Part shown: piece by piece, positions 1 through 64,000 of the stretch
Layout of the letters: every line of letters begins with the position of its first letter
How positions within the stretch are numbered: position 1 is the stretch's first letter
Position numbers and translations under genes: made by a program
Notes under the pieces: generated by a model
The model's input: only the letters and a program-made list of their open reading frames with translations
What the model was told of the DNA's origin: nothing
The model's database searches: none
From: Halomarina litorea
GTDB taxonomy: Archaea > Halobacteriota > Halobacteria > Halobacteriales > Haloarculaceae
DNA length: 64,000 nucleotides
Direction: 5' to 3'
Assembly: GCF_024227715.1 (NCBI RefSeq)
Contig: NZ_CP100448.1
Coordinates: 1,943,655-2,007,654, forward strand

Positions 1-237
1 GGGGCGGAGATGACACAGGAGGCGGCGAGGCGTCTGGGCGAGTGGGAGAAACCCGCGTTCGTCCTGTTCGCCGACAGCGACCCCATCACGCGGAAGAACC
101 GCGACCCGCTTCGCGACCTCATCCCGACGGCGAGCGAGCAACCGGACGTGTGGGTGGAGGGTGCGATGCACTTCCTGCAGGAGGACGCGGGCGAGGACAT
201 CGCAGAAGAGATCGTCGCGTTCGTCGACCGGACCTGA
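1..237 (+). CDS. Haloalkane dehalogenase-like alpha/beta hydrolase, C-terminal part (5' cut by window)
   Basis: The frame is open from the first base, so this is the C-terminal 78 residues of a gene that starts upstream. It shows the end of an alpha/beta-hydrolase fold: a strand with FVLFADSDPIT, and a final segment AMHFLQEDAGE that matches the catalytic-histidine region of the haloalkane dehalogenase group (usually HFLQED.GE). The family hydrolyses carbon-halogen or ester bonds in the cytoplasm through an Asp-His-acid triad. Only the histidine and the last helices are visible, so the nucleophile cannot be checked and the substrate is unknown. It converges on the halocyanin gene with a 13 bp gap. 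Confidence 0.75.
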   Translation, partial: GAEMTQEAARRLGEWEKPAFVLFADSDPITRKNRDPLRDLIPTASEQPDVWVEGAMHFLQEDAGEDIAEEIVAFVDRT

Positions 238-250
238 CCGGGGGCGAGCC

Positions 251-835
251 TTACTCGACGACGACCGCGCCCTTCATGCCGGCCCCCCGGTGGGGGTTGC
301 AGTAGTAGAGCGCGAGGCCCGCCTGGTCGAACGTCTGGCTGAAACTCCCGCTGGACACGGGGTCGCCGCTGCGGAACTCGAAGTCGGAGTCCTCGGCGGA
401 GACGACGTTGTGGCTGCCACCCTCGCCCGTCCACGACCAGTTGACCGTCGTCCCGGAGGAGACGCGGACCGCCGCGGGGCCGAATGCGAGGCCGTTGCCG
501 GCGCCGACGTCGACCGTCACCTCGCTCTGGCCGGTCATGTCCTCGATGGACTCGAAGTTGTTCGCGCCCGAGAGGTAGGACTCGACGGCGGCCTGACTCC
601 CGTTGTCGCCACCGCCGCCCGACGTGGTCGTCGTGTTGCCGCCGTTCCCGGCGGTCGTGGTCGTCTGCCCACCGGACGTGGTGGTGTCACCGCCGTTGCT
701 GGCGGTCGTGGTGGTGGTGTCGCCACCGTTGCCACCGTTGCCGTCGCCGCCGCCGGAACAGCCGGCGAGCGCGCCAAGCGCGACGACCGAAGCCATACCC
801 GTCACGAAGTTTCGTCGGGGGATACCGTTTGACAT
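251..835 (-). CDS. Halocyanin, membrane-anchored type I copper protein
   Basis: This is a 194-residue plastocyanin-like blue copper protein, a mobile electron carrier on the outer face of the membrane. The start MSNGIPRRNF is chosen over an ATG four codons upstream because it places the twin arginines (7-8) correctly for Tat export. A lipobox LAGC puts the lipidated cysteine at residue 26. Residues 27-80 are a Gly/Thr/Ser linker built from repeated GG(D/Q/N)TTTT units. The cupredoxin domain follows, with all four copper ligands visible: H142 (GGSHNVV), C179, H182 and M187 (YYCNPHRGAGM). An AT-rich gttatct element about 25-30 bp upstream suggests leaderless transcription. It probably serves a respiratory chain; no partner oxidase lies in the window. 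Confidence 0.93.
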   Translation of the reverse strand: MSNGIPRRNFVTGMASVVALGALAGCSGGGDGNGGNGGDTTTTTASNGGDTTTSGGQTTTTAGNGGNTTTTSGGGGDNGSQAAVESYLSGANNFESIEDMTGQSEVTVDVGAGNGLAFGPAAVRVSSGTTVNWSWTGEGGSHNVVSAEDSDFEFRSGDPVSSGSFSQTFDQAGLALYYCNPHRGAGMKGAVVVE

Positions 836-889
836 CGTCGCAATCACTACAGACTACGAGAAGATAACTCTGATTGAGAAGAGTGCGCG

Positions 890-1185
890 CGGCACGCGGT
901 CCCAGGAGGCACGAGCCACATCGGCGCGTGGCGGTCGGGGACCGTCGGCGGGGAGGCGTACGAAGCCACCCACGCGCCGTCCGCGCCGGCGCCCCCGCGC
1001 CACACCGTCACGTGGGGATGCAAACAGAACGACGGGTGCACCGGAGAGTAGGCGTCCGGTCCGTATGCGCCTACCGCATCGGTCAGGTGTACAGCCACCG
1101 GGACGCCACGGACGAAGGGGAACGCGAGGCGTTCCACGCCCGCGTCGAGGAGATACGCGAACACGCCCGGTCGGGGTCCCGCTGA
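890..1185 (+). pseudogene. Possible decayed gene remnant (two frames)
   Basis: Two adjacent plus-strand stretches look coding but lie in different frames and lack a start. The first (about 890-1051) reads GGTSHIGAWRSGTVGGEAY and later VTWGCKQNDGCTGE, then hits TAG at 1049. The second, in another frame, reads CAYRIGQVYSHRDATDEGE and ends EEIREHARSGSR at TGA 1183. Codon composition resembles the surrounding genes. A single frameshift could join them. I do not recognise the family, and chance open frames are common at this GC content, so this is tentative. Confidence 0.3.
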
Positions 1186-1213
1186 GAGGACTCCAGTGAC
1201 ACGTAGGGATCGC

Positions 1214-1222
1214 TTCATATAC
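1214..1222 (+). promoter_or_regulatory. TATA-like promoter element of the DICT gene
   Basis: TTCATATAC stands out as AT-rich in a GC-rich context. It lies about 45 bp before the ATG at 1262, so transcription would begin around 1240 with a short leader. Confidence 0.5.
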
Positions 1223-1261
1223 CGCGAAGTCCTAACTAGACGCGGCCGGAGCGCCCGCCGC

Positions 1262-2005
1262 ATGAACGAACAGGTGTACTCCCCGCAGTCACTCGTCGAC
1301 GAAATCGACGCCAGGCGTCGGACCATCACCGTCTTCGTCCCGCCGGACGAGACCGACGCGACGACCGACCTCGAGGACCACTTCGCCACCCGAAACGTCA
1401 CGGTCGAGACCCGCACCATTCCCGTCGGTCGGGAGGGGTTCGTCGTTGTCAGGAGCGAGGGACTCCCGCAGCGGACCGTCCCGCTCGGGGCCGTCAGGGC
1501 GCTCCTCTCGGGGAACGCCGGATCGGAGTGGCGGACGCTCCCGACGGACGTCGACACGCCGAGCGCCGTCGTCGGACTCGACGAACTCTGTTTCCGGTCG
1601 TTCGACCGCAGGCAGATGCTGTTCACCTGCCGTGAAATCGAGGAACGAGCCTACCGCATCGGCCACGGGACACTCCACGTCGGCTTCCAGCGAGAGGGGG
1701 CCTTCGAGGCACAACGCGAGGTGTACGAGGCGCTCCTCACCCGAGGTGTCACGGTGGATGCCTACATGGGGTCGCTCGGTTCCGAGGCGGTGGGTCGCCT
1801 CGAACACCCGAACCTCTCGTACCACGTCGACCCCGTCCCCGAACTCTCGAACTACTGGTTCCTCGCGTACGACGGGGGCGGCGAACCCTACCAGAAGTGC
1901 GCGCTGGTCGCCGAGGAGCGGGCGAGGGGACGGTACTACGGCGTCTGGACGTACGACCCGTCGCTCGTCGCCGGCCTCGTCGCGTACCTGAAGGCGACGT
2001 ACTGA
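1262..2005 (+). CDS. DICT sensory domain protein
   Basis: This is a 247-residue soluble protein. The C-terminal two thirds match the DICT domain (found with diguanylate cyclases and two-component systems), including YRIGHGTLHVGFQ, the segment VYEALLTRGVTVDAYM and the terminal YGVWTYDPSLV. DICT is thought to sense light or a small ligand; in haloarchaea it often stands alone, as here, without an attached kinase. The start MNEQVYSPQS is preferred to an ATG 22 codons upstream because the promoter lies in between. The N-terminal 100 residues (TITVFVPPDE onward) are a second small alpha/beta region. No signal peptide or membrane segment is visible. The output partner is unknown. Confidence 0.82.
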   Translation: MNEQVYSPQSLVDEIDARRRTITVFVPPDETDATTDLEDHFATRNVTVETRTIPVGREGFVVVRSEGLPQRTVPLGAVRALLSGNAGSEWRTLPTDVDTPSAVVGLDELCFRSFDRRQMLFTCREIEERAYRIGHGTLHVGFQREGAFEAQREVYEALLTRGVTVDAYMGSLGSEAVGRLEHPNLSYHVDPVPELSNYWFLAYDGGGEPYQKCALVAEERARGRYYGVWTYDPSLVAGLVAYLKATY

Positions 2006-2164
2006 CCACGGATGTTCCGCGTGCGACCCTTCTTCGGTGATGACGGGACCATCCTCCGCGTGACCTGACCCACCAACCGTCGGGCCAGCCGTGGGCGGTG
2101 TAGCCGTCCACACAGCGGTCGTGCGACGTGGCACCCGACGTCCCTCCCCGTCGCCTGTTCGCCC

Positions 2165-3181
2165 CTACCCGTCGACCTCGCCCCGGTCGTTGAGGTAGTT
2201 CCGCAGTCCGTCGAACCGAAGCGTCTCGCCCCGTTCGAGGTAGTGGCCGGCGCACGCGTTCCCGAGCGCCAGCGCCACCGGCCAGTCCCAGCCGGCGGCG
2301 CGAGCACGCGCCAGCGCCGCCGAGAACCGGTCGCCGGCACCCGAGTTCCGGACCCCTTCGTCGACGTCGACCGCCGGGAGGAGATGTCGCCCGTCGCGCG
2401 TCGCGGCGACCGACTCGTCGAACCCGTGCATCACGACGGCGGAGACGCCGGCGGCACGCCGGACCCGGTCGGTGACGTGACCGCCCCGTTCGTCGACGGC
2501 CGCCGCGAGGCCCGACAGCTCCTCGCGGTTCGCGCTCACGACTACCTCGCAGCCCTCGTCGAGCGACGCCAGCGCCTCGCAGAGACCCTGTGCGGCCCCC
2601 GAGTCGATGGCCGAGACGTCACCCGGGTCGAGGAGGAGTGTCCCGACATCGACCCGGTCCGCGAGCGCCGAGAGCACCGCCGTCATCGACGGGAACGCCG
2701 CCCAGTTGCCGACGAGGAGGGCGTCCGCGCCGTAGACGGGCCCGGACGCTCCCTCGGCGGCATCGTCGAGCGCCGCCGTCCCCCAGCCGTCGCGGCTGTC
2801 GGGGACGGCCGCCAGCATGAGGTCGCCGTCGTCGAACCGGTAGACGTCCACTCGCGCCGGGTCGCCCATCGAGTGGGTCTCGAACGGGAGCGACTCGAAG
2901 ACGGGGTCGTCGAGGTGACCGAGGAGCGTCACCTCGTCCCCGAGGGCGTGGCACTGCTGGGCCATGTTCGTCGCCTGCCCGCCCGGTTCCCGTGCGGTCC
3001 GCTCGCGAACGAACGAACTCGACTCGCCGGCGGCGACTCGCTCGCCGAACGAGCGCCGCGAGTCGACCGGACCGCCGCCGCCCTCGACGCGATAGAGGGT
3101 GTCGACGCTCCCGTCGGGGAGCGACGCGACCGTGAGTGGCGAGGCGTCCTCGACGCGTCCGACCAACCGCTCGTAGCTCAT
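2165..3181 (-). CDS. PfkB-family carbohydrate kinase
   Basis: This is a 338-residue ribokinase-fold enzyme that phosphorylates a sugar or nucleoside with ATP. The N-terminal half holds the substrate-binding GGQATNMAQQ segment, and the C-terminal signature RNSGAGDRFSAALA contains the anion hole and catalytic base (GAGD, D284). It starts at MSYERLVG; the frame is open further upstream but that part is arginine-rich and not protein-like. It is divergent from the aldehyde dehydrogenase with 122 bp between starts. The substrate cannot be assigned from sequence; the bounds of the active-site lid differ from classical ribokinase and KDG kinase. Confidence 0.85.
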   Translation of the reverse strand: MSYERLVGRVEDASPLTVASLPDGSVDTLYRVEGGGGPVDSRRSFGERVAAGESSSFVRERTAREPGGQATNMAQQCHALGDEVTLLGHLDDPVFESLPFETHSMGDPARVDVYRFDDGDLMLAAVPDSRDGWGTAALDDAAEGASGPVYGADALLVGNWAAFPSMTAVLSALADRVDVGTLLLDPGDVSAIDSGAAQGLCEALASLDEGCEVVVSANREELSGLAAAVDERGGHVTDRVRRAAGVSAVVMHGFDESVAATRDGRHLLPAVDVDEGVRNSGAGDRFSAALARARAAGWDWPVALALGNACAGHYLERGETLRFDGLRNYLNDRGEVDG

Positions 3182-3303
3182 ACCGGCCGTTCGCGCGCGC
3201 ACCGCAAAAACGCGGACCCCCGCCACGCAAGTATCCCCGTCTTCCGGCAACGGCGTGGGCTTGGCCGCTCCTCTTCAGTGTGACGCCCCTCCCTCCGAGT
3301 ACG

Positions 3304-4794
3304 ATGTCGCAATCCACGGCCGAGGAGCGAGACCGGTACAGCCCCGACGCCGACTGGAACCAGTTGTACCTCGACGGCCCCGTCGACGGCGACGACCGCG
3401 ACACCATCGCGGTCGACGACCCCGCCACGGAGGAGGTCTTCACCGAGGTCCCGGCGGGCACCGTCGAGGACGTCGACCGGGCCTACGAGGTGGCGAGTGA
3501 GGCCCAGGCGGAGTGGGCGGAGACCTCGCCACAGGAGCGCACGGAGGTGATACAGGGTGCGCTCCAGACGATGGAGGAGCGCCGCGAGGAGATTCTCGAA
3601 CTGCTCGCCGTCGAGTCCGGGAGCACCCGGGTGAAAGGCGAGGTGGAACTCCAGAGCGCGATGGGCATCACGCAGGAGGCAGCGAGCTTCCCCACGCGGA
3701 TGTCCGGCGACCACCGCGACTCGAACGTCCCCGGAAAGGAGAACGTCGTCAAGCGGGAACCGGCGGGCGTCGTCGCCGTCATCTCGCCGTGGAACTTCCC
3801 GCTGCACCTCTCGATGCGGGCCGTCGCGCCCGCGCTGGCGACGGGCAACGCCGTCGTCCTCAAGCCCGCCTCGAACACGCCCATCACGGGGGGGCTGTTG
3901 CTCGCACGTATCTTCGAGGACGCTGGACTGCCCGAGGGACTCCTGACCGTCGTCACGGGCCACGGCTCGGATGTCGGCGACCGCATCGCGGGCCACGACG
4001 ACGCTGCCGTCGTCTCCTTCACCGGGTCGTCGGCCGTCGGGAGTGGCGTCGCCAGCGAGGCGGCCGGCAACTTCGCCCAGCCCGCGATGGAACTCGGCGG
4101 GAACGGCCCGCACGTGGTTCTGGAGGACGCCGACGTTGACGACGCCGTGGACGCGGGGACGTTCGGGACGTTCCTCCACCAGGGTCAGATCTGCATCTCC
4201 ATCAACCGCCACCTCGTCCACGAGTCGGTGTACGACGAGTACGTCGAGAAACTGGCCGAACGCGCGGAGAACCTCCCCATCGGCAACCCCTCGGAAGACC
4301 CCGAGGCAGTCGTCGGCCCCATCATCGACGACAGTCAGGTCGAGGACATCACCACCTACATCGAGCAGACGGTCGAGGAGGGGGCGACGCTCGAAGCCGG
4401 CGGCGACCACGACGGCCGGTTCGTCGAACCGACCGTGCTCTCGGACGCGACCAACGAGATGAGCGCCGCCTGCAACGAGCACTTCGGTCCCGTCGCGCCG
4501 GTCATCCCCTTCTCGGACGACGAGGAGGCGGTCGAACTCGCCAACGACACCGAGTACGGCCTCGCCGCGTCGGTGTTCGGCGGCGACCGGAACCGGGCGG
4601 AGGACGTGGCCGACCGCATCGACGCCGGGATGGTCCACGTCAACGACCAGCCGGTCAACGACGAGCCGCACGTCCCGTTCGGCGGGATGAAGGCCTCCGG
4701 AATCGGCCGGTACAACGGCGAGTGGGTCCTCGAGGAGTTCACCGAACCCAAGTGGGTGTCCGTCCAGCGCGAGACGCGCGACTACCCGTTCTGA
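3304..4794 (+). CDS. Aldehyde dehydrogenase (NAD(P)+)
   Basis: This is a 496-residue aldehyde dehydrogenase superfamily enzyme that oxidises an aldehyde to the acid in the cytoplasm. Key residues are all present: N164 in SPWNFP, K187 in VVLKPAS, the Rossmann motif FTGSSAVG (239-246), the general base E263 in MELGGN, and the nucleophile C297 in GQICIS. The start MSQSTAEERD is preferred; the open frame upstream runs into arginine-rich non-coding sequence. It resembles the benzaldehyde/vanillin/salicylaldehyde group more than glyceraldehyde-type enzymes, but the substrate is an inference. It converges on the XPB helicase gene with a 28 bp gap. Confidence 0.93.
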   Translation: MSQSTAEERDRYSPDADWNQLYLDGPVDGDDRDTIAVDDPATEEVFTEVPAGTVEDVDRAYEVASEAQAEWAETSPQERTEVIQGALQTMEERREEILELLAVESGSTRVKGEVELQSAMGITQEAASFPTRMSGDHRDSNVPGKENVVKREPAGVVAVISPWNFPLHLSMRAVAPALATGNAVVLKPASNTPITGGLLLARIFEDAGLPEGLLTVVTGHGSDVGDRIAGHDDAAVVSFTGSSAVGSGVASEAAGNFAQPAMELGGNGPHVVLEDADVDDAVDAGTFGTFLHQGQICISINRHLVHESVYDEYVEKLAERAENLPIGNPSEDPEAVVGPIIDDSQVEDITTYIEQTVEEGATLEAGGDHDGRFVEPTVLSDATNEMSAACNEHFGPVAPVIPFSDDEEAVELANDTEYGLAASVFGGDRNRAEDVADRIDAGMVHVNDQPVNDEPHVPFGGMKASGIGRYNGEWVLEEFTEPKWVSVQRETRDYPF

Positions 4795-4822
4795 GCGTCG
4801 TACGGTGAGAGTCGAGGCCGAC

Positions 4823-6763
4823 TCAGTCCTCTTCCTCTTCGGTCGCCTCCGTCCCGTCTTCCTGTTCACCCGCATCCTCGTTCGCGTCCTCGCCGTCGGC
4901 CACCGCCGCCACCTGCGGTGTGTCGCGTTCGGTCACGCGAATCCCCTTCTCGGCGAGGTGGCGGGTCTGCTGGCGGGCGAAGTCCTCCTCGGTCGTCCCG
5001 CGCGTCGCGAGGACGTACATCAGGGCGCTCCCGACGGGGCGCATCGTCCGTCCGGCGCGCTGTGCGCCCTGCCTGCGTGACCCACCGAGGCCGGAGGCGA
5101 CGATGGCGACTTCCGCGTTCGGGAGGTCGATGCCCTCGTCGCCGACCCGCGAGATGACGAGGACGTCGCGCCCCCCCGAACGGAACTCGTCGAACAGCAC
5201 CTGTCGCCGGTGGTGGCGCATCTCCCCGGAGACGAACGGGACGTCCAGCGCCTCGCTGATGGCCTTCCCCTGGTCGAGGTAGTCGACGAACACCAGCACC
5301 TTCGCCCCGGCGTGCTCTTCGAGGAGCGTCCTGATGGCGTCGAGTTTCGCGGGGTTCTCGGAGGCGATTTGCCGGCGTTCGTGGCCGTCTGCGCTGGCGT
5401 ACTCGTTTCTGGCCATCTCGTCGGCCCACGGGACGTAGCGAATCTCGACTTCGGGTTCCGCGACGAAGCCCGCCTCGAACAGCGCCGCCCAGTCGGTGCC
5501 GATGGGCGGGCCGATGAGCGTGTAGATGTCTCGTTCCCGGTCGTCTTCCCGGATGGGTGTCGCACTGAGTCCGAGGCGGTGTTTAGCCTGCAGGTCGGCG
5601 CTCCGCCGGTAGATGCGACTCGGGATGTGGTGGACCTCGTCGTAGAGGATGAGCCCCCACTTCCGTTCGTCGAACAGCATCCGGTGGCGGTCCATCCCCG
5701 CTGTCTGGTAGGTGGCGATGGTGACGGGCCGGACGTCCTTCGTCCCGCCGTGGTACTCGCCGATCTGGTCGGGTTCGAGGTTCGTGTGGTTCAACAACTC
5801 CTCGTGCCACTGCTCGGCGAGGTCACGCGAGGGGACGAGAATCAGCGTCTCGCCGCCGACGGCGGCCATGGCGGCCATCCCGGCGACGGTCTTGCCCGAC
5901 CCCGGTGGGCCGACGAACACGCCCGATTTCCGCTCCATGAACTGTTCGACCCACGACGTCTGGTAGTCTCGCAGGTCGAGGTCCAGTCGGATGTCGATGG
6001 GGTCGCCCGTCTCCAGTTCGCGGCGGTCCTGGACGGGGTAGCCCGCCTCGTAGAGGATGCGCTTTATCTCGCCGACGGCACCGTCGACCACCCACGCCTC
6101 CGAGTCGGTCACCATCGCGCGGATGTGCTCGCCCTGGTCGAGTTTCTGCCGGGCGACGTTACCCATCAGGTCGTCGCTCCCCGCCCGGAGGATGGTGTAG
6201 CCGTCGTCGTGAGTGAGGAGCGTGAACTTGTGGGCGCGTTGCCACTGGTTCTCGACCCACTCCTCCAGGTGCGGCGAGCGCTCCGGGAGGACGTCGCGCA
6301 TCGTCCGCAGGAGGTCCGCGAGGTGGTCGTAGGGCGCCTGCCAGACGTCCTCCTCGCGAATCTTGTAGATGTACGCCCCGTTCCGCGTGGAGTCGACGAG
6401 GTGGGCGAACTGGGCGAGTTGCGCCCGCGTGAACTGCCGGGGGTGTTCGACGACCACTTCCCGGCGGTCCGGAAAGAGGATGCGGTGTTCTCGCTCGGCG
6501 AACGACTGGAGGTCCGTCGGGTACCAGACGACGGGGTCCGAGGAGACGTCCGCGTGGGCGATTCGTCCGGCGTCGGCCAACCCGTCGAGCAGGTCCGTCG
6601 CCTCCGCCTGCGAGCACTCGAGGAGTCGCGCCACCTGACTGGCCGTCACGACGGGTCGGCGGAGTCGCTGGGCGATGGCCTGGAACTCCTCGGCGCTCAG
6701 TTCCGGCCCCGACTCCGCCGCCGATTCGGACGCCGCCTCCTCGTCCGATTCCGTATCTGACAC
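4823..6763 (-). CDS. XPB/Rad25-like superfamily 2 DNA helicase
   Basis: This is a 646-residue DEAD/DEAH-type helicase. After a DNA-binding and damage-recognition-like N-terminal region (1-260), which includes a winged-helix stretch near residues 35-80, comes helicase domain 1 with Walker A GPPGSGKT (285-292), the DEVH box (375-378) and LGLSATP. Domain 2 contains SRVGDEGIDLP and the arginine-finger motif QRAGRTMRP. The order and the DEVHH signature fit archaeal XPB, which opens DNA in repair and possibly transcription. The C-terminus is a run of Glu/Asp. No Bax1/XPG nuclease partner is adjacent, unlike in many crenarchaea. Downstream of the small exported protein gene, same strand. Confidence 0.92.
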   Translation of the reverse strand: MSDTESDEEAASESAAESGPELSAEEFQAIAQRLRRPVVTASQVARLLECSQAEATDLLDGLADAGRIAHADVSSDPVVWYPTDLQSFAEREHRILFPDRREVVVEHPRQFTRAQLAQFAHLVDSTRNGAYIYKIREEDVWQAPYDHLADLLRTMRDVLPERSPHLEEWVENQWQRAHKFTLLTHDDGYTILRAGSDDLMGNVARQKLDQGEHIRAMVTDSEAWVVDGAVGEIKRILYEAGYPVQDRRELETGDPIDIRLDLDLRDYQTSWVEQFMERKSGVFVGPPGSGKTVAGMAAMAAVGGETLILVPSRDLAEQWHEELLNHTNLEPDQIGEYHGGTKDVRPVTIATYQTAGMDRHRMLFDERKWGLILYDEVHHIPSRIYRRSADLQAKHRLGLSATPIREDDRERDIYTLIGPPIGTDWAALFEAGFVAEPEVEIRYVPWADEMARNEYASADGHERRQIASENPAKLDAIRTLLEEHAGAKVLVFVDYLDQGKAISEALDVPFVSGEMRHHRRQVLFDEFRSGGRDVLVISRVGDEGIDLPNAEVAIVASGLGGSRRQGAQRAGRTMRPVGSALMYVLATRGTTEEDFARQQTRHLAEKGIRVTERDTPQVAAVADGEDANEDAGEQEDGTEATEEEED

Positions 6764-6900
6764 TGCGTCGGGGTAGGAGGTACCGATTGAAACCGATTGC
6801 GTCGTCGGCGCCCGCCGTCGCCGTACCGGACTGCGACCGCGAACGGTGGTGGCGAGACGGCGATGCGGGCCGACTACGGGGGAGTCGGGAGAACAGCCGA

Positions 6901-7233
6901 CTACTCGCCGCTGACGGAGACGTCCTCTAAGACGAGGCCCACGTCGTCCACCGTCACCTGCACGGCCCCGACGTGGTGTTCTTCGCCGTTCCAGACGACG
7001 GTGAAGCCGTCCGTGCCCACCGTCGCGTCCTCGACGGTGTAGGTGGCGTGGTCGACGGACCAGTCGGGGAGACCGGTCCCGCTCACCTGCACGTCGCTCA
7101 CCGTCACGGTGAGGTCACGGACCTCGAACGCGTCGCTCTCCGAGTCGGTACCCGTCGCCGCGGACGCCCCCGCGGGGACGACGGCCATCGACGCCACGAG
7201 CGCGACTACCAGCACTGCCACGGTTCGGTTCAT
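6901..7233 (-). CDS. Small secreted protein, unknown function
   Basis: This is a 110-residue protein with a classical Sec signal peptide: MNRTVAVLVVALVASMAVV then cleavage after the ASA near residue 24. The mature part is about 85 residues, acidic, and likely all-beta (alternating VT/VS strands such as TVTVSDVQVSG), ending GLVLEDVSVSGE. I do not recognise a family. The second ATG (MNRT) is preferred because the TATA-like CTATGTAGG at about 7262-7270 would start transcription at it; an ATG three codons upstream is possible. It diverges from queD and may be cotranscribed with the XPB gene 137 bp downstream. Confidence 0.72.
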   Translation of the reverse strand: MNRTVAVLVVALVASMAVVPAGASAATGTDSESDAFEVRDLTVTVSDVQVSGTGLPDWSVDHATYTVEDATVGTDGFTVVWNGEEHHVGAVQVTVDDVGLVLEDVSVSGE

Positions 7234-7272
7234 GGGTTGCACTCCCGGCTACGGCGGGGACCCTACATAGAG

Positions 7273-7288
7273 GGGGACGACCGTCCCC
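7273..7288. repeat. Inverted repeat in the queD upstream region
   Basis: GGGGACG-ac-CGTCCCC is a perfect 7 bp inverted repeat with a 2 bp spacer, between the divergent small exported protein and queD genes and next to the TATA-like element of the former. It could be an operator; nothing in the sequence names the regulator. Confidence 0.45.
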
Positions 7289-7387
7289 ACCGTTCCGCAC
7301 CATCCCGCCGACGGGCCGGGTGCAACGACCGCAACCGGGGTCCGATAACGACCGATTAGAAGGGGGCGGAGCGTCGGTTCGGCAGGG

Positions 7388-7395
7388 TTTATGTA
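7388..7395 (+). promoter_or_regulatory. TATA box of the queDEC operon
   Basis: TTTATGTA is centred 26 bp before the queD ATG at 7417, the normal archaeal spacing from TATA box to start site. The mRNA is therefore probably leaderless. Confidence 0.6.
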
Positions 7396-7416
7396 CTCGC
7401 CGGAGAACCCCCAGAT

Positions 7417-7884
7417 ATGACTGAGAGAGTGCTCGAAGGTGACTCGGGCCGTATCTCCGGCGAGCGAACCCTCCACGTCGGCGGGGACCGGCCTATCCGC
7501 ATCAGCACGGGCCACCGTCTCCTGCACCACGAGGGGAAGTGCTCGCGACCACACGGCCACAACTACGAGGTAGCCGTGACCGTGCGGGGAGAACTCACCC
7601 CCGAGGGGTGGGTCGTCGACAAGGGAGAGGTGACGGCGGTCGTCGACGAGTGGGACCACCGCTTCCTCGTCGAACGGGGCGACCCCCTCGTGGAGGCGTT
7701 CGAGGCCAGCGGCGACGACGACGCCCTCGTCGTCATCGACCACCCGCCGACGGCGGAGGTGATGGCCGTCGTCCTCGAACGCCGTCTCCTCGACCGACTG
7801 CCCGACACCGTCAGCGACGTGGCGGTGAGCGTCGCGGAGACGAGCGAACTCAGAACCGGACCTGCGGCGGGAGTGGACCACTGA
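7417..7884 (+). CDS. queD: 6-carboxy-5,6,7,8-tetrahydropterin synthase
   Basis: This 155-residue enzyme converts 7,8-dihydroneopterin triphosphate to 6-carboxytetrahydropterin, the second step from GTP towards preQ0. The zinc histidines are visible: H33 (STGHRL), H46 and H48 (PHGHNY). The catalytic cysteine is C42 in KCSRPHG, followed by WDHRF and the substrate-binding glutamate in VAETSEL. In archaea the preQ0 product is used for archaeosine at position 15 of tRNA rather than queuosine. It is the first gene of a queD-queE-queC operon; its TGA is one base before the queE ATG. Confidence 0.95.
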   Translation: MTERVLEGDSGRISGERTLHVGGDRPIRISTGHRLLHHEGKCSRPHGHNYEVAVTVRGELTPEGWVVDKGEVTAVVDEWDHRFLVERGDPLVEAFEASGDDDALVVIDHPPTAEVMAVVLERRLLDRLPDTVSDVAVSVAETSELRTGPAAGVDH

Positions 7885-7885
7885 G

Positions 7886-8674
7886 ATGCCCGTCGACGCA
7901 GACGCCGGGGTGGGGACCGGGGGTTCCGACAGGGCCGACGACCCCGAATCGGGGGACCTCCCGGTCAACGAACTGTTCTACTCGCTGCAGGGCGAGGGGA
8001 AACTGGCGGGCGTCCCCTCGGTGTTCGTCCGGACCAGCGGCTGTAACCTCCGCTGCTGGTTCTGTGACTCCTATCACACCTCGTGGGAGCCGACGCACGC
8101 GTGGATGGACTTCGAGGGGATACTGGCGGAGGTCGAGAGCCACGACGGGGCGGACCACGTCGTCCTGACGGGCGGCGAACCGCTGATTCACGACGCGTCG
8201 GTCGAGTTGCTGGAGCGACTCGCCGACCGGGGCTACCACATCACCGTCGAGACGAACGGGACCGTCTTCAGGGACGCGCCCATCGACCTCGCGAGCGTCA
8301 GCCCGAAACTCGCCTCCAGTACGCCCACGGCCGACCGCGACCCGAACGGCGACGGCGAGTGGGCCGACCGACACGAGGCCCGGCGGGTGGACGTGGAGGC
8401 CACCGCGCGCCTCTGTGAGCAGTCCGACGCCCAGTTGAAGTTCGTCGTCACTGGGCCGGACGACCTCCCCGAAATCGAGGGACTCGTCGACCGGGTGCGA
8501 GAGGTGTCGAGCGCCCCGATCCGGGATTCGGACGTGCTCCTGATGCCCGAGGGGACCACACGGGAGGAGTTGGACGACCGACGGAACGAGGTGGCCGAAC
8601 TGGCGATGGTCCACGGTTACCGGTACACGCCGCGCCTGCACGTCGACCTCTGGGACGACGCGCCGGGGACGTGA
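7886..8674 (+). CDS. queE: 7-carboxy-7-deazaguanine synthase (radical SAM)
   Basis: This 262-residue radical SAM enzyme rearranges 6-carboxytetrahydropterin to 7-carboxy-7-deazaguanine. The [4Fe-4S] cysteines C53, C57 and C60 lie in SGCNLRCWFC, followed by the GGEP motif (VVLTGGEPLI) that contacts SAM. The N-terminal LFYSLQGEGKLAG segment is typical of QueE. It sits between queD (1 bp gap) and queC. The first 25 residues are an acidic extension seen in halophiles. Confidence 0.95.
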   Translation: MPVDADAGVGTGGSDRADDPESGDLPVNELFYSLQGEGKLAGVPSVFVRTSGCNLRCWFCDSYHTSWEPTHAWMDFEGILAEVESHDGADHVVLTGGEPLIHDASVELLERLADRGYHITVETNGTVFRDAPIDLASVSPKLASSTPTADRDPNGDGEWADRHEARRVDVEATARLCEQSDAQLKFVVTGPDDLPEIEGLVDRVREVSSAPIRDSDVLLMPEGTTREELDDRRNEVAELAMVHGYRYTPRLHVDLWDDAPGT

Positions 8675-8721
8675 GCGACCGAGCGACGACACGCGAACGA
8701 TACACGGACGACACACGAGAC

Positions 8722-9438
8722 ATGACAGACACGACCGAGACACACAGCGACGGGGACCGGGCGGTGGTCCTCGTCTCCGGCGGGATGGACAGCGCAACGG
8801 CCGTCTACGAGGCACTCGACTCCGGCTACGACCCGTACTTCCTGCACACCTCCTACGGCCAGCGGACCGAGACGAAGGAGTTCGAGTGCGCCGAGCGACT
8901 GGCGGCGGAGGCGGGCGCGGCGGAGTTCCTGCACGTGGAGACGGACCACCTCGCGCGCATCGGGGGGTCCTCGCTCACCGACGAGTCGATGGCCGTCGAA
9001 GACGCCGACACGGACAGCGAGGCGGTGCCGGCGACGTACGTCCCCTTTCGGAACGCGAACCTGCTGTCGATGGCCGTCTCGTACGCCGAGGCGAACGACG
9101 CGACGGCCGTGTTCATCGGGGCGCACTCCGAGGACTTCGCGGGCTACCCCGACTGCCGACCGGCGTTCTTCGAGGCGTTCCAGCGAGTCGTGGACGTGGG
9201 CACGCACCCCGACACCCACGTCGGAATCGAGGCGCCGTTCGCGGAGTGGTCGAAGACCGACATCGTCGAACGGGGGCTGGAACTGGGCGTCCCGTTCGAG
9301 CACACGTGGTCGTGCTACCGCGACGAGGAACCCGCCTGCGGGACGTGTGACTCCTGTGCGTATCGGCTGGAGGCGTTCCGGAACGCCGGGACGCGCGACC
9401 CCATCCTCTACGCGGAACGGCCGGAGTACGAGGACTGA
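8722..9438 (+). CDS. queC: 7-cyano-7-deazaguanine (preQ0) synthase
   Basis: This 238-residue PP-loop ATPase makes preQ0 from 7-carboxy-7-deazaguanine, ammonia and ATP. The P-loop SGGMDSAT is near residue 20. The structural zinc cysteines are C198, C206, C209 and C212 (PACGTCDSCAY). The start is MTDTTETHSD. An alternative GTG at 8671 would overlap the queE stop as GTGA and add 17 residues of charged sequence; that arrangement would give translational coupling, so the true start is open. It is the last gene of the preQ0 operon; the alcohol dehydrogenase starts 25 bp later. Confidence 0.94.
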   Translation: MTDTTETHSDGDRAVVLVSGGMDSATAVYEALDSGYDPYFLHTSYGQRTETKEFECAERLAAEAGAAEFLHVETDHLARIGGSSLTDESMAVEDADTDSEAVPATYVPFRNANLLSMAVSYAEANDATAVFIGAHSEDFAGYPDCRPAFFEAFQRVVDVGTHPDTHVGIEAPFAEWSKTDIVERGLELGVPFEHTWSCYRDEEPACGTCDSCAYRLEAFRNAGTRDPILYAERPEYED

Positions 9439-9463
9439 AGACCCCGCCGTGTGAGGGTGGCCC

Positions 9464-10468
9464 ATGCGAGTCGCTGCCTTCGCCGACCTCGTCGGCCCGG
9501 ACGGTGTCGAGATTCAGGACCACGACGACCCGGAACCGGGGCCGGGCGAGGCCGTGGTAGACGTCGAGGCCTGCGCCATCAACCGCCACGACCTCTGGAT
9601 TCTGGAGGGGGACTCCGCGATGGTTAGCGGTGAGGACCTCCCGTTCGTGACGGGACTGGACGTCGCGGGCGTGGTGGCGAGCGTCGGCGAGGGCGTCTCG
9701 TCGGTTGAACCGGGCGACCGGGTCGTCCTCTGTCCCAACGAGACGTGTGGCACCTGCGAGTTCTGCCGCGAGGGGCCGGAGAACCTCTGTGAGCGCTTCT
9801 CGCTGTTCCACGGTGGCCTCGCCGAACGGGCGTGCGTCCGGGCCGACCGCCTCGTCGCCCTCCCGGACGGGGTGGACGCGACGGCGGCGGCGGCCATCCC
9901 GACGGCCTACATGACGGCGTGGCACATGATTCGCCGCGCGGACGTCTCGCCGGGCGACAGGGTGCTGGTCCTCGGGGCGACGGGTGGTGTCGGCGTCGCC
10001 TGCGTCCAGTTGCTCGACACGATGGGCGTCCACAGCGTCGGCACGTCGACGTCGCCCGAGAAACTGGACCGACTCGCCGAACTGGGGTGTGACGAACCCG
10101 TCGAAGCCGGGGGTCCCGAGGCGGTCCGGGAGTCCGTCGAGACCGTCGACGCCGTCCTGAACCACCTCGCGGGGGAGTACACCGAGGCGGGCCTGCGGGT
10201 CCTCCGGCGCGCGGGTCGGATGGTCGTCTGTGGGCGGACGGCGGGCGGCGAGTCGACGTTCGACGTGGCCCGACTGTTCCTCTCGCACCACCGCATCGTC
10301 GGGTCGACGATGGGGACGCAGGCCGACCTCGAACGACTCGTCGACCTCGTCGCCGAGGGCGCGTTCGACCCCGTGGTGGGCGAGGAGTACCCGCTGGACG
10401 AGACGGCACAGGCGTTCGCGGACATGCAGTCGCGCGACCTGTTCGGGAAGTCCGTCGTCCGCCCCTGA
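9464..10468 (+). CDS. Zinc-containing MDR-family alcohol dehydrogenase
   Basis: This 334-residue medium-chain dehydrogenase/reductase has a catalytic-domain opening AINRHDLWILEGD, the GLDVAGVV turn, and four structural-zinc cysteines in CPNETCGTCEFCREGPENLC. The Rossmann motif GATGGVGVACVQ lies near residue 170. The family oxidises alcohols or reduces quinones and enones with NAD(P)H. The usual catalytic-zinc cysteine of classic alcohol dehydrogenases is replaced by the NRHD arrangement, which points to the quinone-oxidoreductase-like branch that keeps only the structural zinc. Substrate unknown. Confidence 0.88.
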   Translation: MRVAAFADLVGPDGVEIQDHDDPEPGPGEAVVDVEACAINRHDLWILEGDSAMVSGEDLPFVTGLDVAGVVASVGEGVSSVEPGDRVVLCPNETCGTCEFCREGPENLCERFSLFHGGLAERACVRADRLVALPDGVDATAAAAIPTAYMTAWHMIRRADVSPGDRVLVLGATGGVGVACVQLLDTMGVHSVGTSTSPEKLDRLAELGCDEPVEAGGPEAVRESVETVDAVLNHLAGEYTEAGLRVLRRAGRMVVCGRTAGGESTFDVARLFLSHHRIVGSTMGTQADLERLVDLVAEGAFDPVVGEEYPLDETAQAFADMQSRDLFGKSVVRP

Positions 10469-10522
10469 ACCCCGGCGCGCGCCGAGGAAAGATTCATGAC
10501 CTCGGACATGGTATGGTCCGAC

Positions 10523-10720
10523 ATGGCAGACACGAAACGTGGCCGCGAGCGCAAAGGGTTAGAGAAGGAGCGACAACTCACCCAGCGTCTGTACGACCAC
10601 GAACTCGCCAGCACGCTTCCCGAGGCCGACGTCGACGTCGAGATCGAACCGGACCCCGCGGACCTCGATGCGGAAGCGCTCGAGGACAGTCTGCTGGTCG
10701 CCGAGGAGAGCGACGACTGA
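10523..10720 (+). CDS. Small acidic protein, unknown
   Basis: This 65-residue soluble protein starts MADTKRGRERKG, has a basic first third followed by a strongly acidic tail (VDVEIEPDPADLD), and ends LLVAEESDD. No domain is recognised. It follows the alcohol dehydrogenase by 54 bp on the same strand. Two ATGs upstream (10496, 10508) give longer versions but break the charged pattern. The codon bias and acidic tail favour a real gene. Confidence 0.65.
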   Translation: MADTKRGRERKGLEKERQLTQRLYDHELASTLPEADVDVEIEPDPADLDAEALEDSLLVAEESDD

Positions 10721-10825
10721 GAGTCGGCAGTTCACACCCGCTTTTCACACGACAGTCATCCGGGAGAGCTATCGCGGTCCGACCGAGCGGGTCGTACGAC
10801 CCGGTGCGGCGGGGACGCGCCGGAG

Positions 10826-11287
10826 TCACTCGGTCACGTCGGGGACGAACCCGTGCGAGCGCAGACCGTCGCGGCCCGTGAGGAGCATCCACGCCGCGAG
10901 GGCGAAACACGGCAGGCCCGCGAACAGCGCGAAGTACATCACGGCGGCGACGGCCCGCCACGGAACGACCTGATAGGCGTCGGTGTTCGGCACGGGCCCG
11001 AAGACGCCGAGGGGAACCGCCACCGCGAACGTCAGCGCGGCGGCGAACGTGTACCCCGCGCCGAAGCTCATCGGGACGAGGGCGGTCCGACCGCGGGCGA
11101 ACACGCCCACGGACACCGCGAGGACGAGGGCGACCACGAGGGTGACGAGCGAGAGCACCGCCTGCTCCGACGCGATGGCCCCGAGCGTCGCGTAGGTGGC
11201 CTGCCACCCGAGGACCGTCAGCAGGATAGCGCGCCTGAACGTCCACGTCAGGGTGGTCAGAGCGGCGAGGCTCGTCACGCCCACCAC
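10826..11287 (-). CDS. Four-helix membrane protein, unknown
   Basis: This 153-residue integral membrane protein has four predicted helices: about residues 18-40 (ILLTVLGWQATYATLGAI), 45-66 (LSLVTLVVALVLAVSVGVF), 72-97 and 112-135 (AAVMYFALFAGLPCFALA). The C-terminus is short and cytoplasmic-looking. No family is recognised. It converges with the small acidic protein gene (105 bp gap). The long spacer upstream holds its promoter. Confidence 0.7.
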   Translation of the reverse strand: MVGVTSLAALTTLTWTFRRAILLTVLGWQATYATLGAIASEQAVLSLVTLVVALVLAVSVGVFARGRTALVPMSFGAGYTFAAALTFAVAVPLGVFGPVPNTDAYQVVPWRAVAAVMYFALFAGLPCFALAAWMLLTGRDGLRSHGFVPDVTE

Positions 11288-11901
11288 CTCGAAACCGGGC
11301 GAGTGGTCTCCCCCTTCCCTCCCCGTCGGTGCATGACATACCGAGAGGAATGATGATAGATAAGCCCATCGACTAAGCTAGTAGACATTTCGACAGGTGT
11401 CCGGAACCGAACGGTCACTCGTCCGACTGCTCCGTACCGTCCGAGACAGTCCAGGGGTCGAGAACGACGCGGGCCGAACCCGCCGACGTCGACCACTACC
11501 CGGATGGCCGTTAGGGGTCCATTTCCGTCCCACGTTTCGGCGTTCGAATCGCGGCGGAGTCCGACAGAAGCGACCGCTTGCGACCGGTTCGCGCCTCACC
11601 CGGTCATTTCATCCTCTGGTGGAGTGCTCGGGGGACCGACGCGGGGCGACGACGTGTCGAGACCCCGAGAGAGTCGTGCCACGGACGTCGTCGAATCTGC
11701 CGGACCGCCATTGACGGGTTCGACCCCTCGATACCGACGGCCAGCGCACCTCTGTTCACCAGTTCGCCGTCAGGACCGCCGAAAACGGCGAGAGCGGCCG
11801 ATTTTCCCACGAAATTTCGGACAGTTCAACGAGTTAAGACCTCATTGACTGTTGCATACGCAGGCATAACAAACACCCTCGAATCCGTCGTTGCTACTAT
11901 C
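11288..11901. other. Long spacer without a convincing gene
   Basis: This 614 bp region is less GC-biased than its surroundings in parts (11330-11400 and 11800-11900). Open frames exist on both strands but none has a protein-like composition. The right end, with GCATAAC at about 11873, probably carries a promoter for the short ORF at 11902. It looks like decayed DNA. Confidence 0.5.
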
Positions 11902-12024
11902 ATGTCACGGACACCAACATCGGGCATGCCCGACTTCGGTGAGATGCGTCGTACCCTCCGCACGCTCGCGCGCCGCGAGCAGAACGTGGAACTGCCGGCC
12001 GTACAGCCGATGTACGACGAGTAA
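11902..12024 (+). CDS. Short ORF, 40 residues, unknown
   Basis: The peptide starts MSRTPTSGMPDFGEMRRTL, continues with LARREQNVELP and ends VQPMYDE. It has a helical, charged middle and no membrane segment. An AT-rich stretch at about 11865-11885 sits where a promoter would be expected. I do not recognise a family. Support is the protein-like composition and the promoter position only. Confidence 0.4.
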   Translation: MSRTPTSGMPDFGEMRRTLRTLARREQNVELPAVQPMYDE

Positions 12025-12126
12025 CGGTATCGACTTCTCTCGCGTTTCGACCCCGTCAGCGACTAGCCCGCCGCGAGGACGAGGAGCGTCGGCCGACGAC
12101 GCCCCCGCCCCGGGTCGGTCTCGCTC

Positions 12127-13545
12127 TCAGCCGTGGAGGAGGTGTGCCTCCCAGCGCGGGGCGGCCCTGCCGACCAGCCCGTACCCCAGTACGCCGAGCA
12201 CGGCGGCCAGAACGACGAGACCGCCCGTCAGCCCCGGAGAGACGGGCACGACGAGACCGACGACGAGGACGGGGACGAGCGCGAGGGCCGCGCCCGCCGT
12301 GAACAGGGCGAACAGGAACGAATCGAAGAGGAACTCGTTGGGTTCGACGCCGGTGAGGTAGACGGTCAGGCCGAAGAGGTACAGCGAGAGACCGGCGTAG
12401 AGGACCCCGCCGAGTGCGAGCGAGGCGGGGGACCCGCCGAGCAGGACGGCGGCTCCGAGGTAGAACGCGCCGCCGACGGGGAGCAGCACGCAGAACCCCA
12501 CGAGCTTCGCGCGGAACACGTCCGCGACGGACAGCGGGTGGACGCGGTAGCCCTCCAGCGAGTCGAACTGCGTGAGCCAGTTGTACGTCGTGAACGCCGT
12601 CAGGCCGAGCAGCGCGCCGAGGGTCACCGCCGCGTCCGGCGTCCGGCCCGTGATGGTCGCCGCGAGGTCGAGGACGGCGACGGCGAACCCCGACACCAGC
12701 CCCGCCGAGAGGACGACCTTCAGGAGACCGCCCCCGCTCCGGTGGAGTTCGAGGAGGGAGCGCGCCGCGAGGCCGTGTGGGTCCGCCGGGAGGCGGTCGG
12801 CCAGCCACGCGAACCGTGCTTCGACGCGGCGTTCGGGGCGGCGGTAGGTGGGGTCGAACGACCACCACCCCGCGACGGCGAACCCGAGGACGACGGACAG
12901 GACCGCCCCGACCCGAGGGGACGTGGGGGCCACGTAGGCACCGTACGGCGTCCACGTCCACAGCGAGTGGCCCGAGAGGTAGACCGCCGTCCCTGCCGCG
13001 ACGGCGAGAACGACCGCCGCCTTCCCGACCGTCCCGCGCCGTACCGTCCCGACGAGGGTGAGCGTGCCCGAGAGGCCGAGGACGAACGTGGCGGCGAGCG
13101 TCGTCGCGAGGCGGGGGGCCGTCGCCGCGAGCGCTCCGTCGCCCGTCGCCAGTGCGTACCCGCCGACGGCGAACGAGAGGGGGAGGACGAACAGCCCCGA
13201 GTAGTAGACTGCGTCCTTCAGGAGGAAGACGGCGTACACCCGGCGCTCGGAGACGGGGAGCGTGCGGGCGGCGGAGACGAGGAGCGTCACGTCGCCCAGC
13301 AGGTCGTCCAGCGCGTCCGCGCTCAGCAGGCCCACGAGCCCCGTCTGGACGCCGAACAGCGCCACGAGGGCGTGGAGGCCCGCGAGGACGGTCCCCGTGT
13401 CGGTGCCCGTCAGGTCGAGGCCGTAGAGCGCCCCCACCGTGAGGGCGGCGACGAACGCCGGGAAGAGCGCGAAGCGCACCCCGCCGAACAGGCGGGCGTG
13501 CAGGCGGAACTCCTCACGCAGCATGGCGCGGAGGAGGCCCGTCAC
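12127..13545 (-). CDS. ABC-2-type transporter permease
   Basis: This 472-residue polytopic membrane protein has roughly a dozen hydrophobic helices after a short cytoplasmic N-terminus (MTGLLRAMLREEF). It contains long Ala/Leu/Val/Gly runs such as FVLGLSGTLTLVGTV and LVPVLVVGLVVPVSPG. The gene starts inside the last codons of the ATP-binding gene (4 bp ATGA overlap), so the two form one transporter. The layout (one ATPase plus a large ABC-2 permease) is typical of exporters of drugs, copper-related cofactors or gliding-type substrates; the substrate is not deducible. Confidence 0.85.
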   Translation of the reverse strand: MTGLLRAMLREEFRLHARLFGGVRFALFPAFVAALTVGALYGLDLTGTDTGTVLAGLHALVALFGVQTGLVGLLSADALDDLLGDVTLLVSAARTLPVSERRVYAVFLLKDAVYYSGLFVLPLSFAVGGYALATGDGALAATAPRLATTLAATFVLGLSGTLTLVGTVRRGTVGKAAVVLAVAAGTAVYLSGHSLWTWTPYGAYVAPTSPRVGAVLSVVLGFAVAGWWSFDPTYRRPERRVEARFAWLADRLPADPHGLAARSLLELHRSGGGLLKVVLSAGLVSGFAVAVLDLAATITGRTPDAAVTLGALLGLTAFTTYNWLTQFDSLEGYRVHPLSVADVFRAKLVGFCVLLPVGGAFYLGAAVLLGGSPASLALGGVLYAGLSLYLFGLTVYLTGVEPNEFLFDSFLFALFTAGAALALVPVLVVGLVVPVSPGLTGGLVVLAAVLGVLGYGLVGRAAPRWEAHLLHG

Positions 13546-14261
13546 GACCCCTCGACCCCCGCGACGAAGCTATCGAGGAGCGACCCGTCGCCCGTCGGCC
13601 GTCGGTCGTCGACGAGTGCCCCCTCGCGCAGGATGCCGACGCGGGTGCAGATCTCCTCGGCTACGTCGATGTGGTGCGTCGAGAGGAAGACGGTGTTGCC
13701 CGCCTCGACGTACTCGACGAGGAACGACTTCACGCGCTCCTGTACGATGGGGTCGAGGTTCGCCAGCGGTTCGTCGATGAACACGAGGTCCGGGCCGTGG
13801 AGGAACGCGCCGGCGATCATCACCTTCTGGCGCTGGCCGCGCGAGAGGTCCGTCGAGAGCGTGTCGAGTTTCTCGCGGAAGCCCAGTCGCGTGGCCCACG
13901 AGTCCACCCGCCGGGCGACCGTCCCCGCCTCCAGGTCGCGGACCCGCCCGACGAACGCGAAGTACTCGCGGGGCGTCATGTAGCTCGGCGGGTCCTCGCG
14001 TTCGGGGAGGACGCCGAGACGTCGGCGCGTCGCGACGGGGTCGGCGGCGGGGTCGGTCCCGAGGACGCTGACTCGACCCTCGTCGGGGACGCGCTGGCCC
14101 GTCAGGAGCGAGATGGTGGTGCTCTTCCCGGCCCCGTTCGGTCCGAGGAACCCGAACAGTTCGCCGCGACCGACGCGCAGGGAGAGCGAATCGAGGGCGA
14201 GCACGTCGCCGTAGCGCTTGCTGACACCCTCGAGTGCGAGGGCGTCGCGGTGGTCTGCCAT
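13542..14261 (-). CDS. ABC transporter ATP-binding protein
   Basis: This 239-residue nucleotide-binding subunit has Walker A GPNGAGKST (about 38-46), the signature LSRGQRQKV (in place of LSGGQ), Walker B LVFIDEP, and a switch histidine in LSTHH. It energises the permease encoded immediately downstream, with which it overlaps by 4 bp. The CcmA/NatA-type sequence fits exporters. The TATA-like GGTTAAACAG at about 14283-14292 lies 26 bp from the ATG, so the operon mRNA is probably leaderless. Confidence 0.92.
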   Translation of the reverse strand: MADHRDALALEGVSKRYGDVLALDSLSLRVGRGELFGFLGPNGAGKSTTISLLTGQRVPDEGRVSVLGTDPAADPVATRRRLGVLPEREDPPSYMTPREYFAFVGRVRDLEAGTVARRVDSWATRLGFREKLDTLSTDLSRGQRQKVMIAGAFLHGPDLVFIDEPLANLDPIVQERVKSFLVEYVEAGNTVFLSTHHIDVAEEICTRVGILREGALVDDRRPTGDGSLLDSFVAGVEGS

Positions 14262-14425
14262 CGAAACAATCAGGAGTTAGAGACTGTTTAACCTTCCGAC
14301 GAGATGGGGGGCCGCCGTCCTCACCGAGGAGTCGGTGGGTGGTCGGGTCGGCGTCGTCCAACTCGTCGGACGTGACCGCCCCGCGTCGGGGGCGGCGGCG
14401 TCGTGACTAGTGAAGGTAGAAAGGT

Positions 14426-14443
14426 TCGGGCGGTATCGCCCGA
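14426..14443 (-). terminator. Hairpin terminator after the 27-residue ORF
   Basis: TCGGGCG-gtat-CGCCCGA is a perfect 7 bp stem with a 4 nt loop. Read on the minus strand it begins 3 bp after the stop codon of the short ORF and is followed by ACCTTTCT. Stem plus T-rich tail is the form expected of an archaeal intrinsic terminator. Confidence 0.55.
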
Positions 14444-14446
14444 GAG

Positions 14447-14530
14447 TCACACTCCCATGTGACCGACCACGTGGCAGCCACCCGTCTCCGGGCGCTGAGC
14501 CACGCTCGTGGCGTAGGAATGTCCCGACAT
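14447..14530 (-). CDS. Short ORF, 27 residues, with Cys/His-rich tail
   Basis: The peptide is MSGHSYATSVAQRPETGG followed by CHVVGHMGV. It contains one cysteine and three histidines. The ATG directly follows AAACGTAT, and the stop is 3 bp before a perfect hairpin, so the ORF looks like a complete short transcription unit. It matches no family I know. It could be a micropeptide, a peptide precursor, or part of a small RNA. Confidence 0.4.
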   Translation of the reverse strand: MSGHSYATSVAQRPETGGCHVVGHMGV

Positions 14531-14821
14531 ATACGTTTGGGTTACAGGAGTAGCAGCCAGAGCCGCGGAGGAGCGCCCCGCAGAGCGCCGGATGGCGTCA
14601 CACGACGACCGTTCGCGGTCCGGACGAGGGTCGTCCCGTCGCGACGGCTCGACCACCCTCGCCGTTCGGCGTGGGACGCCACCGACGACGGGCGCGTCGA
14701 GCGTGTCGAGGGCATCTAAAATTTCGTTTCGGAGTAGTATCTGTCTAGCACTTAGGTCTGGGTCCGCTTCGCGTTTCGGGTCGACCGGCGTGACAGTGGA
14801 GCGGTCCCGGTCACTTCGGCC

Positions 14822-15388
14822 TCAGCGTCCGAGCGTGTAGAACTCCTCGTTGGGTCGCATGTCCGCCATCGTTGCGAGGCGGTTCGAGAGGTTGTAGTAG
14901 GCGACGACGCTCCCGATGTCCCAGATGGCCTCCTCGGAGAAGCCGTGGTCGCGCAGGCGTTCGAGGTCCGACTCCTCGACGTCGCCGGGCGACTCGGTGA
15001 GTTTCACGGCGAAGTCGAGCATCGCGCGGTGGGCGGGGTTCAGGTCCGCCGAGCGGTGGTTCGTCGCCAACTGGTCGGCGAGGTGCGGGTCGTCGGCGTA
15101 GATACGCACGAGTGCGCCGTGGGCGACGACGCAGTACAGGCAGTCGTTGACCCCGGAGACGGTGACGACGAGCATCTCTATCTCCTCGCGTTCGAGTGCC
15201 GTGTCCTCGACGAGGGCGTCGTGGTAGTCGAAAAACGCTCGGAAGTGACTCGGCTTGTACGCGAACGCGGAGAAGACGTTGGGCGTGAAGCCCGCGCGTT
15301 CGGTCTCCTCGTCGATGCGCTCCCGGAGGTCCTCGGGCAACTCGTCGCGGTCGGGGACGGGGAAGTTCCGCATGGGTTCCTCTGCCAT
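14822..15388 (-). CDS. Carboxymuconolactone decarboxylase/AhpD-family peroxidase-related protein
   Basis: This 188-residue all-helical protein belongs to the peroxidase-related branch of the AhpD-like family. The redox motif CLYCVVAHG (Cys-X2-Cys-X3-His) is intact near residue 107-115, as in alkylhydroperoxidases that relay electrons through a disulfide. The N-terminal MRNFPVPDRDELP and C-terminal helices are normal for the family, and the length fits. A role in peroxide or radical detoxification is expected; the electron donor is unknown. The 43-residue membrane peptide gene lies 31 bp upstream on the same strand. Confidence 0.87.
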   Translation of the reverse strand: MAEEPMRNFPVPDRDELPEDLRERIDEETERAGFTPNVFSAFAYKPSHFRAFFDYHDALVEDTALEREEIEMLVVTVSGVNDCLYCVVAHGALVRIYADDPHLADQLATNHRSADLNPAHRAMLDFAVKLTESPGDVEESDLERLRDHGFSEEAIWDIGSVVAYYNLSNRLATMADMRPNEEFYTLGR

Positions 15389-15419
15389 ACCCGGAGTGCC
15401 GTCGCCGGGGGTAAAGCCC

Positions 15420-15551
15420 TTACCACAACCTGCTCAGCGCGAAGAGGACGCCGTATCCGACGAGTCCGGCCGCGAAGACGGCGACGGGGATGAGAAACGG
15501 CCCGAACGTGTCGACGAGGGTATCGAGAACCGACAGCAGGAGCACCGACAT
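15420..15551 (-). CDS. Single-span membrane peptide, 43 residues
   Basis: This short ORF encodes MSVLLLSVLDTLVDTFG then a hydrophobic helix (FLIPVAVFAAGLVGYGVLF) ending ALSRLW. It lies 31 bp upstream of the peroxidase-related gene on the same strand and diverges from the YdjM-like hydrolase gene. The clean membrane helix and conserved-looking layout support a real small protein. Function unknown. Confidence 0.55.
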   Translation of the reverse strand: MSVLLLSVLDTLVDTFGPFLIPVAVFAAGLVGYGVLFALSRLW

Positions 15552-15620
15552 GGCTCCACTTCACGCGGTACGAGCATAAGGTGTCGCCACGTTCTTGGCC
15601 CCCGGTCCGGACCTCTGGGC

Positions 15621-16103
15621 ATGTACTGGCCCGGCCACTGGGGCGTCTCGTTGCTCCTCTACGCCCCCGTCGCGTTCGTCCTGCTGTCGGAAGCCGAGGC
15701 CCCCGCGCTCGCCCTCGCCGGGGGCGTGGGCGTCCTCTCGCTGTCGCGCCTCCCCGACGTCGACTTCCGCCTCCCGTTCGTCAGCCACCGAGGGATCACC
15801 CACACGCTCCTGTTCGCCCTCGCGGTCGGTGCGGCACTCGGCGGAGCGGTGGCCCTGCTCGCCGAACAGGTCGGGGTCGGCGGGGGACTCGCCCCGTTCG
15901 CCGCGTTCGTGGGCGTCTACGGTATCGTCGCGCACCTCGCCGCCGACGTCGTCACCCCGGCGGGCGTCCCGCTCCTCTGGCCGCTGTCGCGGCGGCGCTA
16001 CTCGTTGGGGCTGGTGCGCGCGAGCAACGGCGTGGCGAACTACCTCCTGCTCGGGGCGGGGACGTTCGCCGTCTGCGCCGCTGTGCTGACGTGGCTGCGC
16101 TGA
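15621..16103 (+). CDS. Membrane-bound metal-dependent hydrolase, YdjM family
   Basis: This 160-residue protein has about four membrane helices and the family's metal-binding pattern: LPDVDFRLPFVSHRGITHTLLF (Asp and His residues near 50-70), then YGIVAHLAADVVTPAGVPLLWP. It matches the LexA-binding inner-membrane-associated hydrolase family (YdjM/DUF457). Its substrate is not established; some relatives respond to DNA damage. The start is the ATG at 15621 (MYWPGHWGVS). The divergent neighbour is the 43-residue membrane peptide. Confidence 0.82.
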   Translation: MYWPGHWGVSLLLYAPVAFVLLSEAEAPALALAGGVGVLSLSRLPDVDFRLPFVSHRGITHTLLFALAVGAALGGAVALLAEQVGVGGGLAPFAAFVGVYGIVAHLAADVVTPAGVPLLWPLSRRRYSLGLVRASNGVANYLLLGAGTFAVCAAVLTWLR

Positions 16104-16130
16104 AAACGCGAGGTGGTCGCGGACGGGGTT

Positions 16131-16385
16131 TCAGTCGAGGTGGCCCTGGTCCTCGAGCTGGTCGAGGATGTCGTCGACGAAGGCCTCGGGCGAGTCGTAC
16201 GGGAAGTCGCCGCCGCCGAGTTTCGTGTTCAGCTCCATGGCCGTCATGGAGAAGTCGCCGGACTCGAACTTCGTCGAGGGGCCGTTGGGGAGCGCCGGGA
16301 CGAGGTCCATCGGGCTGTTGATGGGGTAGTCGGCACCTTCGAACGCGTCGATCATCTGCGTGCGGAGTTCCTGTCGGTCTGCCAT
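16131..16385 (-). CDS. MTH865-family protein
   Basis: This 84-residue protein starts MADRQELRTQM and includes FEGADYPINSPMDLVPALP and the C-terminal PEAFVDDILDQLED. This matches the small EF-hand-like MTH865 family first seen in Methanothermobacter. The structure suggests a helical protein of unknown role. It diverges from the ferritin-like gene; the 220 bp between them holds an inverted repeat. Its 3' end faces the YdjM-like gene. Confidence 0.82.
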   Translation of the reverse strand: MADRQELRTQMIDAFEGADYPINSPMDLVPALPNGPSTKFESGDFSMTAMELNTKLGGGDFPYDSPEAFVDDILDQLEDQGHLD

Positions 16386-16500
16386 GTGACAGCGCAACTA
16401 TCGGTGGTGGGACACAAAAAACCGTATGGAACTCCCGACCGACGGCGGGGAGTTTACCCGACGCGGTGGGGGCAAGCGACCAAGGCCCCGGGGAGAGTAC

Positions 16501-16514
16501 TGTCCAACCGGACA
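16501..16514. repeat. Inverted repeat between MTH865 and ferritin-like genes
   Basis: TGTCC-aacc-GGACA is a short perfect inverted repeat, with a further GGACAG nearby (16542-16547). It lies between divergent start codons, where a metal- or redox-responsive repressor could bind. The arm length of 5 bp is weak evidence on its own. Confidence 0.3.
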
Positions 16515-16605
16515 GCGACACGCGCGCGTGTTGCGGACGATCGGACAGGGGCGACCAGTCCGTGTCCGGCCGCGAGGACGCGTGTGATCCGACTGCCCAC
16601 CCCCC

Positions 16606-17058
16606 ATGACCAACGAGGAAGTAATCGACCTGTTGCGACAGGCGTACAGCGACGAGATGGAGACGGTGATGAACTACCTGACGAACGCCATCGTCCTCGA
16701 AGGCGTCAGCGCCGAGGAGGTCAAAGAGAGCCTCCGGGCCGACGCCGAACAGGAGGAACTCCAGCACGCCCAGATGCTCGGCGAGCGCCTGAAACAGCTC
16801 GACGCCCGCCCGCCGGCGTCGATGGAGTTCGACCCCCACCAGAAGTCCCTCCAGCCGCCGGAGGACCCCGGAGACGTCCTGTCGGTCATCGACGGCGTCA
16901 TCGAAGCCGAGAACAGCGCAATCGAGACGTACCGAAAGCTCATCACGGCCGCCGAGGAGGCGGACGACCCCGTCACGGAGGACCTGGCGGTGACCATCCT
17001 CGCCGACGAGGAGGCCCACCGGGCGGAGTTCAAGGGCTTCCGCCGGGAGTACACCTGA
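16606..17058 (+). CDS. Ferritin-like di-iron protein
   Basis: This 150-residue four-helix bundle has two carboxylate/histidine metal motifs: DEMETVMNY (about residues 15-23) with EQEELQHAQ (47-55), and AENSAIETY (101-109) with DEEAHRAEF (137-145). This is the ferritin/rubrerythrin di-iron arrangement, without the rubredoxin domain. It probably binds iron or detoxifies peroxide. The divergent MTH865 gene and shared upstream region suggest joint control. Confidence 0.85.
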   Translation: MTNEEVIDLLRQAYSDEMETVMNYLTNAIVLEGVSAEEVKESLRADAEQEELQHAQMLGERLKQLDARPPASMEFDPHQKSLQPPEDPGDVLSVIDGVIEAENSAIETYRKLITAAEEADDPVTEDLAVTILADEEAHRAEFKGFRREYT

Positions 17059-17232
17059 CCACTGGCCTACCGGAACACCGGCGCGCTAGAGTACGGGGAC
17101 GCTGGAACGCCACCGCTCCACGAACCGTTTTTTCCACCGGACGTCGTCGGCAGACCCGTCGGTGACGGGTCGGTCTCGAAGGGAGAACTGTGTGGGCGAT
17201 GCGGCGACAGGGCTAGGCGACCGGCGGATCGG

Positions 17233-17397
17233 TCACTCGCGACCCCGGCGAGCCTGGTACGACCGGTAGCTCATCGCCGACCCCTCCACGATGACCGTCT
17301 CGCGGCTGACCGCGGCGGTCTCGGGTTCGGTCGGTTCGTCGTCTATCACGTCGTCGTCCACCTCGCCGAACAGGTACGGACTGTCCTGATTCCTCAT
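17233..17397 (-). CDS. Small haloarchaeal protein, 54 residues
   Basis: The peptide begins MRNQDSPYLFGEVDDDVIDD, continues ETAAVSRETVIVEGSAMSY and ends QARRGRE: an acidic first half and a basic tail. The promoter-like AT-rich run lies immediately upstream (17398-17432). It is on the same strand as, and 36 bp downstream of, the HAD phosphatase gene, so the pair may be one operon. I believe similar short proteins exist in other haloarchaea but cannot verify this. Function unknown. Confidence 0.6.
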   Translation of the reverse strand: MRNQDSPYLFGEVDDDVIDDEPTEPETAAVSRETVIVEGSAMSYRSYQARRGRE

Positions 17398-17433
17398 ATC
17401 ACTGTGTCCGGCGTCCGTCTACTTAAACCTATG

Positions 17434-18261
17434 TCAGACGACACCGTGTAGCACGGTCGGGAGGTCGCCGAGTCCGTCGACCACGAAGTCGGGGTCGAGG
17501 TCTCCCTCGACGGGCGCGACGAGGCGGGGCGTCTCGCCGTCGAGGTCGACGTCCGTGCGCGTGGTCGTCCCCGAGAGGACGAGGACGGTGGTCATCCCGC
17601 CGCGCTTGCCGAGGGCGACGTCGGTGTCCGGGCGGTCACCGACGACGAGACACCGGTCGAGGGGGTGGCCGAGGCGTTCGCGTACGATGTCGAGCGTCTC
17701 TTCGGAGGGTTTGCCGAGGACGTGGTCGGGGGCGCGTTCGGCCACGGTGGCCACCGCGCGGGTGATGGCCCCCGACCCGGGCCGGTCGCGGCCGTCCTCG
17801 CCGGGGTAGGTGAGGTCGGGGTCGGTGCCGACGAAGGCGTCCGCGCCGTCCAGCGCCCACAGACCCTCGGTCAGGTCGTCGTAGTCGAAGTCGTAGGTGT
17901 GGGAGGTGACGACCACGTCCGCGGCGTCGGGGTCGTCGGTCGTCCGCACGTCCGCGTCGGCGACCATCTCGCGGAGGCCGTCGCTCCCGATGAGGAAGAC
18001 GTCGTCCGTCGCGTGGTGCTCCGCGAGGTACGTCGCGGTGAGCGACCCCGCCGAACAGACCTGCTCGGGTCGCACGTGGAGACCGAGCGACCCGAGGCGT
18101 TCGGCGTACGCCTCGGGCGAGCGGGTCGGGTTGTTGGTGACGAACAGGCAGTCGATTCCCCCGTCGCGGAGGGCCTCGACCCCCTCGCGCGCGCCGTCGA
18201 GCAGTCGTCCGCCCCGGTAGACCGTCCCGTCGAGGTCGACGACCGCACCGCGGATGTCCAT
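17434..18261 (-). CDS. HAD-IIA (NagD-like) phosphatase
   Basis: This 275-residue haloacid dehalogenase superfamily phosphatase has motif I DLDGTVY with nucleophile D9 and acid D11, motif II FVTNN, the lysine in GKPSEET, and motif IV GDRPDTDVALG. The type IIA cap lies between motifs II and III. Relatives dephosphorylate small metabolites such as 4-nitrophenyl phosphate, nucleotides or phosphoglycolate. No clue to the substrate is in the neighbourhood. Confidence 0.92.
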   Translation of the reverse strand: MDIRGAVVDLDGTVYRGGRLLDGAREGVEALRDGGIDCLFVTNNPTRSPEAYAERLGSLGLHVRPEQVCSAGSLTATYLAEHHATDDVFLIGSDGLREMVADADVRTTDDPDAADVVVTSHTYDFDYDDLTEGLWALDGADAFVGTDPDLTYPGEDGRDRPGSGAITRAVATVAERAPDHVLGKPSEETLDIVRERLGHPLDRCLVVGDRPDTDVALGKRGGMTTVLVLSGTTTRTDVDLDGETPRLVAPVEGDLDPDFVVDGLGDLPTVLHGVV

Positions 18262-18363
18262 GGCGTCACCACTCGCGGGGCGGTGTTAACCTCGCCGGGT
18301 GTGCCGTGGTGCGCCGCTGCTCGGTCGGGTCTCGAAGAAGAATCGAGCGTCGGAACGGCCGGT

Positions 18364-18507
18364 TTACAGGCCGCGCAGGCCGCCGGGCGTCGGGAAGTCG
18401 TACGTGTCCTCGGTCTCCGTCTCGGCGTCCTCGGCCTCGACTTCCTCCTCGACGTCGGTTTCGGCTGTCTCCGCTTCTTCCTGTTCGGGGGCGATGGTCT
18501 CGGGCAT
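18364..18507 (-). CDS. Small acidic protein, 47 residues
   Basis: The protein starts MPETIAPEQEEAETAET, is dominated by Glu/Asp/Thr/Ala, and ends YDFPTPGGLRGL. The terminal GLRGL looks like a conserved haloarchaeal tail. A TTAAGATGC element about 25-30 bp upstream (18531-18543) fits a promoter. The extended frame upstream is AT-rich and not protein-like. Function unknown; disordered. Confidence 0.6.
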   Translation of the reverse strand: MPETIAPEQEEAETAETDVEEEVEAEDAETETEDTYDFPTPGGLRGL

Positions 18508-18650
18508 GTCTATCCGGCGGTCGGGAGTGAAGCATCTTAAGGCCTTGCTACCACAACATAATATAGCACACTGTGTCTTGATGAGTATAAGGGTGTCAAT
18601 AGAGAACATGCAGTATTAGAGACACGACTGGTCGGTGCTGTCGAGTGTCA

Positions 18651-18669
18651 CGTGGCGTCGAGAGCCACG
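18651..18669 (-). terminator. Hairpin downstream of the MaoC-like gene
   Basis: CGTGGC-gtcgaga-GCCACG is a 6 bp inverted repeat about 105 bp after the stop of the gene at 18775. It may end that transcript; no U-run follows, so this is tentative. Confidence 0.3.
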
Positions 18670-18774
18670 AGACGGGGGCAGTCACGGGACGGTATTTGTC
18701 GGTAAACACAGTCTGCACTCGAGCGTCTCGCCCGGGCGGCCGAATGACCCGCGGACGACCGGCGGGGGAACTGA

Positions 18775-19170
18775 CTACTGCTTCCAGATGATCCCCGTCA
18801 CTTCGGCCGTGAGCACCGTCTCGTCGTCGCGTTCGCGCGCACACTCCACCGCCACCTCGATGTCGTAGCGGTCCTCGCGTTCCTCGACGGAGTCGGTGAC
18901 CCACTCGCAGTGGATGGTCTCGCCGGTGTAGACGGGCCGCCGGAAGTAGAACTCCATCGCCCGGGCGAGGACGCTCAGGTCCCCGCCGATTTTCGTCTGG
19001 AGACTCGCCGTGAGGAGACCCTGCACGACGAGTCGGCCCTCTTCGTCGGGTTCGGAGTGGATGGCCTGGTCGTCGCCGGTCACCTCGCTGAACTGCTCGA
19101 CGTCCCCGTGAGTGAACGTCCGCTCGTAGCGGTAGGTGTCGCCCTCCTGCGGGGGGTAGCTGGTGTCCAT
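18775..19170 (-). CDS. MaoC-like hotdog-fold dehydratase
   Basis: This 131-residue single hotdog domain has the MaoC/R-hydratase pattern: FTHGDVEQFSEVTGDDQAIHS, whose Asp and His form the hydratase pair, and GLLTASLQTKIGG. The family hydrates enoyl-CoA or handles related thioesters. Unusual is the IHSEP in place of the commoner NPLH.D motif, so activity is likely but not certain. It is upstream of nothing obvious; uridine kinase lies 63 bp further on the same strand. Confidence 0.82.
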   Translation of the reverse strand: MDTSYPPQEGDTYRYERTFTHGDVEQFSEVTGDDQAIHSEPDEEGRLVVQGLLTASLQTKIGGDLSVLARAMEFYFRRPVYTGETIHCEWVTDSVEEREDRYDIEVAVECARERDDETVLTAEVTGIIWKQ

Positions 19171-19233
19171 CGGACGGGACTCGTGGTGCGGGGAGAATAA
19201 CTGTCGGGGACCGGCCGGAGGGCGGTGGGGGAC

Positions 19234-19875
19234 TCAGGCCTCGAGGGTGCGCTCGCCGTTCTCGCGCACCTCGGCGTGAATCTTCTTGATGAGGAGGTCG
19301 ATAGCCGACCGGTTCAGCCCCTCCGGGATGATGACGTCGGCGTGTTTCTTCGTCGGTTCGATGAACTGCTCGTGCATCGGTTTGACGGTGCTCAGGTACT
19401 GGTCCATCACGCCCTCCAGTTCCCGGCCGCGCTCGATGACGTCGCGCTGGATGCGCCGGAGGATGCGGACGTCGGCGTCGGTCTGGACGTAAACGCAGAG
19501 GTCGAACAGGTCGCGCACGTCACTCTCGTACAGCGAGAGGATGCCCTCGACGATGATTATCGGCGTGGGTTCGACGGTCACCGTCTCCTCCTTCCGGTTG
19601 TGGGCGGTGAAGTCGTACTGGGGCATCTCCACCGAGTCACCGGCCACGAGCGAGGAGAGTTGCGCTGCGAGGAGGTCCCACTCGAACGCGGAGGGGTGGT
19701 CGTAGTTCACGTCCTCGCGCTCCGCCATGGGGAGATGCGAGAGGTCGCGGTAGTAGTTGTCGAGCGGAATCCGGGTGACGGCCTCGCCGACGGCCTCCTT
19801 CACCTCGCGTGCGACGGCCGTCTTGCCCGCCCCCGTCCCCCCCGCGATGCCGATGACGAACGAGGGTCTGGTCAT
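19234..19875 (-). CDS. udk: Uridine kinase
   Basis: This 213-residue P-loop kinase phosphorylates uridine or cytidine in pyrimidine salvage. Walker A is GGTGAGKT (12-19), followed by LDNYYRDLSHLP (substrate contacts), NYDHPSAFEWDLL, VEGILSLYE, and RRIQRDVIERGR in the lid. The start MTRPSFVIG is preferred; 107 upstream codons in frame are arginine- and serine-rich and non-coding. The length matches Udk. Confidence 0.94.
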   Translation of the reverse strand: MTRPSFVIGIAGGTGAGKTAVAREVKEAVGEAVTRIPLDNYYRDLSHLPMAEREDVNYDHPSAFEWDLLAAQLSSLVAGDSVEMPQYDFTAHNRKEETVTVEPTPIIIVEGILSLYESDVRDLFDLCVYVQTDADVRILRRIQRDVIERGRELEGVMDQYLSTVKPMHEQFIEPTKKHADVIIPEGLNRSAIDLLIKKIHAEVRENGERTLEA

Positions 19876-20301
19876 ACCCTGACCTTCCGGCGCGGACGCT
19901 TCAATCATACGGGTTCGGGTCGCCCCCGTGAATCGGCTCCACGGCATCGGAGCGACGGCGAGCCCGGACCACGACGGACTGGCCGGACGAACCACACGGC
20001 GCACGCTTCGGTCGGGTGCGAGCGACAGCGAGCGCCGACTGGATTCCCGTGCGAGGGACGAGCGACGCGGTGAGCGACCGGCGGGAGCGAGTCCCAAAGC
20101 GAGTCGGCCGGGGAGGGTGTGGCGCTCGATGAACCGAGTGGGAGGCGTCATCGAACGACTCCTGCGGCAGATGATTTCGTTTGACTCCGACTGCACCAGC
20201 CGTTAGACGCGTGCCGCGAGTGTGACACCATCGTTTCGTTCACGTGGCGGACGTATGGAATGTCCGATGGACCCTGCTCAGGATGTCGTGAGGACTATCG
20301 A
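19876..20301. other. Spacer rich in GAGCGA-type words
   Basis: This 426 bp region between udk and the MFS gene is made of repeated short words such as GAGCGACAGCGAG and GCGAGGGACGAGCGAC (19995-20100), a pattern common in non-coding haloarchaeal DNA. The right end (20180 onward) changes to AT-richer sequence and carries a truncated zinc-finger-like reading frame. Confidence 0.5.
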
Positions 20302-20358
20302 TCAGCTATCGAGTCGCTGTATGGCCCAGAACGCACACACTACCATGAGAACTGTAGC
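20182..20358 (+). pseudogene. Truncated zinc-finger-like coding remnant
   Basis: In one plus-strand frame the sequence reads CRECDTIVSFTWRTYGMSDG then PCSGCREDYRSAIESLYG and HYHENC. It carries two Cys-X2-Cys pairs (codons at 20212/20221 and 20275/20284) plus His-X-His and a final cysteine (20338-20353), as in small zinc proteins. There is no start codon before the first cysteine pair and a TGA lies at 20182. The right end overlaps the 3' end of the MFS gene on the other strand. It looks like the leftover end of a gene cut by insertion of the AT-richer segment. Confidence 0.35.
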
Positions 20359-21624
20359 ACCAGCCGCAAGCGCAAATCCGATTCTGTATCCAGTCTCCGT
20401 GTAGACACGCGCTCCGTTGATCGTTTCTCCCGTCCAGAATGCATCGAGCATGGCCCCGAACAGTACCGGAAAGACTGCCGCACCGAACCAGCCCATCGAG
20501 TTTATCGCTCCAATGGCAGTCCCAGCGGCGGCCGGATCGAACCGCTCTTTGATAACGGTGAATGTAAGCGCTCCACCACCACCCATGAACCGTGCGGTGA
20601 AGAACAGCGCCCCGACTACGAGGAGGTTTACAGTCCCGAACACGGCGAACATCACCCAAACGAAAGTGACGGTTATGACTGCACCGAGAACCAACGGCAT
20701 TCGCGTTTCCAACCGGTCCGAGACGACGCCAAAGACCATCGGCCCGAGCATCCAGCCAATTCCAGCGACGAGAATATAGGATGAGGCGACGGTGACAGTC
20801 AGACCATACGACTGCACGAGGTACGGGATTCCCCAGAGACCGAAGATAGTGAAATCCACACCGATTCCACAGAATAGGAACAGTCCGAGGAGCCACGTCA
20901 CGGGCGTCCGGAGGACGTGAGAGAGATTCGATTTGATGTCGGCACTGCTCTGGGTGGGGGCAGGCGGGACGCCATCGATTTGGGACAGTCCGGCATCCCT
21001 CGGAGTGTTACGAACCGCAGTATACACGAACATCGCGGTGAGCCCCCCGGCAACTCCGATTCCAAATATTGATTCGCGCCATCCGATTCGACTCACGGCC
21101 ATCGCCAACGGAGTCGTTGCGAGTATTCCACCCAGCGCACCGACGGTGAGCGTCAGCCCGGACAACGTCGCAAATGCGTTCGCTCGAAACCAGTTCGCAC
21201 AGAATCGGAGTACCGCCAGATACAGCACGCTTGCACCGAGTCCGATGAGTGCCCTCGCAGCGAATGCAACCGGAAACGTGGGACTGACAGCGAACACCAG
21301 TGCTCCGACACTCATGACGAGCGTGCCATAGACTGCCGTCTTTCGTGACCCGGCGTAATCGGTGATAATCCCCGCGGGAAGTTGGAGCGCCGCATAGAGA
21401 TAGAAAAACGACGAGTGGAGGAGTCCTAACTCAGTACCGGTCGTCGCGAACGACCGTACGAGGGCTTCCGCGAGTACGCCCATCGAGGTACGATGAAGCC
21501 CAACGAAGAGAAACGCGAGAGACAGGGCGGCCCACCCCACCCACCGACGGTAGTATGGGTCCGTCCACATCGCAGAGAGGGTCGATTGCACCCCCGACTG
21601 GACAGACGCTGAGTCCTCGCTCAT
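20302..21624 (-). CDS. Major facilitator superfamily transporter
   Basis: This 440-residue protein has twelve predicted membrane helices. The loop between helices 2 and 3 reads ITDYAGSRKTAVYGT, an MFS motif A variant, and GVVSDRLETRMPL is the equivalent in the second half. It resembles organic-anion/nitrate-type sugar-phosphate symporter families. Codon usage is much less GC-biased than in flanking genes (many A/T third positions), indicating recent acquisition. It overlaps the thioesterase stop by 4 bp (ATGA), so the two are cotranscribed. Substrate unknown; a carboxylic or aromatic acid is plausible given the partner. Confidence 0.87.
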   Translation of the reverse strand: MSEDSASVQSGVQSTLSAMWTDPYYRRWVGWAALSLAFLFVGLHRTSMGVLAEALVRSFATTGTELGLLHSSFFYLYAALQLPAGIITDYAGSRKTAVYGTLVMSVGALVFAVSPTFPVAFAARALIGLGASVLYLAVLRFCANWFRANAFATLSGLTLTVGALGGILATTPLAMAVSRIGWRESIFGIGVAGGLTAMFVYTAVRNTPRDAGLSQIDGVPPAPTQSSADIKSNLSHVLRTPVTWLLGLFLFCGIGVDFTIFGLWGIPYLVQSYGLTVTVASSYILVAGIGWMLGPMVFGVVSDRLETRMPLVLGAVITVTFVWVMFAVFGTVNLLVVGALFFTARFMGGGGALTFTVIKERFDPAAAGTAIGAINSMGWFGAAVFPVLFGAMLDAFWTGETINGARVYTETGYRIGFALAAGATVLMVVCAFWAIQRLDS

Positions 21625-22205
21625 CGGCCTGCAGCGGCTTCGCCTCGTAACGTCAGACAGACGCTCTGGAGGTGGGCGACGAGTTCCCCGTCCGGTCCGG
21701 TGACATCACACGTGACCAGCCCCACGGTTCGTCCTGCATCCATGACCTGTCCCGTCGCAGTGAGCGGCTGCTCCCAGACGGGCCGCCGGAACTTGACGTC
21801 CAATTCGAGTGTCGTGAACGATTCGTCGTCGTCGAGTCGACTCGCGTAGGCGGCCCCCATCGCCAAGTCACCAATGTCACAGAGAACACCACCGTGAAGC
21901 GTTCCCATCGGATTAGCGTGTTCTGGCCCAGGATCGAGCGTCACGACGGCTTCGCCGTCTCCGGCCGACTCCAATTGAAATCCGAGTAACTCTGCAATCG
22001 GTGGATTCGTCTCTAACGGGTTCGAGTCGGGGCCTGCCCCCTCATCGTGCCGGTCCGTATAGGCCCTGATGGAGTCTTGCATCTGTACATGACTCCTCGC
22101 GAGAGCCGCGAGCGTTTCCGCGACCGGGTCATCGCCATCTTCCAGTCGCTCGGCTACATCGATGGGGAGTTCTACTTCGAGGTTGCGGGTATCCGGGTCG
22201 TTCAC
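21621..22205 (-). CDS. PaaI-type hotdog thioesterase with N-terminal extension
   Basis: This 194-residue protein has a hotdog domain with HANPMGTLHGGVLCDIGDLA in its second half, the PaaI/4HBT acyl-CoA thioesterase signature (HGG). The GTG at 22205 is taken as the start because the 53 residues before the ATG at 22082 (ELPIDVAERLEDGDD and beyond) are protein-like and helical. If the ATG is used, the protein is 153 residues, closer to family norm. The gene leads a two-gene operon with the MFS transporter and diverges from a Bat-like regulator. Codon use matches the AT-richer island. Confidence 0.8.
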   Translation of the reverse strand: MNDPDTRNLEVELPIDVAERLEDGDDPVAETLAALARSHVQMQDSIRAYTDRHDEGAGPDSNPLETNPPIAELLGFQLESAGDGEAVVTLDPGPEHANPMGTLHGGVLCDIGDLAMGAAYASRLDDDESFTTLELDVKFRRPVWEQPLTATGQVMDAGRTVGLVTCDVTGPDGELVAHLQSVCLTLRGEAAAGR

Positions 22206-22245
22206 GCCACGCTGTTCGGCAGAGAACCCCGTGATTCTTTGTTCG

Positions 22246-22253
22246 CGTATACG
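22246..22253. promoter_or_regulatory. Palindromic TATA-like element between divergent genes
   Basis: CGTATACG is a perfect palindrome about midway between the GTG at 22205 and the ATG at 22321. It lies at a workable distance for a TATA box in both directions and may serve as a bidirectional core promoter or regulator site. Confidence 0.4.
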
Positions 22254-22320
22254 TAACAACCAGGCAGGAACCCCCTCAAACCTCCCGAAGTGATTTGGAG
22301 AGGCGAGGTATATGTTGTAT

Positions 22321-23061
22321 ATGCGCGAATTTGTTTTCGCAGCCCGATACGAACGAGGAGCTGATTCCCTCATGGACGTGTTCATCTCGTATCCAGATCT
22401 CGTCGGCCGTGCACTCCGGATTGCCGGATCGAGTGCAGGACTCTGGCGCGTCGACCGGTTAGTCGGGCCAGAAGACGCACTCAACGAAGTAGAGCGTGTG
22501 ATGACGGATCACTCGGTGTGCAACGAGTGTCTCGGGGAGCATCCCGGTTGCACTATCGAGGGGGAGTACGAGGTGGTCGCGGAGGGAGACGAAAGTCGGC
22601 TCGTCTACGCGTATACGTCCGGCGGGAGGTACTGCCACTCGATCCCCTTCTTCACAACCCAGACCGTCGGGAATGGGGCGCTGTTCGATGCACGACGGCG
22701 CGAGAACGTGTACGAGTGGCGGGTCCTACTCCCAGGTGAAACGAAGGGCGGTGAGATTTTCGACCAGCTACAGGACGGGCTCCCGAAGGGCGTCGATATC
22801 TCGCTGAGCCAAGTTGGGTCCCCGTCGGCCTGGCCGAGCGCAGATCTCTCACAGAAGAACCTCCCGTCCGACCAGCGGCGGGCCATCGAGGCAGCTGTCG
22901 AGTGCGGGTACTACGGAACTCCGCGAGAAGCATCGCTGGGTGACGTGGCTGCTGCACTCGACCTTCCGAAATCGACACTTCGGTACCGGCTCCGCAGAGC
23001 GGAGGAGTGGCTGACGAACACGGTATTCAGTGAAGCCACGCACGAGACAGACGAAGGATAA
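22321..23061 (+). CDS. Bat-like transcription regulator (HTH_10)
   Basis: This 246-residue haloarchaeal regulator starts MREFVFAARYERGAD, the usual N-terminus of this family, followed by an effector-sensing domain with cysteines in CNECLGEHPGC. The C-terminal HTH_10 domain is intact: RRAIEAAVECGYYGTPREAS, VAAALDLPKSTLRYRLRRAE. An ATG three codons upstream is less likely. It is transcribed away from the thioesterase-MFS operon, the standard position for a local regulator, and shares their AT-richer composition. Confidence 0.87.
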   Translation: MREFVFAARYERGADSLMDVFISYPDLVGRALRIAGSSAGLWRVDRLVGPEDALNEVERVMTDHSVCNECLGEHPGCTIEGEYEVVAEGDESRLVYAYTSGGRYCHSIPFFTTQTVGNGALFDARRRENVYEWRVLLPGETKGGEIFDQLQDGLPKGVDISLSQVGSPSAWPSADLSQKNLPSDQRRAIEAAVECGYYGTPREASLGDVAAALDLPKSTLRYRLRRAEEWLTNTVFSEATHETDEG

Positions 23062-23186
23062 TCCCGGGTGTCAGAGTCGATCGGTGTTGTAGTTGTATGA
23101 ACCGCCAGAGAAAATCCCCGTACCGATCGGTTCCTATATCGCCTACAGCAATCGATCTGCTTTTTCCATAGTCTCGTCGAGAACAG

Positions 23187-23213
23187 TGCTGCATTCGCAC
23201 TCTGTATGCAGCA
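23187..23213. terminator. Hairpin between convergent genes
   Basis: TGCTGCAT and ATGCAGCA form a perfect 8 bp stem with an 11 nt loop, about 125 bp after the regulator stop codon and before the stop of the convergent hydrolase gene. It could end either transcript. Confidence 0.4.
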
Positions 23214-23318
23214 CGCTGAAACTGACAGAACAGCAAGTGGTTGTTCTTCTGTCTGATAGACTCACGCTCTCCGTCTCTCAGTCCGGTCCCCAGGGTTCAC
23301 ACGGCCACGAACCCACAC

Positions 23319-24506
23319 TCACAACATCCCGTCGAGCCAGTCGTAGATCGTATCGACCGCGAGTCGCAGGTTTCCCACCTGACAGTGTTCGCCCGCGCCC
23401 TCTTCCGTCTCGAACACCCGCACAGTCGTCGGCCCACCCAGCAGGTCCGCGAACTCGCGGGCCATCCCCACCGGGACGAAGTGGTCGTCCTCGCCCGCGA
23501 GCACCAGCGTGGGGCAGGTCACCGCTCCCGCCACGTCGACCAGCGAATACTCGCGCAAGACCCGCTGGAGTTCTGCCGCCGAGTCGACGCCGAACACCCA
23601 CCGCGAGTTCGTCATGAGCCAGCGCGCCTCGACGCTGGAGCGCGTGGCGAGCCCCGCGAACGCGTTCACCACCGCGTCGGGGACGGACAGGAGCGCGCGG
23701 GCGAGCCACGGCGTCTCGAACGCCGAGGCACCCCAGAGGTCGTGCATGTGGTCGAAGGCGACGCAAGCGGCGATTCGGTCGTCGAACGCCGCGGCGCGGG
23801 GGGCGTAGTAGCCGCCGAAGCTGACGCCGAGGAGGGCGAGACGCTCCGAATCGACACCGTCCTCGACGTCGAGGACGTCGAGGACCGGTCCCACGACGTA
23901 CTCCCAGTCGGGGCGGGCGGTCAGCCCCTCGTACCGGAGCGGCGCGCCCTGTCCCGGCCCCTCGAACAGGCAGACGGCGTACCCCCGAGCGAGCGCCTCG
24001 GGCACGCCACAGAGGAAGTACAGCTCCTCGCCCAGCGAGTCGAACCCGCCGAGGCAGACGACAGTGGGTCGGGGACCGTCGCGTCCCGGCGGGGTGAGCA
24101 GGTAGCCCGGAAGGGTGGTGTCCTCGTACGGGACCTGCAGGGTTCGGACCGCCACGTCGGACAGGTCGAGTGCGGCGCGGAACGCCTCGCGGGAGCGTTC
24201 GTAGGTCGGCAGGCGTCGCGGATCGTCCGGCGCGAGGAAGAACTCCGCCGTCCGGTAGTAGGTGTGCGCGCGCAGGAGAGCGCTCCGGGCGGTCCGGCCG
24301 TGATTCCCCTCACGGGCGGTCGCGGCGGCCTCCTCGACCCGTCGGGCAGTCTGCCCCCACTCGCGGTGCCACGCCTCGGTGTCACCCTCCGGGATTCGCT
24401 CGGCGGTGACGAGCACCTCGCCGGGTTCGGCCCCGCCGAAGGTGGTCGCCGAGAGCGCCCGGAGCGTCTGGTAGTCGAAGGCCCTCCCCTCGAAGTGGAC
24501 GCGCAT
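23319..24506 (-). CDS. Alpha/beta hydrolase, FrsA/dienelactone-hydrolase-like
   Basis: This 395-residue protein has a helical N-terminal cap (about 1-140) and a C-terminal alpha/beta hydrolase domain. The nucleophile elbow is GVSFGG (near residue 228), the acid is in VLAGEDDHFVP, and the histidine in GAGEHCQVG. The two-part architecture resembles the 2,6-dihydroxypseudooxynicotine hydrolase/FrsA group that cleaves C-C or ester bonds. The substrate is unknown. The gene returns to the GC-rich codon use of the host chromosome, marking the right edge of the AT-richer island. Confidence 0.85.
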   Translation of the reverse strand: MRVHFEGRAFDYQTLRALSATTFGGAEPGEVLVTAERIPEGDTEAWHREWGQTARRVEEAAATAREGNHGRTARSALLRAHTYYRTAEFFLAPDDPRRLPTYERSREAFRAALDLSDVAVRTLQVPYEDTTLPGYLLTPPGRDGPRPTVVCLGGFDSLGEELYFLCGVPEALARGYAVCLFEGPGQGAPLRYEGLTARPDWEYVVGPVLDVLDVEDGVDSERLALLGVSFGGYYAPRAAAFDDRIAACVAFDHMHDLWGASAFETPWLARALLSVPDAVVNAFAGLATRSSVEARWLMTNSRWVFGVDSAAELQRVLREYSLVDVAGAVTCPTLVLAGEDDHFVPVGMAREFADLLGGPTTVRVFETEEGAGEHCQVGNLRLAVDTIYDWLDGML

Positions 24507-24623
24507 GTGGTCGGAACGGGTGCACGGGGCGAAAGCTTACCGTCCGGACCCGACCGCGTGACGTTCTCGGAGCGCTGCAGAAACCGTTAATCCCGGAAAC
24601 GCCCTCCCGTCAGGTGAACAGCC

Positions 24624-25025
24624 ATGTCCGGAGTCGCCACACAGTCGAACGTCGAACGCGCGGAGGCGCTCTACCGCGCGTTCGCGAGGGGGAACTTCGA
24701 GTCGGTCACCGAGGGGATGACCGAGGACGTCACCTGGATCGAGGCGGAGGGGGCGCCCTACGGCGGGACGTACATCGGACCGGAGTCCGTCGTCGACCAC
24801 GTCTTCACGCCGCTCGCCGAGGACTGGACCGAGTTCCACGTCGTCACCGAGCGGTTCGTCGACGGCGGCGACGTCGTCGTCGTCACGGGGACGTACAGGG
24901 GGACCCACGCGACGACGGACAGGCGCTTCGAGGCGCCCTTCGCCCACGTCCTGACGATGAGAGACGGGAAGCTCGCCCGCTTCGAGCAGTACACCGACAC
25001 CTACCTCGTCCGGCAGGCGGTCTGA
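24624..25025 (+). CDS. SnoaL-like/NTF2-fold protein
   Basis: This 133-residue cone-shaped alpha+beta protein has the NTF2 pattern: EALYRAFARGNFESV, then TWIEAEGAPYGGTYIG, a mid WTEFHVVTERFVDGG, and C-terminal GKLARFEQYTDTYLV. Relatives are ketosteroid-isomerase-like cyclases or small-molecule binding domains. It diverges from the hydrolase and lies 78 bp before aroA. No catalytic pair is clearly assignable. Confidence 0.8.
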   Translation: MSGVATQSNVERAEALYRAFARGNFESVTEGMTEDVTWIEAEGAPYGGTYIGPESVVDHVFTPLAEDWTEFHVVTERFVDGGDVVVVTGTYRGTHATTDRRFEAPFAHVLTMRDGKLARFEQYTDTYLVRQAV

Positions 25026-25103
25026 CCGCCGACGGGTCCCTCGTAGCAGGCCAACGCTGCGCCGTCCGGAACCCTGATTGCCGGCCCCTCCGGAGGCCGT
25101 CGC

Positions 25104-26399
25104 ATGGACGTCCACGTCTCGCAGTCGTCTGTCTCGGGGAGCGCACGCGTCCCCCCGTCGAAGAGCTACACCCACCGGGCCATCCTCGCGGCCGGGTACG
25201 CCGAGGGGGCGACGGTGCACCGACCGCTCGTCAGCGCCGACACGAAGGCGACGATGCGGGCGGTGGAGGCCTACGGCGGCGGTGTCGAGCGGTCGGCCGA
25301 CGACAGCCGCCTCACCGTCGAGGGCTTCGACGGCAGGCCCGACGTCCCCGACGACGTCATCGACTGCGCCAACAGTGGAACCACGATGCGCCTCGTCACC
25401 GGGACGGCCGCCCTCGGCGACGGCCTCACCGTCCTCACGGGCGACGGGTCGCTTCGCTCCCGACCGCAGGGACCCCTCCTCGACGCGATCGAGCAACTGG
25501 GTGGGCGCGCCGAGAGCACGCGGGGGAACGGGCAGGCCCCCCTCGTCGTCGGCGGCGCAATCGACGGCGGCCGGGTGTCGATTCCGGGCGACGTCTCCTC
25601 GCAGTACATCACCGCCCTGTTGATGGCCGGCGCGGTGACCCCGGAGGGCATCGACGTCGAACTGGAGACCGAACTCAAGAGCGCGCCGTACGTCGAGATA
25701 ACCCGCGAGGTCCTCGCCGACTTCGGCGTGGAGACCGAGCACACCGACGCGGGGTTCACCGTCCCCGGCGGGCAGTCCTACGACCCCGAGGGCGGCGAGT
25801 ACACCGTCCCCGGCGACTTCTCCTCGTCGTCGTACCTGCTCGCGATGGGCGTCCTCGCCGCCGACGGCCCCTTCGAGGTCCGAGGAGTCTACCCGAGCGC
25901 GCAGGGCGACTCGGCCATCGTCGACGTCCTCGAACGGATGGGCGCGGCCATCGAGTGGGACCGGGAGGACGGCGTCATCACCGTCGAGCGCTCCGGCCTC
26001 ACGGGCGTCGAAGTGGACGTGGGCGACACGCCGGACCTCCTGCCGACCATCGCCACCCTCGGGGCGGCCGCCGACGGCGAGACGCGCATCGTCAACGCCG
26101 AACACGTCCGCTACAAGGAGACCGACCGCGTGAGCGCGATGGCGACCGAACTGGAGAAGATGGGCGCGCGCGTCACGGAGGAACAGGACTCGCTGACCGT
26201 CCACGGCGGCGACTCGGAGCTTCGGGGAGCCGAAGTGGAAGGGTACGACGACCACCGCATCGTCATGTCGCTGGCCGTCGCGGGCCTCGTCGCCGAGGGG
26301 ACCACCACCGTCGAGGGGGCCGAACACGTCGACGTCTCGTTCCCCGGGTTCTTCGAGGTCCTCGCGGACGTCGGGGCCGAGGTCCACTGGGAGGAGTAG
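25104..26399 (+). CDS. aroA: 5-enolpyruvylshikimate-3-phosphate synthase
   Basis: This 431-residue shikimate pathway enzyme transfers enolpyruvyl from PEP to shikimate-3-phosphate. Signatures include [11 protein letters not shown] near residue 13-23, [14 protein letters not shown] near 90, and RYKETDR with the later DDHRIVMS. The length and two-domain layout are normal. It is followed tail-to-tail by a DUF6653 gene (1 bp gap); aroC lies 2.7 kb downstream on the same strand. Confidence 0.96.
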
Positions 26400-26400
26400 G

Positions 26401-26853
26401 CTACTCGGCCTCCGCCTCCGTCCGCCGAACGATTTCCGCAATCCACCACAGCTTCAGGCCCATCAGGCCGAACGTCCCCAGAACCGTCCCGAGGGGGCGC
26501 TTCCGAATCGCGGCCCAGAGCGCGTACCCCGAAACGGGCAGGTTCAGCAGGTTGAGGACGTTCGGGTAGGAGAAACTCACCGTTCCGTTTCCCGCCCGGA
26601 GCCACTCGCGTTCGGCGAGGACCCCGCGACTCATCCACGCGTCGGGGCTGTCGGGCCTCGGAAAGAGGACGGGATTGACGGCGGTGTAACCGATGGCCGC
26701 CGCCAGCAGTCGCCAGTCCCGGCGGTAGAGGGCGTACAGGAGGACGGGACCGGTCGCCAAGCGCGTCCACCCGCTCCACGGGTTCGAGTGGCGCTCCCAG
26801 AAGGTGTCGGCGAGGCGGTCCCGGCGCGTGCGGGTCCGCGTGTCGGATGCCAT
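26401..26853 (-). CDS. DUF6653 membrane-associated protein
   Basis: This 150-residue protein has hydrophobic segments near residues 30-60 (LATGPVLLYALY, LLAAAIGYTAVNPVLFP) and 95-140, and the conserved pattern FWERHSNPWSGWTR near the N-terminus and VLNLLNLPVSGYALW. I recognise it as the haloarchaeal/bacterial DUF6653 family, whose role is unknown. It sits opposite in strand between aroA and the Fe-ADH-fold gene. Confidence 0.72.
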   Translation of the reverse strand: MASDTRTRTRRDRLADTFWERHSNPWSGWTRLATGPVLLYALYRRDWRLLAAAIGYTAVNPVLFPRPDSPDAWMSRGVLAEREWLRAGNGTVSFSYPNVLNLLNLPVSGYALWAAIRKRPLGTVLGTFGLMGLKLWWIAEIVRRTEAEAE

Positions 26854-26936
26854 GTTCCCTCTAGGTCGTCCTTCGGCGTAGCCGCGTCGCCCGGCACGCC
26901 AACTGTTAACCCGCGACCGGGCGTCCTCGAATCACC

Positions 26937-28124
26937 ATGGACCCAATCGGCGGTTTCGAGTACGACAACGTGGCCGGGCGCATCGCCTTCGGCCGGGGGT
27001 GCGTCGCGGACCTCTCGGAGGCCCTCGCGAATCTCGGCGCGGACCGCGCGCTGGTCGTCTGCGGGTCGAACGTCGGCGCGAACAGGGGGACGATGGACCC
27101 CATCAGAGAGGGCCTCGGCGACCGACTCGTCGGCATCTTCGACGGCACGGCCCCCGACAAGAACGCCCGCTGCGCCTTCGAGGGGCGCGAGGCGATGGCC
27201 GACCACGGCGCGGACGCACTCGTCGCGGTCGGCGGCGGGAGCAGCATCGACGTGGCTCGCGCGATGCGGGCGCTTCACGCCGACGGGCGGAGCTACGACG
27301 AGGTCAGGGAGGCGGCCGAGGAACAGGGGCGTCTCCCCATCCCCGACGCCGACTTCGTCCCCCTCGTCGCCGTGCCGACGACGCTCGCGGGCGCCGACCT
27401 CTCGACGGTCGGGTCGGTGACCTTCCGCGAGGGCGAGGCGACCCTCGGCGCGGGCTACATCGACCCCGACCTGATGCTCGAGGCGCTGTTCTACGACCCG
27501 GACCTCTTCGAGACCACCCCCGTGGGTGCGCTCGTCGGGTCGGCGATGAACGGCTTCGACAAGGGCATCGAGGCGCTGTACGCCCGCGGCGCGAACCCGC
27601 TGACCGACGCGACGTCGCTTCGCGGCCTCGCGCTCCTGCGGCCCTCGTTGCCCCACGTCGCCGACGACGACCGGCCTCCGGGGGTGATGGACAACGCCGT
27701 CGCGGGAATCGTCGCCGTCCAGTACGGACGGGCCACCCGGGACCCGGGGCTCCTGTCGCTGATTCACGCCTTCGGCCACGGCCTGCGCGAGGAGGGCGTC
27801 CAGCAGGGCGTCGCGCACGCGGTGATGGCCCCACCGGCCCTCGACTACCTCTTCGAACAGGTCGACGGCCGCCGCGATTTGCTCGCCGAATCGCTCGGCG
27901 TGGGCGACGACGAGGACCCCGCAGAGGGCGTCGTGAGCGCCGTCGCGGACGTCCGCGACGGGATGGGGCTGCCGTCGCGCCTCCGCGACCTGGAGGAGGT
28001 GGAGGAGGACGCCCTTCCCCGAATCGCCCGCGTGGTCGCCGAGGACGGCTTCATGGCGAACGCGCCGGCGGGACTGGACGCCACCGAGGAGGAACTGCTG
28101 GCGGTCCTCGAAGGCGCGTGGTGA
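26937..28124 (+). CDS. Iron-containing alcohol dehydrogenase fold, metal ligands mostly lost
   Basis: This 395-residue protein has the two-domain group III alcohol dehydrogenase/dehydroquinate synthase fold: GGGSSIDVARAM for dinucleotide binding, VPTTLAGADLST, and HAFGHGLREEG. By hand alignment with lactaldehyde reductase, the metal ligands Asp, His, His, His become N205, K209, H277 and Q290, so only one of four is kept (MNGFDKGIE replaces MDALTHAIE; QQGVAH replaces PHGVAN). A normal iron- or zinc-dependent reaction is therefore unlikely. It sits between aroA and aroC, with a winged-helix gene between it and aroC. It might be an unusual metal-free dehydrogenase or a regulatory protein. Confidence 0.78.
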   Translation: MDPIGGFEYDNVAGRIAFGRGCVADLSEALANLGADRALVVCGSNVGANRGTMDPIREGLGDRLVGIFDGTAPDKNARCAFEGREAMADHGADALVAVGGGSSIDVARAMRALHADGRSYDEVREAAEEQGRLPIPDADFVPLVAVPTTLAGADLSTVGSVTFREGEATLGAGYIDPDLMLEALFYDPDLFETTPVGALVGSAMNGFDKGIEALYARGANPLTDATSLRGLALLRPSLPHVADDDRPPGVMDNAVAGIVAVQYGRATRDPGLLSLIHAFGHGLREEGVQQGVAHAVMAPPALDYLFEQVDGRRDLLAESLGVGDDEDPAEGVVSAVADVRDGMGLPSRLRDLEEVEEDALPRIARVVAEDGFMANAPAGLDATEEELLAVLEGAW

Positions 28125-28129
28125 CCTGA

Positions 28130-28981
28130 CTACCGATCGGAACGCGATACGTCGGTGACGGTCCCGTCGGAGCCGACGCGCGCGGTCAGCGTGTCGCCGT
28201 CGAGTGTCACCTCGATGATGACAGCCTCGCCGTCGATAGTTTCGTCGGTGGTGAGGTGCGATGAGAGCCGCCACGACGGGGTCATCCCGAGGTCAATACC
28301 GTGGTCGTGGAAGAACCCCTGAGCGGCGGGGTGGTAGCGGACGGGCGTGCTGGCGGAGGTGCTGGCGAGGTCACCACAGCGCTCGCAGCGCCACTCGACG
28401 CGCGGCGGGTCCTCGTCGATGTCGAGGGAACCGGCCAGTCGTCCGGCGCAGTTGGCACAGAACCCGGCGGTGATGCGCTGGAAGAGCGTCCAGAGCCACC
28501 GATCGAACGCGCCGGGCAGTTCCTCGCGGTCGTACTGGTCGAGGGTCCCCGGCGGGAAGGAAAACTGGTTCCGGAATACCTCGCAGGCGGTACAGTGGAC
28601 GTGGACCTGTTCGTCGTCGTAGGTGACTCGGAGGGTGTTCCCGCCGCAAGACGGACAGGGGTCGTCGAGTTCGATGGGGTCCATCGAGGCGACGGCGGTG
28701 TAGGTCCCCGCGACGAGTGCGCCCACGAGCTGGAGACCCGCCAGCGTGAGTTCGTAGCCCTCGTCGTCCTGTTTGACGAACGTCCCGACGAGTTTGCCGA
28801 GGTGGTAGTTGAACTGCCCGGAGTCGCGCACCCCGACCCGTTCGCGCAGGCCGGAGAACGAGACGGGACCGTCGGACTCGACGAGGGCGCGGAGGATGCC
28901 GAGGCGCGTCTCGTTGCCCAGCAGGGCGAACATCGCCTCGGGCGGCCGGCGCTCGACGCTGACGCCGTTCGTGTCACTCAT
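28130..28981 (-). CDS. ArsR-like winged-helix protein with zinc ribbons
   Basis: This 283-residue regulator has an N-terminal winged helix (ALLGNETRLGILRALVES, VRDSGQFNYHLGKLVG) of the ArsR type, followed by two zinc-ribbon pairs: CPSCGG with CTAC, and FCANCAGR with CERCGD. It probably binds DNA; the sensor ligand is unknown. It matches a common haloarchaeal family with this architecture (DUF7351-like, name uncertain). It converges with the Fe-ADH-fold gene (5 bp gap) and is divergent from aroC. Confidence 0.85.
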   Translation of the reverse strand: MSDTNGVSVERRPPEAMFALLGNETRLGILRALVESDGPVSFSGLRERVGVRDSGQFNYHLGKLVGTFVKQDDEGYELTLAGLQLVGALVAGTYTAVASMDPIELDDPCPSCGGNTLRVTYDDEQVHVHCTACEVFRNQFSFPPGTLDQYDREELPGAFDRWLWTLFQRITAGFCANCAGRLAGSLDIDEDPPRVEWRCERCGDLASTSASTPVRYHPAAQGFFHDHGIDLGMTPSWRLSSHLTTDETIDGEAVIIEVTLDGDTLTARVGSDGTVTDVSRSDR

Positions 28982-29074
28982 GGCGGAGTTGGCGGTGCCC
29001 GTCGGCTTGAGGCTGTCGGGCGGCGCGTTGCGCGTTCTGCAAGGTTGAAATGCCCGCACCACCCAGCGAGGGTA

Positions 29075-30247
29075 ATGAACGGCAATCAGTTCGGGCGGCT
29101 CTTCCGCGTCACCACCTACGGCGAGAGCCACGGCGAGGCGATGGGGGCCACGATTTCGGGCTGTCCCGCGGGCGTCGAACTCGACACCGAGGCGGTCCAG
29201 CGCGAACTCGACCGGCGCAAGCCCGGCCAGTCGATGATAACGACGAGTCGGGGCGAACCCGACCACGTCGAGATTCAGTCGGGGGTTCAGGACGGTTACA
29301 CGACGGGGACGCCCATCGGGATGGTCGTCCAGAACAAGGACGCCCGCTCGGGCAAGTACGAACCGTACGTCACCGCGCCGCGCCCGAGTCACGGCGACTT
29401 CACCTACTCCGCGAAGTTCGGCACGCGCAACTGGGGCGGCGGCGGGCGCTCTTCGGCCCGCGAGACGGTCAACTGGGTCGCGGCGGGTGCGGTGGCCAGA
29501 CAGGTCCTCGAGCAGAGCGAGTACGACGTGCAGGTGAAAGCCCACGTCAACCAGATCGGCGACATCGAGGCCCCCGAGGTCACCTTCGAGGAGATGCTCG
29601 AACACACCGAGGAGAACGAGGTGCGCTGTGCCCACCCCGAGACGGCCGAGGCGATGCGCGAGCGTATCGACCAGTACCAGCAGGAGGGCGACTCCATCGG
29701 CGGGGCCATCTACTTCGAGGCGCGCGGCGTCCCCCGCGGACTCGGCGCACCCCGTTTCGACTCCTTCCCGGCGCGCCTGGGACAGGCGCTCATGGCCGTC
29801 CCCGCGACGACGGCCTTCGAGTTCGGTCTCGGCCGGGACGCGCGCTCCGTGACTGGGTCCGAGCGAAACGAGGACTGGGAGTTCGACGAGGACGGCGACC
29901 CCCGGCCCGTCGCCAACGACCACGGCGGCCTGCAGGGCGGCATCACGACGGGCGAACCCATCTACGGCGAAGTGACGCTCCACGCGCCCACGTCCATCCC
30001 GAAGAAACAGCGGACCGTGGACTGGGAGACGCGCGAGGAGAAGGAGATTCAGGTCGTGGGCCGTCACGACCCCGTCCTGCCGCCACGCGGCGTCCCCGTC
30101 GTGGAGGCGATGTGCTACCTCACCGTCCTCGACTTCATGTTGCTCGGCGGGCGCATCAACCCCGATCGACTGGACGCTGACGTCGGCCAGTACGACACCG
30201 ACTACCACCCGCGCAGTCCGGAGAACGTCGCACGGGACGAGGAGTAG
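29075..30247 (+). CDS. aroC: Chorismate synthase
   Basis: This 390-residue FMN-dependent enzyme makes chorismate from EPSP, the last step of the shikimate pathway. Signatures are GESHGEAMGATISGCPAG near the N-terminus, QNKDARSGKYEPYVTAPRP, the NWGGGGRSSARETVNWVAAG region, and the C-terminal RHDPVLPPRGVPVVEAM. It starts MNGNQFGRLFRVTTYGE and is 19 bp before the UDG gene. Confidence 0.97.
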   Translation: MNGNQFGRLFRVTTYGESHGEAMGATISGCPAGVELDTEAVQRELDRRKPGQSMITTSRGEPDHVEIQSGVQDGYTTGTPIGMVVQNKDARSGKYEPYVTAPRPSHGDFTYSAKFGTRNWGGGGRSSARETVNWVAAGAVARQVLEQSEYDVQVKAHVNQIGDIEAPEVTFEEMLEHTEENEVRCAHPETAEAMRERIDQYQQEGDSIGGAIYFEARGVPRGLGAPRFDSFPARLGQALMAVPATTAFEFGLGRDARSVTGSERNEDWEFDEDGDPRPVANDHGGLQGGITTGEPIYGEVTLHAPTSIPKKQRTVDWETREEKEIQVVGRHDPVLPPRGVPVVEAMCYLTVLDFMLLGGRINPDRLDADVGQYDTDYHPRSPENVARDEE

Positions 30248-30265
30248 TCCGGCACGACCACGAAC

Positions 30266-30889
30266 ATGGACGCCCGTCAGGACCGCCTCGCCAATCCCCT
30301 CGGGATGGACGAGGACTGCGCCGCCTGCCCCGACCTCTGTGAGACGCGCTCCCGGGTCGTCCACGGCTACGGCCCCGTCGACGCCGACGTGGTGGTCGTC
30401 GGCGAGATGCCGAGTTCGGAGGCCGACGACTCCGGGGGACCGTTCGAGGGGACGCAGGTCCCCGGGATGCTCGCGGAACTGGGCCTGTGGGACGAGGCGT
30501 CGGACGAACCCCACGACGCCTACCTCACCCACCTCACGCGCTGTCGCCACCCCGACCGGGGACCGACCGACTCGGAGGAACGGAACTGCGACGCCTTCCT
30601 GAGCGCAGACGTGCGGATGGTGAGTCCCGAACTCCTCGTCCCCGTGGGCGGACGCGCCCTGCGCGCTCTCGCCGCGGACCACACGACCCGTGACCCGACG
30701 ACCCTCGACGTCGAGGCGTGTCACGCCACCACGGTACGAGGGCGGGGGTTCGACCTCCTCCCGACCGTCGCCGACCCGGACGAGGCGGAGCGCGCGGCGT
30801 TCGTCGCCCACGTCCGCGGGGAACTGGGGCGGGACTACCGACAGACGAAGGGGCGGCGCGGGAGCGAATCGCGGGCGCGTGAGGAGTGA
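30266..30889 (+). CDS. Uracil-DNA glycosylase superfamily protein, motif II changed
   Basis: This 207-residue protein resembles the Fe-S uracil-DNA glycosylases (families 4/5). All four cluster cysteines are in place: C18, C21, C93 and C108 (CAACPDLC, TRCRHPDRG, RNCDAFL). Motif I is GEMPSSEADDSGGPF, close to GEaPG.xEd..GxPF. The second catalytic motif, normally PtxHPS with a histidine, reads LLPTVADPDEA here, so that histidine is absent. Base excision may be impaired or the specificity altered. It follows aroC by 18 bp. Confidence 0.8.
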   Translation: MDARQDRLANPLGMDEDCAACPDLCETRSRVVHGYGPVDADVVVVGEMPSSEADDSGGPFEGTQVPGMLAELGLWDEASDEPHDAYLTHLTRCRHPDRGPTDSEERNCDAFLSADVRMVSPELLVPVGGRALRALAADHTTRDPTTLDVEACHATTVRGRGFDLLPTVADPDEAERAAFVAHVRGELGRDYRQTKGRRGSESRAREE

Positions 30890-30937
30890 CCCCTGCCGGG
30901 GAACGTTATTTGGTACCACGGCGAAAACCCGCGACCG

Positions 30938-32635
30938 ATGCCGTGGCACCTCACCCTCGACGAGTCCTCCTACGAGGCGGCCCGCGAGTCGTTCTCGTGG
31001 GACCTCCCGCCCGACTACAACCTCGCGCACGACTTCCTGCGAAAACACGAGGACACGAGAAAGCCCGCGCTCCACATGGCGTACCCGGACGGAAACCGCG
31101 AGCACTTCTCCTTCGCCGCCCTCGACCGCCTGTCGAACCGCCTCGCGAACGGCCTCGCCGAACGCGGCGTCGGGCGGGGCGACCGGGTGGCCGTCGTCCT
31201 CTCCCAGCGACCCGAGAACGCCCTCACGCACCTCGCGTGCTGGAAGCTCGGGGCGATTTCGATTCCCCTCTCGGTCCTCTTCGGGGAGGAGGGCCTGCGC
31301 TACCGACTGGACGACGGCGGAGCCGAGGTGGTCGTCACCGCACCCGATAGGACGGCGACGGTCCTCGACGTCGCGCCGGAGTGCGAGGCGCTGGAACACG
31401 TCGTGGAGGCGACCGAGGGGGGCGACGTGGACGACGCGGGCGAGGTCCCGGACGGGGCCGTCGCCTTCGCAGACGTCCTCGCGGACGACGACACGTTCGA
31501 CATCGTCGAGACGGACCCGGAGACGCCCGCCATCATCATCTACACCAGCGGGTCGACCGGACCGCCGAAGGGCGTCCTGCACGGTCACGGCGTCTGGGTG
31601 GGCCACTGCCCGGCGTTCTCGATGTACTTTGAACACGACGTGACGGGCGTCCACTGGACACCCGCCGACTGGGCGTGGATCGGCGCGCTGGGCGACCTCG
31701 TCTTCCCGGCGTGGCACTACGGGCAACCCGTCCTCGGCGCGCCGTCGAAGAAGTTCGACCCCCAGCGGGCGTTCAGGCTCATGGGCGAGTTCGACGTGAC
31801 CAACGCGTTCGTCCCGCCGACGGCCATCCGCATGATGATGAACGTCGAGGACCCCGCCGACGCCTACGACCTCTCGCTCCGGGCCATCTGCTCGGGGGGC
31901 GAACCGCTCACGCCCGAGATTCTCGACTGGGCCGACGAGGAACTCGCGGGCACCGCCGTCAACGAACTGTACGGACAGACCGAGGCCAACCTGCTGGTGA
32001 CGAACTGTCGGCAGTGGTTCCCCGCGCGGGCCGGGAGCATGGGGAAACCCGTCCCCGGCCACGAGGTGGGCGTCATCGACCCCGAGACGGGCGAGGCGGT
32101 TCCGGTGGGCGAGGAGGGCGAGATAGCCGTCCGGCGCGAGGGCGACCCGGTCGTCTTCCGGGAGTACTGGAACCAGCCCGAGAAGACGGCCGACGCGACG
32201 GTGAGCGGGTGGCACCGGACCGGTGACCTCGGCTACCGCGACGAGGACGGCTACGTCTGGTTCAAGTCGCGCGACGACGACGTCATCATCACGGCGGGCT
32301 ACCGCGTCGGTCCCGGCGAGGTGGAGAGCGTCCTCCTCGAACACCCGGACGTGGAGCAGGTGGGCGTCGTCGGCGTCCCCGACGAGACGCGCGGCGAGGT
32401 CATCAAGGCGTTCGTCCAACCCGTCGCGGGCGTGCGCGGCGACGCCGCCCTCCGCGAGGAACTCCAGGACCTCGTGCGCGAGCGACTGGCCAAACACGAG
32501 TACCCCCGGCGCATCCAGTTCGTCGAGGAACTGCCGACGACGACGACGGGGAAGATACAGCGCCGCGTCCTCCGCGAGTGGGAGACCGACGGCGGTTCGG
32601 ACGGGGACGGCGGCCCCGCGAATCAGTCGCCGTAG
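30938..32635 (+). CDS. Acyl-CoA synthetase (AMP-forming)
   Basis: This 565-residue ANL-superfamily ligase activates a fatty or short-chain acid with ATP and CoA. Motifs are YTSGSTGPPKGVLHGH (A3), ELYGQTEANLL (A5), GWHRTGDLGYRDEDGY (A7) and TGKIQRRVLR with the catalytic lysine at the end. The pattern suits the medium-chain acyl-CoA synthetase/acetyl-CoA synthetase-like subgroup. A GTTATTTGG element 29 bp before the ATG suggests a leaderless transcript. Its 3' end overlaps the convergent DUF gene by 13 bp. Confidence 0.92.
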   Translation: MPWHLTLDESSYEAARESFSWDLPPDYNLAHDFLRKHEDTRKPALHMAYPDGNREHFSFAALDRLSNRLANGLAERGVGRGDRVAVVLSQRPENALTHLACWKLGAISIPLSVLFGEEGLRYRLDDGGAEVVVTAPDRTATVLDVAPECEALEHVVEATEGGDVDDAGEVPDGAVAFADVLADDDTFDIVETDPETPAIIIYTSGSTGPPKGVLHGHGVWVGHCPAFSMYFEHDVTGVHWTPADWAWIGALGDLVFPAWHYGQPVLGAPSKKFDPQRAFRLMGEFDVTNAFVPPTAIRMMMNVEDPADAYDLSLRAICSGGEPLTPEILDWADEELAGTAVNELYGQTEANLLVTNCRQWFPARAGSMGKPVPGHEVGVIDPETGEAVPVGEEGEIAVRREGDPVVFREYWNQPEKTADATVSGWHRTGDLGYRDEDGYVWFKSRDDDVIITAGYRVGPGEVESVLLEHPDVEQVGVVGVPDETRGEVIKAFVQPVAGVRGDAALREELQDLVRERLAKHEYPRRIQFVEELPTTTTGKIQRRVLREWETDGGSDGDGGPANQSP

Positions 32636-33318
32636 CGACGGGCAATCTCGCGGTCGTACTCGTGGCGGACCCGCGTCTCGGCGCGGCGCATCGCGCGCAT
32701 CGACTCGTCCGTGTAGTCCACCGAGAGCGTCGGCAACCGGGCGGCGAGGGGGCCGCCGAGCAGTTCACTCGGGGTCAGGTCCGTCCGGAAGTCGAGCCAC
32801 TCGCGGTACGGGCGCATCTCGGGGGCGAACTCGAAGTTGGCGGCGACGAGCGTGCGCGCCTCCTCGGCCGTGAGCGACGCCCGCACCGCGTCCCAGAACG
32901 ACTCCTCGGGCGACGCGACGACGGGTTCGACCGTCTCGCCAGCGCGCTCGAACCGCCCGACGACGGCGTCGGCGACGGCCGCACGGGTTTCGGCGGGCGT
33001 TTCCGGGCCGAGGTTTCCGTAGTAGGCGTCGGCGGCGAGGATGGTCTCCCGGCGCGTCTCGACGGGGTCGCCCGCCGCCACGGCGTCGAGCATGGCGCTC
33101 ACCTGTCTCCGGGCGTCCTCGCGGAACCCCTCGATTTCGGGGCGGACGACGTACTCGTCGAGGAGGCGGTTCTGCTTGAGGAGAGCGTCGACCGCCCGGC
33201 CCGCGGCGTTGGTGCTCCCGCGGCGGACGGCGCGGACGGCGTCGAACTCGTCGTAGGTGGCCTCGACGATGGCGTCGACGGCGTCGAACAGGCCCGACTC
33301 GGTGGCCGCTCTGGTCAT
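32623..33318 (-). CDS. Conserved helical protein, unknown
   Basis: This 231-residue soluble protein is rich in helix-forming residues (EESFWDAVRASLTAEEAR, VRHEYDREIARRYGD) with no signal peptide or membrane segment. It looks like a haloarchaeal DUF whose family name I cannot fix. It is tail-to-tail with the acyl-CoA synthetase gene and overlaps it by 13 bp. The codon use is that of the host. Confidence 0.62.
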   Translation of the reverse strand: MTRAATESGLFDAVDAIVEATYDEFDAVRAVRRGSTNAAGRAVDALLKQNRLLDEYVVRPEIEGFREDARRQVSAMLDAVAAGDPVETRRETILAADAYYGNLGPETPAETRAAVADAVVGRFERAGETVEPVVASPEESFWDAVRASLTAEEARTLVAANFEFAPEMRPYREWLDFRTDLTPSELLGGPLAARLPTLSVDYTDESMRAMRRAETRVRHEYDREIARRYGD

Positions 33319-33392
33319 CGTCGGGACGAGGGGCCGCGCGTAGATGAGTCAGTCGGGTCGGTCGCCCCCGCCCACGGGCGACGAGTGAGGAG

Positions 33393-33599
33393 TCACCAGT
33401 ACGCGCTCTCCAGTCGCTGTGCCGCCCGCGACCCGAGGGCGGCCCCGAGGAGGGCGACGGCGGCGACCAGTCCGAGAACGACGGCCGACGGGGTGACGTA
33501 CGAACTGCCCAGCAGGTCGAGCACCGAGACGAGTGCGCCGAGGGCAACGACGACGACGGCGAGCACCGCGAGCGCGCCCGTCGTGCGGGAGAGTGCCAT
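33393..33599 (-). CDS. Two-span membrane peptide, 68 residues
   Basis: This small protein starts MALSRTTGALAVLAVVVVAL and has two hydrophobic helices (about 8-30 and 38-58), ending RAAQRLESAYW. The ATG at 33599 is preferred; the upstream part of the frame is not protein-like. It diverges from the DUF2064-like gene with 54 bp between starts. Function unknown. Confidence 0.6.
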   Translation of the reverse strand: MALSRTTGALAVLAVVVVALGALVSVLDLLGSSYVTPSAVVLGLVAAVALLGAALGSRAAQRLESAYW

Positions 33600-33653
33600 A
33601 TCCGGTGATTCCGAAGCCGGGAGCATAAAGCCGCCGGGGACGCGAGTGTCGGT

Positions 33654-34400
33654 ATGACCACCGTCGCCGTCCTCTGTGACCCGCCGCGACCCGGCCTCGT
33701 CCTCCCAGACCTCGTCGATTCCTCGCCGCTGTCGTCCGAGGAGGCCGCAGACCTCTACGCCGCCATGCTGGGCGACGTCTGTCGGGCCGTCGAGACCAGC
33801 GGCGGGGAGTTGCTCGTCAACTACCGCGACGACGACGCCCTCCCCGTCGACGGCGAGGGGAGCGCCGAGGCCGAGGTGCGTTCGGTCGTCCGGAACGCCC
33901 TCTCGGACCCCGACGAGGCGCGCTTCGAGGTGCAGGTCGGCGAGACGTTCGCCGGCCGCGCGGGCAACACCGCCACCCACCTCCTCGACGGCGAGGGCGT
34001 CACCTCCGTCGCCGTCGTCGAACCCACCGCCGCGTTCCTCGCCCGGTCGCACGTCGACAACGCGGCGATGAAACTCCGGTCCAGCGCCGTCGTCCTCGGT
34101 CCCTCCACACGGGGACGGGTGTACTACGCCGGCTTCCGCGAGACGGTGGACTTCGACGCCGCGTACACCGCCCCCGAGGTGGAGACGCTGACCGACCGCG
34201 GTCTCGACGCCGGCCACGACGTGGACTACCTGCCGATGCTCCCCGTCGTTGAGACGGGCGACGACCTCGCGGACGCACTCGCCCTCATCCGGGCGCGCCA
34301 GCGGGCGGGGCGCATCGTCCCCCAGATGACCGCCGCCGCACTGGACGATATCGGGGTGACCGTCGTGGGCGAGGGCGACGACCTGTCGATCGCGCGCTGA
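33654..34400 (+). CDS. DUF2064-like glycosyltransferase-fold protein
   Basis: This 248-residue protein resembles the DUF2064 family (CofC/nucleotidyltransferase-like Rossmann fold): an N-terminal TVAVLCDPPRPG strand-loop and the diagnostic VVLGPSTRGRVYYAGFRE. The GSDcP segment of DUF2064 is replaced by VDNAAMKLRSSA. It may be a nucleotide-sugar transferase, but no substrate is evident. The tRNA-Ser gene follows 40 bp after its stop. Confidence 0.65.
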   Translation: MTTVAVLCDPPRPGLVLPDLVDSSPLSSEEAADLYAAMLGDVCRAVETSGGELLVNYRDDDALPVDGEGSAEAEVRSVVRNALSDPDEARFEVQVGETFAGRAGNTATHLLDGEGVTSVAVVEPTAAFLARSHVDNAAMKLRSSAVVLGPSTRGRVYYAGFRETVDFDAAYTAPEVETLTDRGLDAGHDVDYLPMLPVVETGDDLADALALIRARQRAGRIVPQMTAAALDDIGVTVVGEGDDLSIAR

Positions 34401-34440
34401 CCGACAGCGAAAAGAGGCCCCCGCCGGAAGTCGGGGGTGT

Positions 34441-34526
34441 GGTGAGGTGGCGGAGCCTGGCCTAACGCGCCGGTCTTGAAAACCGGTGGCCTTCGTGCCT
34501 CCTGGGTTCGAATCCCAGCCTCACCG
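34441..34526 (+). tRNA. tRNA-Ser (anticodon UGA)
   Basis: The 86-nt cloverleaf has an acceptor stem GGTGAGG/CCTCACC with discriminator G, an anticodon stem-loop CCGGT-CTTGAAA-ACCGG (anticodon TGA, so UGA in RNA), a long variable arm (GGCCTTCGTGCC) expected of serine tRNA, and a T arm CTGGG-TTCGAAT-CCCAG. No intron is visible. It lies 40 bp downstream of the DUF2064-like gene. Confidence 0.93.
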
Positions 34527-34741
34527 CATTCTGCTGCGAACCACGGCGAACAGTGCCGAGCGAATGCGAGGCATCTGTTCGCGGATACGTGAGCAGCGAA
34601 TCGTGAACGCTGACGATTCGAACAGGAAGCGGAGCGAACGGAGTGAACGGAGTGACCGGGTTCGAATCCTTGCCCTGTTCTCCCGTCAGTCACGAACCCG
34701 TCCCTATCGGGTGTCGGCGAGCGAGGAGAGGAGGTCGGTCG
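34527..34741. other. tRNA-flanking spacer with hairpin and T-arm copy
   Basis: The spacer contains a perfect 8 bp inverted repeat CGAATCGT-N8-ACGATTCG (34597-34620), GAGCGAACGGAGTGA-type haloarchaeal repeats (34632-34655), and a 12-base identity with the tRNA T arm, GGGTTCGAATCC, at 34658-34669. It has no convincing gene. Confidence 0.5.
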
Positions 34742-34897
34742 CTACTGTCTCGGCGAGCGCGCCTTCCGGACGTCGGCACCGTCGCGGAGTTTGTCCTCAC
34801 AGTGCGGGCAGACGCGGACGGTGTCCATCCCGCGCGGGGCGAACACCTTCACGTACTCCTCGGTCACGACGGCGTCGCAGTTCTCGCATTCGGGCAT
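34742..34897 (-). CDS. Small zinc-ribbon protein (DUF7563-like)
   Basis: This 51-residue protein starts MPECENCDAVVTEEYVKVF and ends CPHCEDKLRDGADVRKARS. Two Cys-X2-Cys pairs (CENC and CPHC) form a single zinc ribbon. It resembles the haloarchaeal DUF7563 family; the name is from memory. The CGATATAG element at 34939-34946 is a likely promoter. Possible role: nucleic-acid or protein binding. Confidence 0.65.
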   Translation of the reverse strand: MPECENCDAVVTEEYVKVFAPRGMDTVRVCPHCEDKLRDGADVRKARSPRQ

Positions 34898-35051
34898 GGA
34901 CGGATACAACGGTCCTGCGGGGATGTGTGTTGAGCCTGCTATATCGAACCCGCGAGCGCCGAAATGGTTCCTTTCCGGAATTGTAAGTAGTGATTTAACG
35001 TCGGGGCGGGTAGTGTGGTGATGCACGGCGGCTCCACCGTCGTCTGCTACT

Positions 35052-36302
35052 ATGACCCACAAAATCGTCTACCTCTCGCGGCGGCCGGAGGTCCTGTTCG
35101 AGGCGGAGTGCACAGTTCTCGAGACTTACTGCTTCGACGACGACCTGACGGCGGCGTACGTCGAGTTCGACGGCGACACCCGAACCCTCGACGCACCGGG
35201 CGTCCTCGGCGTGGAGGACCTCACCACTGTGGAACCGCTGTACGAACCCGGCGACGTGGGCGAGGGCGTGGCGACCATCGAGGACGTCCGCCGCCTGCAC
35301 GACGTGCCCCGGAGGGGGGCGACTGGCGAGGGCGTCACCGTCGTCGCGATGGACTCCGGCGTGGACTCCTCGCATCCGGTCTTCTCCGACGTGCGCGTCG
35401 AGGAGGTCGACGTGACCGGCGACGGCAAGGGCGACGACGTGGGCCACGGGACGGCCGTGATGGGTCAGATAACGCGCCTCGCGCCCGGCGCTGACCTCAT
35501 CGCGCTCCGCATCTTCGGCGGCGAGGGGAGCACGAAGACGAACGTCATCCTGCGGGCCTACGAGTGGCTGCACAACAACACCGACCGCTACGAGGTGGTG
35601 AACATGTCCTGGGGCGCCCAGGAGGTCACCAAGCAACTGGACCGCGTGCACAACCGCCTCGTCGAGAAGGGTGTCAGGGACGTGACGGCGGCGGGCAACA
35701 CCGGCGAGAAAGCGGGGAGTCCCGGCACCGCAGAACGCGCCTTCAGCGTCGGCGCCTGTACCGCCGAGGGGAAGATGGCCGAGTTCTCCTCGTACAACCC
35801 GGACCGGGACAACCCGGACGTTGCCGCCATCGGGAAGGACAACCGCCTCGCGGGGGCGGAGGGGACGTCGATGGGGACGGACCTCGACGGACCCTGGGTG
35901 AAGGCGTCGGGCACCTCGTTCGCTGCCCCCGAGGTGGCAGGGATGGTCGCCAAACTCCTCGACGCCCGCGGGGGCCTCCCGCCCGAGCAGGTGATGCGGG
36001 CGTTCGAGGCCGGCGCGCGGAACATCCCCGACCAGCCGAAGGACGGCGCGGGCCTCGCCGACTACCGGGACACCCTCTGGGAGGCGGGCGGCGGGTCGAA
36101 ACCGGAACCGGGGCCCGACGAACCGGGGACGCCAAGCGAGCGAGGCGAGTCCGTCGTCTTCTCCGTCGGTGGGAGACAGGTGGCCGTTCTCGCCGCCGAC
36201 TGTCTCGACTCGGGGTTCTACGAGACGACCTGTGAAGACGACGACGGCGAGACCGTCGTCAGGTTCGCGTCGTCGAACGGCGGGTCGGGCGAGGGAGACT
36301 GA
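35052..36302 (+). CDS. S8 (subtilisin-like) serine protease, no signal peptide
   Basis: This 416-residue subtilase has the triad D101 (MDSGVDSSHP), H132 (GHGTAVMG) and S289 (ASGTSFAAPE), plus the oxyanion N216 (AAGNTG). Unlike exported halolysins it begins MTHKIVYLSRRPEVLFEAE with no Sec or Tat signal and no clear propeptide boundary; residues 1-90 form a small domain that may be a folding or inhibitory region. After residue 345 come a linker (SKPEPGPDEPGTPS) and a 60-residue beta-rich tail with two cysteines. An intracellular role is inferred. A TATA-like GATTTAAC lies 55 bp upstream. Confidence 0.87.
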   Translation: MTHKIVYLSRRPEVLFEAECTVLETYCFDDDLTAAYVEFDGDTRTLDAPGVLGVEDLTTVEPLYEPGDVGEGVATIEDVRRLHDVPRRGATGEGVTVVAMDSGVDSSHPVFSDVRVEEVDVTGDGKGDDVGHGTAVMGQITRLAPGADLIALRIFGGEGSTKTNVILRAYEWLHNNTDRYEVVNMSWGAQEVTKQLDRVHNRLVEKGVRDVTAAGNTGEKAGSPGTAERAFSVGACTAEGKMAEFSSYNPDRDNPDVAAIGKDNRLAGAEGTSMGTDLDGPWVKASGTSFAAPEVAGMVAKLLDARGGLPPEQVMRAFEAGARNIPDQPKDGAGLADYRDTLWEAGGGSKPEPGPDEPGTPSERGESVVFSVGGRQVAVLAADCLDSGFYETTCEDDDGETVVRFASSNGGSGEGD

Positions 36303-36317
36303 GCGGGAGGGTACTGT

Positions 36318-37517
36318 TCACTCCGACGCCAACAGGTCCTCGACTCGCTCACGGAGGCCGTCCATCCCGACGATCGCGACGTCCTCCGGGGCCACCTCGC
36401 CGCCGGCCACCTCCGTTCCCGTCCCGACGAGGACCACGTCCTCGCCCTCCTCGACGTTCCCCGTCTCACGCAGTTGGGAGAGGGCCGCCAGCGGCGTCGC
36501 CCCGGCGGGTTCGACGGCGAGGCCGGCCTCGCGGGCGAGTCGGCGCTGTGCCGTCCGGATGGCGTCGTCGTCCACGGCGAGGACGGCCCCGCCGGTGTCG
36601 CGGGCGGCCGCGAGCGCACGGGTCCCGCTCGGTGGGTCGGCGTTCGCGATGGAGTACGCGATGGTCTCCCCCACCCGTTCGACCCGTTCGACCGCATCGT
36701 CGCCGCGGTCGAATGCCTCGGCGATGGGGGCGCAGGCGGCCGTCTGGACGAAATAGAGGCGCGGGAGGCGGTCGATTCGTCCCGCCCCTTCGAGGTCCCG
36801 GAGGCCCTTCCAGACCGCGCTGGCGTTCCCGCCGCTGCTGACCGGGAGGATTACGGCGTCGGGGACCTCGGGCGCGAACGTCTCGCACACTTCGTAGGCG
36901 AGCGTCTTCTGGCCTTCGACGCGCAGAGGCACGTCGGAGTTGAGGAACGGGACGCCGAGGTCCGCCCCGAGTTCGAGCGACCGGTCGTAGAGGCGGCCGT
37001 AGTCGCCGTCGACTCGCAGGACCGTCGGTCCGTAGCGCGCGATGGGCGCGAGGCGCGATTCGGGGATGTCGGCGGGGACGAGGACGACGGCGGGGGTGCT
37101 GGTACTGGCGGCGTGGGCGGCGACGCTCCGCGCCATGTTCCCGTGCGAGACGGTGCCGACGGCGGGTGCGCCGTCGTCGAGGGCGGCCGCGACGCCGACG
37201 GCGCTCCCTCGGTCCTTGAAACTCCCCGTCGGGTTCGCGCCCTCGTACTTGACGTGGACGCGCACTCCGCCGTGGTCGAGTGGGGGGGTCCGGACCAGCG
37301 GGGTGCCGCCCGCCGCGCCCGCGAGTCCCGTCGGCGGGTCGACGGCCAGCAGGTCCCGGTAGCGCCACATCGAGTCGGGGCCGCCCGCGGGCCAGTCGTC
37401 CCAGAACCCGTCGGTCGGCGTCGCTATCCAGAGCGGTTCGCCGCAGTCACAGCGGGCTGCGGTGGTGTCGTGGGTCGCGCCGCAGGCGTAACAGGTCCGG
37501 CGCGTCGTCTGGTTCAC
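36318..37517 (-). CDS. thrC: Threonine synthase-like PLP enzyme
   Basis: This 399-residue PLP-dependent enzyme of fold type II has the lysine motif NPTGSFKDRGSAVG, an N-terminal zinc-ribbon-like CYACGATHDTT...CDCG, and the C-terminal glycine loop SSGGNASAVWKG. The family makes threonine from O-phosphohomoserine; haloarchaea carry several paralogues, so this one may have another substrate such as cysteate or threonine itself. It converges on the subtilase gene with a 15 bp gap. Confidence 0.8.
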   Translation of the reverse strand: MNQTTRRTCYACGATHDTTAARCDCGEPLWIATPTDGFWDDWPAGGPDSMWRYRDLLAVDPPTGLAGAAGGTPLVRTPPLDHGGVRVHVKYEGANPTGSFKDRGSAVGVAAALDDGAPAVGTVSHGNMARSVAAHAASTSTPAVVLVPADIPESRLAPIARYGPTVLRVDGDYGRLYDRSLELGADLGVPFLNSDVPLRVEGQKTLAYEVCETFAPEVPDAVILPVSSGGNASAVWKGLRDLEGAGRIDRLPRLYFVQTAACAPIAEAFDRGDDAVERVERVGETIAYSIANADPPSGTRALAAARDTGGAVLAVDDDAIRTAQRRLAREAGLAVEPAGATPLAALSQLRETGNVEEGEDVVLVGTGTEVAGGEVAPEDVAIVGMDGLRERVEDLLASE

Positions 37518-37562
37518 ACACCGAGTGACGCGCCCGACGGCAAAGCCCCACCGGACGCGGTG

Positions 37563-39026
37563 TCAGTCGCCCGCGCTGGCGGACGGCCCGATGACGGGTC
37601 GTTCCACGTCGCGGTCTGTCGGTTCCCCGTCGATGTCGTAGGGGTACTCGCCGGTGACACAGCCCAGACAGAGGTCCGTGCGCGCGGAGTCGAGGGCCTG
37701 TGCGACGGCGTCGATGGAGAGATACGACAGCGAGTCCGCGCCGATGGTCTCGCGGATGTCCTCGACCGACTGGTTCGCCGCGATGAGTTCCTCGCGCGAG
37801 GCCATGTCGATGCCCATGTAGCAGGGGGCGACGATGGGCGGCGCGCCGATGCGCATGTGGACCTCCTCGGCTCCCGCCTCGCGGAGGAGGGCGACGAGTT
37901 GGTTCGAGGTGGTCCCGCGCACGATGGAGTCGTCGATGATGGTCACCGACTTCCCCTCGACGGTCGACCGGATGGGGTTGAGCTTCAGGCGGACGGCCCG
38001 TTCGCGGGCGTCCTGCGTCGGCATGATGAACGTCCGGCCGACGTAGCGGTTCTTCATCAGGCCCTCGGCGAACTCGACGCTCGCGTCTTCTTCCTGTGCG
38101 GCTTCGGCGTACCCCGAGGCGAACGCGCGTCCCGAGTCGGGGACGGGCATCACGACGTCGGAGTCGACGCCCGACTCCTCCCAGAGCAGGCGACCGAGTT
38201 CGCGGCGCACCTCGTAGACCAGTTCCCCGTCGATGATGGAGTCCGGGCGGGCGAAGTAGACGTGTTCGAAGAAGCAGTGGGCGGTGTTCTCGCGGTCGAC
38301 CAGTTGGTAGGACTCGAACCCGGAGCCGTCGGGTTCGAGGACGACGAGTTCGCCCGGTCGCACGTCCCGGACGAGTTCGCCGTCCAGCGTGTCGATGGCG
38401 GCGCTCTCGCTGGCGAGGACGTAGCCATCCTCCAGTTCCCCGATACACAGCGGGCGGTTGCCCTCCGGGTCGCGCACGCCGACGACGGTGTCGTCGTGGG
38501 TGATGGTCAGGGCGTACGACCCGTGGATGCGGTCCATCGTCCGGCGGACCGCCCGAATGAGGTCGCCGTCGAGGAGGTTTCGTGCGAGGTCGTGGGCGAT
38601 GACCTCCGTGTCGCCGTCACTCGTGAACGCGTGGCCCCGTTCTTCCAGCGAGTCGCGCACCTCGTCTGCGTTGACGAGGTTCCCGTTGTGCGAGAGGCCG
38701 AGCGATCCGCTCTTGAACGAGACGGAGAACGGCTGAGCGCAGGAGGCGTCGACGCTCCCCGCCGTCGGGTAGCGGACGTGCCCGATGCCGACGCTCCCCC
38801 GGAGACCGTCGAGGTCGGCCTCGTCGAAGGCGTCGCCGACCAGACCCATCCCGACGTGGTCGTACTGCTGGAACCCGTCGTGCGTGACGATGCCGGCGGA
38901 CTCCTGGCCCCGGTGCTGGAGGGCGTACAGGGCGTAGTAGAGGGGCCGCGAGGCGTCCCGGTCCGCGAGGGACACGCCCACGACTCCGCACTTCTCCGTC
39001 GGGCCGTCGAACCGCCCGTCAGTCAT
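37563..39026 (-). CDS. purF: Glutamine PRPP amidotransferase
   Basis: This 487-residue first-committed enzyme of purine synthesis has a glutaminase domain with nucleophile C13 (EKCGVVGVSL), exposed after removal of a 12-residue propeptide, then the PRPP loop VTIIDDSIVRGTTSNQL. Cysteines in HCFFEHVYFARP, PCYMGIDMAS and LCLGCVTGEYP form the [4Fe-4S] site of the B. subtilis-type enzyme, which senses oxygen. It is the third gene of the LSm-eL37-purF group, 194 bp downstream of eL37. Confidence 0.95.
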   Translation of the reverse strand: MTDGRFDGPTEKCGVVGVSLADRDASRPLYYALYALQHRGQESAGIVTHDGFQQYDHVGMGLVGDAFDEADLDGLRGSVGIGHVRYPTAGSVDASCAQPFSVSFKSGSLGLSHNGNLVNADEVRDSLEERGHAFTSDGDTEVIAHDLARNLLDGDLIRAVRRTMDRIHGSYALTITHDDTVVGVRDPEGNRPLCIGELEDGYVLASESAAIDTLDGELVRDVRPGELVVLEPDGSGFESYQLVDRENTAHCFFEHVYFARPDSIIDGELVYEVRRELGRLLWEESGVDSDVVMPVPDSGRAFASGYAEAAQEEDASVEFAEGLMKNRYVGRTFIMPTQDARERAVRLKLNPIRSTVEGKSVTIIDDSIVRGTTSNQLVALLREAGAEEVHMRIGAPPIVAPCYMGIDMASREELIAANQSVEDIRETIGADSLSYLSIDAVAQALDSARTDLCLGCVTGEYPYDIDGEPTDRDVERPVIGPSASAGD

Positions 39027-39220
39027 GCGAGAGGCTGGGAGTGCCTAGCGTAAAAACTCCACCATCCTGTCGATAGTCTCCCACGCCCGTCCCGAAGTAT
39101 TCACGTTCGTGTATATCTCGGAGAGTGTGGACGACGCCGGCGACTGTCGGCAGAACGGCGACCCGACGCGGACGCACCGCTACGGAGTGTGGAGAACGGA
39201 GAGAGAGCGCGAGGGACGAT

Positions 39221-39397
39221 TCAGTGGTCGCCGGTCTTCGACTGCCAGGCGTACTCGCGACGCTTGGCCGTCTTGCCGAAGCCACAGGACGCACACGCCT
39301 TCTTCTTGATGTGGTAGGATTTCTCGCCACAGCGGCGGCACTTCACGTGGGTCGTCTTGTTCTTCTTGCCTTGAGATGGGGTTCCTGCGCCAGTCAT
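39221..39397 (-). CDS. rpl37e: 50S ribosomal protein eL37
   Basis: This 58-residue zinc ribosomal protein begins [20 protein letters not shown] and has C20, C23, C35 and C38 for zinc, with the basic [20 protein letters not shown] segment that binds 23S rRNA. The LSm stop codon overlaps its ATG by 4 bp, so the two are cotranslated. The length is typical of eL37. Confidence 0.95.
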
Positions 39398-39579
39398 GGG
39401 GTTATCGAGACGACGTTATCGCCGCGGATAATCGTTACGTCTTCCCCTTCCTCGATGACGAGGTTCATGTGCTGGTCGTACCCGGAGAGCGACCCCGAGA
39501 ACACCTCGCCACCCTTGAGGTTCACCGTGACCTCCTTACCGAGCGATTCCTCCAGAACGTCGAGCGGTCGGCCGGCCAT
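39394..39579 (-). CDS. LSm/Sm-like archaeal RNA-binding protein
   Basis: This 61-residue Sm-fold protein has the Sm1 segment [30 protein letters not shown] and the Sm2 segment [12 protein letters not shown]. It would form a heptameric ring that binds U-rich RNA and can chaperone RNA or affect tRNA and rRNA maturation. It is the first gene of the compact LSm-eL37 operon. Confidence 0.95.
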
Positions 39580-39699
39580 ACGTTGTCGCCTCTTCCCGTC
39601 GTCTTAATACCACCGGGACACCGCTCGGAACCACGGCTCGCCCGCTCAACGGGTGATCCGGCGTCCGGCCAGCGTACCGCAGGCGGGACGGCCGTCGGT

Positions 39700-40326
39700 C
39701 TACAGGACGCCCGTCTCGTTCTCGCGGACCACCGTCGCCTCTCGGGCCGTCCCGTCCCACGTCACCTCCGTGAGCGAGCAGTTCGCCGGGGCGTGGTCGT
39801 CGAACCCGTCCTGCGGGCCGATGCCCCGGACCGTCGAGAGGAGGACGACGATTGGCGCGGTGCGGGTCACGAGGACGACGGTTCCGGCGGGGTCGTCGGT
39901 CAGCGCTCGCCACCCCTGCAGGACCCGGTCGCGGAACTCGGCGGTGCTCTCGCCCGACGGCGGCCGTTCGGACTCCGGAACCTCACCGCGCCGGTAGCGC
40001 GCGGCGAGGTCCGGGTCGGCCTCGGCCACCTCCTCGTCCGTGAGGCCCTGGTACACCCCGAAGTCGCGTTCGCGCCACCCCGGTTCCGGGCGGATGTCGT
40101 CGTGGGCGGTGCCGAGACAGTCGGCGATGGCCCGCGCGGTGAGCGTCGCCCGCCGGAGGTCGGAGGCGTAGAGACGGTCGACGTCGTAGCGCGCCGCGAT
40201 GTGCCGGCCCACCCGGGTCGCCTGCTCGCGCCCCCGGTCGGTCAGCCCGATGGGTGCCCACCCGCTGACGCGCCCGGTCCGGTTCCACGGCGACTCGCCG
40301 TGGCGCACGAGGAGGAGTCGCTCCAC
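39700..40326 (-). CDS. Histidine-phosphatase superfamily protein, second catalytic His absent
   Basis: This 208-residue protein has the RHGES phosphate pocket (H9), SDLRRATLTA (R58/R59) and WRERDFG (E86), all normal for cofactor-dependent phosphoglycerate mutase relatives. The second catalytic histidine, usually in a VxHGG segment, is replaced: VVLVTRTAPIVV, with R155. Activity as a mutase or phosphatase may be reduced or lost, and a phosphohistidine-binding role is possible. It diverges from the membrane protein gene at 40422. Confidence 0.82.
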   Translation of the reverse strand: MERLLLVRHGESPWNRTGRVSGWAPIGLTDRGREQATRVGRHIAARYDVDRLYASDLRRATLTARAIADCLGTAHDDIRPEPGWRERDFGVYQGLTDEEVAEADPDLAARYRRGEVPESERPPSGESTAEFRDRVLQGWRALTDDPAGTVVLVTRTAPIVVLLSTVRGIGPQDGFDDHAPANCSLTEVTWDGTAREATVVRENETGVL

Positions 40327-40421
40327 GGCGCGAGGAAGGCCGGCGGGGGCAAGGCGCTGTCGCGTCGCCGTCCACCGACCGCAGCCAAACCGCTAAATGC
40401 ACGCCGAGCGATTGGTCGTCC

Positions 40422-40919
40422 ATGCCAGACATCACCCTGTTCGAAGTCGACCTCTCGGGGACGAAGTTCGTCGCCCCCTTCGGCCACTACCACGAGGGCG
40501 AGGCCTACCACGAAGACGACGACGAGGGCGGCAGGAACTGGAAGCTCCTCGGCGGCCTCGTCGTCGTCGGCCTCGCCGCCCTCGGCGGGGTCGCGTTCGT
40601 CCTCAAGCGAAAGCTCGGCGGAGGCGACGACAAGGACGAGGACCGCGAGGCCGGGGAGTTCGAGGCCGAGGGCCGCTTCGGGTTCGACGAGGAGTTCGAC
40701 ATCGACGCCGAGAACGAGGACGGGGACGAGGAGTACGAGTTCGACCGCGAGTCGACCGACGATTCCTCGCGGAAGGGCGCCGTCGCCGCCGTCGTCGGCC
40801 TCCTCTTTCTCATCCTCGTGACGGCCATCGTCAAGCGCCGCGGGTCCGAGTCCAAGGACGCCACGGACATCGAGGTAGAGGCGGCCGACACGGGCGCGAC
40901 GGCGGAACGGGAACGGTAG
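40422..40919 (+). CDS. Acidic two-span membrane protein
   Basis: This 165-residue protein starts MPDITLFEVDLSGTKF, then has a helix (LLGGLVVVGLAALGGVAFVL), a long Glu/Asp-rich loop (about residues 70-110), and a second helix (AVVGLLFLILVTAIV) near 130-145. No family is recognised. It lies 37 bp before the metalloprotease gene on the same strand, so the pair may be cotranscribed. Confidence 0.7.
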   Translation: MPDITLFEVDLSGTKFVAPFGHYHEGEAYHEDDDEGGRNWKLLGGLVVVGLAALGGVAFVLKRKLGGGDDKDEDREAGEFEAEGRFGFDEEFDIDAENEDGDEEYEFDRESTDDSSRKGAVAAVVGLLFLILVTAIVKRRGSESKDATDIEVEAADTGATAERER

Positions 40920-40956
40920 CCGGAAGGCCTTTGGACGGCTCACGCCTGACACTCGT

Positions 40957-41904
40957 ATGAGCTTCTATCGCGCGGCGCGTGCGGTCACCGACGCCTCGGG
41001 CGACGGACCGGTCGACTGGCTGGCCGTCGCCGAGGCCGCCAAGGCCGTCACCGCCCGCGGCGACCTCGACCTCACCGACGCCGAGCGGACAGGCTACGCC
41101 GACGACGTGAAGGCCGCCCGCGACCGGGTGCGGTCGGTCGGCGGCGTCGACTTCGATCTCCCGGACACCGTCGAGGTCCAGCATCGCCACCACTGGATCG
41201 ACGCCAACATCGGCACGTTCCGGCGCGTCCTCGACCAGCTCGACACCGGCCAGTCCGTCATCCCGGGTATCGCCCGGTCGCTCAACACCGGGTCGATGGC
41301 CTTCTCCATCGCCTTCCTCGCGAACAACGTCCTCGGGCAGTACGACCCCCTCCTGCTCTCGCAGTCCGACGACCACCGCCTCTACTTCGTCCACCCGAAC
41401 ATCGAGCGCGTCGCCGACCAGCTCGACGTGGACCGCGACCGCTTCCGGCGCTGGATCGCCTTCCACGAGGTGACCCACGCCGCCGAGTTCGGGGCCGCGC
41501 CGTGGCTCTCCGACCACCTCGAGTCGCTCATCGAACGGACGCTCGCGGACCTCTCGTCGGCCCGCTTCAACCGCGCGGACTTCCAGGAGATAGACACGAC
41601 TATGACCGCCGTCGAGGGGTACGCGGAGCTGCTGATGGACCGCACCTTCGACGACGAGTACGCCGACCTCCGGCGGAAACTCGACCAGCGACGGCAGAAC
41701 GCCGGCCCCATCTCGATGCTGTTCCGCCGCCTGCTCGGCCTCGGGCGCAAGCGCCGCCAGTACGAGCGCGGCAAGACCTTCTTCGAGGGCGTCGCCGCCG
41801 CGCGCGACCTGAAGACCGCCGCGCTGGTCTGGGAGCGTCCGGAGAACCTCCCGACCGACGACGAACTCGACAACCCGACGATGTGGCTCCGCCGAGTCGC
41901 CTGA
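40957..41904 (+). CDS. DUF2342 zinc-dependent metalloprotease-like protein
   Basis: This 315-residue protein has the zincin motif HEVTH with H170, E171 and H174 (IAFHEVTHAAEFG), followed by WLSDHLESLIERTL and a downstream glutamate in MTAVEGYAELLMD that could be the third ligand. It matches the family annotated as coenzyme F420 biosynthesis-associated or DUF2342. Function is not established. It is transcribed with the preceding membrane protein gene. Confidence 0.85.
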   Translation: MSFYRAARAVTDASGDGPVDWLAVAEAAKAVTARGDLDLTDAERTGYADDVKAARDRVRSVGGVDFDLPDTVEVQHRHHWIDANIGTFRRVLDQLDTGQSVIPGIARSLNTGSMAFSIAFLANNVLGQYDPLLLSQSDDHRLYFVHPNIERVADQLDVDRDRFRRWIAFHEVTHAAEFGAAPWLSDHLESLIERTLADLSSARFNRADFQEIDTTMTAVEGYAELLMDRTFDDEYADLRRKLDQRRQNAGPISMLFRRLLGLGRKRRQYERGKTFFEGVAAARDLKTAALVWERPENLPTDDELDNPTMWLRRVA

Positions 41905-41906
41905 TT

Positions 41907-41921
41907 CGGCAATTATTGCCG
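41907..41921. repeat. Palindromic hairpin after the DUF2342 gene
   Basis: CGGCAA-tta-TTGCCG is a perfect 6 bp inverted repeat 3 bp after the stop codon at 41904. It could be a terminator stem or a regulatory site for the next gene. Confidence 0.4.
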
Positions 41922-41999
41922 AGGTCGGCGACGGGGCCAGCGGCGCACGTCCGGGTCCGTCGCCCTCACGTCCCCGGGTTCGAGCGTCTCGGGAGTGTG

Positions 42000-42045
42000 A
42001 GGGCCGTCACAGTACCGGGCGATGGTTACCGGTGGTGACGGCCCT
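42000..42045. promoter_or_regulatory. Long inverted repeat upstream of the TauE/SafE gene
   Basis: AGGGCCGTCAC and GTGACGGCCCT form a perfect 11 bp inverted repeat separated by 24 bp, ending 33 bp before the preferred ATG at 42078. It could be an operator or an RNA hairpin in the leader. No terminator U-run is present. Confidence 0.5.
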
Positions 42046-42077
42046 TTCAGGCGTTGTACCGTACGCTCGGGGACACG

Positions 42078-43031
42078 ATGGCTACACGCGACGCGACGGT
42101 CGACCTGCGGGGGTTCCTTCGAAACCTGCTCTCGCTCCAGTATCGGGAGGTGTTGATGGCGACGGCGACACTGGCCGTCGTCGCGGGGGCCGTCCTCCTC
42201 TTTCCGGGCACCGAGAACATCACGGCGGGCCTGTCGGCGGACGTCGGGACGACGACCATCGCCCTGTTCCTCGTCGTCGCCATCGCCGCCGGCGTCGTCA
42301 AGGGTGCCGCCGGGTTCGGCTACGCCCTCGTGGCCACGCCAGTGTTCGCCTCGCTCATCCCGAACGGTACCGTCGCCGTCGTCGTCCTCGCGATTCCGCC
42401 GTGGATGATAAACGTCTTCCAGGTGGGCGAGACGAACACGGGACTGGAGTACGTCCGCCGGGAGTGGGCGCTCATCGCCCTCTCCGTCGTCGGTGCGGTC
42501 GTCGGCGTGTTCTTCCTCGCCGAGTTCCAGAAAGGGCCGCTCGTCCCCTTCCTCATCGCGTTGCTCCTCCTCGGCTACGTCCTCTTTCAGGTGGCTCGGC
42601 GGTTCGTCGTCGTCGAGGAGGCGCACAACCCCGTCGCACTGGGGAGCGTCGGCCTGCTGGAGGGGTTCCTGCTGGCGGCGACGAATCTCGGCCCGCTCCT
42701 CCCGGCGTACCTCCACACGTTCGAACGCGACCGCGAGCGGTACGTCGGCGGCCTCTCGATGGTCCTCGGGGCCATCTTCACCGTCCGCATCGTCCAGATG
42801 GCGTGGGTCGGCCTGCTGACGCCCTACCGACTCTGGCTCGGGTGTGCCATCGCCGTCGTCACCATCGTCGGCTTGCTGGCGGGGACGTACCTCCGCAGGC
42901 TGGGCATCGACGGCGAGCGGTTCGACTACCTCGTCACCGCACTGCTGTTCGTCATCGCGCTGAACATCCTCTCGAAGACGACCGGGCCCGCGCTGGCGAA
43001 GGCCGACGAACTGCTGGCGCTCCTGTTCTGA
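42078..43031 (+). CDS. TauE/SafE-family membrane exporter
   Basis: This 317-residue integral membrane protein has about eight helices and the repeated family pattern VVAIAAGVVKGAAGFGYALV near residues 70-90 and an N-terminal half duplicate in the second half. Members export sulfite, sulfoacetate or related organosulfur anions. The start MATRDATVDL is preferred to a MYRTLGDT start 24 bp upstream, inside the inverted repeat zone. Confidence 0.85.
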   Translation: MATRDATVDLRGFLRNLLSLQYREVLMATATLAVVAGAVLLFPGTENITAGLSADVGTTTIALFLVVAIAAGVVKGAAGFGYALVATPVFASLIPNGTVAVVVLAIPPWMINVFQVGETNTGLEYVRREWALIALSVVGAVVGVFFLAEFQKGPLVPFLIALLLLGYVLFQVARRFVVVEEAHNPVALGSVGLLEGFLLAATNLGPLLPAYLHTFERDRERYVGGLSMVLGAIFTVRIVQMAWVGLLTPYRLWLGCAIAVVTIVGLLAGTYLRRLGIDGERFDYLVTALLFVIALNILSKTTGPALAKADELLALLF

Positions 43032-43065
43032 GCAGACGGGGACAGAATCGGACCGCCGGCGTTCG

Positions 43066-43440
43066 CTACTCGCCGTCCGTCGCGGTCCGGAAGACGGGCG
43101 CCGGCTCGCCGCCCGACTCCACGACGCCGTCGAGGACGACGCGGTCGCCGATTTCCACGGCCTCGCCGTCGCCCTCCAGTCGGGCCGTCACGCGGGCACT
43201 CCCCACCTGCACCATCCCGACCTGATACGGCCCCTCGAAGTCGACGGGCGGGACCTGTATCGTCGTCTCGGTGTACACCTCGCCCTCGGTGGGGAGGTCG
43301 GTGGTCTCCACGTCACGACCGCCGCAGTCGTTACAGACCGCGAAGGGCGTGCCGTACGTCGCCCCGCAGTCCGCACAGGCGACGCCGAGCAGGTCGCCGT
43401 CGCGCAGGGCGTCAGCCCACGCCTCGTGGGTGAGGCTCAT
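43066..43440 (-). CDS. DUF35 zinc-ribbon/OB-fold protein
   Basis: This 124-residue protein has an N-terminal rubredoxin-like ribbon with Cys pairs CADCG and CNDCG and a C-terminal OB fold (TEGEVYTETTIQVPP, VEIGDRVVLDGVV). DUF35 proteins dock beside thiolases and pass acyl-CoA between enzymes. Its ATG overlaps the thiolase stop by 4 bp, confirming the pair. Confidence 0.92.
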   Translation of the reverse strand: MSLTHEAWADALRDGDLLGVACADCGATYGTPFAVCNDCGGRDVETTDLPTEGEVYTETTIQVPPVDFEGPYQVGMVQVGSARVTARLEGDGEAVEIGDRVVLDGVVESGGEPAPVFRTATDGE

Positions 43441-44603
43441 CGGCGCACCCCCATGACCGAGACGACGGTGGTGGCGGCGTCGCCGCCGAGGTTGTGGGCG
43501 ACGGCGCGTTCCGCACCCTCGACCTGTCGCTCGCCGACGTTCCCGCGCAACTGTTCGGTGAGTTCGACGATCTGCCCGGTCCCGGTCGCGCCGATTGGGT
43601 GACCCTTCGCCTTCAGGCCACCGGAGGGGTTGATGGGTCGGTCGCCGTCGATTCTCGTCCGCCCCTCCTCGGCGGCCGGGCCGCCCTCGCCGTCCTCGAA
43701 GAAACCGATGGCCTCGCTGGCCATGACCTCCGCGCCGGTGAAGCAGTCGTGGACCTCCGCGAAGTCCATCTCGTCGGCGCTCGCCCCGGCCTGCTCGTAG
43801 GCCTGCGACGCGGCGTCGCGGGCGGCCTGCGTGGCGTGCGGGACCGCCTTGGCCGAGAGCGGGACGATGTCGGTGGCGTGTCCCACCCCCTGTACGTCGA
43901 CGGGGTCGTCGAAGGAGTCCGCCCGGTCGTCGCTGGTGACGAGGACGGCGCTCGCGCCGTCAGAGAACGGACAGCAGTCCATGAGGTGGAACGGGTCGGC
44001 GATGACCGGCGACTCCAGGACGTCCGCGACGGTGGTCTCCTTGCCGAAGTGGGCGTTGGGGTTCAACTGCCCGTTGGCGTGGTTCTTCACGGCGACGTGG
44101 GCGAGTTGCTCGGCCGTCGTCCCGTGTTCGTGCATATGGCGCTTCGTAAGGAGGGCGAAGACGCCGGGGAAGGTGAGACCCGTCGGCTGTTCGTAGTAGC
44201 GGTCGGAGGCGGAGGCGAAGATGCGGGTCATCTCCCCCGTCCCGAGGCCGGTCTCGGGGGTACAGCGCTCGACGCCGCCCACGAGGACGGTGTCGTGGAC
44301 GCCCGCCTCGACGGCCTCGACAGCGTTCTTGAAGGCGTTCGAGGAGGTGGCACAGGCGTCCTCGTAGCGCTGGCAGGGGACGCCCGCGAGGCCGACCTGC
44401 GAGGCGGCCTTCGGCGCGAGGTGCGTGTCGTTCTCCGTCTGACCGCCCATCGCGTTTCCGAAGTAGAGGGCGTCGACGTCGTCGGGTCCGACGCCGGCGT
44501 CGTCAAACGCGCCGAGTGCCGCTTCCGCGAACAACTCGGTGAGGGTGGTCTCGTGGACGCCGAACGTGGTCATGCTCGCGCCCACGACGCTTGCTCGTGT
44601 CAT
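43437..44603 (-). CDS. Thiolase (acetyl-CoA acetyltransferase-like)
   Basis: This 388-residue thiolase-superfamily enzyme has the active cysteine region YEDACATSSNAFKNAV near residue 85-100, the histidine in AHNLGG near the C-terminus, and the glycine-rich NPSGGLKAKGHPIGATG. The start MTRASVVGAS is preferred. With the overlapping DUF35 gene downstream it probably forms the thiolase/DUF35 complex seen in archaeal mevalonate or beta-oxidation pathways. Which direction it works in is not decided by the sequence. Confidence 0.9.
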   Translation of the reverse strand: MTRASVVGASMTTFGVHETTLTELFAEAALGAFDDAGVGPDDVDALYFGNAMGGQTENDTHLAPKAASQVGLAGVPCQRYEDACATSSNAFKNAVEAVEAGVHDTVLVGGVERCTPETGLGTGEMTRIFASASDRYYEQPTGLTFPGVFALLTKRHMHEHGTTAEQLAHVAVKNHANGQLNPNAHFGKETTVADVLESPVIADPFHLMDCCPFSDGASAVLVTSDDRADSFDDPVDVQGVGHATDIVPLSAKAVPHATQAARDAASQAYEQAGASADEMDFAEVHDCFTGAEVMASEAIGFFEDGEGGPAAEEGRTRIDGDRPINPSGGLKAKGHPIGATGTGQIVELTEQLRGNVGERQVEGAERAVAHNLGGDAATTVVSVMGVRR

Positions 44604-44688
44604 CACGTGGCACTCGGAGGTCGACACACAAAGACGTACCGAGGGGCGGCCCGCGCCACCCGAGACGACCCGCGAGACCAGAACCGGC

Positions 44689-44916
44689 CTACCGCCGGCC
44701 CCGGTCGCGTTTCACCTCGCCCGTACCGGGGAAGACGAACCAGACCAGCACCGCCCCCACGCCGAACCCGACGAGCGTGACCAGCGCGATTTCGAGGAGC
44801 GTCGGGTCGCCCACCAGCGTGATCAGGCCCGCCGAGAACCCGATGAGGAGGACGAACCCCACCTTGAGACGGATGGTGAGCGAGTCGCGCTCCTCGCTCG
44901 ACATCGGCCCGACCAT
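44689..44916 (-). CDS. Small two-span membrane protein
   Basis: This protein of 75 residues (71 if MSSEERDSLT at 44904 is used) has two hydrophobic segments (VGFVLLIGFSAGLITLV and LLEIALVTLVGFGVGAVLV) and a basic C-terminus (VKRDRGRR). It begins directly after the stop codon of the NTF2-like gene, with no spacer, so the two are cotranslated. No family is recognised. Confidence 0.6.
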   Translation of the reverse strand: MVGPMSSEERDSLTIRLKVGFVLLIGFSAGLITLVGDPTLLEIALVTLVGFGVGAVLVWFVFPGTGEVKRDRGRR

Positions 44917-45318
44917 TCAGAGGCCCTCCTGTGCGGTGCTGACGTGCATCCCCGCGAAGCGCCACGGGGACGGGCCGTCCGTCTCGTCGGTCGCCACGAC
45001 GCGCACGAGCGTCCCGCTCCAGCGGGTGTCGAACTCGAAGCGGACGTTCCGGTCAAGGTCGGTCCACGCCAGGGACACCTGGTCGGAGAACCATCCGTGG
45101 TCGTCACGCTCACCGACCACGAGGTTCCGACTCTCGACGGTCCACCCCTCGGTGGTCCGTGTCTGTTCGCGGAGTCCCTCGACGACGGCGTCGTAGCCGG
45201 CCAGTCGCTCGGAGAGGCCGTACTTCACCACGTCAGGCGATTCGAGGAAGAACGGGGGGAGCGACCCACCCCGACGTAGCGTGTCGTAGTACGCCCGGAC
45301 GGTGTCCTCGATGTCCAT
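44917..45318 (-). CDS. SnoaL-like (NTF2-fold) protein
   Basis: This 133-residue protein shows the NTF2-like pattern: VRAYYDTLRRGGSLPPFFLESPD, GLSERLAGYDAVVEGL, and FEFDTRWSGTLVRVV. It probably binds or processes a small hydrophobic molecule. It is immediately upstream of the small membrane protein gene on the same strand, with no gap. Substrate unknown. Confidence 0.75.
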   Translation of the reverse strand: MDIEDTVRAYYDTLRRGGSLPPFFLESPDVVKYGLSERLAGYDAVVEGLREQTRTTEGWTVESRNLVVGERDDHGWFSDQVSLAWTDLDRNVRFEFDTRWSGTLVRVVATDETDGPSPWRFAGMHVSTAQEGL

Positions 45319-45377
45319 GGGGGAACGAACACCTGACGGGACTTACCGGTGCTGGAGTCCTCGCCGGGGTGGGTGAC

Positions 45378-45926
45378 TCAGGCGAACCCGCGACCGACCT
45401 CGTCCTCGTCGATGAGGTCGTCGAGATCGGCGTCGAGCAGTCGTTCCGCCTCCTCGAAGGTGTCCGCGAGGTCGTCGAGCGAGTCGGGTCGGTCGTAGGC
45501 GTCGTACTCCATCGGCCCGTACGCGGGGCTGTCGAGGGCACTCATCACGTCCTCGAAGAAGGCGTCGGGCGTGGTGGGGGCATCGCGGTGTGTCTCGACG
45601 ACGGACGTGAGGCGGGTCGCCGCCCGCTTGGCGTCGTCCTCGTCCTCGATGGCTCGCTGGACGCCGAAGCGCCCGCCCGCCTCACGCGGGAGGAGGGGGT
45701 CGATGTCGTCGTCGACGCGGCGGGCCACCTCGGCACCGACGCCGCGCACCTCGAAGGGGTTCTTCGCGTAGGTCTTGACCTGAAAGACGCCCACTGAGGG
45801 GTGACCGAGGTAGAGGTCCTCCCCGACGCCGTTGCGTCTGTCGCCGGCGACCGCCCGCCAGTCCTGTGGGTCCGCACCCGACTCCACCACCTCGCCGAGG
45901 ATGTCCTGCCAGTCCCGGACGCGCAT
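45378..45926 (-). CDS. Conserved soluble protein, unknown
   Basis: This 182-residue acidic protein starts MRVRDWQDILGEVVESG and includes YLGHPSVGVFQVKTYAKNPF and a C-terminal acidic tail DLDDLIDEDEVGRGFA. No signal peptide or membrane segment is visible. I do not recognise a family; composition and length fit a genuine haloarchaeal gene. It is upstream, on the same strand, of the NTF2-like gene. Confidence 0.6.
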   Translation of the reverse strand: MRVRDWQDILGEVVESGADPQDWRAVAGDRRNGVGEDLYLGHPSVGVFQVKTYAKNPFEVRGVGAEVARRVDDDIDPLLPREAGGRFGVQRAIEDEDDAKRAATRLTSVVETHRDAPTTPDAFFEDVMSALDSPAYGPMEYDAYDRPDSLDDLADTFEEAERLLDADLDDLIDEDEVGRGFA

Positions 45927-46048
45927 ACCGGTCGTTCGGTACGGGTTCGCATGAACGTATCGACGACCGACCGGTCGGCGGAATCGGGTCGCCCTCTCGG
46001 GGTCACGACGGGGGCAGAGTTAACCCGCCGCTGTCCGTGGCTCCGTCC

Positions 46049-46819
46049 ATGTCCGACTCAGAAACGGTACTGCTGGACCGTGAGGGCGACGTGGCCACCA
46101 TCACCGTGAACCGGCCCGAGGCGATGAACGCGCTCAACACCGAGGTGCTGGAGACGTTGCTCGCGACCATCGAGGAGGCCAGCGACGCGCGCGTCCTCGT
46201 CCTCACGGGCGCGGGCGAGAAGGCGTTCGTCGGCGGCGCGGACATCGCCTACATGTCGGAACTCTCCGTCGACGAGGCACAGGAGTACGCCGAACTCGGT
46301 CACCGTGTCACCGACGCCGTCGAGGCGTTCCCCGGGCCAGTCATCGCCGCCGTGAACGGCTACGCCTTCGGCGGCGGCTGTGAACTCGCACTCGCCTCGG
46401 ACCTGCGGGTGGCGAGTCAGAACGCCGTCCTCGGCCAGACGGAGATCGACCTCGGCATCGTCCCCGGGTGGGGCGGCACCCAGCGACTCTCGCGCATCGT
46501 CGGCGACGCCATCGCTCGTCGGATGGTGTTCTTCGGGGAACGCGTCGACGCCGAGGACGCCCAGCGTCTCGGCCTCGTCGGCAACGTCTACGCGCAAGCG
46601 GAACTGGACGACGAGGTGGCGGCGATGGCACAGGAACTCGCCGAGAAGCCCGCGTTCGCCCTGCGCTCGGCGAAGGAGGCGCTCAACCAGGTCCACGAGA
46701 TGTCCCAGTCGGCGGGACTGGCCTACGAGCGACGCCTCTGGTCGGGACTGTTCGGGACTCACGACCAGCGCGAGGGGATGGAGGCCTTCGTCGAGAAGCG
46801 CGACCCGGACTTCGAGTAG
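46049..46819 (+). CDS. Enoyl-CoA hydratase/isomerase
   Basis: This 256-residue crotonase-fold protein has the oxyanion-hole segments AFVGGADIAYM and NGYAFGGGCELALASDL, and the catalytic-acid glutamate region TEIDLGIVPGWGGTQRL. It hydrates enoyl-CoA in beta-oxidation or a related pathway. The ATG at 46049 is taken (MSDSETVLLDREG); the open frame upstream is proline/serine-rich and not protein-like. It converges with the fdh operon. Confidence 0.92.
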   Translation: MSDSETVLLDREGDVATITVNRPEAMNALNTEVLETLLATIEEASDARVLVLTGAGEKAFVGGADIAYMSELSVDEAQEYAELGHRVTDAVEAFPGPVIAAVNGYAFGGGCELALASDLRVASQNAVLGQTEIDLGIVPGWGGTQRLSRIVGDAIARRMVFFGERVDAEDAQRLGLVGNVYAQAELDDEVAAMAQELAEKPAFALRSAKEALNQVHEMSQSAGLAYERRLWSGLFGTHDQREGMEAFVEKRDPDFE

Positions 46820-46845
46820 GGCGGGCAGGCGACACACTCCGGGGC

Positions 46846-46896
46846 GGGTACAGGGCGTCGTGTCACGCGGCGTGGTCCGGGGCACAGCCTGTACCC
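46846..46896. terminator. Inverted repeats between convergent echA-like and fdh genes
   Basis: GGGTACAGG and CCTGTACCC are a 9 bp inverted repeat (33 bp apart) in the 183 bp gap between the enoyl-CoA hydratase stop and the formate dehydrogenase stop. A smaller CCGCAG-tccgcc-CTGCGG stem follows at 46896-46913. Convergent-terminator position; no U-run is obvious. Confidence 0.35.
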
Positions 46897-47002
46897 CGCA
46901 GTCCGCCCTGCGGCAGTCGTCAGCGGATGAGGGCGATGGTCCCCCCTCCGTACTTGAACGTTCGCCCGGTCGCGTGTTGGGTGGGTTCCGGACGCGCCCG
47001 GG

Positions 47003-50000
47003 TCAGTCGTCGCCGGCCAGCGGTTGGGAGTCGTCGCCGGCCAGTTCGTCGAGCGACGTCGGCTCCCGGTCGGGGTCGGGGCCGAGCGGCCGCAGGCGGA
47101 CGTTCGTCACCTTGTACTGGGGTATCTTGCTCGTGGGGTCGAACTTCTCCTCGGTCAGCTTGTTGACCGCGCCGTGGACGAAGTGCATCGGGACGAACAG
47201 CACGTCGGGGCCCGACGTCGCCTCGACGTTCGCCTTCACGACGATGTCGCCCTGTTCGGACTCGATCTCCACGTACTCGCCGTCGGCGATGCCGAGTTCC
47301 TCGGCGGCGTCCGGGTGGACCGTGACGAAGCTCTCGCCGACGTGCCGCATCGACGTCTCGACCCGGCGGGTCATCGACCCCGTGTGCCAGTGATAGAGCA
47401 CGCGGCCCGTCGAGAGCGTGAACGGGTACTCCTCGTTCGGCGTGGGCTCCTGTTCGTCGGGCATCGACGACGGGACGAACCGCGCCAGTCCGTCGTCGAA
47501 GTTGAACTCCTCGTCGTAGAGATACGGCGTGCCGGGGTGGTCCTCGTCGGGGCAGGGCCACTGGAGGCCGTCCTCCTTCGCCTCCAGTCGCTCGTGGGTG
47601 ACGCCGCCGTAGATGGGCACGAGGTCGTTTATCTCGTCCATCACGTCGGTCGGCGAGTCGTACTCCCACTCGACGCCGGTGTCCAGCCGGCCGACGAGGT
47701 CTTGCAGGATGTCCATGTCCGTCCGGGCGATTCCGGGCGACTCGACGGCCGGCCGGACGAGCTGGACCCGCCGTTCCGTGTTCGTGACGGTGCCGTACTT
47801 CTCGGCGGCCGAGGCCGCCGGCAGCACCACGTCGGCGTACTTCGCCGTCTCGGTCATGAAGAGGTCCTGGACGACGAGGAAGTCGAGGGCGTCGAGCGCC
47901 TCGTCGGCGTGCTGGACGTCCGGCTCCGAGACCACGGGGTTCTCGCCGACGATGTACATCCCGTGGACGTCGGTGTTGTCGGGGGAGTACCCCTCCTCGG
48001 CGTGCGGGTCGCCGGTCCCGCGTTCGCGCTCCTCGCCCTCGGCGGCGTCGGCACCGCCGTAGGAGTCCTCCTCGTGGTCGTCCTTCTCGGCGTCGTTCTT
48101 CTCGACGCCAGGGATGGCGCTGAACATCTCGGTGATCCGGAGGCCGACCGTCCCCGGCGGCCGGACGCCCCACGCGTCCTCGAACTTGTCGAGGACGTCC
48201 TCGTCGTCGACTGGCTGGTAGCCTGGCAGGTTGTTCGGGATGGGGCCCATGTCGCCGCCGCCCCCCTGGACGTTGTTCTGCCCACGGAACGGCGACAGTC
48301 CGGAGCGGGGCTTGCCGACGTGTCCACAGAGCAGCGCCAGGTTGGCGATGGCGAGCGCGTTCTTCGTCCCGTGGGAGTGCTGGGTGAGACCCATCGCCCA
48401 GCCGTAGACGCACGTCTCGGCGTTCGCGATGGTCTCGGCGGCGTTCCGCAGTTCCTCCGGCGAGACGTCGGTCAGCTCCTCGACGACCTCGGGCGTGTAC
48501 GGCTCGACCGCCTCCTCCAGGTCCTCGAAGCCCTTCGTCCGCTCGTCGACGAAGGCCTCGTCCTGGAGGTCGTTCTCGATGATGTGTCGCATCATCCCGT
48601 TGAGCCACGCGATGTCCGCGCCGGGCTTGGTCCGCGTGTACTGGTCGGCGTGCTGTGCGATGGTCGTCTCCCGCGGGTCGAAGACGACGAGGTCCGCACC
48701 CGAACGGACGTTCTGCGTGATGCGGGTCGCGAGCACGGGGTGGCTCTCGGTCGTGTTCGACCCCGTGATGAGGTAGGCGTCGGTCTCGCCGATGTCCTCG
48801 TTGATGCGGTTGGTCATCGCGCCGTACCCCACCGTCTGTTTGAGCGCGGCGACCGTCGAGGAGTGACAGAGCCGCGTGCAGTTGTCGACGTGCGGGGTCT
48901 CCAGTACCTGCCGGGCGAACTTCTGGGCGAGGTAGTTCTCCTCGTTGGTCGCCTTCGAGGAGGAGGTCACCGCGAGCGAGTCCGACCCGTGTTCGTCGCG
49001 GAGGTCCGTCAGGCGGTCGGCGATGCGGTCGAGGGCCTCGTCCCACGACGCCTCGCGGAACTCGCCGTCCTCCCTGACCAGCGGCGTCTCCAGTCGCTCG
49101 TCGGAGTTGACGAACTCGTAGCCGAACTTCCCCTTCACGCACGTCGAGAAGTCGTTGGCGGGGGTCTGCTCCGGGTCGGCCGGCCGGGTGGCGAGGACCT
49201 CCTCGCCCTTCCCGTAGAGGTCGAAGCGACAGCCGACCCCGCAGTACGTACAGGTCGTGTCCGCGACCGTGAGCTCGCGCTTCCGGTAGGCGCTGATGGC
49301 CTCGGCGGCGTCGAACAGCTGTCCGATGGTGAGCGTCTCCTCGGCGACGGCCTCCGCGGTGTGTTCGACGGTCTCGGCGGCGCGCCGCGTGGCCTGCTCC
49401 GAGAGGTCCGTCACCTGCTGCTTCGCGTCGGCCATGAACGCCGCGACGCCGGACGGCTCGTCTCCGTCCGTCCGCGCCGCTCCGCTCTCGTCGCCGGCCT
49501 CCGGGAGGTCGCGGTTCGGCGCCTCCGCCGTGTCGGCCGTCTCGGCGGGGACCTTCTCGTGGACCGTCCCGATGGAGACCTTCTGGGTGAACCCGGGCAG
49601 CGGGATGGTCGTCGCGTCCGTGAGCCCCTCCTCGACGAGGCTGCCGGTCGGACAGACGGTGACGCAGTGCCCACAGGAGATACACGTCGACTCGGCCATC
49701 GTGTCGGCCTCGGGCTTCTGGAAGTCGATGTGGATGTCGTCGCCCTTGCCGGACATCCGGAGGACGCCGGCGTTCTGGACGTCGTTACAGGCCTCGACAC
49801 AGCGGTTACAGAGGATGCACTTGTTGCGGTCGATCTGGATGACCGAGGAGTCGTCCAGGGGAGCGTACTCCTCGCGGTCGCTGAACACGCCGTAGCGCGG
49901 TTCGTTCACGCCGTGTTCGATGGACGTGTCCTGGAGCTCACAGCGGCCGTTCTGTCCGCAGGTGGTACACCGCAGGTTGTGGTTCGAGAGGACGAGGTCG

Positions 50001-50443
50001 AGGTTGACGTCGCGGGCCTCCTCGGCCTCGGGGTCGTCCGTGCTGACCGAGAGGCCGTCCTCCGCCGGGAAGCTACAGGACGGTACCATCCCGTGGTCGT
50101 CCGTCTCGACCATGCACGTCCGGCAGGTCCCGCGCGGGCCGATCTTCTCGGCCTGCTCGGAGTCGCGGTCGTAGTAACAGAGCGCCGGGACGTCGGCGTC
50201 GGTCTCGACGGCCTCGATGGCGTCGATGAGCGTCGACCCGGGCGGGACGGTGACCGGTTCGCCGTCGACGGTGACGGTCGTCGGCCCGTCGTCCGCCGTG
50301 CCGACCTCGGGGTCGTTCGCCGTCCCCGTCTCGAACTCGTCGGTGAGCGGCGTCTCCGACTGCGGGTCGTCGATGTCCGGGACGCCGGGGGTTGGGTCGG
50401 CGGGGCCGTGCTCGGTCGGGCCGGGCCCGTCGTGCATGCTCAT
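47003..50443 (-). CDS. fdhF: Formate dehydrogenase alpha subunit-like molybdenum enzyme
   Basis: This 1146-residue protein combines a [2Fe-2S] ferredoxin domain (C89, C107, C110, C123), a His-Cys3 cluster (H155, C159, C162, C168), two ferredoxin [4Fe-4S] sites (C209-C219 and C254-C264), and a molybdopterin domain with its own cluster (C398, C401, C405, C435) and Mo ligand C526 (TRLCHSS) in place of selenocysteine. Between the ferredoxin sites and the molybdopterin domain lies a roughly 120-residue insertion (about 270-390), rich in charged helix (AKQQVTDLSEQATRRAAET). It is the FdsA/NuoG-type subunit and oxidises formate to CO2. Its ATG overlaps the upstream stop by 4 bp. Confidence 0.92.
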   Translation of the reverse strand: MSMHDGPGPTEHGPADPTPGVPDIDDPQSETPLTDEFETGTANDPEVGTADDGPTTVTVDGEPVTVPPGSTLIDAIEAVETDADVPALCYYDRDSEQAEKIGPRGTCRTCMVETDDHGMVPSCSFPAEDGLSVSTDDPEAEEARDVNLDLVLSNHNLRCTTCGQNGRCELQDTSIEHGVNEPRYGVFSDREEYAPLDDSSVIQIDRNKCILCNRCVEACNDVQNAGVLRMSGKGDDIHIDFQKPEADTMAESTCISCGHCVTVCPTGSLVEEGLTDATTIPLPGFTQKVSIGTVHEKVPAETADTAEAPNRDLPEAGDESGAARTDGDEPSGVAAFMADAKQQVTDLSEQATRRAAETVEHTAEAVAEETLTIGQLFDAAEAISAYRKRELTVADTTCTYCGVGCRFDLYGKGEEVLATRPADPEQTPANDFSTCVKGKFGYEFVNSDERLETPLVREDGEFREASWDEALDRIADRLTDLRDEHGSDSLAVTSSSKATNEENYLAQKFARQVLETPHVDNCTRLCHSSTVAALKQTVGYGAMTNRINEDIGETDAYLITGSNTTESHPVLATRITQNVRSGADLVVFDPRETTIAQHADQYTRTKPGADIAWLNGMMRHIIENDLQDEAFVDERTKGFEDLEEAVEPYTPEVVEELTDVSPEELRNAAETIANAETCVYGWAMGLTQHSHGTKNALAIANLALLCGHVGKPRSGLSPFRGQNNVQGGGGDMGPIPNNLPGYQPVDDEDVLDKFEDAWGVRPPGTVGLRITEMFSAIPGVEKNDAEKDDHEEDSYGGADAAEGEERERGTGDPHAEEGYSPDNTDVHGMYIVGENPVVSEPDVQHADEALDALDFLVVQDLFMTETAKYADVVLPAASAAEKYGTVTNTERRVQLVRPAVESPGIARTDMDILQDLVGRLDTGVEWEYDSPTDVMDEINDLVPIYGGVTHERLEAKEDGLQWPCPDEDHPGTPYLYDEEFNFDDGLARFVPSSMPDEQEPTPNEEYPFTLSTGRVLYHWHTGSMTRRVETSMRHVGESFVTVHPDAAEELGIADGEYVEIESEQGDIVVKANVEATSGPDVLFVPMHFVHGAVNKLTEEKFDPTSKIPQYKVTNVRLRPLGPDPDREPTSLDELAGDDSQPLAGDD

Positions 50444-52053
50444 GAGTGGGACACCTCACAGGAACCGCTGGGACAGCGCCCGTTCGCGTGGGCCTCGAAC
50501 TCCGTCTCGAAGCGCTCGACAGCCGTCCCGACGCTGCGGGCGGCCGACTGCCCGAAGTCACAGATGCTCGATTCGCCCACCGTCCGCGTGAGTTCTCGGA
50601 TCATGTCGTCGTCGTAGGTACCGTCGTAGACGTCGCGCAGCAGGTCGAGGAGCTGTTTCGACCCCTCACGGCAGGAGAAGCAGCGACCGCAGTTCTCCTC
50701 GCTGGCGAAGCGGACGCGCTCGCCCACGTCCGCCACCACACAGCGGTCGTCGTTCAGCAGTTCGACCGTCCCCTCGGTGCCGAGTCCCGCGTTCGAGAGG
50801 GCGAGCGCGCTCGCACCGTGGTCGAGCGTCGGGGTGAACCCGCCGAACTGACCGCCGACGCAGGCCATCTTGAAGCCGCCCTCGGTGTCGACGGCGTCCC
50901 GGACCGCGGCCAGCGAGCCCCCGGTGGGGAGTTCGACCGTCGCCGGCGTCTCGACGTCGCCGGAGACGGTGAGCACGCGCGTCCCCGGGTCGGCGTCGCC
51001 GGCGTCGAACGCGCCGGGGTCGGCGAGCGCCTCGCGTATCTGGGCGAACGTCCGGGGCGTGTGGACGACCGTCGGTCGCCCGTAGAGCCCGTGGCGCGCC
51101 GGTCCTGGCGGGCGGAGCCGTGCTTCGAGGCGGTCGTTGCCCTCCAGCGCCTCCAGGGCCATGGTGAACTCGCCGGCAATGTACTCGTCGGGACCGGAGA
51201 CGACCTGCGGGGTGTCGGCGTCGCCGCTCCCCGCCCCGTCCCCCGCGTCGTTGACGAGCGCGCGTCCCGCGCGGCGCGTCCGGCGGCGCGCGAGTTCGTC
51301 GGCCTCGTTCGTGTAGACGACGACGTCGCCCGGCCCCGCCCCGACCAGTTCGGCGACGGCCAGCGCGCCGTCGAGGACCGTCCCCGGCGCGCCGCCGAGG
51401 AGCGTCCGGTCGCCCTCGTTCCGGTGGTCGCTCTCGTTGGCGTTCACCACCACGACCGGGTCGCCCGAGGCCTCGCGGACGGTCTCGACGGTCCCGGCGA
51501 CGGGGGCGTCCCGCGTCGCGTCCCCCCGGCCGCGTCCGAGGACGCCGATGTCCCGGAGCGAGTCGAGCGCGTCCTCGGGGTCCTCGCGGGCCAGTCTCGC
51601 GGCGTCCGGTCGGGCACCGCCCTCCGGGTCGACCCACCCGCACCCTCCGAGGACCCGGCGGTGCCCGACGGCGAGCGGGCCCTCGGACGGCGTCGGAAGC
51701 GAGTCGATGTCCGGGTCGTGCTCGACGACCCACGCGGCCTCGTCGGCCCCGACGTCGCCCGACCCGGCGCCAGCGGCGAGCGCCTGCACGCGCTCGAACG
51801 ACGGGCGGGGGTGGTAGGCGGTCCGGCCCCCGTCGGTGACGAGCACGAGGGGTTCGAGGGCGCGGACGCCCGTCGACCCGACTTCGAGGACGGCCGCGTC
51901 GCCGTCGGCGTCGCGGGCGGCCCCGAGGAGCCGCCGTCCCCGTTCCGATCTCCCCTCGTCCGGCGGCCCCCCTTCGTCGCTCTGGTGGTGGCTGTGACTG
52001 ACCGTGACGCGGACGACGGACGTGCCCCTCCCGGAAATGCCAGAATCGTTCAT
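50440..52053 (-). CDS. NuoF/FdsB-like subunit with degraded FMN motif
   Basis: This 537-residue protein is the FMN/NADH subunit partner of the formate dehydrogenase. The C-terminus keeps the [4Fe-4S] cysteines C455, C458 and C461 (NCGRCFSCREG) with C498 (SSICDFG). The FMN-binding glycine loop, normally GRGGAGFPTG, reads GRGRGDATRD (173-182). The N-terminal 100 residues look like the thioredoxin-like NuoE domain (STGVRALEPLVLVTDGG) but have no cysteine. NAD reduction is therefore uncertain. The start at 52053 (MNDSGISGRG) is preferred to one 8 codons upstream. It is the first gene of the two-gene operon. Confidence 0.88.
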   Translation of the reverse strand: MNDSGISGRGTSVVRVTVSHSHHQSDEGGPPDEGRSERGRRLLGAARDADGDAAVLEVGSTGVRALEPLVLVTDGGRTAYHPRPSFERVQALAAGAGSGDVGADEAAWVVEHDPDIDSLPTPSEGPLAVGHRRVLGGCGWVDPEGGARPDAARLAREDPEDALDSLRDIGVLGRGRGDATRDAPVAGTVETVREASGDPVVVVNANESDHRNEGDRTLLGGAPGTVLDGALAVAELVGAGPGDVVVYTNEADELARRRTRRAGRALVNDAGDGAGSGDADTPQVVSGPDEYIAGEFTMALEALEGNDRLEARLRPPGPARHGLYGRPTVVHTPRTFAQIREALADPGAFDAGDADPGTRVLTVSGDVETPATVELPTGGSLAAVRDAVDTEGGFKMACVGGQFGGFTPTLDHGASALALSNAGLGTEGTVELLNDDRCVVADVGERVRFASEENCGRCFSCREGSKQLLDLLRDVYDGTYDDDMIRELTRTVGESSICDFGQSAARSVGTAVERFETEFEAHANGRCPSGSCEVSHS

Positions 52054-52167
52054 TAGATGGGTGGCATCGACGTCCAACGGGCCGATGCGTACAAGGGGTA
52101 CAGACGGCCCCCCGAAAACGCTGTGGCCTTCCCTCGCTGGGGGGCCGTCGCGTCCCGATGTATCAGC

Positions 52168-52386
52168 TCATACCGGGTCAGTTCCGGGTTCGCGCTCCGG
52201 GCCCGGATGCGACTCCCGGCGGTCGCCGTCCCCGTTCCCGTCGCCGTTCGCCCGGCGGTAGCGCCGTGAGAGGGGGGCGTGCTCGCGCCACCACCAGAAC
52301 GCGGCCCCGCCGACGGCCACCAGCAGTCCGATTCCACCCGCGACGGTCCTTCGGCGGATCGCCGACCCGGTGCGCTGTCGGTCCAT
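52168..52386 (-). CDS. Small membrane-anchored protein, 72 residues
   Basis: This protein starts MDRQRTGSAIRRRTVAGG with a basic N-terminus followed by a single membrane helix (IGLLVAVGGAAFWWW), and ends with a hydrophilic Gly/Asn/Asp tail. It lies between the fdh operon and the divergent 94-residue protein gene. No family is recognised. The ATG at 52386 is preferred because upstream codons form a low-complexity serine tract. Confidence 0.5.
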   Translation of the reverse strand: MDRQRTGSAIRRRTVAGGIGLLVAVGGAAFWWWREHAPLSRRYRRANGDGNGDGDRRESHPGPEREPGTDPV

Positions 52387-52495
52387 ACCCGGCCCGACGG
52401 GGTCGGCGTCCGTAGGCGTTCGGGCTGCCCGAGCGGCCCCATGCCCCCCCTCGCCACACCGTTTTGAGGATGCGGCGAGAACGTCCACGGACGAG

Positions 52496-52780
52496 ATGTC
52501 CAACGAACACGACACTGCCGACCTCGACGAACTCCGGGCACGGGCGGCCGACGCCATCGACGGCGACGACCTCCGGTCGATGTACCTCGGCGTGGTCCGC
52601 GAGGACGGGGAGAAGGAGTACTACTTCGGCAACGCCGTCGACGAGTCCGAGCTTCGGGAGGTGGCCGTCGTCCAGCTCGCGATGATGACGCGGGTCCTCG
52701 CCACCCAGTCGGCGTCCTCCGTCGAGGAGATCGCCGAACTGGCAGCTCAGCAGGCCGAGTCGATGGACCTCCAGCCCTGA
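52496..52780 (+). CDS. Small acidic helical protein, 94 residues
   Basis: This protein starts MSNEHDTADLDELRARA and consists of three helices (VVREDGEKEYYFGNAVDESE, LREVAVVQLAMMTRVLATQ, SVEEIAELAAQQAES). It is a soluble acidic protein of a kind widespread in haloarchaea, but I cannot give it a family name. The GTG start of the Dna2 gene is 12 bp after its stop, so it may be translationally linked to Dna2. Confidence 0.68.
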   Translation: MSNEHDTADLDELRARAADAIDGDDLRSMYLGVVREDGEKEYYFGNAVDESELREVAVVQLAMMTRVLATQSASSVEEIAELAAQQAESMDLQP

Positions 52781-52792
52781 CCGGGAAGCCGG

Positions 52793-55567
52793 GTGACCGA
52801 CACCCTCATCTCTCCACGGGCGTGCATCCCGGTAGTGACACTCCGCGGCCCCGTCGTCGAGGTGGGTGAGTCGAAGACCGTCAGTACGAGCTACGGCGAA
52901 CGCGACCTGACGGAGGTGACGATGCGTCCCGAAGCGGGACGCGCCGACCCCGTGACGGTGACGCTGTGGGGCAAGTGGACCGAGACGGCGGCCGTCCTCG
53001 AACCGGGGATGGAACTGCTCGTGACCGACCCCGACGAACGCGAGTGGGACGGGGAGGTGCAGTTCTCGACGGGCAAGGAGTCGTTCGTGGTCGTCGAACC
53101 GGGCTTCCTCGTGGACGTGACCGACATCCGTTCGTGGGTACAGTGCCCGCGGATGTACTACCTGAACAAGCTCTCGGGCATCCCGCTCAACTACCCCGTC
53201 GTGAAGGGGACGCTCGTCCACGAGGTGTTCGGCGACCTGCTCCGTGGCCGAGATTTGGACGAGGCAATCGAGGACCACGTGGCGGACGCCGGCCTCGAAT
53301 TGGGCCTGCTGGGTCGGGACCCCGACGAGGTGGCCGGCGACGTCCGCGAGAACGCGCGGGCCATCGAGGGGTGGCTGGCACAGGGGGCACTCACCGGGAC
53401 CGGAGCCGACGGACGGGACGGCGACTTCAGTCCCACCGAGAGCGAGTGGCGTTCGGAGCGGACGCTCATCGGTGAGCGCTTCGGCATCAAGGGCCGGGCC
53501 GACGCCATCCGGCGGGGGACGCCCGTGGAACTCAAGACGGGCAAGAACCTGAAGAAGGAACCCCGGTTCCAGGACAAGGTGCAGGCGGCCTGTTACGCCC
53601 TCCTCCTGGGCGAGTACGACGCCGAGAACCGGGGGACCGTCGCGGACGGTGGCACTCGTGGGGAGTTCCCCACAACGGGCACCCTCCTCTACACGAAGAA
53701 CAGCGTGCTGGACCGCAACGAGGAGACGGGCGACCTCACGCCGGCGAAGGACTTCTCCATCGGGCGCGGATTCCTCCAGTACGTCGTCCGCCAGCGAAAC
53801 GCCATCGCCGCGATGGAGTACGACAGCGACGTCCCCACGGGCTACGAGGCGAACGCGAAGTGCGAGTACTGCTTCGAGCAGGACACCTGCATGGTCGTCT
53901 CCGGCCGCCTCGACCAGGAGTCGAAGGCCGGACAGATCGGGAAGGCCGTCCCCGAGAAGGAGCGCGCGTACTTCGACCAGTTCTACCGGGCAATCGAGGA
54001 GGAACGCCGTGAGGTCCACCGCGAGTACGCCAAACTGTGGGAGCAGAGCGCCGAGGAACGCGCGGACGACGACCGCGCGCTGATAGACCTCGAACCCCTC
54101 GGTCGACGCCAGCGCGAGAGCGGCCGCTGGGAACTCCGGGCGCGCGGGACGGGCGCCGTCTCGAAGATACGCGAGGGTGACGTGGTCCTCGCGAGCGATG
54201 GGCACCCGACGCGGGGAACGGCGGAACTCGCCCGCGTCGAGCGGTTGGGCGAGGAGGTGGTGGTGACGACGGACGAACCGGTCGACCTGTGCCGCCTCGA
54301 CGTCTACCCCTCCGAGTTCACCGTCGACCGCCTGCTGAACGCCCTCCACGACGGCATCCTGAAGGGGAGCGAGCGCCGGAAGGACGTGCTGTTCGGGCGG
54401 CGCGACCCCGCGTTCGCCGACTGCGGGGAGACGTTCATCGACAACAACGAGGCACAGGACGAGGCCGTCCGACTGGCCGTCTCCGCCGAGGACTGCGCGC
54501 TGGTGCAGGGACCGCCCGGCACCGGGAAGACCTACACGCTCGCCCGGACGGTCCGCGCACTGGTCGACCGGGGCGAGCGCGTCCTCCTCTCGGCGTTCAC
54601 GAACCGCGCGGTGGACAACGCCCTCGGCGCCCTCCGCGACCAGGGCTTCGAGGACTTCCTCCGGGTCGGCACCGAGTCAGGCGTCCGCGAGGACATGCAG
54701 AGCTACCGCCTCGAACGCCGGGGCGACCCGACCGAGCGCGTGCGTGAACTGCGAGAGACGCCGGTCGTCGCGGCCACGACCGCCTCGTGTGGCTCGCGCA
54801 TCATGCGCGAGTGCGACTTCGACGTCTGCGTGGTGGACGAGGCGGGGCAACTGACCGAACCGGCGACGCTCGCGGCGGTCAACCTCGCCGACCGGTTCGT
54901 CCTCGTCGGCGACCACCAGCAGTTGCCGCCCGTCGTGCGCGCGGAGAACGACCTGCAGACCTCGCTGTTCGAGCGTCTCATCGAGCGCTACCCCGAGGCG
55001 TCGGTGCTCCTCGACCGCCAGTACCGGATGAGCCAGCGCATCCAGTACTTCGCCTCGCGGGAGTTCTACGACGGCAGACTGCGCCCCGCGACCGGGGAGG
55101 TGGCCGCCCAGCGACTCGACGACCTGCCGGGCGTCGAGTCGGACGCCCTCCCGCCGGAACTCCGCGATTCGGTGTCGTTCGTCGACCCCGGAGGGGTCGC
55201 CCGCGGGAACACGAACCCCACGGAAGCCGACCGGGTCTGCGAGGCCGTCGAGTCGTACCTCGTAGCGGGCGTCCCGCCCGACGACGTGGGCGTCATCGCG
55301 CCGTTCCGGGCGCAGGTGGCGGAGATATCCAAACGGGTTCCCGAGGGCGTCGCCGTCGACACCGTCGACCGGTTCCAGGGGTCCGACAAGGAGGTCATCG
55401 TCATCTCGTTCGTGGCGACGGGCGACCTCTCCAGTCCCATCTTCGAGGACACCCGCCGGGTGAACGTGGCGCTGACCCGCGCGAAGAAGGCGCTCTGTCT
55501 CGTCGGTGACGAGCGCGCGCTGTCGAGCGACCCGTTCTACGCGCGGATGCTGGAGTGGGCGCGGTAG
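52793..55567 (+). CDS. dna2: Dna2-type nuclease-helicase
   Basis: This 924-residue protein has an N-terminal OB-like domain (1-105), a RecB/Cas4-type nuclease with an Fe-S cluster (C118, C357, C360, C366) and PVELKTGK (QxxxY/D-E-K core), and an SF1 helicase with Walker A GPPGTGKT (573-580), DEAG (D682) and the Q-motif-like GDHQQLPPVVR, then FQGSDKEVIVISF. It processes 5' flaps and resected DNA ends in replication and repair. The start is a GTG with no competing ATG nearby. The gene follows a 94-residue ORF by 12 bp. Confidence 0.92.
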   Translation: MTDTLISPRACIPVVTLRGPVVEVGESKTVSTSYGERDLTEVTMRPEAGRADPVTVTLWGKWTETAAVLEPGMELLVTDPDEREWDGEVQFSTGKESFVVVEPGFLVDVTDIRSWVQCPRMYYLNKLSGIPLNYPVVKGTLVHEVFGDLLRGRDLDEAIEDHVADAGLELGLLGRDPDEVAGDVRENARAIEGWLAQGALTGTGADGRDGDFSPTESEWRSERTLIGERFGIKGRADAIRRGTPVELKTGKNLKKEPRFQDKVQAACYALLLGEYDAENRGTVADGGTRGEFPTTGTLLYTKNSVLDRNEETGDLTPAKDFSIGRGFLQYVVRQRNAIAAMEYDSDVPTGYEANAKCEYCFEQDTCMVVSGRLDQESKAGQIGKAVPEKERAYFDQFYRAIEEERREVHREYAKLWEQSAEERADDDRALIDLEPLGRRQRESGRWELRARGTGAVSKIREGDVVLASDGHPTRGTAELARVERLGEEVVVTTDEPVDLCRLDVYPSEFTVDRLLNALHDGILKGSERRKDVLFGRRDPAFADCGETFIDNNEAQDEAVRLAVSAEDCALVQGPPGTGKTYTLARTVRALVDRGERVLLSAFTNRAVDNALGALRDQGFEDFLRVGTESGVREDMQSYRLERRGDPTERVRELRETPVVAATTASCGSRIMRECDFDVCVVDEAGQLTEPATLAAVNLADRFVLVGDHQQLPPVVRAENDLQTSLFERLIERYPEASVLLDRQYRMSQRIQYFASREFYDGRLRPATGEVAAQRLDDLPGVESDALPPELRDSVSFVDPGGVARGNTNPTEADRVCEAVESYLVAGVPPDDVGVIAPFRAQVAEISKRVPEGVAVDTVDRFQGSDKEVIVISFVATGDLSSPIFEDTRRVNVALTRAKKALCLVGDERALSSDPFYARMLEWAR

Positions 55568-55612
55568 GCGAGTCACGTGTGGCTTTTTGAGGCGTCCCCC
55601 CGTCGATGAGGT

Positions 55613-56134
55613 ATGCCAATCGAAGGGGAACAACGGGGCGCGATTACGCCGCCGAACCCCGAGGACGACCTCGTCGCGGTGTTCCACGACGGTATCATCG
55701 GGGCCGTGGCCGGATTCGTGGGAACGGTGTCGATGACCGTCGTCCTCGGTATCGGACAGTTGCTCGGGGTCTTCGATCTCACGACGTTCGCCTCCATCGC
55801 GGAACTCGGCGGCCTCGACGTCCTCTTCGACGAGTCGCTCATGCCCTACCTCGGCTACCTCGTCTTCCTCGCCGGTGGGATGACGACGTGGCCGCTCATC
55901 TTCGCCGCCATCGAGCGGTTCCTGCCGGGCACCTCGCTCCCGAAGCGCGGCGTCTCGTTCGGGACGGTCATGTGGACCGGGTTCGTCATCGCGTTCGTCG
56001 ACGTCCTCCCACCGAACCCGGCGACGACCCAGATCGCCCTCTACGCCGGCTTCACCCTCCTCGCCCACTGGATATACGGCTACGGGCTCGGGTGGGTGTT
56101 CGACTACTCCCTCGAACGCGACTTCTTCGCGTGA
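55613..56134 (+). CDS. DUF6789 membrane protein
   Basis: This 173-residue protein has four hydrophobic helices (GIIGAVAGFVGTVSMTVVLG, LGYLVFLAGGMTTWPLIFAA, WTGFVIAFVDVLP and LYAGFTLLAHWIYGYGLGW) and matches the DUF6789 family of haloarchaeal membrane proteins. The LarA GTG start overlaps its stop by 4 bp (GTGA), so the two are translationally coupled. Possible roles are a permease or an assembly partner; no direct evidence. Confidence 0.75.
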   Translation: MPIEGEQRGAITPPNPEDDLVAVFHDGIIGAVAGFVGTVSMTVVLGIGQLLGVFDLTTFASIAELGGLDVLFDESLMPYLGYLVFLAGGMTTWPLIFAAIERFLPGTSLPKRGVSFGTVMWTGFVIAFVDVLPPNPATTQIALYAGFTLLAHWIYGYGLGWVFDYSLERDFFA

Positions 56135-57378
56135 CCGTGACGACCCCCATCCGCCTCCCGCTCGGGACCGGCCGCGTCGACGTGACCCTCGACGACTGCG
56201 AAGTGACCGTCGCCGACCCGCCGGGCGGGAAGGCGGTGAACGTCCGCGAGGCCGCCGAGGCCGCCCTCGCCGACCCGCACGGTCCAGCCCTCTCGCACCT
56301 CGTCGACCCCGACGACACCGTCTGCGTCGTCGTCACCGACGTCACTCGCGCGGTGCCCGAGGAGACCCTCCTCGACGTCCTCGTCGGCGAACTGGAGCGG
56401 GTGGGGGTGGCCCGCGAACAGGTCTCCGTCGTCGTCGGTCTCGGCCTCCACCGCCCGATGACGGACGGCGAACTCGACGAGATGCTCGGCGAGTTCGCCC
56501 CCCTCGCGGAGAACCACGACGCGACCGACACCGTCGTCGCGGGCGAGGTGGACGACTGTCCGGTCGAACTCAACCGGACCGTCGCGGCCGCCGACCGCGT
56601 GTTCTCGACGGGGATGGTCGAACCCCACCAGTACGCGGGCTTCTCCGGCGGCGCGAAGACCGTCGCCATCGGCGCGGGCGGCGAGTCGCTCATCCGCTAC
56701 ACGCACGGCCCGGAGATGCTCTCGAACCCCGGCGTCCGCCTCGGGCACGTCGCGGACAACCCCTTCCGCGACGCCGTCGACCGGGCGGGTGACCTCGCCG
56801 GGGTGGCGTTCTGCCTGAACGTCACGCACGGGCCGGCGGGTATCCTCGGCGTGTCGGCGGGCGACCCGCGGTCGGTGGTCCGTGACCTCGCTGCGACGGC
56901 CCGCGAGGCCCTCGCTGTCCCCGTCGAGGGCGAGTACGACGCCGTCGTCGCGGGCCTCGGCGCGCCGAAGGACGCGAACCTCTATCAGGCGACCCGGGCC
57001 GCGACCTACGTGGTTCTCGGCGCGAAGAACCCGCTCCGTCCGGGCGGTCGCGTCGTGGTCCCCGCCCGATTGCAGGAGGGCGCGGGGGAGGGGACGGGCG
57101 AGCGGCGCTTCCACGAGCGTCTCAGCGAGGCGGCGAGCGCCGACGAACTGTACGACGAGATGCGCAGGGGGTACGAACCGGGCGCACAGCGGGCCTTCGT
57201 GGTGGCGCGAGCGCTCCGGGACCACGACGTGTTCGTGACGAACAGCGAACACCCCGAGGTGGTCGAGGACTGTCTGATGTCCGCCCGCGAGTCCGTCGAG
57301 GAGAGCGTCGAACCGGGCAGCCGCGTCCTCGTCGTCCCGGACGCCCTCCACACCCTGCTGGTCGCACCGGGGGAGTAG
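56131..57378 (+). CDS. larA: Nickel-pincer lactate racemase-family enzyme
   Basis: This 415-residue protein is of the LarA family, which racemises lactate or other 2-hydroxy acids with a nickel-pincer cofactor bound covalently to lysine. Conserved residues are D70 (VTDVTR), H107 (GLGLHRPMT), H166 (EPHQYAGFSGG), K176 (GGAKTV, the pincer lysine) and H192 (THGPEM). It starts with a GTG overlapping the DUF6789 stop. The pincer-cofactor genes larB, larC and larE are not in the window, so they must be elsewhere or the substrate differs. Confidence 0.9.
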   Translation: MTVTTPIRLPLGTGRVDVTLDDCEVTVADPPGGKAVNVREAAEAALADPHGPALSHLVDPDDTVCVVVTDVTRAVPEETLLDVLVGELERVGVAREQVSVVVGLGLHRPMTDGELDEMLGEFAPLAENHDATDTVVAGEVDDCPVELNRTVAAADRVFSTGMVEPHQYAGFSGGAKTVAIGAGGESLIRYTHGPEMLSNPGVRLGHVADNPFRDAVDRAGDLAGVAFCLNVTHGPAGILGVSAGDPRSVVRDLAATAREALAVPVEGEYDAVVAGLGAPKDANLYQATRAATYVVLGAKNPLRPGGRVVVPARLQEGAGEGTGERRFHERLSEAASADELYDEMRRGYEPGAQRAFVVARALRDHDVFVTNSEHPEVVEDCLMSARESVEESVEPGSRVLVVPDALHTLLVAPGE

Positions 57379-57455
57379 TCAGACGTCCGGCCCCGGCACC
57401 CGACGCCCTCGCCGGGACCCCCGCCGATAAGCCCCTCGCGCCCTCCTCTCGGGGC

Positions 57456-57848
57456 ATGCCACTGTTGCAGTTCGACGTGACGGGACCGCTGGACCCGACG
57501 GACAAGGAGGCGTTCGCCGCCGAGGTGACGGACCTCTACACCGAGGAGATGGCGACGACGGCGGGCCACGTCGCCGTGACGATACGCGAACGCGACCCCT
57601 CGGACCTCCACCTCGGGCGGGCCGAGGACGGGCGACTCCTCTTCCTCGACGCCGAGATTCGACGAGGGCGATCGTTCGAGCGCAAGCGGGCGTTCGCGCT
57701 GGCGACGATGGAGGCCGCCCGCGAGCGATGGGACGTCCCCGAGGCGAACCTGAAGGTGGTGTTCACTGAACACGCGGGAGAGCAGATGATGGGCTACGAC
57801 CGGGTAGGCGGGGAGTGGGACGTCGAGGACGGAGGGGAGAGGGACTGA
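57456..57848 (+). CDS. Tautomerase-superfamily protein
   Basis: This 130-residue protein starts MPLLQFDVTGPL, so that after removal of the initiator methionine the catalytic Pro1 is N-terminal. The MIF/4-oxalocrotonate tautomerase fold is visible in two halves (VAVTIRERDPSDLHLG; LEAARERWDVPEANLKVVFTE). It may tautomerise a hydroxycinnamate or aromatic breakdown product. It is 77 bp after larA and converges with the SLC13 gene. Confidence 0.85.
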   Translation: MPLLQFDVTGPLDPTDKEAFAAEVTDLYTEEMATTAGHVAVTIRERDPSDLHLGRAEDGRLLFLDAEIRRGRSFERKRAFALATMEAARERWDVPEANLKVVFTEHAGEQMMGYDRVGGEWDVEDGGERD

Positions 57849-57893
57849 GAGGAGACGGGGGGCGGTGCGGACGGCGACGAGTAGCCGACCGCG

Positions 57894-59540
<1,647 letters not shown>

Positions 59541-59622
59541 TGATACACGCTCACAGTCGGGTATCTCTGGATTAATCCTTTCGAACCGTCGTCAGGAACG
59601 TTATTGTATCTCTATGAGCGAT

Positions 59623-59868
59623 TCAGAAATTCCCCACGAGCGTCCGGACCTGTTCGTCGTCGAGTTCGTCGACGTAGAGGTCGTAGAGTGCCCGACGACG
59701 CTCCGCCGAGAGGCCACGTGTCCCGTTCTCCAGCATGGAGACGTGCGCCTGCAGGAGGCCGTCGAGTTCGCGTTCGACTCCGCGCTGTTCGTAACCGGCG
59801 GCGACGCGGAGCAGTCGCCACGCGAGGGGAGAGATGTCTGCCACGTCGACGGGTTCGGACGACGGCAC
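59623..59868 (-). CDS. Small XRE-type HTH protein
   Basis: This 81-residue protein starts MPSSEPVDVADISPLAW and contains one helix-turn-helix: LRVAAGYEQRGVERELDGLLQAHVSMLENGTRG, in which the recognition helix is near residues 40-52. The HVSMLENGTR sequence matches XRE-type regulators. It lies 46 bp downstream of the Lhr gene and 82 bp upstream of the SLC13 transporter gene on the same strand, so it may regulate that transporter. Confidence 0.78.
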   Translation of the reverse strand: MPSSEPVDVADISPLAWRLLRVAAGYEQRGVERELDGLLQAHVSMLENGTRGLSAERRRALYDLYVDELDDEQVRTLVGNF

Positions 59869-59914
59869 GGGTGAACAGTCGGCGCGCGGGAGGCGATAAA
59901 ACCCGTGGGCGGCG

Positions 59915-62713
59915 TCAATCCGTGCCGGTCGCGGGCACGCGCTCCTCCTCGCTGATTTCGCGCAGGACCCGTTCGTGGAACTCCCTGAGGACCGCGTCCT
60001 CGTCCTCCGCGAGGACCACGTCCGAGGCCATCAGCGTGGCGAGGCCGAAGGCCCGCGGGGTGGGCGAGTCCACCTGCCGGACGGCGATAGCGAGGTCGCC
60101 CGCCCGAATCGATTCGAGGGCCGACTCGATGGCCGACACGTTCAGTTTGTCCTCCAGTATCTCGCGGTACGTCTCCTCCACGACCGCGAACTCGGGCAGG
60201 TCGTCGGCGAAACTCAGGAGCATCTCGCTGGAGACCTGTTGCTGGGCGGCGGTCTTCTCGTAGCCCTTGTACCGTTTCAGTATCATCAGCGAGCGGGTCG
60301 CGTTGATGCGGAAGTAGCGCTTGAGGAGGTCCGACCCCGTCAGACTGGCCCGGAGGTCCGCGCGGGCTTCGGCGGGGTCGACGTCGCGAATCAGCCCCTC
60401 GACGTCCACCTTCCGGTTGAGGGGCATCGAGAGGGTGAAGCCGTGGTCGGCGACGGCTACCTGCACGTTGGCGTTGGCGGCCTGTGCACAGCGATAGGCG
60501 AGCAGTCGGGAGAAGCCGTCGTTGAACCGCCGCCCGTAGTTCGAGTGGACGTAGTAGTGCCGCCGGTACTCGGTCTGGTCGAGTTCCACCTCGATGGCGA
60601 GTCGCCCGTCGGTCGAGACGCTCTCTGCCCCCGCGTAGCGTACCTGCTGGTCGTAGAGGCGTGTCAGCGCCCGGACGCTGTTCTCGTCCAGCGGGAACCC
60701 CCGGAGCCAGTTCCGAACTGCGGGGGTGCCACCGTCGTCGAGTGTGTCGAGGAGTTCGCGCTGGAAGGCGAGAATCTCCCGCCCGAGGTCGTACGAGAGC
60801 GGGAGGCGCTCGGAGAACCACGACGGGACGGTGGGGCGCGCGCCCGTCGGGTCCACGTACACCTTCGACCCGCGGCGGTACTGGTAGGCGTAGTTCGACC
60901 CGCCGAGGACGAACACGTCGCCCTTCTCCAGCGTGTCGAGGTACGACTCGTCGAGTTGGCCGACCCACTCCCCGGACCCGCGGGTCTTCACGTCGCAGGT
61001 GAACGAGTCGGGGATGGTACCGATGTTGGTCATGTAGATGACGCGGGCGAGTCGCCCGCGCTTGCCGAGGAGGGGTTCGTCGACCGGGAAGTCGGGGTAG
61101 TGGTACTCGCCGTCCGGCGGGTCGTTCTCGTCGCGCCACACCTTCGCGTAGACGTTGCGGTCTTCCATCCCCTCGTAGTCGGCGGTGAGATAGCGCATCA
61201 GCGACTCCCACTCGTCGTCGCCGTAGGCGCGATACGGGTACGCCCGCTGGAGTATCCGCCGGACCTCCGACTCGGGGCGGACCCGATTTATCGCCATCCC
61301 GTACACCTGCTGGGCGGCCACGTCCTGTGCGTTCTCGGGGACGAACACCCGGTCGACGAACCCCTCCTCGGCCTTCTTCAGCATCACCGCACACTCGACG
61401 AGTTCGTCTCTGTCGAGGGCGACGACCCGGCCGGTGACGGTCTGCCCGAGTTGGTGGCCCGCCCGCCCGACTCGCTGGAGGAGCGACGCGACGGACTTCG
61501 GGGAGCCGACCTGTACCACGAGGTCGATGTACGGCATGTCGATGCCGAGTTCGAGGCTCGTGGAGGTGGTCACCACGTCGAGCGTCCCGGCCTTCAGTTG
61601 CTCCTCGACGGCGTGGCGGCGCTCCTTCGAGAGCGACCCGTGGTGACACCCGGTGTTCTCCTCGGTGTAGTCGTCGTATCGCTCCCGGAGATTGTGGAGG
61701 ACTCGCTCTGCACCCGACCGTGTGTTCGTGAAGACGAGCGTGTTCGTGTGCGACTGTATCAGGTCGTGGACCTGCGCGTAGAAGCGGTCGGTGACCACCT
61801 CGCGGGGCGTGTTGATGAGGTCGTCCGTCGGGCACGTGAGCTGAACGTCGAACTCGCGGACGAACCGGGTGTCCACTAGCTCGTACTCCCGCGGCTCCCC
61901 GGTGTCGGCCTGCCCGACGAGGAACTCCGCCATCGTCGAGAGCGGTTCGACCGTCGCTGAACAGCCGATTCGGGTGGGCGAGGTCTCGCAGAGTTCTTCG
62001 AGACGTTCGAGCGACACCGAGAGGTGCGTCCCACGTTTGTTCTCCGCCAGCGAGTGTATCTCGTCGACGACGACGTACTCCACGGTGCGGAGTTTCTCCT
62101 TGAACTTCGGGGAGTTGAGCAGGATGGCCAGCGTCTCCGGGGTGGTGTTGAGGATATGGGGCGTCTCCTTCAGCATCTTCTGGCGGTCCGCGCTGCTGGT
62201 GTCGCCGTGACGGATGGCGTGGCGGATGTCGATGGGTTCGTCCGCGAGTTCGGAGATGCCGTCGAGGGGCACCTCCAGATTGCGGTGGATGTCGTTTGCG
62301 AGCGACTTGAGGGGTGAGACGTAGAGGCAGTAGACGGAGTTGTCGAGGCCGCCGTCGTTCTCCGCGTCCGTGTCGTCCCCGGACTCGCCCTCGCGCGCCT
62401 TCCGGCCCTCCCGTTCCCGGCGGTACAGTTCGTCGATGATGGCCGTGAAGGAGGCGAGCGTCTTGCCCGACCCCGTCGGCGCGCAGATGAGCGCGTTCTC
62501 CCGGTCGTGGATGCGCGGGATGGCCCCCTTCTGCGGCGGGGTGAAGAAGCCGCCGTTGCCGGGGACGTACTCGCCGAACTCGCGGACCCACCACTCCCGG
62601 ACCGCGGGTTCGAGGAGATCGAGGACCTCGCCGTCGTCGATCTCCACGTCCTCGGCGAAGTCGTAGTCGAGCGACCCGAGGAGGTCCCTCCCGGTCTGCG
62701 CGTCCCCACCCAT
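59915..62713 (-). CDS. lhr: Lhr-type superfamily 2 helicase
   Basis: This 932-residue DEAD/H helicase has Walker A APTGSGKT (78-85), DEIH (VVVDEIHSLAENKRG) near residue 210, and motif VI QRVGRAGHQ. The Lhr-core winged helix and C-terminal domain (FPLDENSVRALTRLYDQQ to the end) follow. Lhr acts in DNA repair, nucleic-acid unwinding or RNA processing. The start MGGDAQTGRD is chosen because the open frame upstream is antisense to the MBL gene. A loop at about 100-124 is highly acidic. Confidence 0.93.
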   Translation of the reverse strand: MGGDAQTGRDLLGSLDYDFAEDVEIDDGEVLDLLEPAVREWWVREFGEYVPGNGGFFTPPQKGAIPRIHDRENALICAPTGSGKTLASFTAIIDELYRREREGRKAREGESGDDTDAENDGGLDNSVYCLYVSPLKSLANDIHRNLEVPLDGISELADEPIDIRHAIRHGDTSSADRQKMLKETPHILNTTPETLAILLNSPKFKEKLRTVEYVVVDEIHSLAENKRGTHLSVSLERLEELCETSPTRIGCSATVEPLSTMAEFLVGQADTGEPREYELVDTRFVREFDVQLTCPTDDLINTPREVVTDRFYAQVHDLIQSHTNTLVFTNTRSGAERVLHNLRERYDDYTEENTGCHHGSLSKERRHAVEEQLKAGTLDVVTTSTSLELGIDMPYIDLVVQVGSPKSVASLLQRVGRAGHQLGQTVTGRVVALDRDELVECAVMLKKAEEGFVDRVFVPENAQDVAAQQVYGMAINRVRPESEVRRILQRAYPYRAYGDDEWESLMRYLTADYEGMEDRNVYAKVWRDENDPPDGEYHYPDFPVDEPLLGKRGRLARVIYMTNIGTIPDSFTCDVKTRGSGEWVGQLDESYLDTLEKGDVFVLGGSNYAYQYRRGSKVYVDPTGARPTVPSWFSERLPLSYDLGREILAFQRELLDTLDDGGTPAVRNWLRGFPLDENSVRALTRLYDQQVRYAGAESVSTDGRLAIEVELDQTEYRRHYYVHSNYGRRFNDGFSRLLAYRCAQAANANVQVAVADHGFTLSMPLNRKVDVEGLIRDVDPAEARADLRASLTGSDLLKRYFRINATRSLMILKRYKGYEKTAAQQQVSSEMLLSFADDLPEFAVVEETYREILEDKLNVSAIESALESIRAGDLAIAVRQVDSPTPRAFGLATLMASDVVLAEDEDAVLREFHERVLREISEEERVPATGTD

Positions 62714-62818
62714 CAGTTGTGCCGGGTTGGCGGGGCAGGGGGAAGTGGGTTTGGCTACCGGAGCGGAAGTGGTCCGGGACGACGGAACGCCCTTCCCCAC
62801 CGCCCACGACACCTCGGT

Positions 62819-63589
62819 ATGCGCGTCACCTTCCTCGGCACCGGCAGCGCGATGCCCACCGGCGAACGGTTCCAGACTGGCCTCCTCCTCGAAGCGGACG
62901 GGCGCGATCCCCTGCTCGTGGACTGCGGGAGCGGCGTCCTGCACGCTCTCGCGCGGACCGACGTGGGCTACGAGGGCGTCTCGACCGTCCTGCTCACCCA
63001 CCACCACCTCGACCACGTCGCGGACCTCCTGCCGCTCCTGAAGGCCAAGTGGCTGGCGGGGACGACGGACCTCACCGTCGCGGGGCCCGAGGGCACCCGC
63101 GAACTCGTGGAGGGACTGCTGGACGTCCACGACTACCTGCAGGGGCGCGTGGACCTCACGTTCGAGGAGGTCGGTCCCGGGGCGTTCTCCGTCGGCGGGT
63201 ACGACGTGGAGGCCGTCGAGACGGTCCACTCGCTGTACTGTCTGGCCTACCGCTTCGCCGACCCCGACGGGGGTGACTTCGTCTTCTCGGGGGACTCGGA
63301 GGCCATCGACGCCATCGCCGACCTCGCGGAGGGCGCGAGCGTGCTGGCCCACGACTGTTCGTTCCCGGACAGCGTGGACGTCTCGAACCACCCCACCCCG
63401 ACCCAGTTGGGCGAGGTCCTCGCCGGCCACGATATCGGGACGGTGTACCTCACGCACCTCTACCCGCACACCGACGGCGAACACGAGTCCATGCTCGAGT
63501 CGGTCGGGGCCGACGACGACGACGAGGTGCGCTTCGCCCGCGACGGCCTGACCGTCGACACGGGGGGCACCGACGAGGAAGCGGGATGA
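62819..63589 (+). CDS. RNase Z-like MBL-fold hydrolase
   Basis: This 256-residue metallo-beta-lactamase-fold protein has the HxHxDH metal motif in THHHLDHVAD, further metal ligands HSLYCLAYRF and SGDSEA, and the C-terminal THLYPH. It is similar to RNase Z/ElaC and to arylsulfatase-like hydrolases. It may cleave the 3' trailer of tRNA precursors, but the RNase Z exosite arm is not clearly seen, so the nuclease call is uncertain. It diverges from the Lhr gene with 105 bp between starts. Confidence 0.87.
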   Translation: MRVTFLGTGSAMPTGERFQTGLLLEADGRDPLLVDCGSGVLHALARTDVGYEGVSTVLLTHHHLDHVADLLPLLKAKWLAGTTDLTVAGPEGTRELVEGLLDVHDYLQGRVDLTFEEVGPGAFSVGGYDVEAVETVHSLYCLAYRFADPDGGDFVFSGDSEAIDAIADLAEGASVLAHDCSFPDSVDVSNHPTPTQLGEVLAGHDIGTVYLTHLYPHTDGEHESMLESVGADDDDEVRFARDGLTVDTGGTDEEAG

Positions 63590-63646
63590 GCGGGGGTAGG
63601 CCTTCCCGACGGGGCTACACCTGTTGCCGCGCGGACGCCGAACGCT

Positions 63647-63664
63647 ATACACGTCGGCGTGTAT
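63647..63664. repeat. Inverted repeat before the last gene
   Basis: ATACACG-tcgg-CGTGTAT is a perfect 7 bp inverted repeat, 31 bp before the GTG at 63695. AT-rich arms at promoter distance suggest a TATA-overlapping operator or core promoter. Confidence 0.5.
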
Positions 63665-63694
63665 TTCATGTAGTGGGGATTTTTCGGTGGCGGC

Positions 63695-64000
63695 GTGAAC
63701 GACAGAACGACCAGACGGACGTTCCTCGCGGCGGCCGGTGGCGCCGTGGCGGCCTCGTCCGTCGCCACTGCTGGGACCGGTGACGTGACCACGACTCGCG
63801 GCGACGTCGTCGTCCGCGTTTCGGCGGGACGCTGGGACGACGAGCGGTGTTCGCTCCCCGGGAGCGTCCTCGATCGATACGGACTCGTGACGGGCCAGCA
63901 GGTACGCCTCTGGTACGGCGGCACCTGCGCGCTGTTCACCGTCGACCGGACCGACGGCGACGAGGCCGTCGTCGCCGACGACGGGGCGGAACGTCTGGAG
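63695..64000 (+). CDS. Tat-exported protein, 3' part cut by window
   Basis: The GTG start gives 102 visible residues: a twin-arginine signal (TTRRTFLAAAGG, then AVAASSVATAG) and the start of a mature domain with SAGRWDDERCSLPGSVLD and LVTGQQVRLWYGGTCALF. The two cysteines (CSLPG and TCALF) could form a disulfide. I do not recognise the family from the visible part. The stop lies beyond the window. Confidence 0.7.
   Translation, partial: MNDRTTRRTFLAAAGGAVAASSVATAGTGDVTTTRGDVVVRVSAGRWDDERCSLPGSVLDRYGLVTGQQVRLWYGGTCALFTVDRTDGDEAVVADDGAERLE

Follow-up and report, generated by a model that had tools for sequence, protein, structure and literature searches.

Invariant replacement of three metal ligands in a haloarchaeal iron-alcohol-dehydrogenase-fold family, a candidate metal-independent reductase linked to aromatic ring cleavage

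The window analysed here is a stretch of 64,000 nucleotides from the genome of Halomarina litorea. It carries an ORF for a 395-aa protein of the iron-containing alcohol dehydrogenase (Fe-ADH) fold (26937..28124, +; start ATG at 26937, stop TGA at 28122-28124), a member of the haloarchaeal family that we call N/K/H/Q after its residues at the metal-ligand positions. As an earlier note on this DNA had stated, the ORF lies between aroA (EPSP synthase, 25104..26399, +) and aroC (chorismate synthase, 29075..30247, +), two neighbours that stand outside the function proposed below. Each gap also holds one gene on the opposite strand, namely a DUF6653 gene after aroA (26401..26853, -) and an HTH regulator (DUF7347/DUF7351; 28130..28981, -) before aroC, which makes a shared aroA/aroC operon unlikely in Halomarina litorea. 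At three other loci (L034, L035 and L037) a phosphodiesterase-like gene (PF01663) occupies the place that DUF6653 takes in the window, and the spot between aroA and the Fe-ADH-like gene thus collects varied genes.

The protein belongs to the type III ADH superfamily by its fold and by full-length matches of both domains, PF00465 (E 4e-28) and the C-terminal PF25137 (E 2e-12), above the curated Pfam cut-off. None of the NCBIfam models scored above its cut-off, and the top ones, those for 4-hydroxybutyrate dehydrogenase and lactaldehyde reductase, reached about one-fifth of the required score. An AlphaFold2 model built from an alignment of the protein's own orthologues has a mean pLDDT of 94 and a pTM of 0.92. 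FucO and the methanol dehydrogenases are its nearest fold matches, and maleylacetate reductases (MARs) follow slightly lower. Group III ADHs (FucO 1rrm/2bi4, B. methanolicus MDH) are the best matches in sequence and fold, with TM-scores of ~0.8-0.86 and the same coenzyme domain; matches by sequence and fold also include the MAR structures 3jzd, 3hl0, 3w5s and 3iv7. AroB, glycerol-1-phosphate dehydrogenase and glycerol dehydrogenase share the superfamily fold. The earlier statement that the fold is that of dehydroquinate synthase holds for this superfamily-wide resemblance, but not for anything closer: PF01761 and the AroB models do not match the protein, neither AroB nor glycerol-1-phosphate dehydrogenase was among the sequence matches to solved structures, and glycerol dehydrogenase was matched by profile at E 1e-6 or weaker only.

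Alignment by phmmer with E. coli FucO placed Asn205 (AAC, 27549..27551, +) at the Asp ligand, Lys209 (AAG, 27561..27563, +) at the first His ligand, which corresponds to His172 of the MAR PcpE, His277 (27765..27767, +) at the His263 ligand (PcpE His237), and Gln290 (27804..27806, +) at the last His ligand (FucO His277, PcpE His251). His277 is therefore the sole ligand position that remains His, and the hand alignment of the earlier note, which had read these four residues against Asp, His, His and His, agrees with ours. The motifs concerned are SAMNGFDKGIE, IHAFGHG and VQQGVAH, against TGVDALTHAIE, VHGMAHP and TPHGVAN in FucO. From H277 to Q290 the loop of the window copy is one residue shorter; most orthologues have a spacing of 14, like FucO. 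In human ADHFE1 the ligands are Asp242/His246/His330/His357 (PMC5125639). Further residues of interest are Gly43 at the coenzyme-preference position (27063..27065, +; FucO Asp39, position 81 of human ADHFE1), Lys75 (27159..27161, +), which is absent at that position from the MAR and Fe-ADH rows compared, the pyrophosphate-binding coenzyme-site motif GGGSSIDV (residues 99-106, 27231..27254, +), His281 (27777..27779, +; FucO His267, GraC His243), a putative substrate or catalytic His, and His294 (27816..27818, +), which is equivalent to the second His in the MAR motif PHAETH.

These substitutions are a fixed feature of the family. N, K, H and Q are invariant in 30/30 aligned orthologues, drawn from many families of the order, and so are T71, K75, G43, H281 and H294. 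When duplicates were removed, all 84 distinct haloarchaeal sequences kept N/K/H/Q in place of the Asp, His, His, His set of metal-dependent type III ADHs (83 recognised by a regular expression and one by eye). The replacement of three ligands out of four, and the conservation of the N/K/Q triple in haloarchaeal orthologues that had been put forward for checking, are both borne out by these counts. In two distant members among the 84, L144 and L165, His281 is replaced by Gln and Asn respectively with N/K/H/Q retained, suggesting that His281 is less constrained than K209. Values of dN/dS against the nearest relatives were 0.34-0.37, which indicates purifying selection. Misalignment or sequencing error cannot account for such invariance, and decay is excluded by the residue conservation and dN/dS; the earlier view that the intact fold motifs (GGGSSIDV, VPTTLAG) speak against decay fits both of these and the confident predicted structure.

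The distribution of the signature is haloarchaeal. Within the window's order, 21/53 genomes contained the exact DNA motif for MNGFDK, against 0/242 genomes from the rest of the phylum, and a scan of 84,980 species found no N/K pair in bacterial relatives. A 46%-identical fragment (L123:2971-3330), carried by a 3.3-kb contig that bears the label Bradymonadaceae (isolate LUM.15), probably comes from a mis-binned haloarchaeal contig, the sample series being shared with the haloarchaeal bins LUM.6 and LUM.44. As a case separate from this family, a Burkholderiales Fe-ADH-like clade (L095, L100 and L102; e.g. L100:8001-9152) has apparently lost four of four ligands (N, L/M, M/T, N), with motifs such as SINTFSMAIE ... 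ITTVLGH ... DNG.

Comparison with MARs (cd08177; PcpE, TfdF, GraC/3w5s, 3hl0, 3jzd) shows both likeness and difference. The fold is the same, the Asp ligand has likewise become Asn, with N205 invariant here, the HxxxH motif and a further downstream His sit in equivalent places, the 'PTT-AG' loop lacks one residue relative to metal-binding Fe-ADHs, and a PcpA-type dioxygenase is the partner. However, His172 of MARs is replaced by Lys, His251 by Gln, His236 by a hydrophobic residue and the essential Lys238 by Ala278, the NADH motif LSTPEQ by a CGSNVG-like sequence, and identity is only ~25%. PcpE needs His172 and Lys238, and its acidic substrate has been proposed to be held by clustered basic residues (PMC5741723). 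When this numbering is carried along the aligned MAR, His172 falls on K209 and Lys238 on A278, giving a Lys at 172 and none at 238, and the MAR signature LHHKLCHTLGG reads HAFGHG. Filing the protein as a plain MAR is excluded by these essential residues.

In a tree of 52 proteins the N/K/H/Q family formed one clade (100/100) on a branch apart from MARs and metal-binding ADHs, with a small haloarchaeal N/H/H/H group as its sister (99/97); a constraint that joined the family with MARs was not rejected (p-AU 0.08, 0.08, 0.32). The N/H/H/H paralogues (L135-L137; G003, G005, G054; bootstrap 99 for the sister branch) share the Asn at the Asp position and an Asp three residues past it (N-A-L-D-H in theirs, N-G-F-D-K here), but their three remaining ligand positions are still His, and they are 32-35% identical. 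The D-to-N change seems to have come first, with H-to-K and H-to-Q later. The paralogues L135, L136 and L137 lie in catabolic surroundings, among genes for acyl-CoA ligase, acyl-CoA dehydrogenase and transporters.

MARs are active without metal, and this has been explained by the change of Asp to Asn or Arg (PMC5125639). Group III ADHs carry four of four metal ligands, whereas one of four is left here; with Asn as in MARs, plus Lys and Gln at two of the His positions, a classical metal site is unlikely and a metal-free protein is plausible. The metal-free function that the earlier note had entertained thus gains ground, both from the fixation of N/K/H/Q and from the same D-to-N change in related metal-free MARs. 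For the coenzyme, Asp at the preference position marks NAD-specific FucO-type enzymes, and Gly occurs there in those that bind NADP (PMC5125639). Since Gly43 stands where group III ADHs have Asp39, use of NADP(H) is likely in this subfamily. Judged by its residues, the family is probably a haloarchaeal subfamily distinct from MARs, metal-independent and with an active-site signature of its own.

Gene neighbourhoods point to a possible pathway. At 18/77 distinct loci there is an MhqO/PcpA-type gene no more than 4 kb away, on the same strand at 16, and within 115 bp at 8 of these; the other 59 have none in that range. The Fe-ADH-like gene often appears to share an operon with such neighbours, and it lies in an apparent operon in Natronococcus and Halomicroarcula. 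These dioxygenase-linked loci span ten named genera, all outside the window's genus, and the chance expectation is ~0.2 loci, a rough estimate that assumes slightly more than one such gene per ~3.5 Mb genome and to which related loci contribute non-independently. The MhqO/PcpA-type protein is a dioxygenase of the VOC fold, and among solved structures MhqO (3oaj, E 7e-87) and PcpA (4huz, E 2e-46) match it best. Bacterial pentachlorophenol degradation uses PcpA as its 2,6-dichlorohydroquinone dioxygenase, which feeds the MAR PcpE, the last enzyme of that pathway (PMC5741723). A gene for a beta-keto-acid cleavage enzyme (BKACE, PF05853) is nearby at 11/77 distinct loci, often divergent from the dioxygenase (L064, L078, L151, L152), with matches that fall short of the NCBIfam cut-offs for specificity towards 3-oxoadipate or 3-keto-5-aminohexanoate. 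An MhqD-like esterase is present in 3/77 loci, including a dioxygenase-esterase-reductase run in Halorientalis (L066). The association recurred in genomes added as a check (dioxygenase 3/15, BKACE 4/15).

Mere co-occurrence in a genome is uninformative here, because MhqO-like genes are common (44/59 haloarchaeal genomes). The genome of Halomarina litorea itself has one dioxygenase homologue, distant from the locus (G000:C1:429830), and no BKACE was found in it. Searches of the literature found nothing specific on haloarchaeal hydroquinone cleavage or on BKACE, and in the literature searched maleylacetate reductase and haloarchaea were mentioned together only in one paper, on another subject. 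These neighbourhoods tie the N/K/H/Q family more closely to the cleavage of aromatic rings than to their biosynthesis.

We propose that the family is an active, metal-independent NAD(P)H reductase, similar to MARs, which serves ring-cleavage products in many haloarchaea; we give this reading, with the substrate we infer, about an even chance of being right. In such a route, the MhqO/PcpA-type dioxygenase would cleave a hydroquinone-type ring and the N/K/H/Q reductase would take the product, the simplest reaction being maleylacetate to 3-oxoadipate, which the adjacent BKACE could then split. The GGGS motif and Gly43 would bind NAD(P)H, which would transfer hydride to the unsaturated keto-diacid. 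The substrate may be polarised without a metal, in a pocket of N205, K209, H277, H281, Q290 and H294 that would bind carboxylates and supply the proton, and K209, which occupies the position of the essential MAR residue His172, may act as the acid or as a carboxylate binder. In Halomarina litorea, where the dioxygenase homologue is distant and no BKACE was found, the product would leave by another route or the substrate would differ. A bolder form of the proposal, which we advance only tentatively, is a metal-free Fe-ADH site specific to haloarchaea, in which Lys at a former ligand position replaces the metal (or the His172/Lys238 pair of MARs), within an undescribed archaeal route of hydroquinone ring cleavage that comprises MhqO/PcpA-type dioxygenase, reductase and BKACE.

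A metal-free NAD(P)H reductase might instead act on another small carbonyl or enoate, for example in quinone or electrophile detoxification or in acid catabolism, with the dioxygenase linked only through a shared stress or catabolic regulon. The variety of the neighbourhoods fits such a role, as queC/queE-like, gyrAB, mch, acyl-CoA ligase and acyl-CoA dehydrogenase genes recur and OsmC-like and ketopantoate-reductase-like genes are nearby at some loci, and bacterial MhqO/MhqD-type genes serve quinone resistance. We nevertheless find it rather unlikely, because the tightest recurrent same-strand link is with the ring-cleaving dioxygenase, BKACE recurs beside it, and both fit the steps that flank the MAR reaction. 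An ordinary alcohol or aldehyde dehydrogenase with metal still bound at a rearranged site, such as H277/H281/H294 plus water or N205/H277/Q290, seems improbable to us. Lys, invariant at one of the ligand positions, would be unfavourable beside a metal, MARs with the same His pattern are metal-free and H281 is replaced in 2/84 sequences, although H277, H281 and H294 are otherwise conserved, Gln and Asn are able to ligate metals, and glycerol dehydrogenases, which share the fold, bind their metal through other ligands (PMC5125639). The non-catalytic role that the earlier note had allowed would make the protein a regulatory Fe-ADH paralogue similar to ErcA. Loss of the ligands and a match to the NCBIfam ErcA model (NF041833) agree with it, but that match of 93 bits is far under the cut-off of 550, the coenzyme motif and the new polar active-site residues are strictly conserved, which disfavours any non-catalytic role, and no conserved adjacent partner regulator was seen outside the window's genus; we regard it as very unlikely.

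A catalytic or regulatory role in aromatic amino-acid biosynthesis, suggested earlier from the position between two shikimate genes, was likewise weighed and is in our opinion highly improbable. In its favour, aroA is upstream on the same strand at 10/77 distinct loci and aroC downstream at 8/77, in the window's genus and a few others, and the gap to aroA is ~70-100 bp in L032 and L033. However, the aroA-aroC pair is widespread by itself: aroA and aroC share a strand within 7.5 kb of each other in 30/56 haloarchaeal genomes, frequently almost touching, and among these 30 the Fe-ADH-like gene separates the two in 4, each belonging to the window's genus, lies elsewhere in 13 and is absent from 13, so that it by no means always neighbours both. 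The order aroA-gene-aroC also occurs in L156, from another family, and is thus not quite exclusive to the genus. All 40 good-quality genomes have aroA and aroC, but at most 30/40 have the Fe-ADH-like gene, which is thus absent from at least one-quarter of them. Moreover, the genome of Halomarina litorea encodes the unrelated DHQ synthase II (PF01959, E 3e-137), and no match to DHQ_synthase PF01761 was found in it. The neighbourhoods, the opposite-strand genes in the gaps and DHQ synthase II without AroB leave a shikimate role poorly supported, and neighbourhood together with distribution led us to reject it for the family.

If the reading as a metal-independent, ring-cleavage-linked reductase is true, 'iron-containing alcohol dehydrogenase' would be the wrong automatic name for a widespread archaeal family, and MARs would not be the only proteins of the Fe-ADH fold to have lost the metal. 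The conserved Lys and Gln substitutions would then provide a clean mutational test of metal-free reduction on this fold, and a branch of aromatic ring cleavage would be indicated in haloarchaea.
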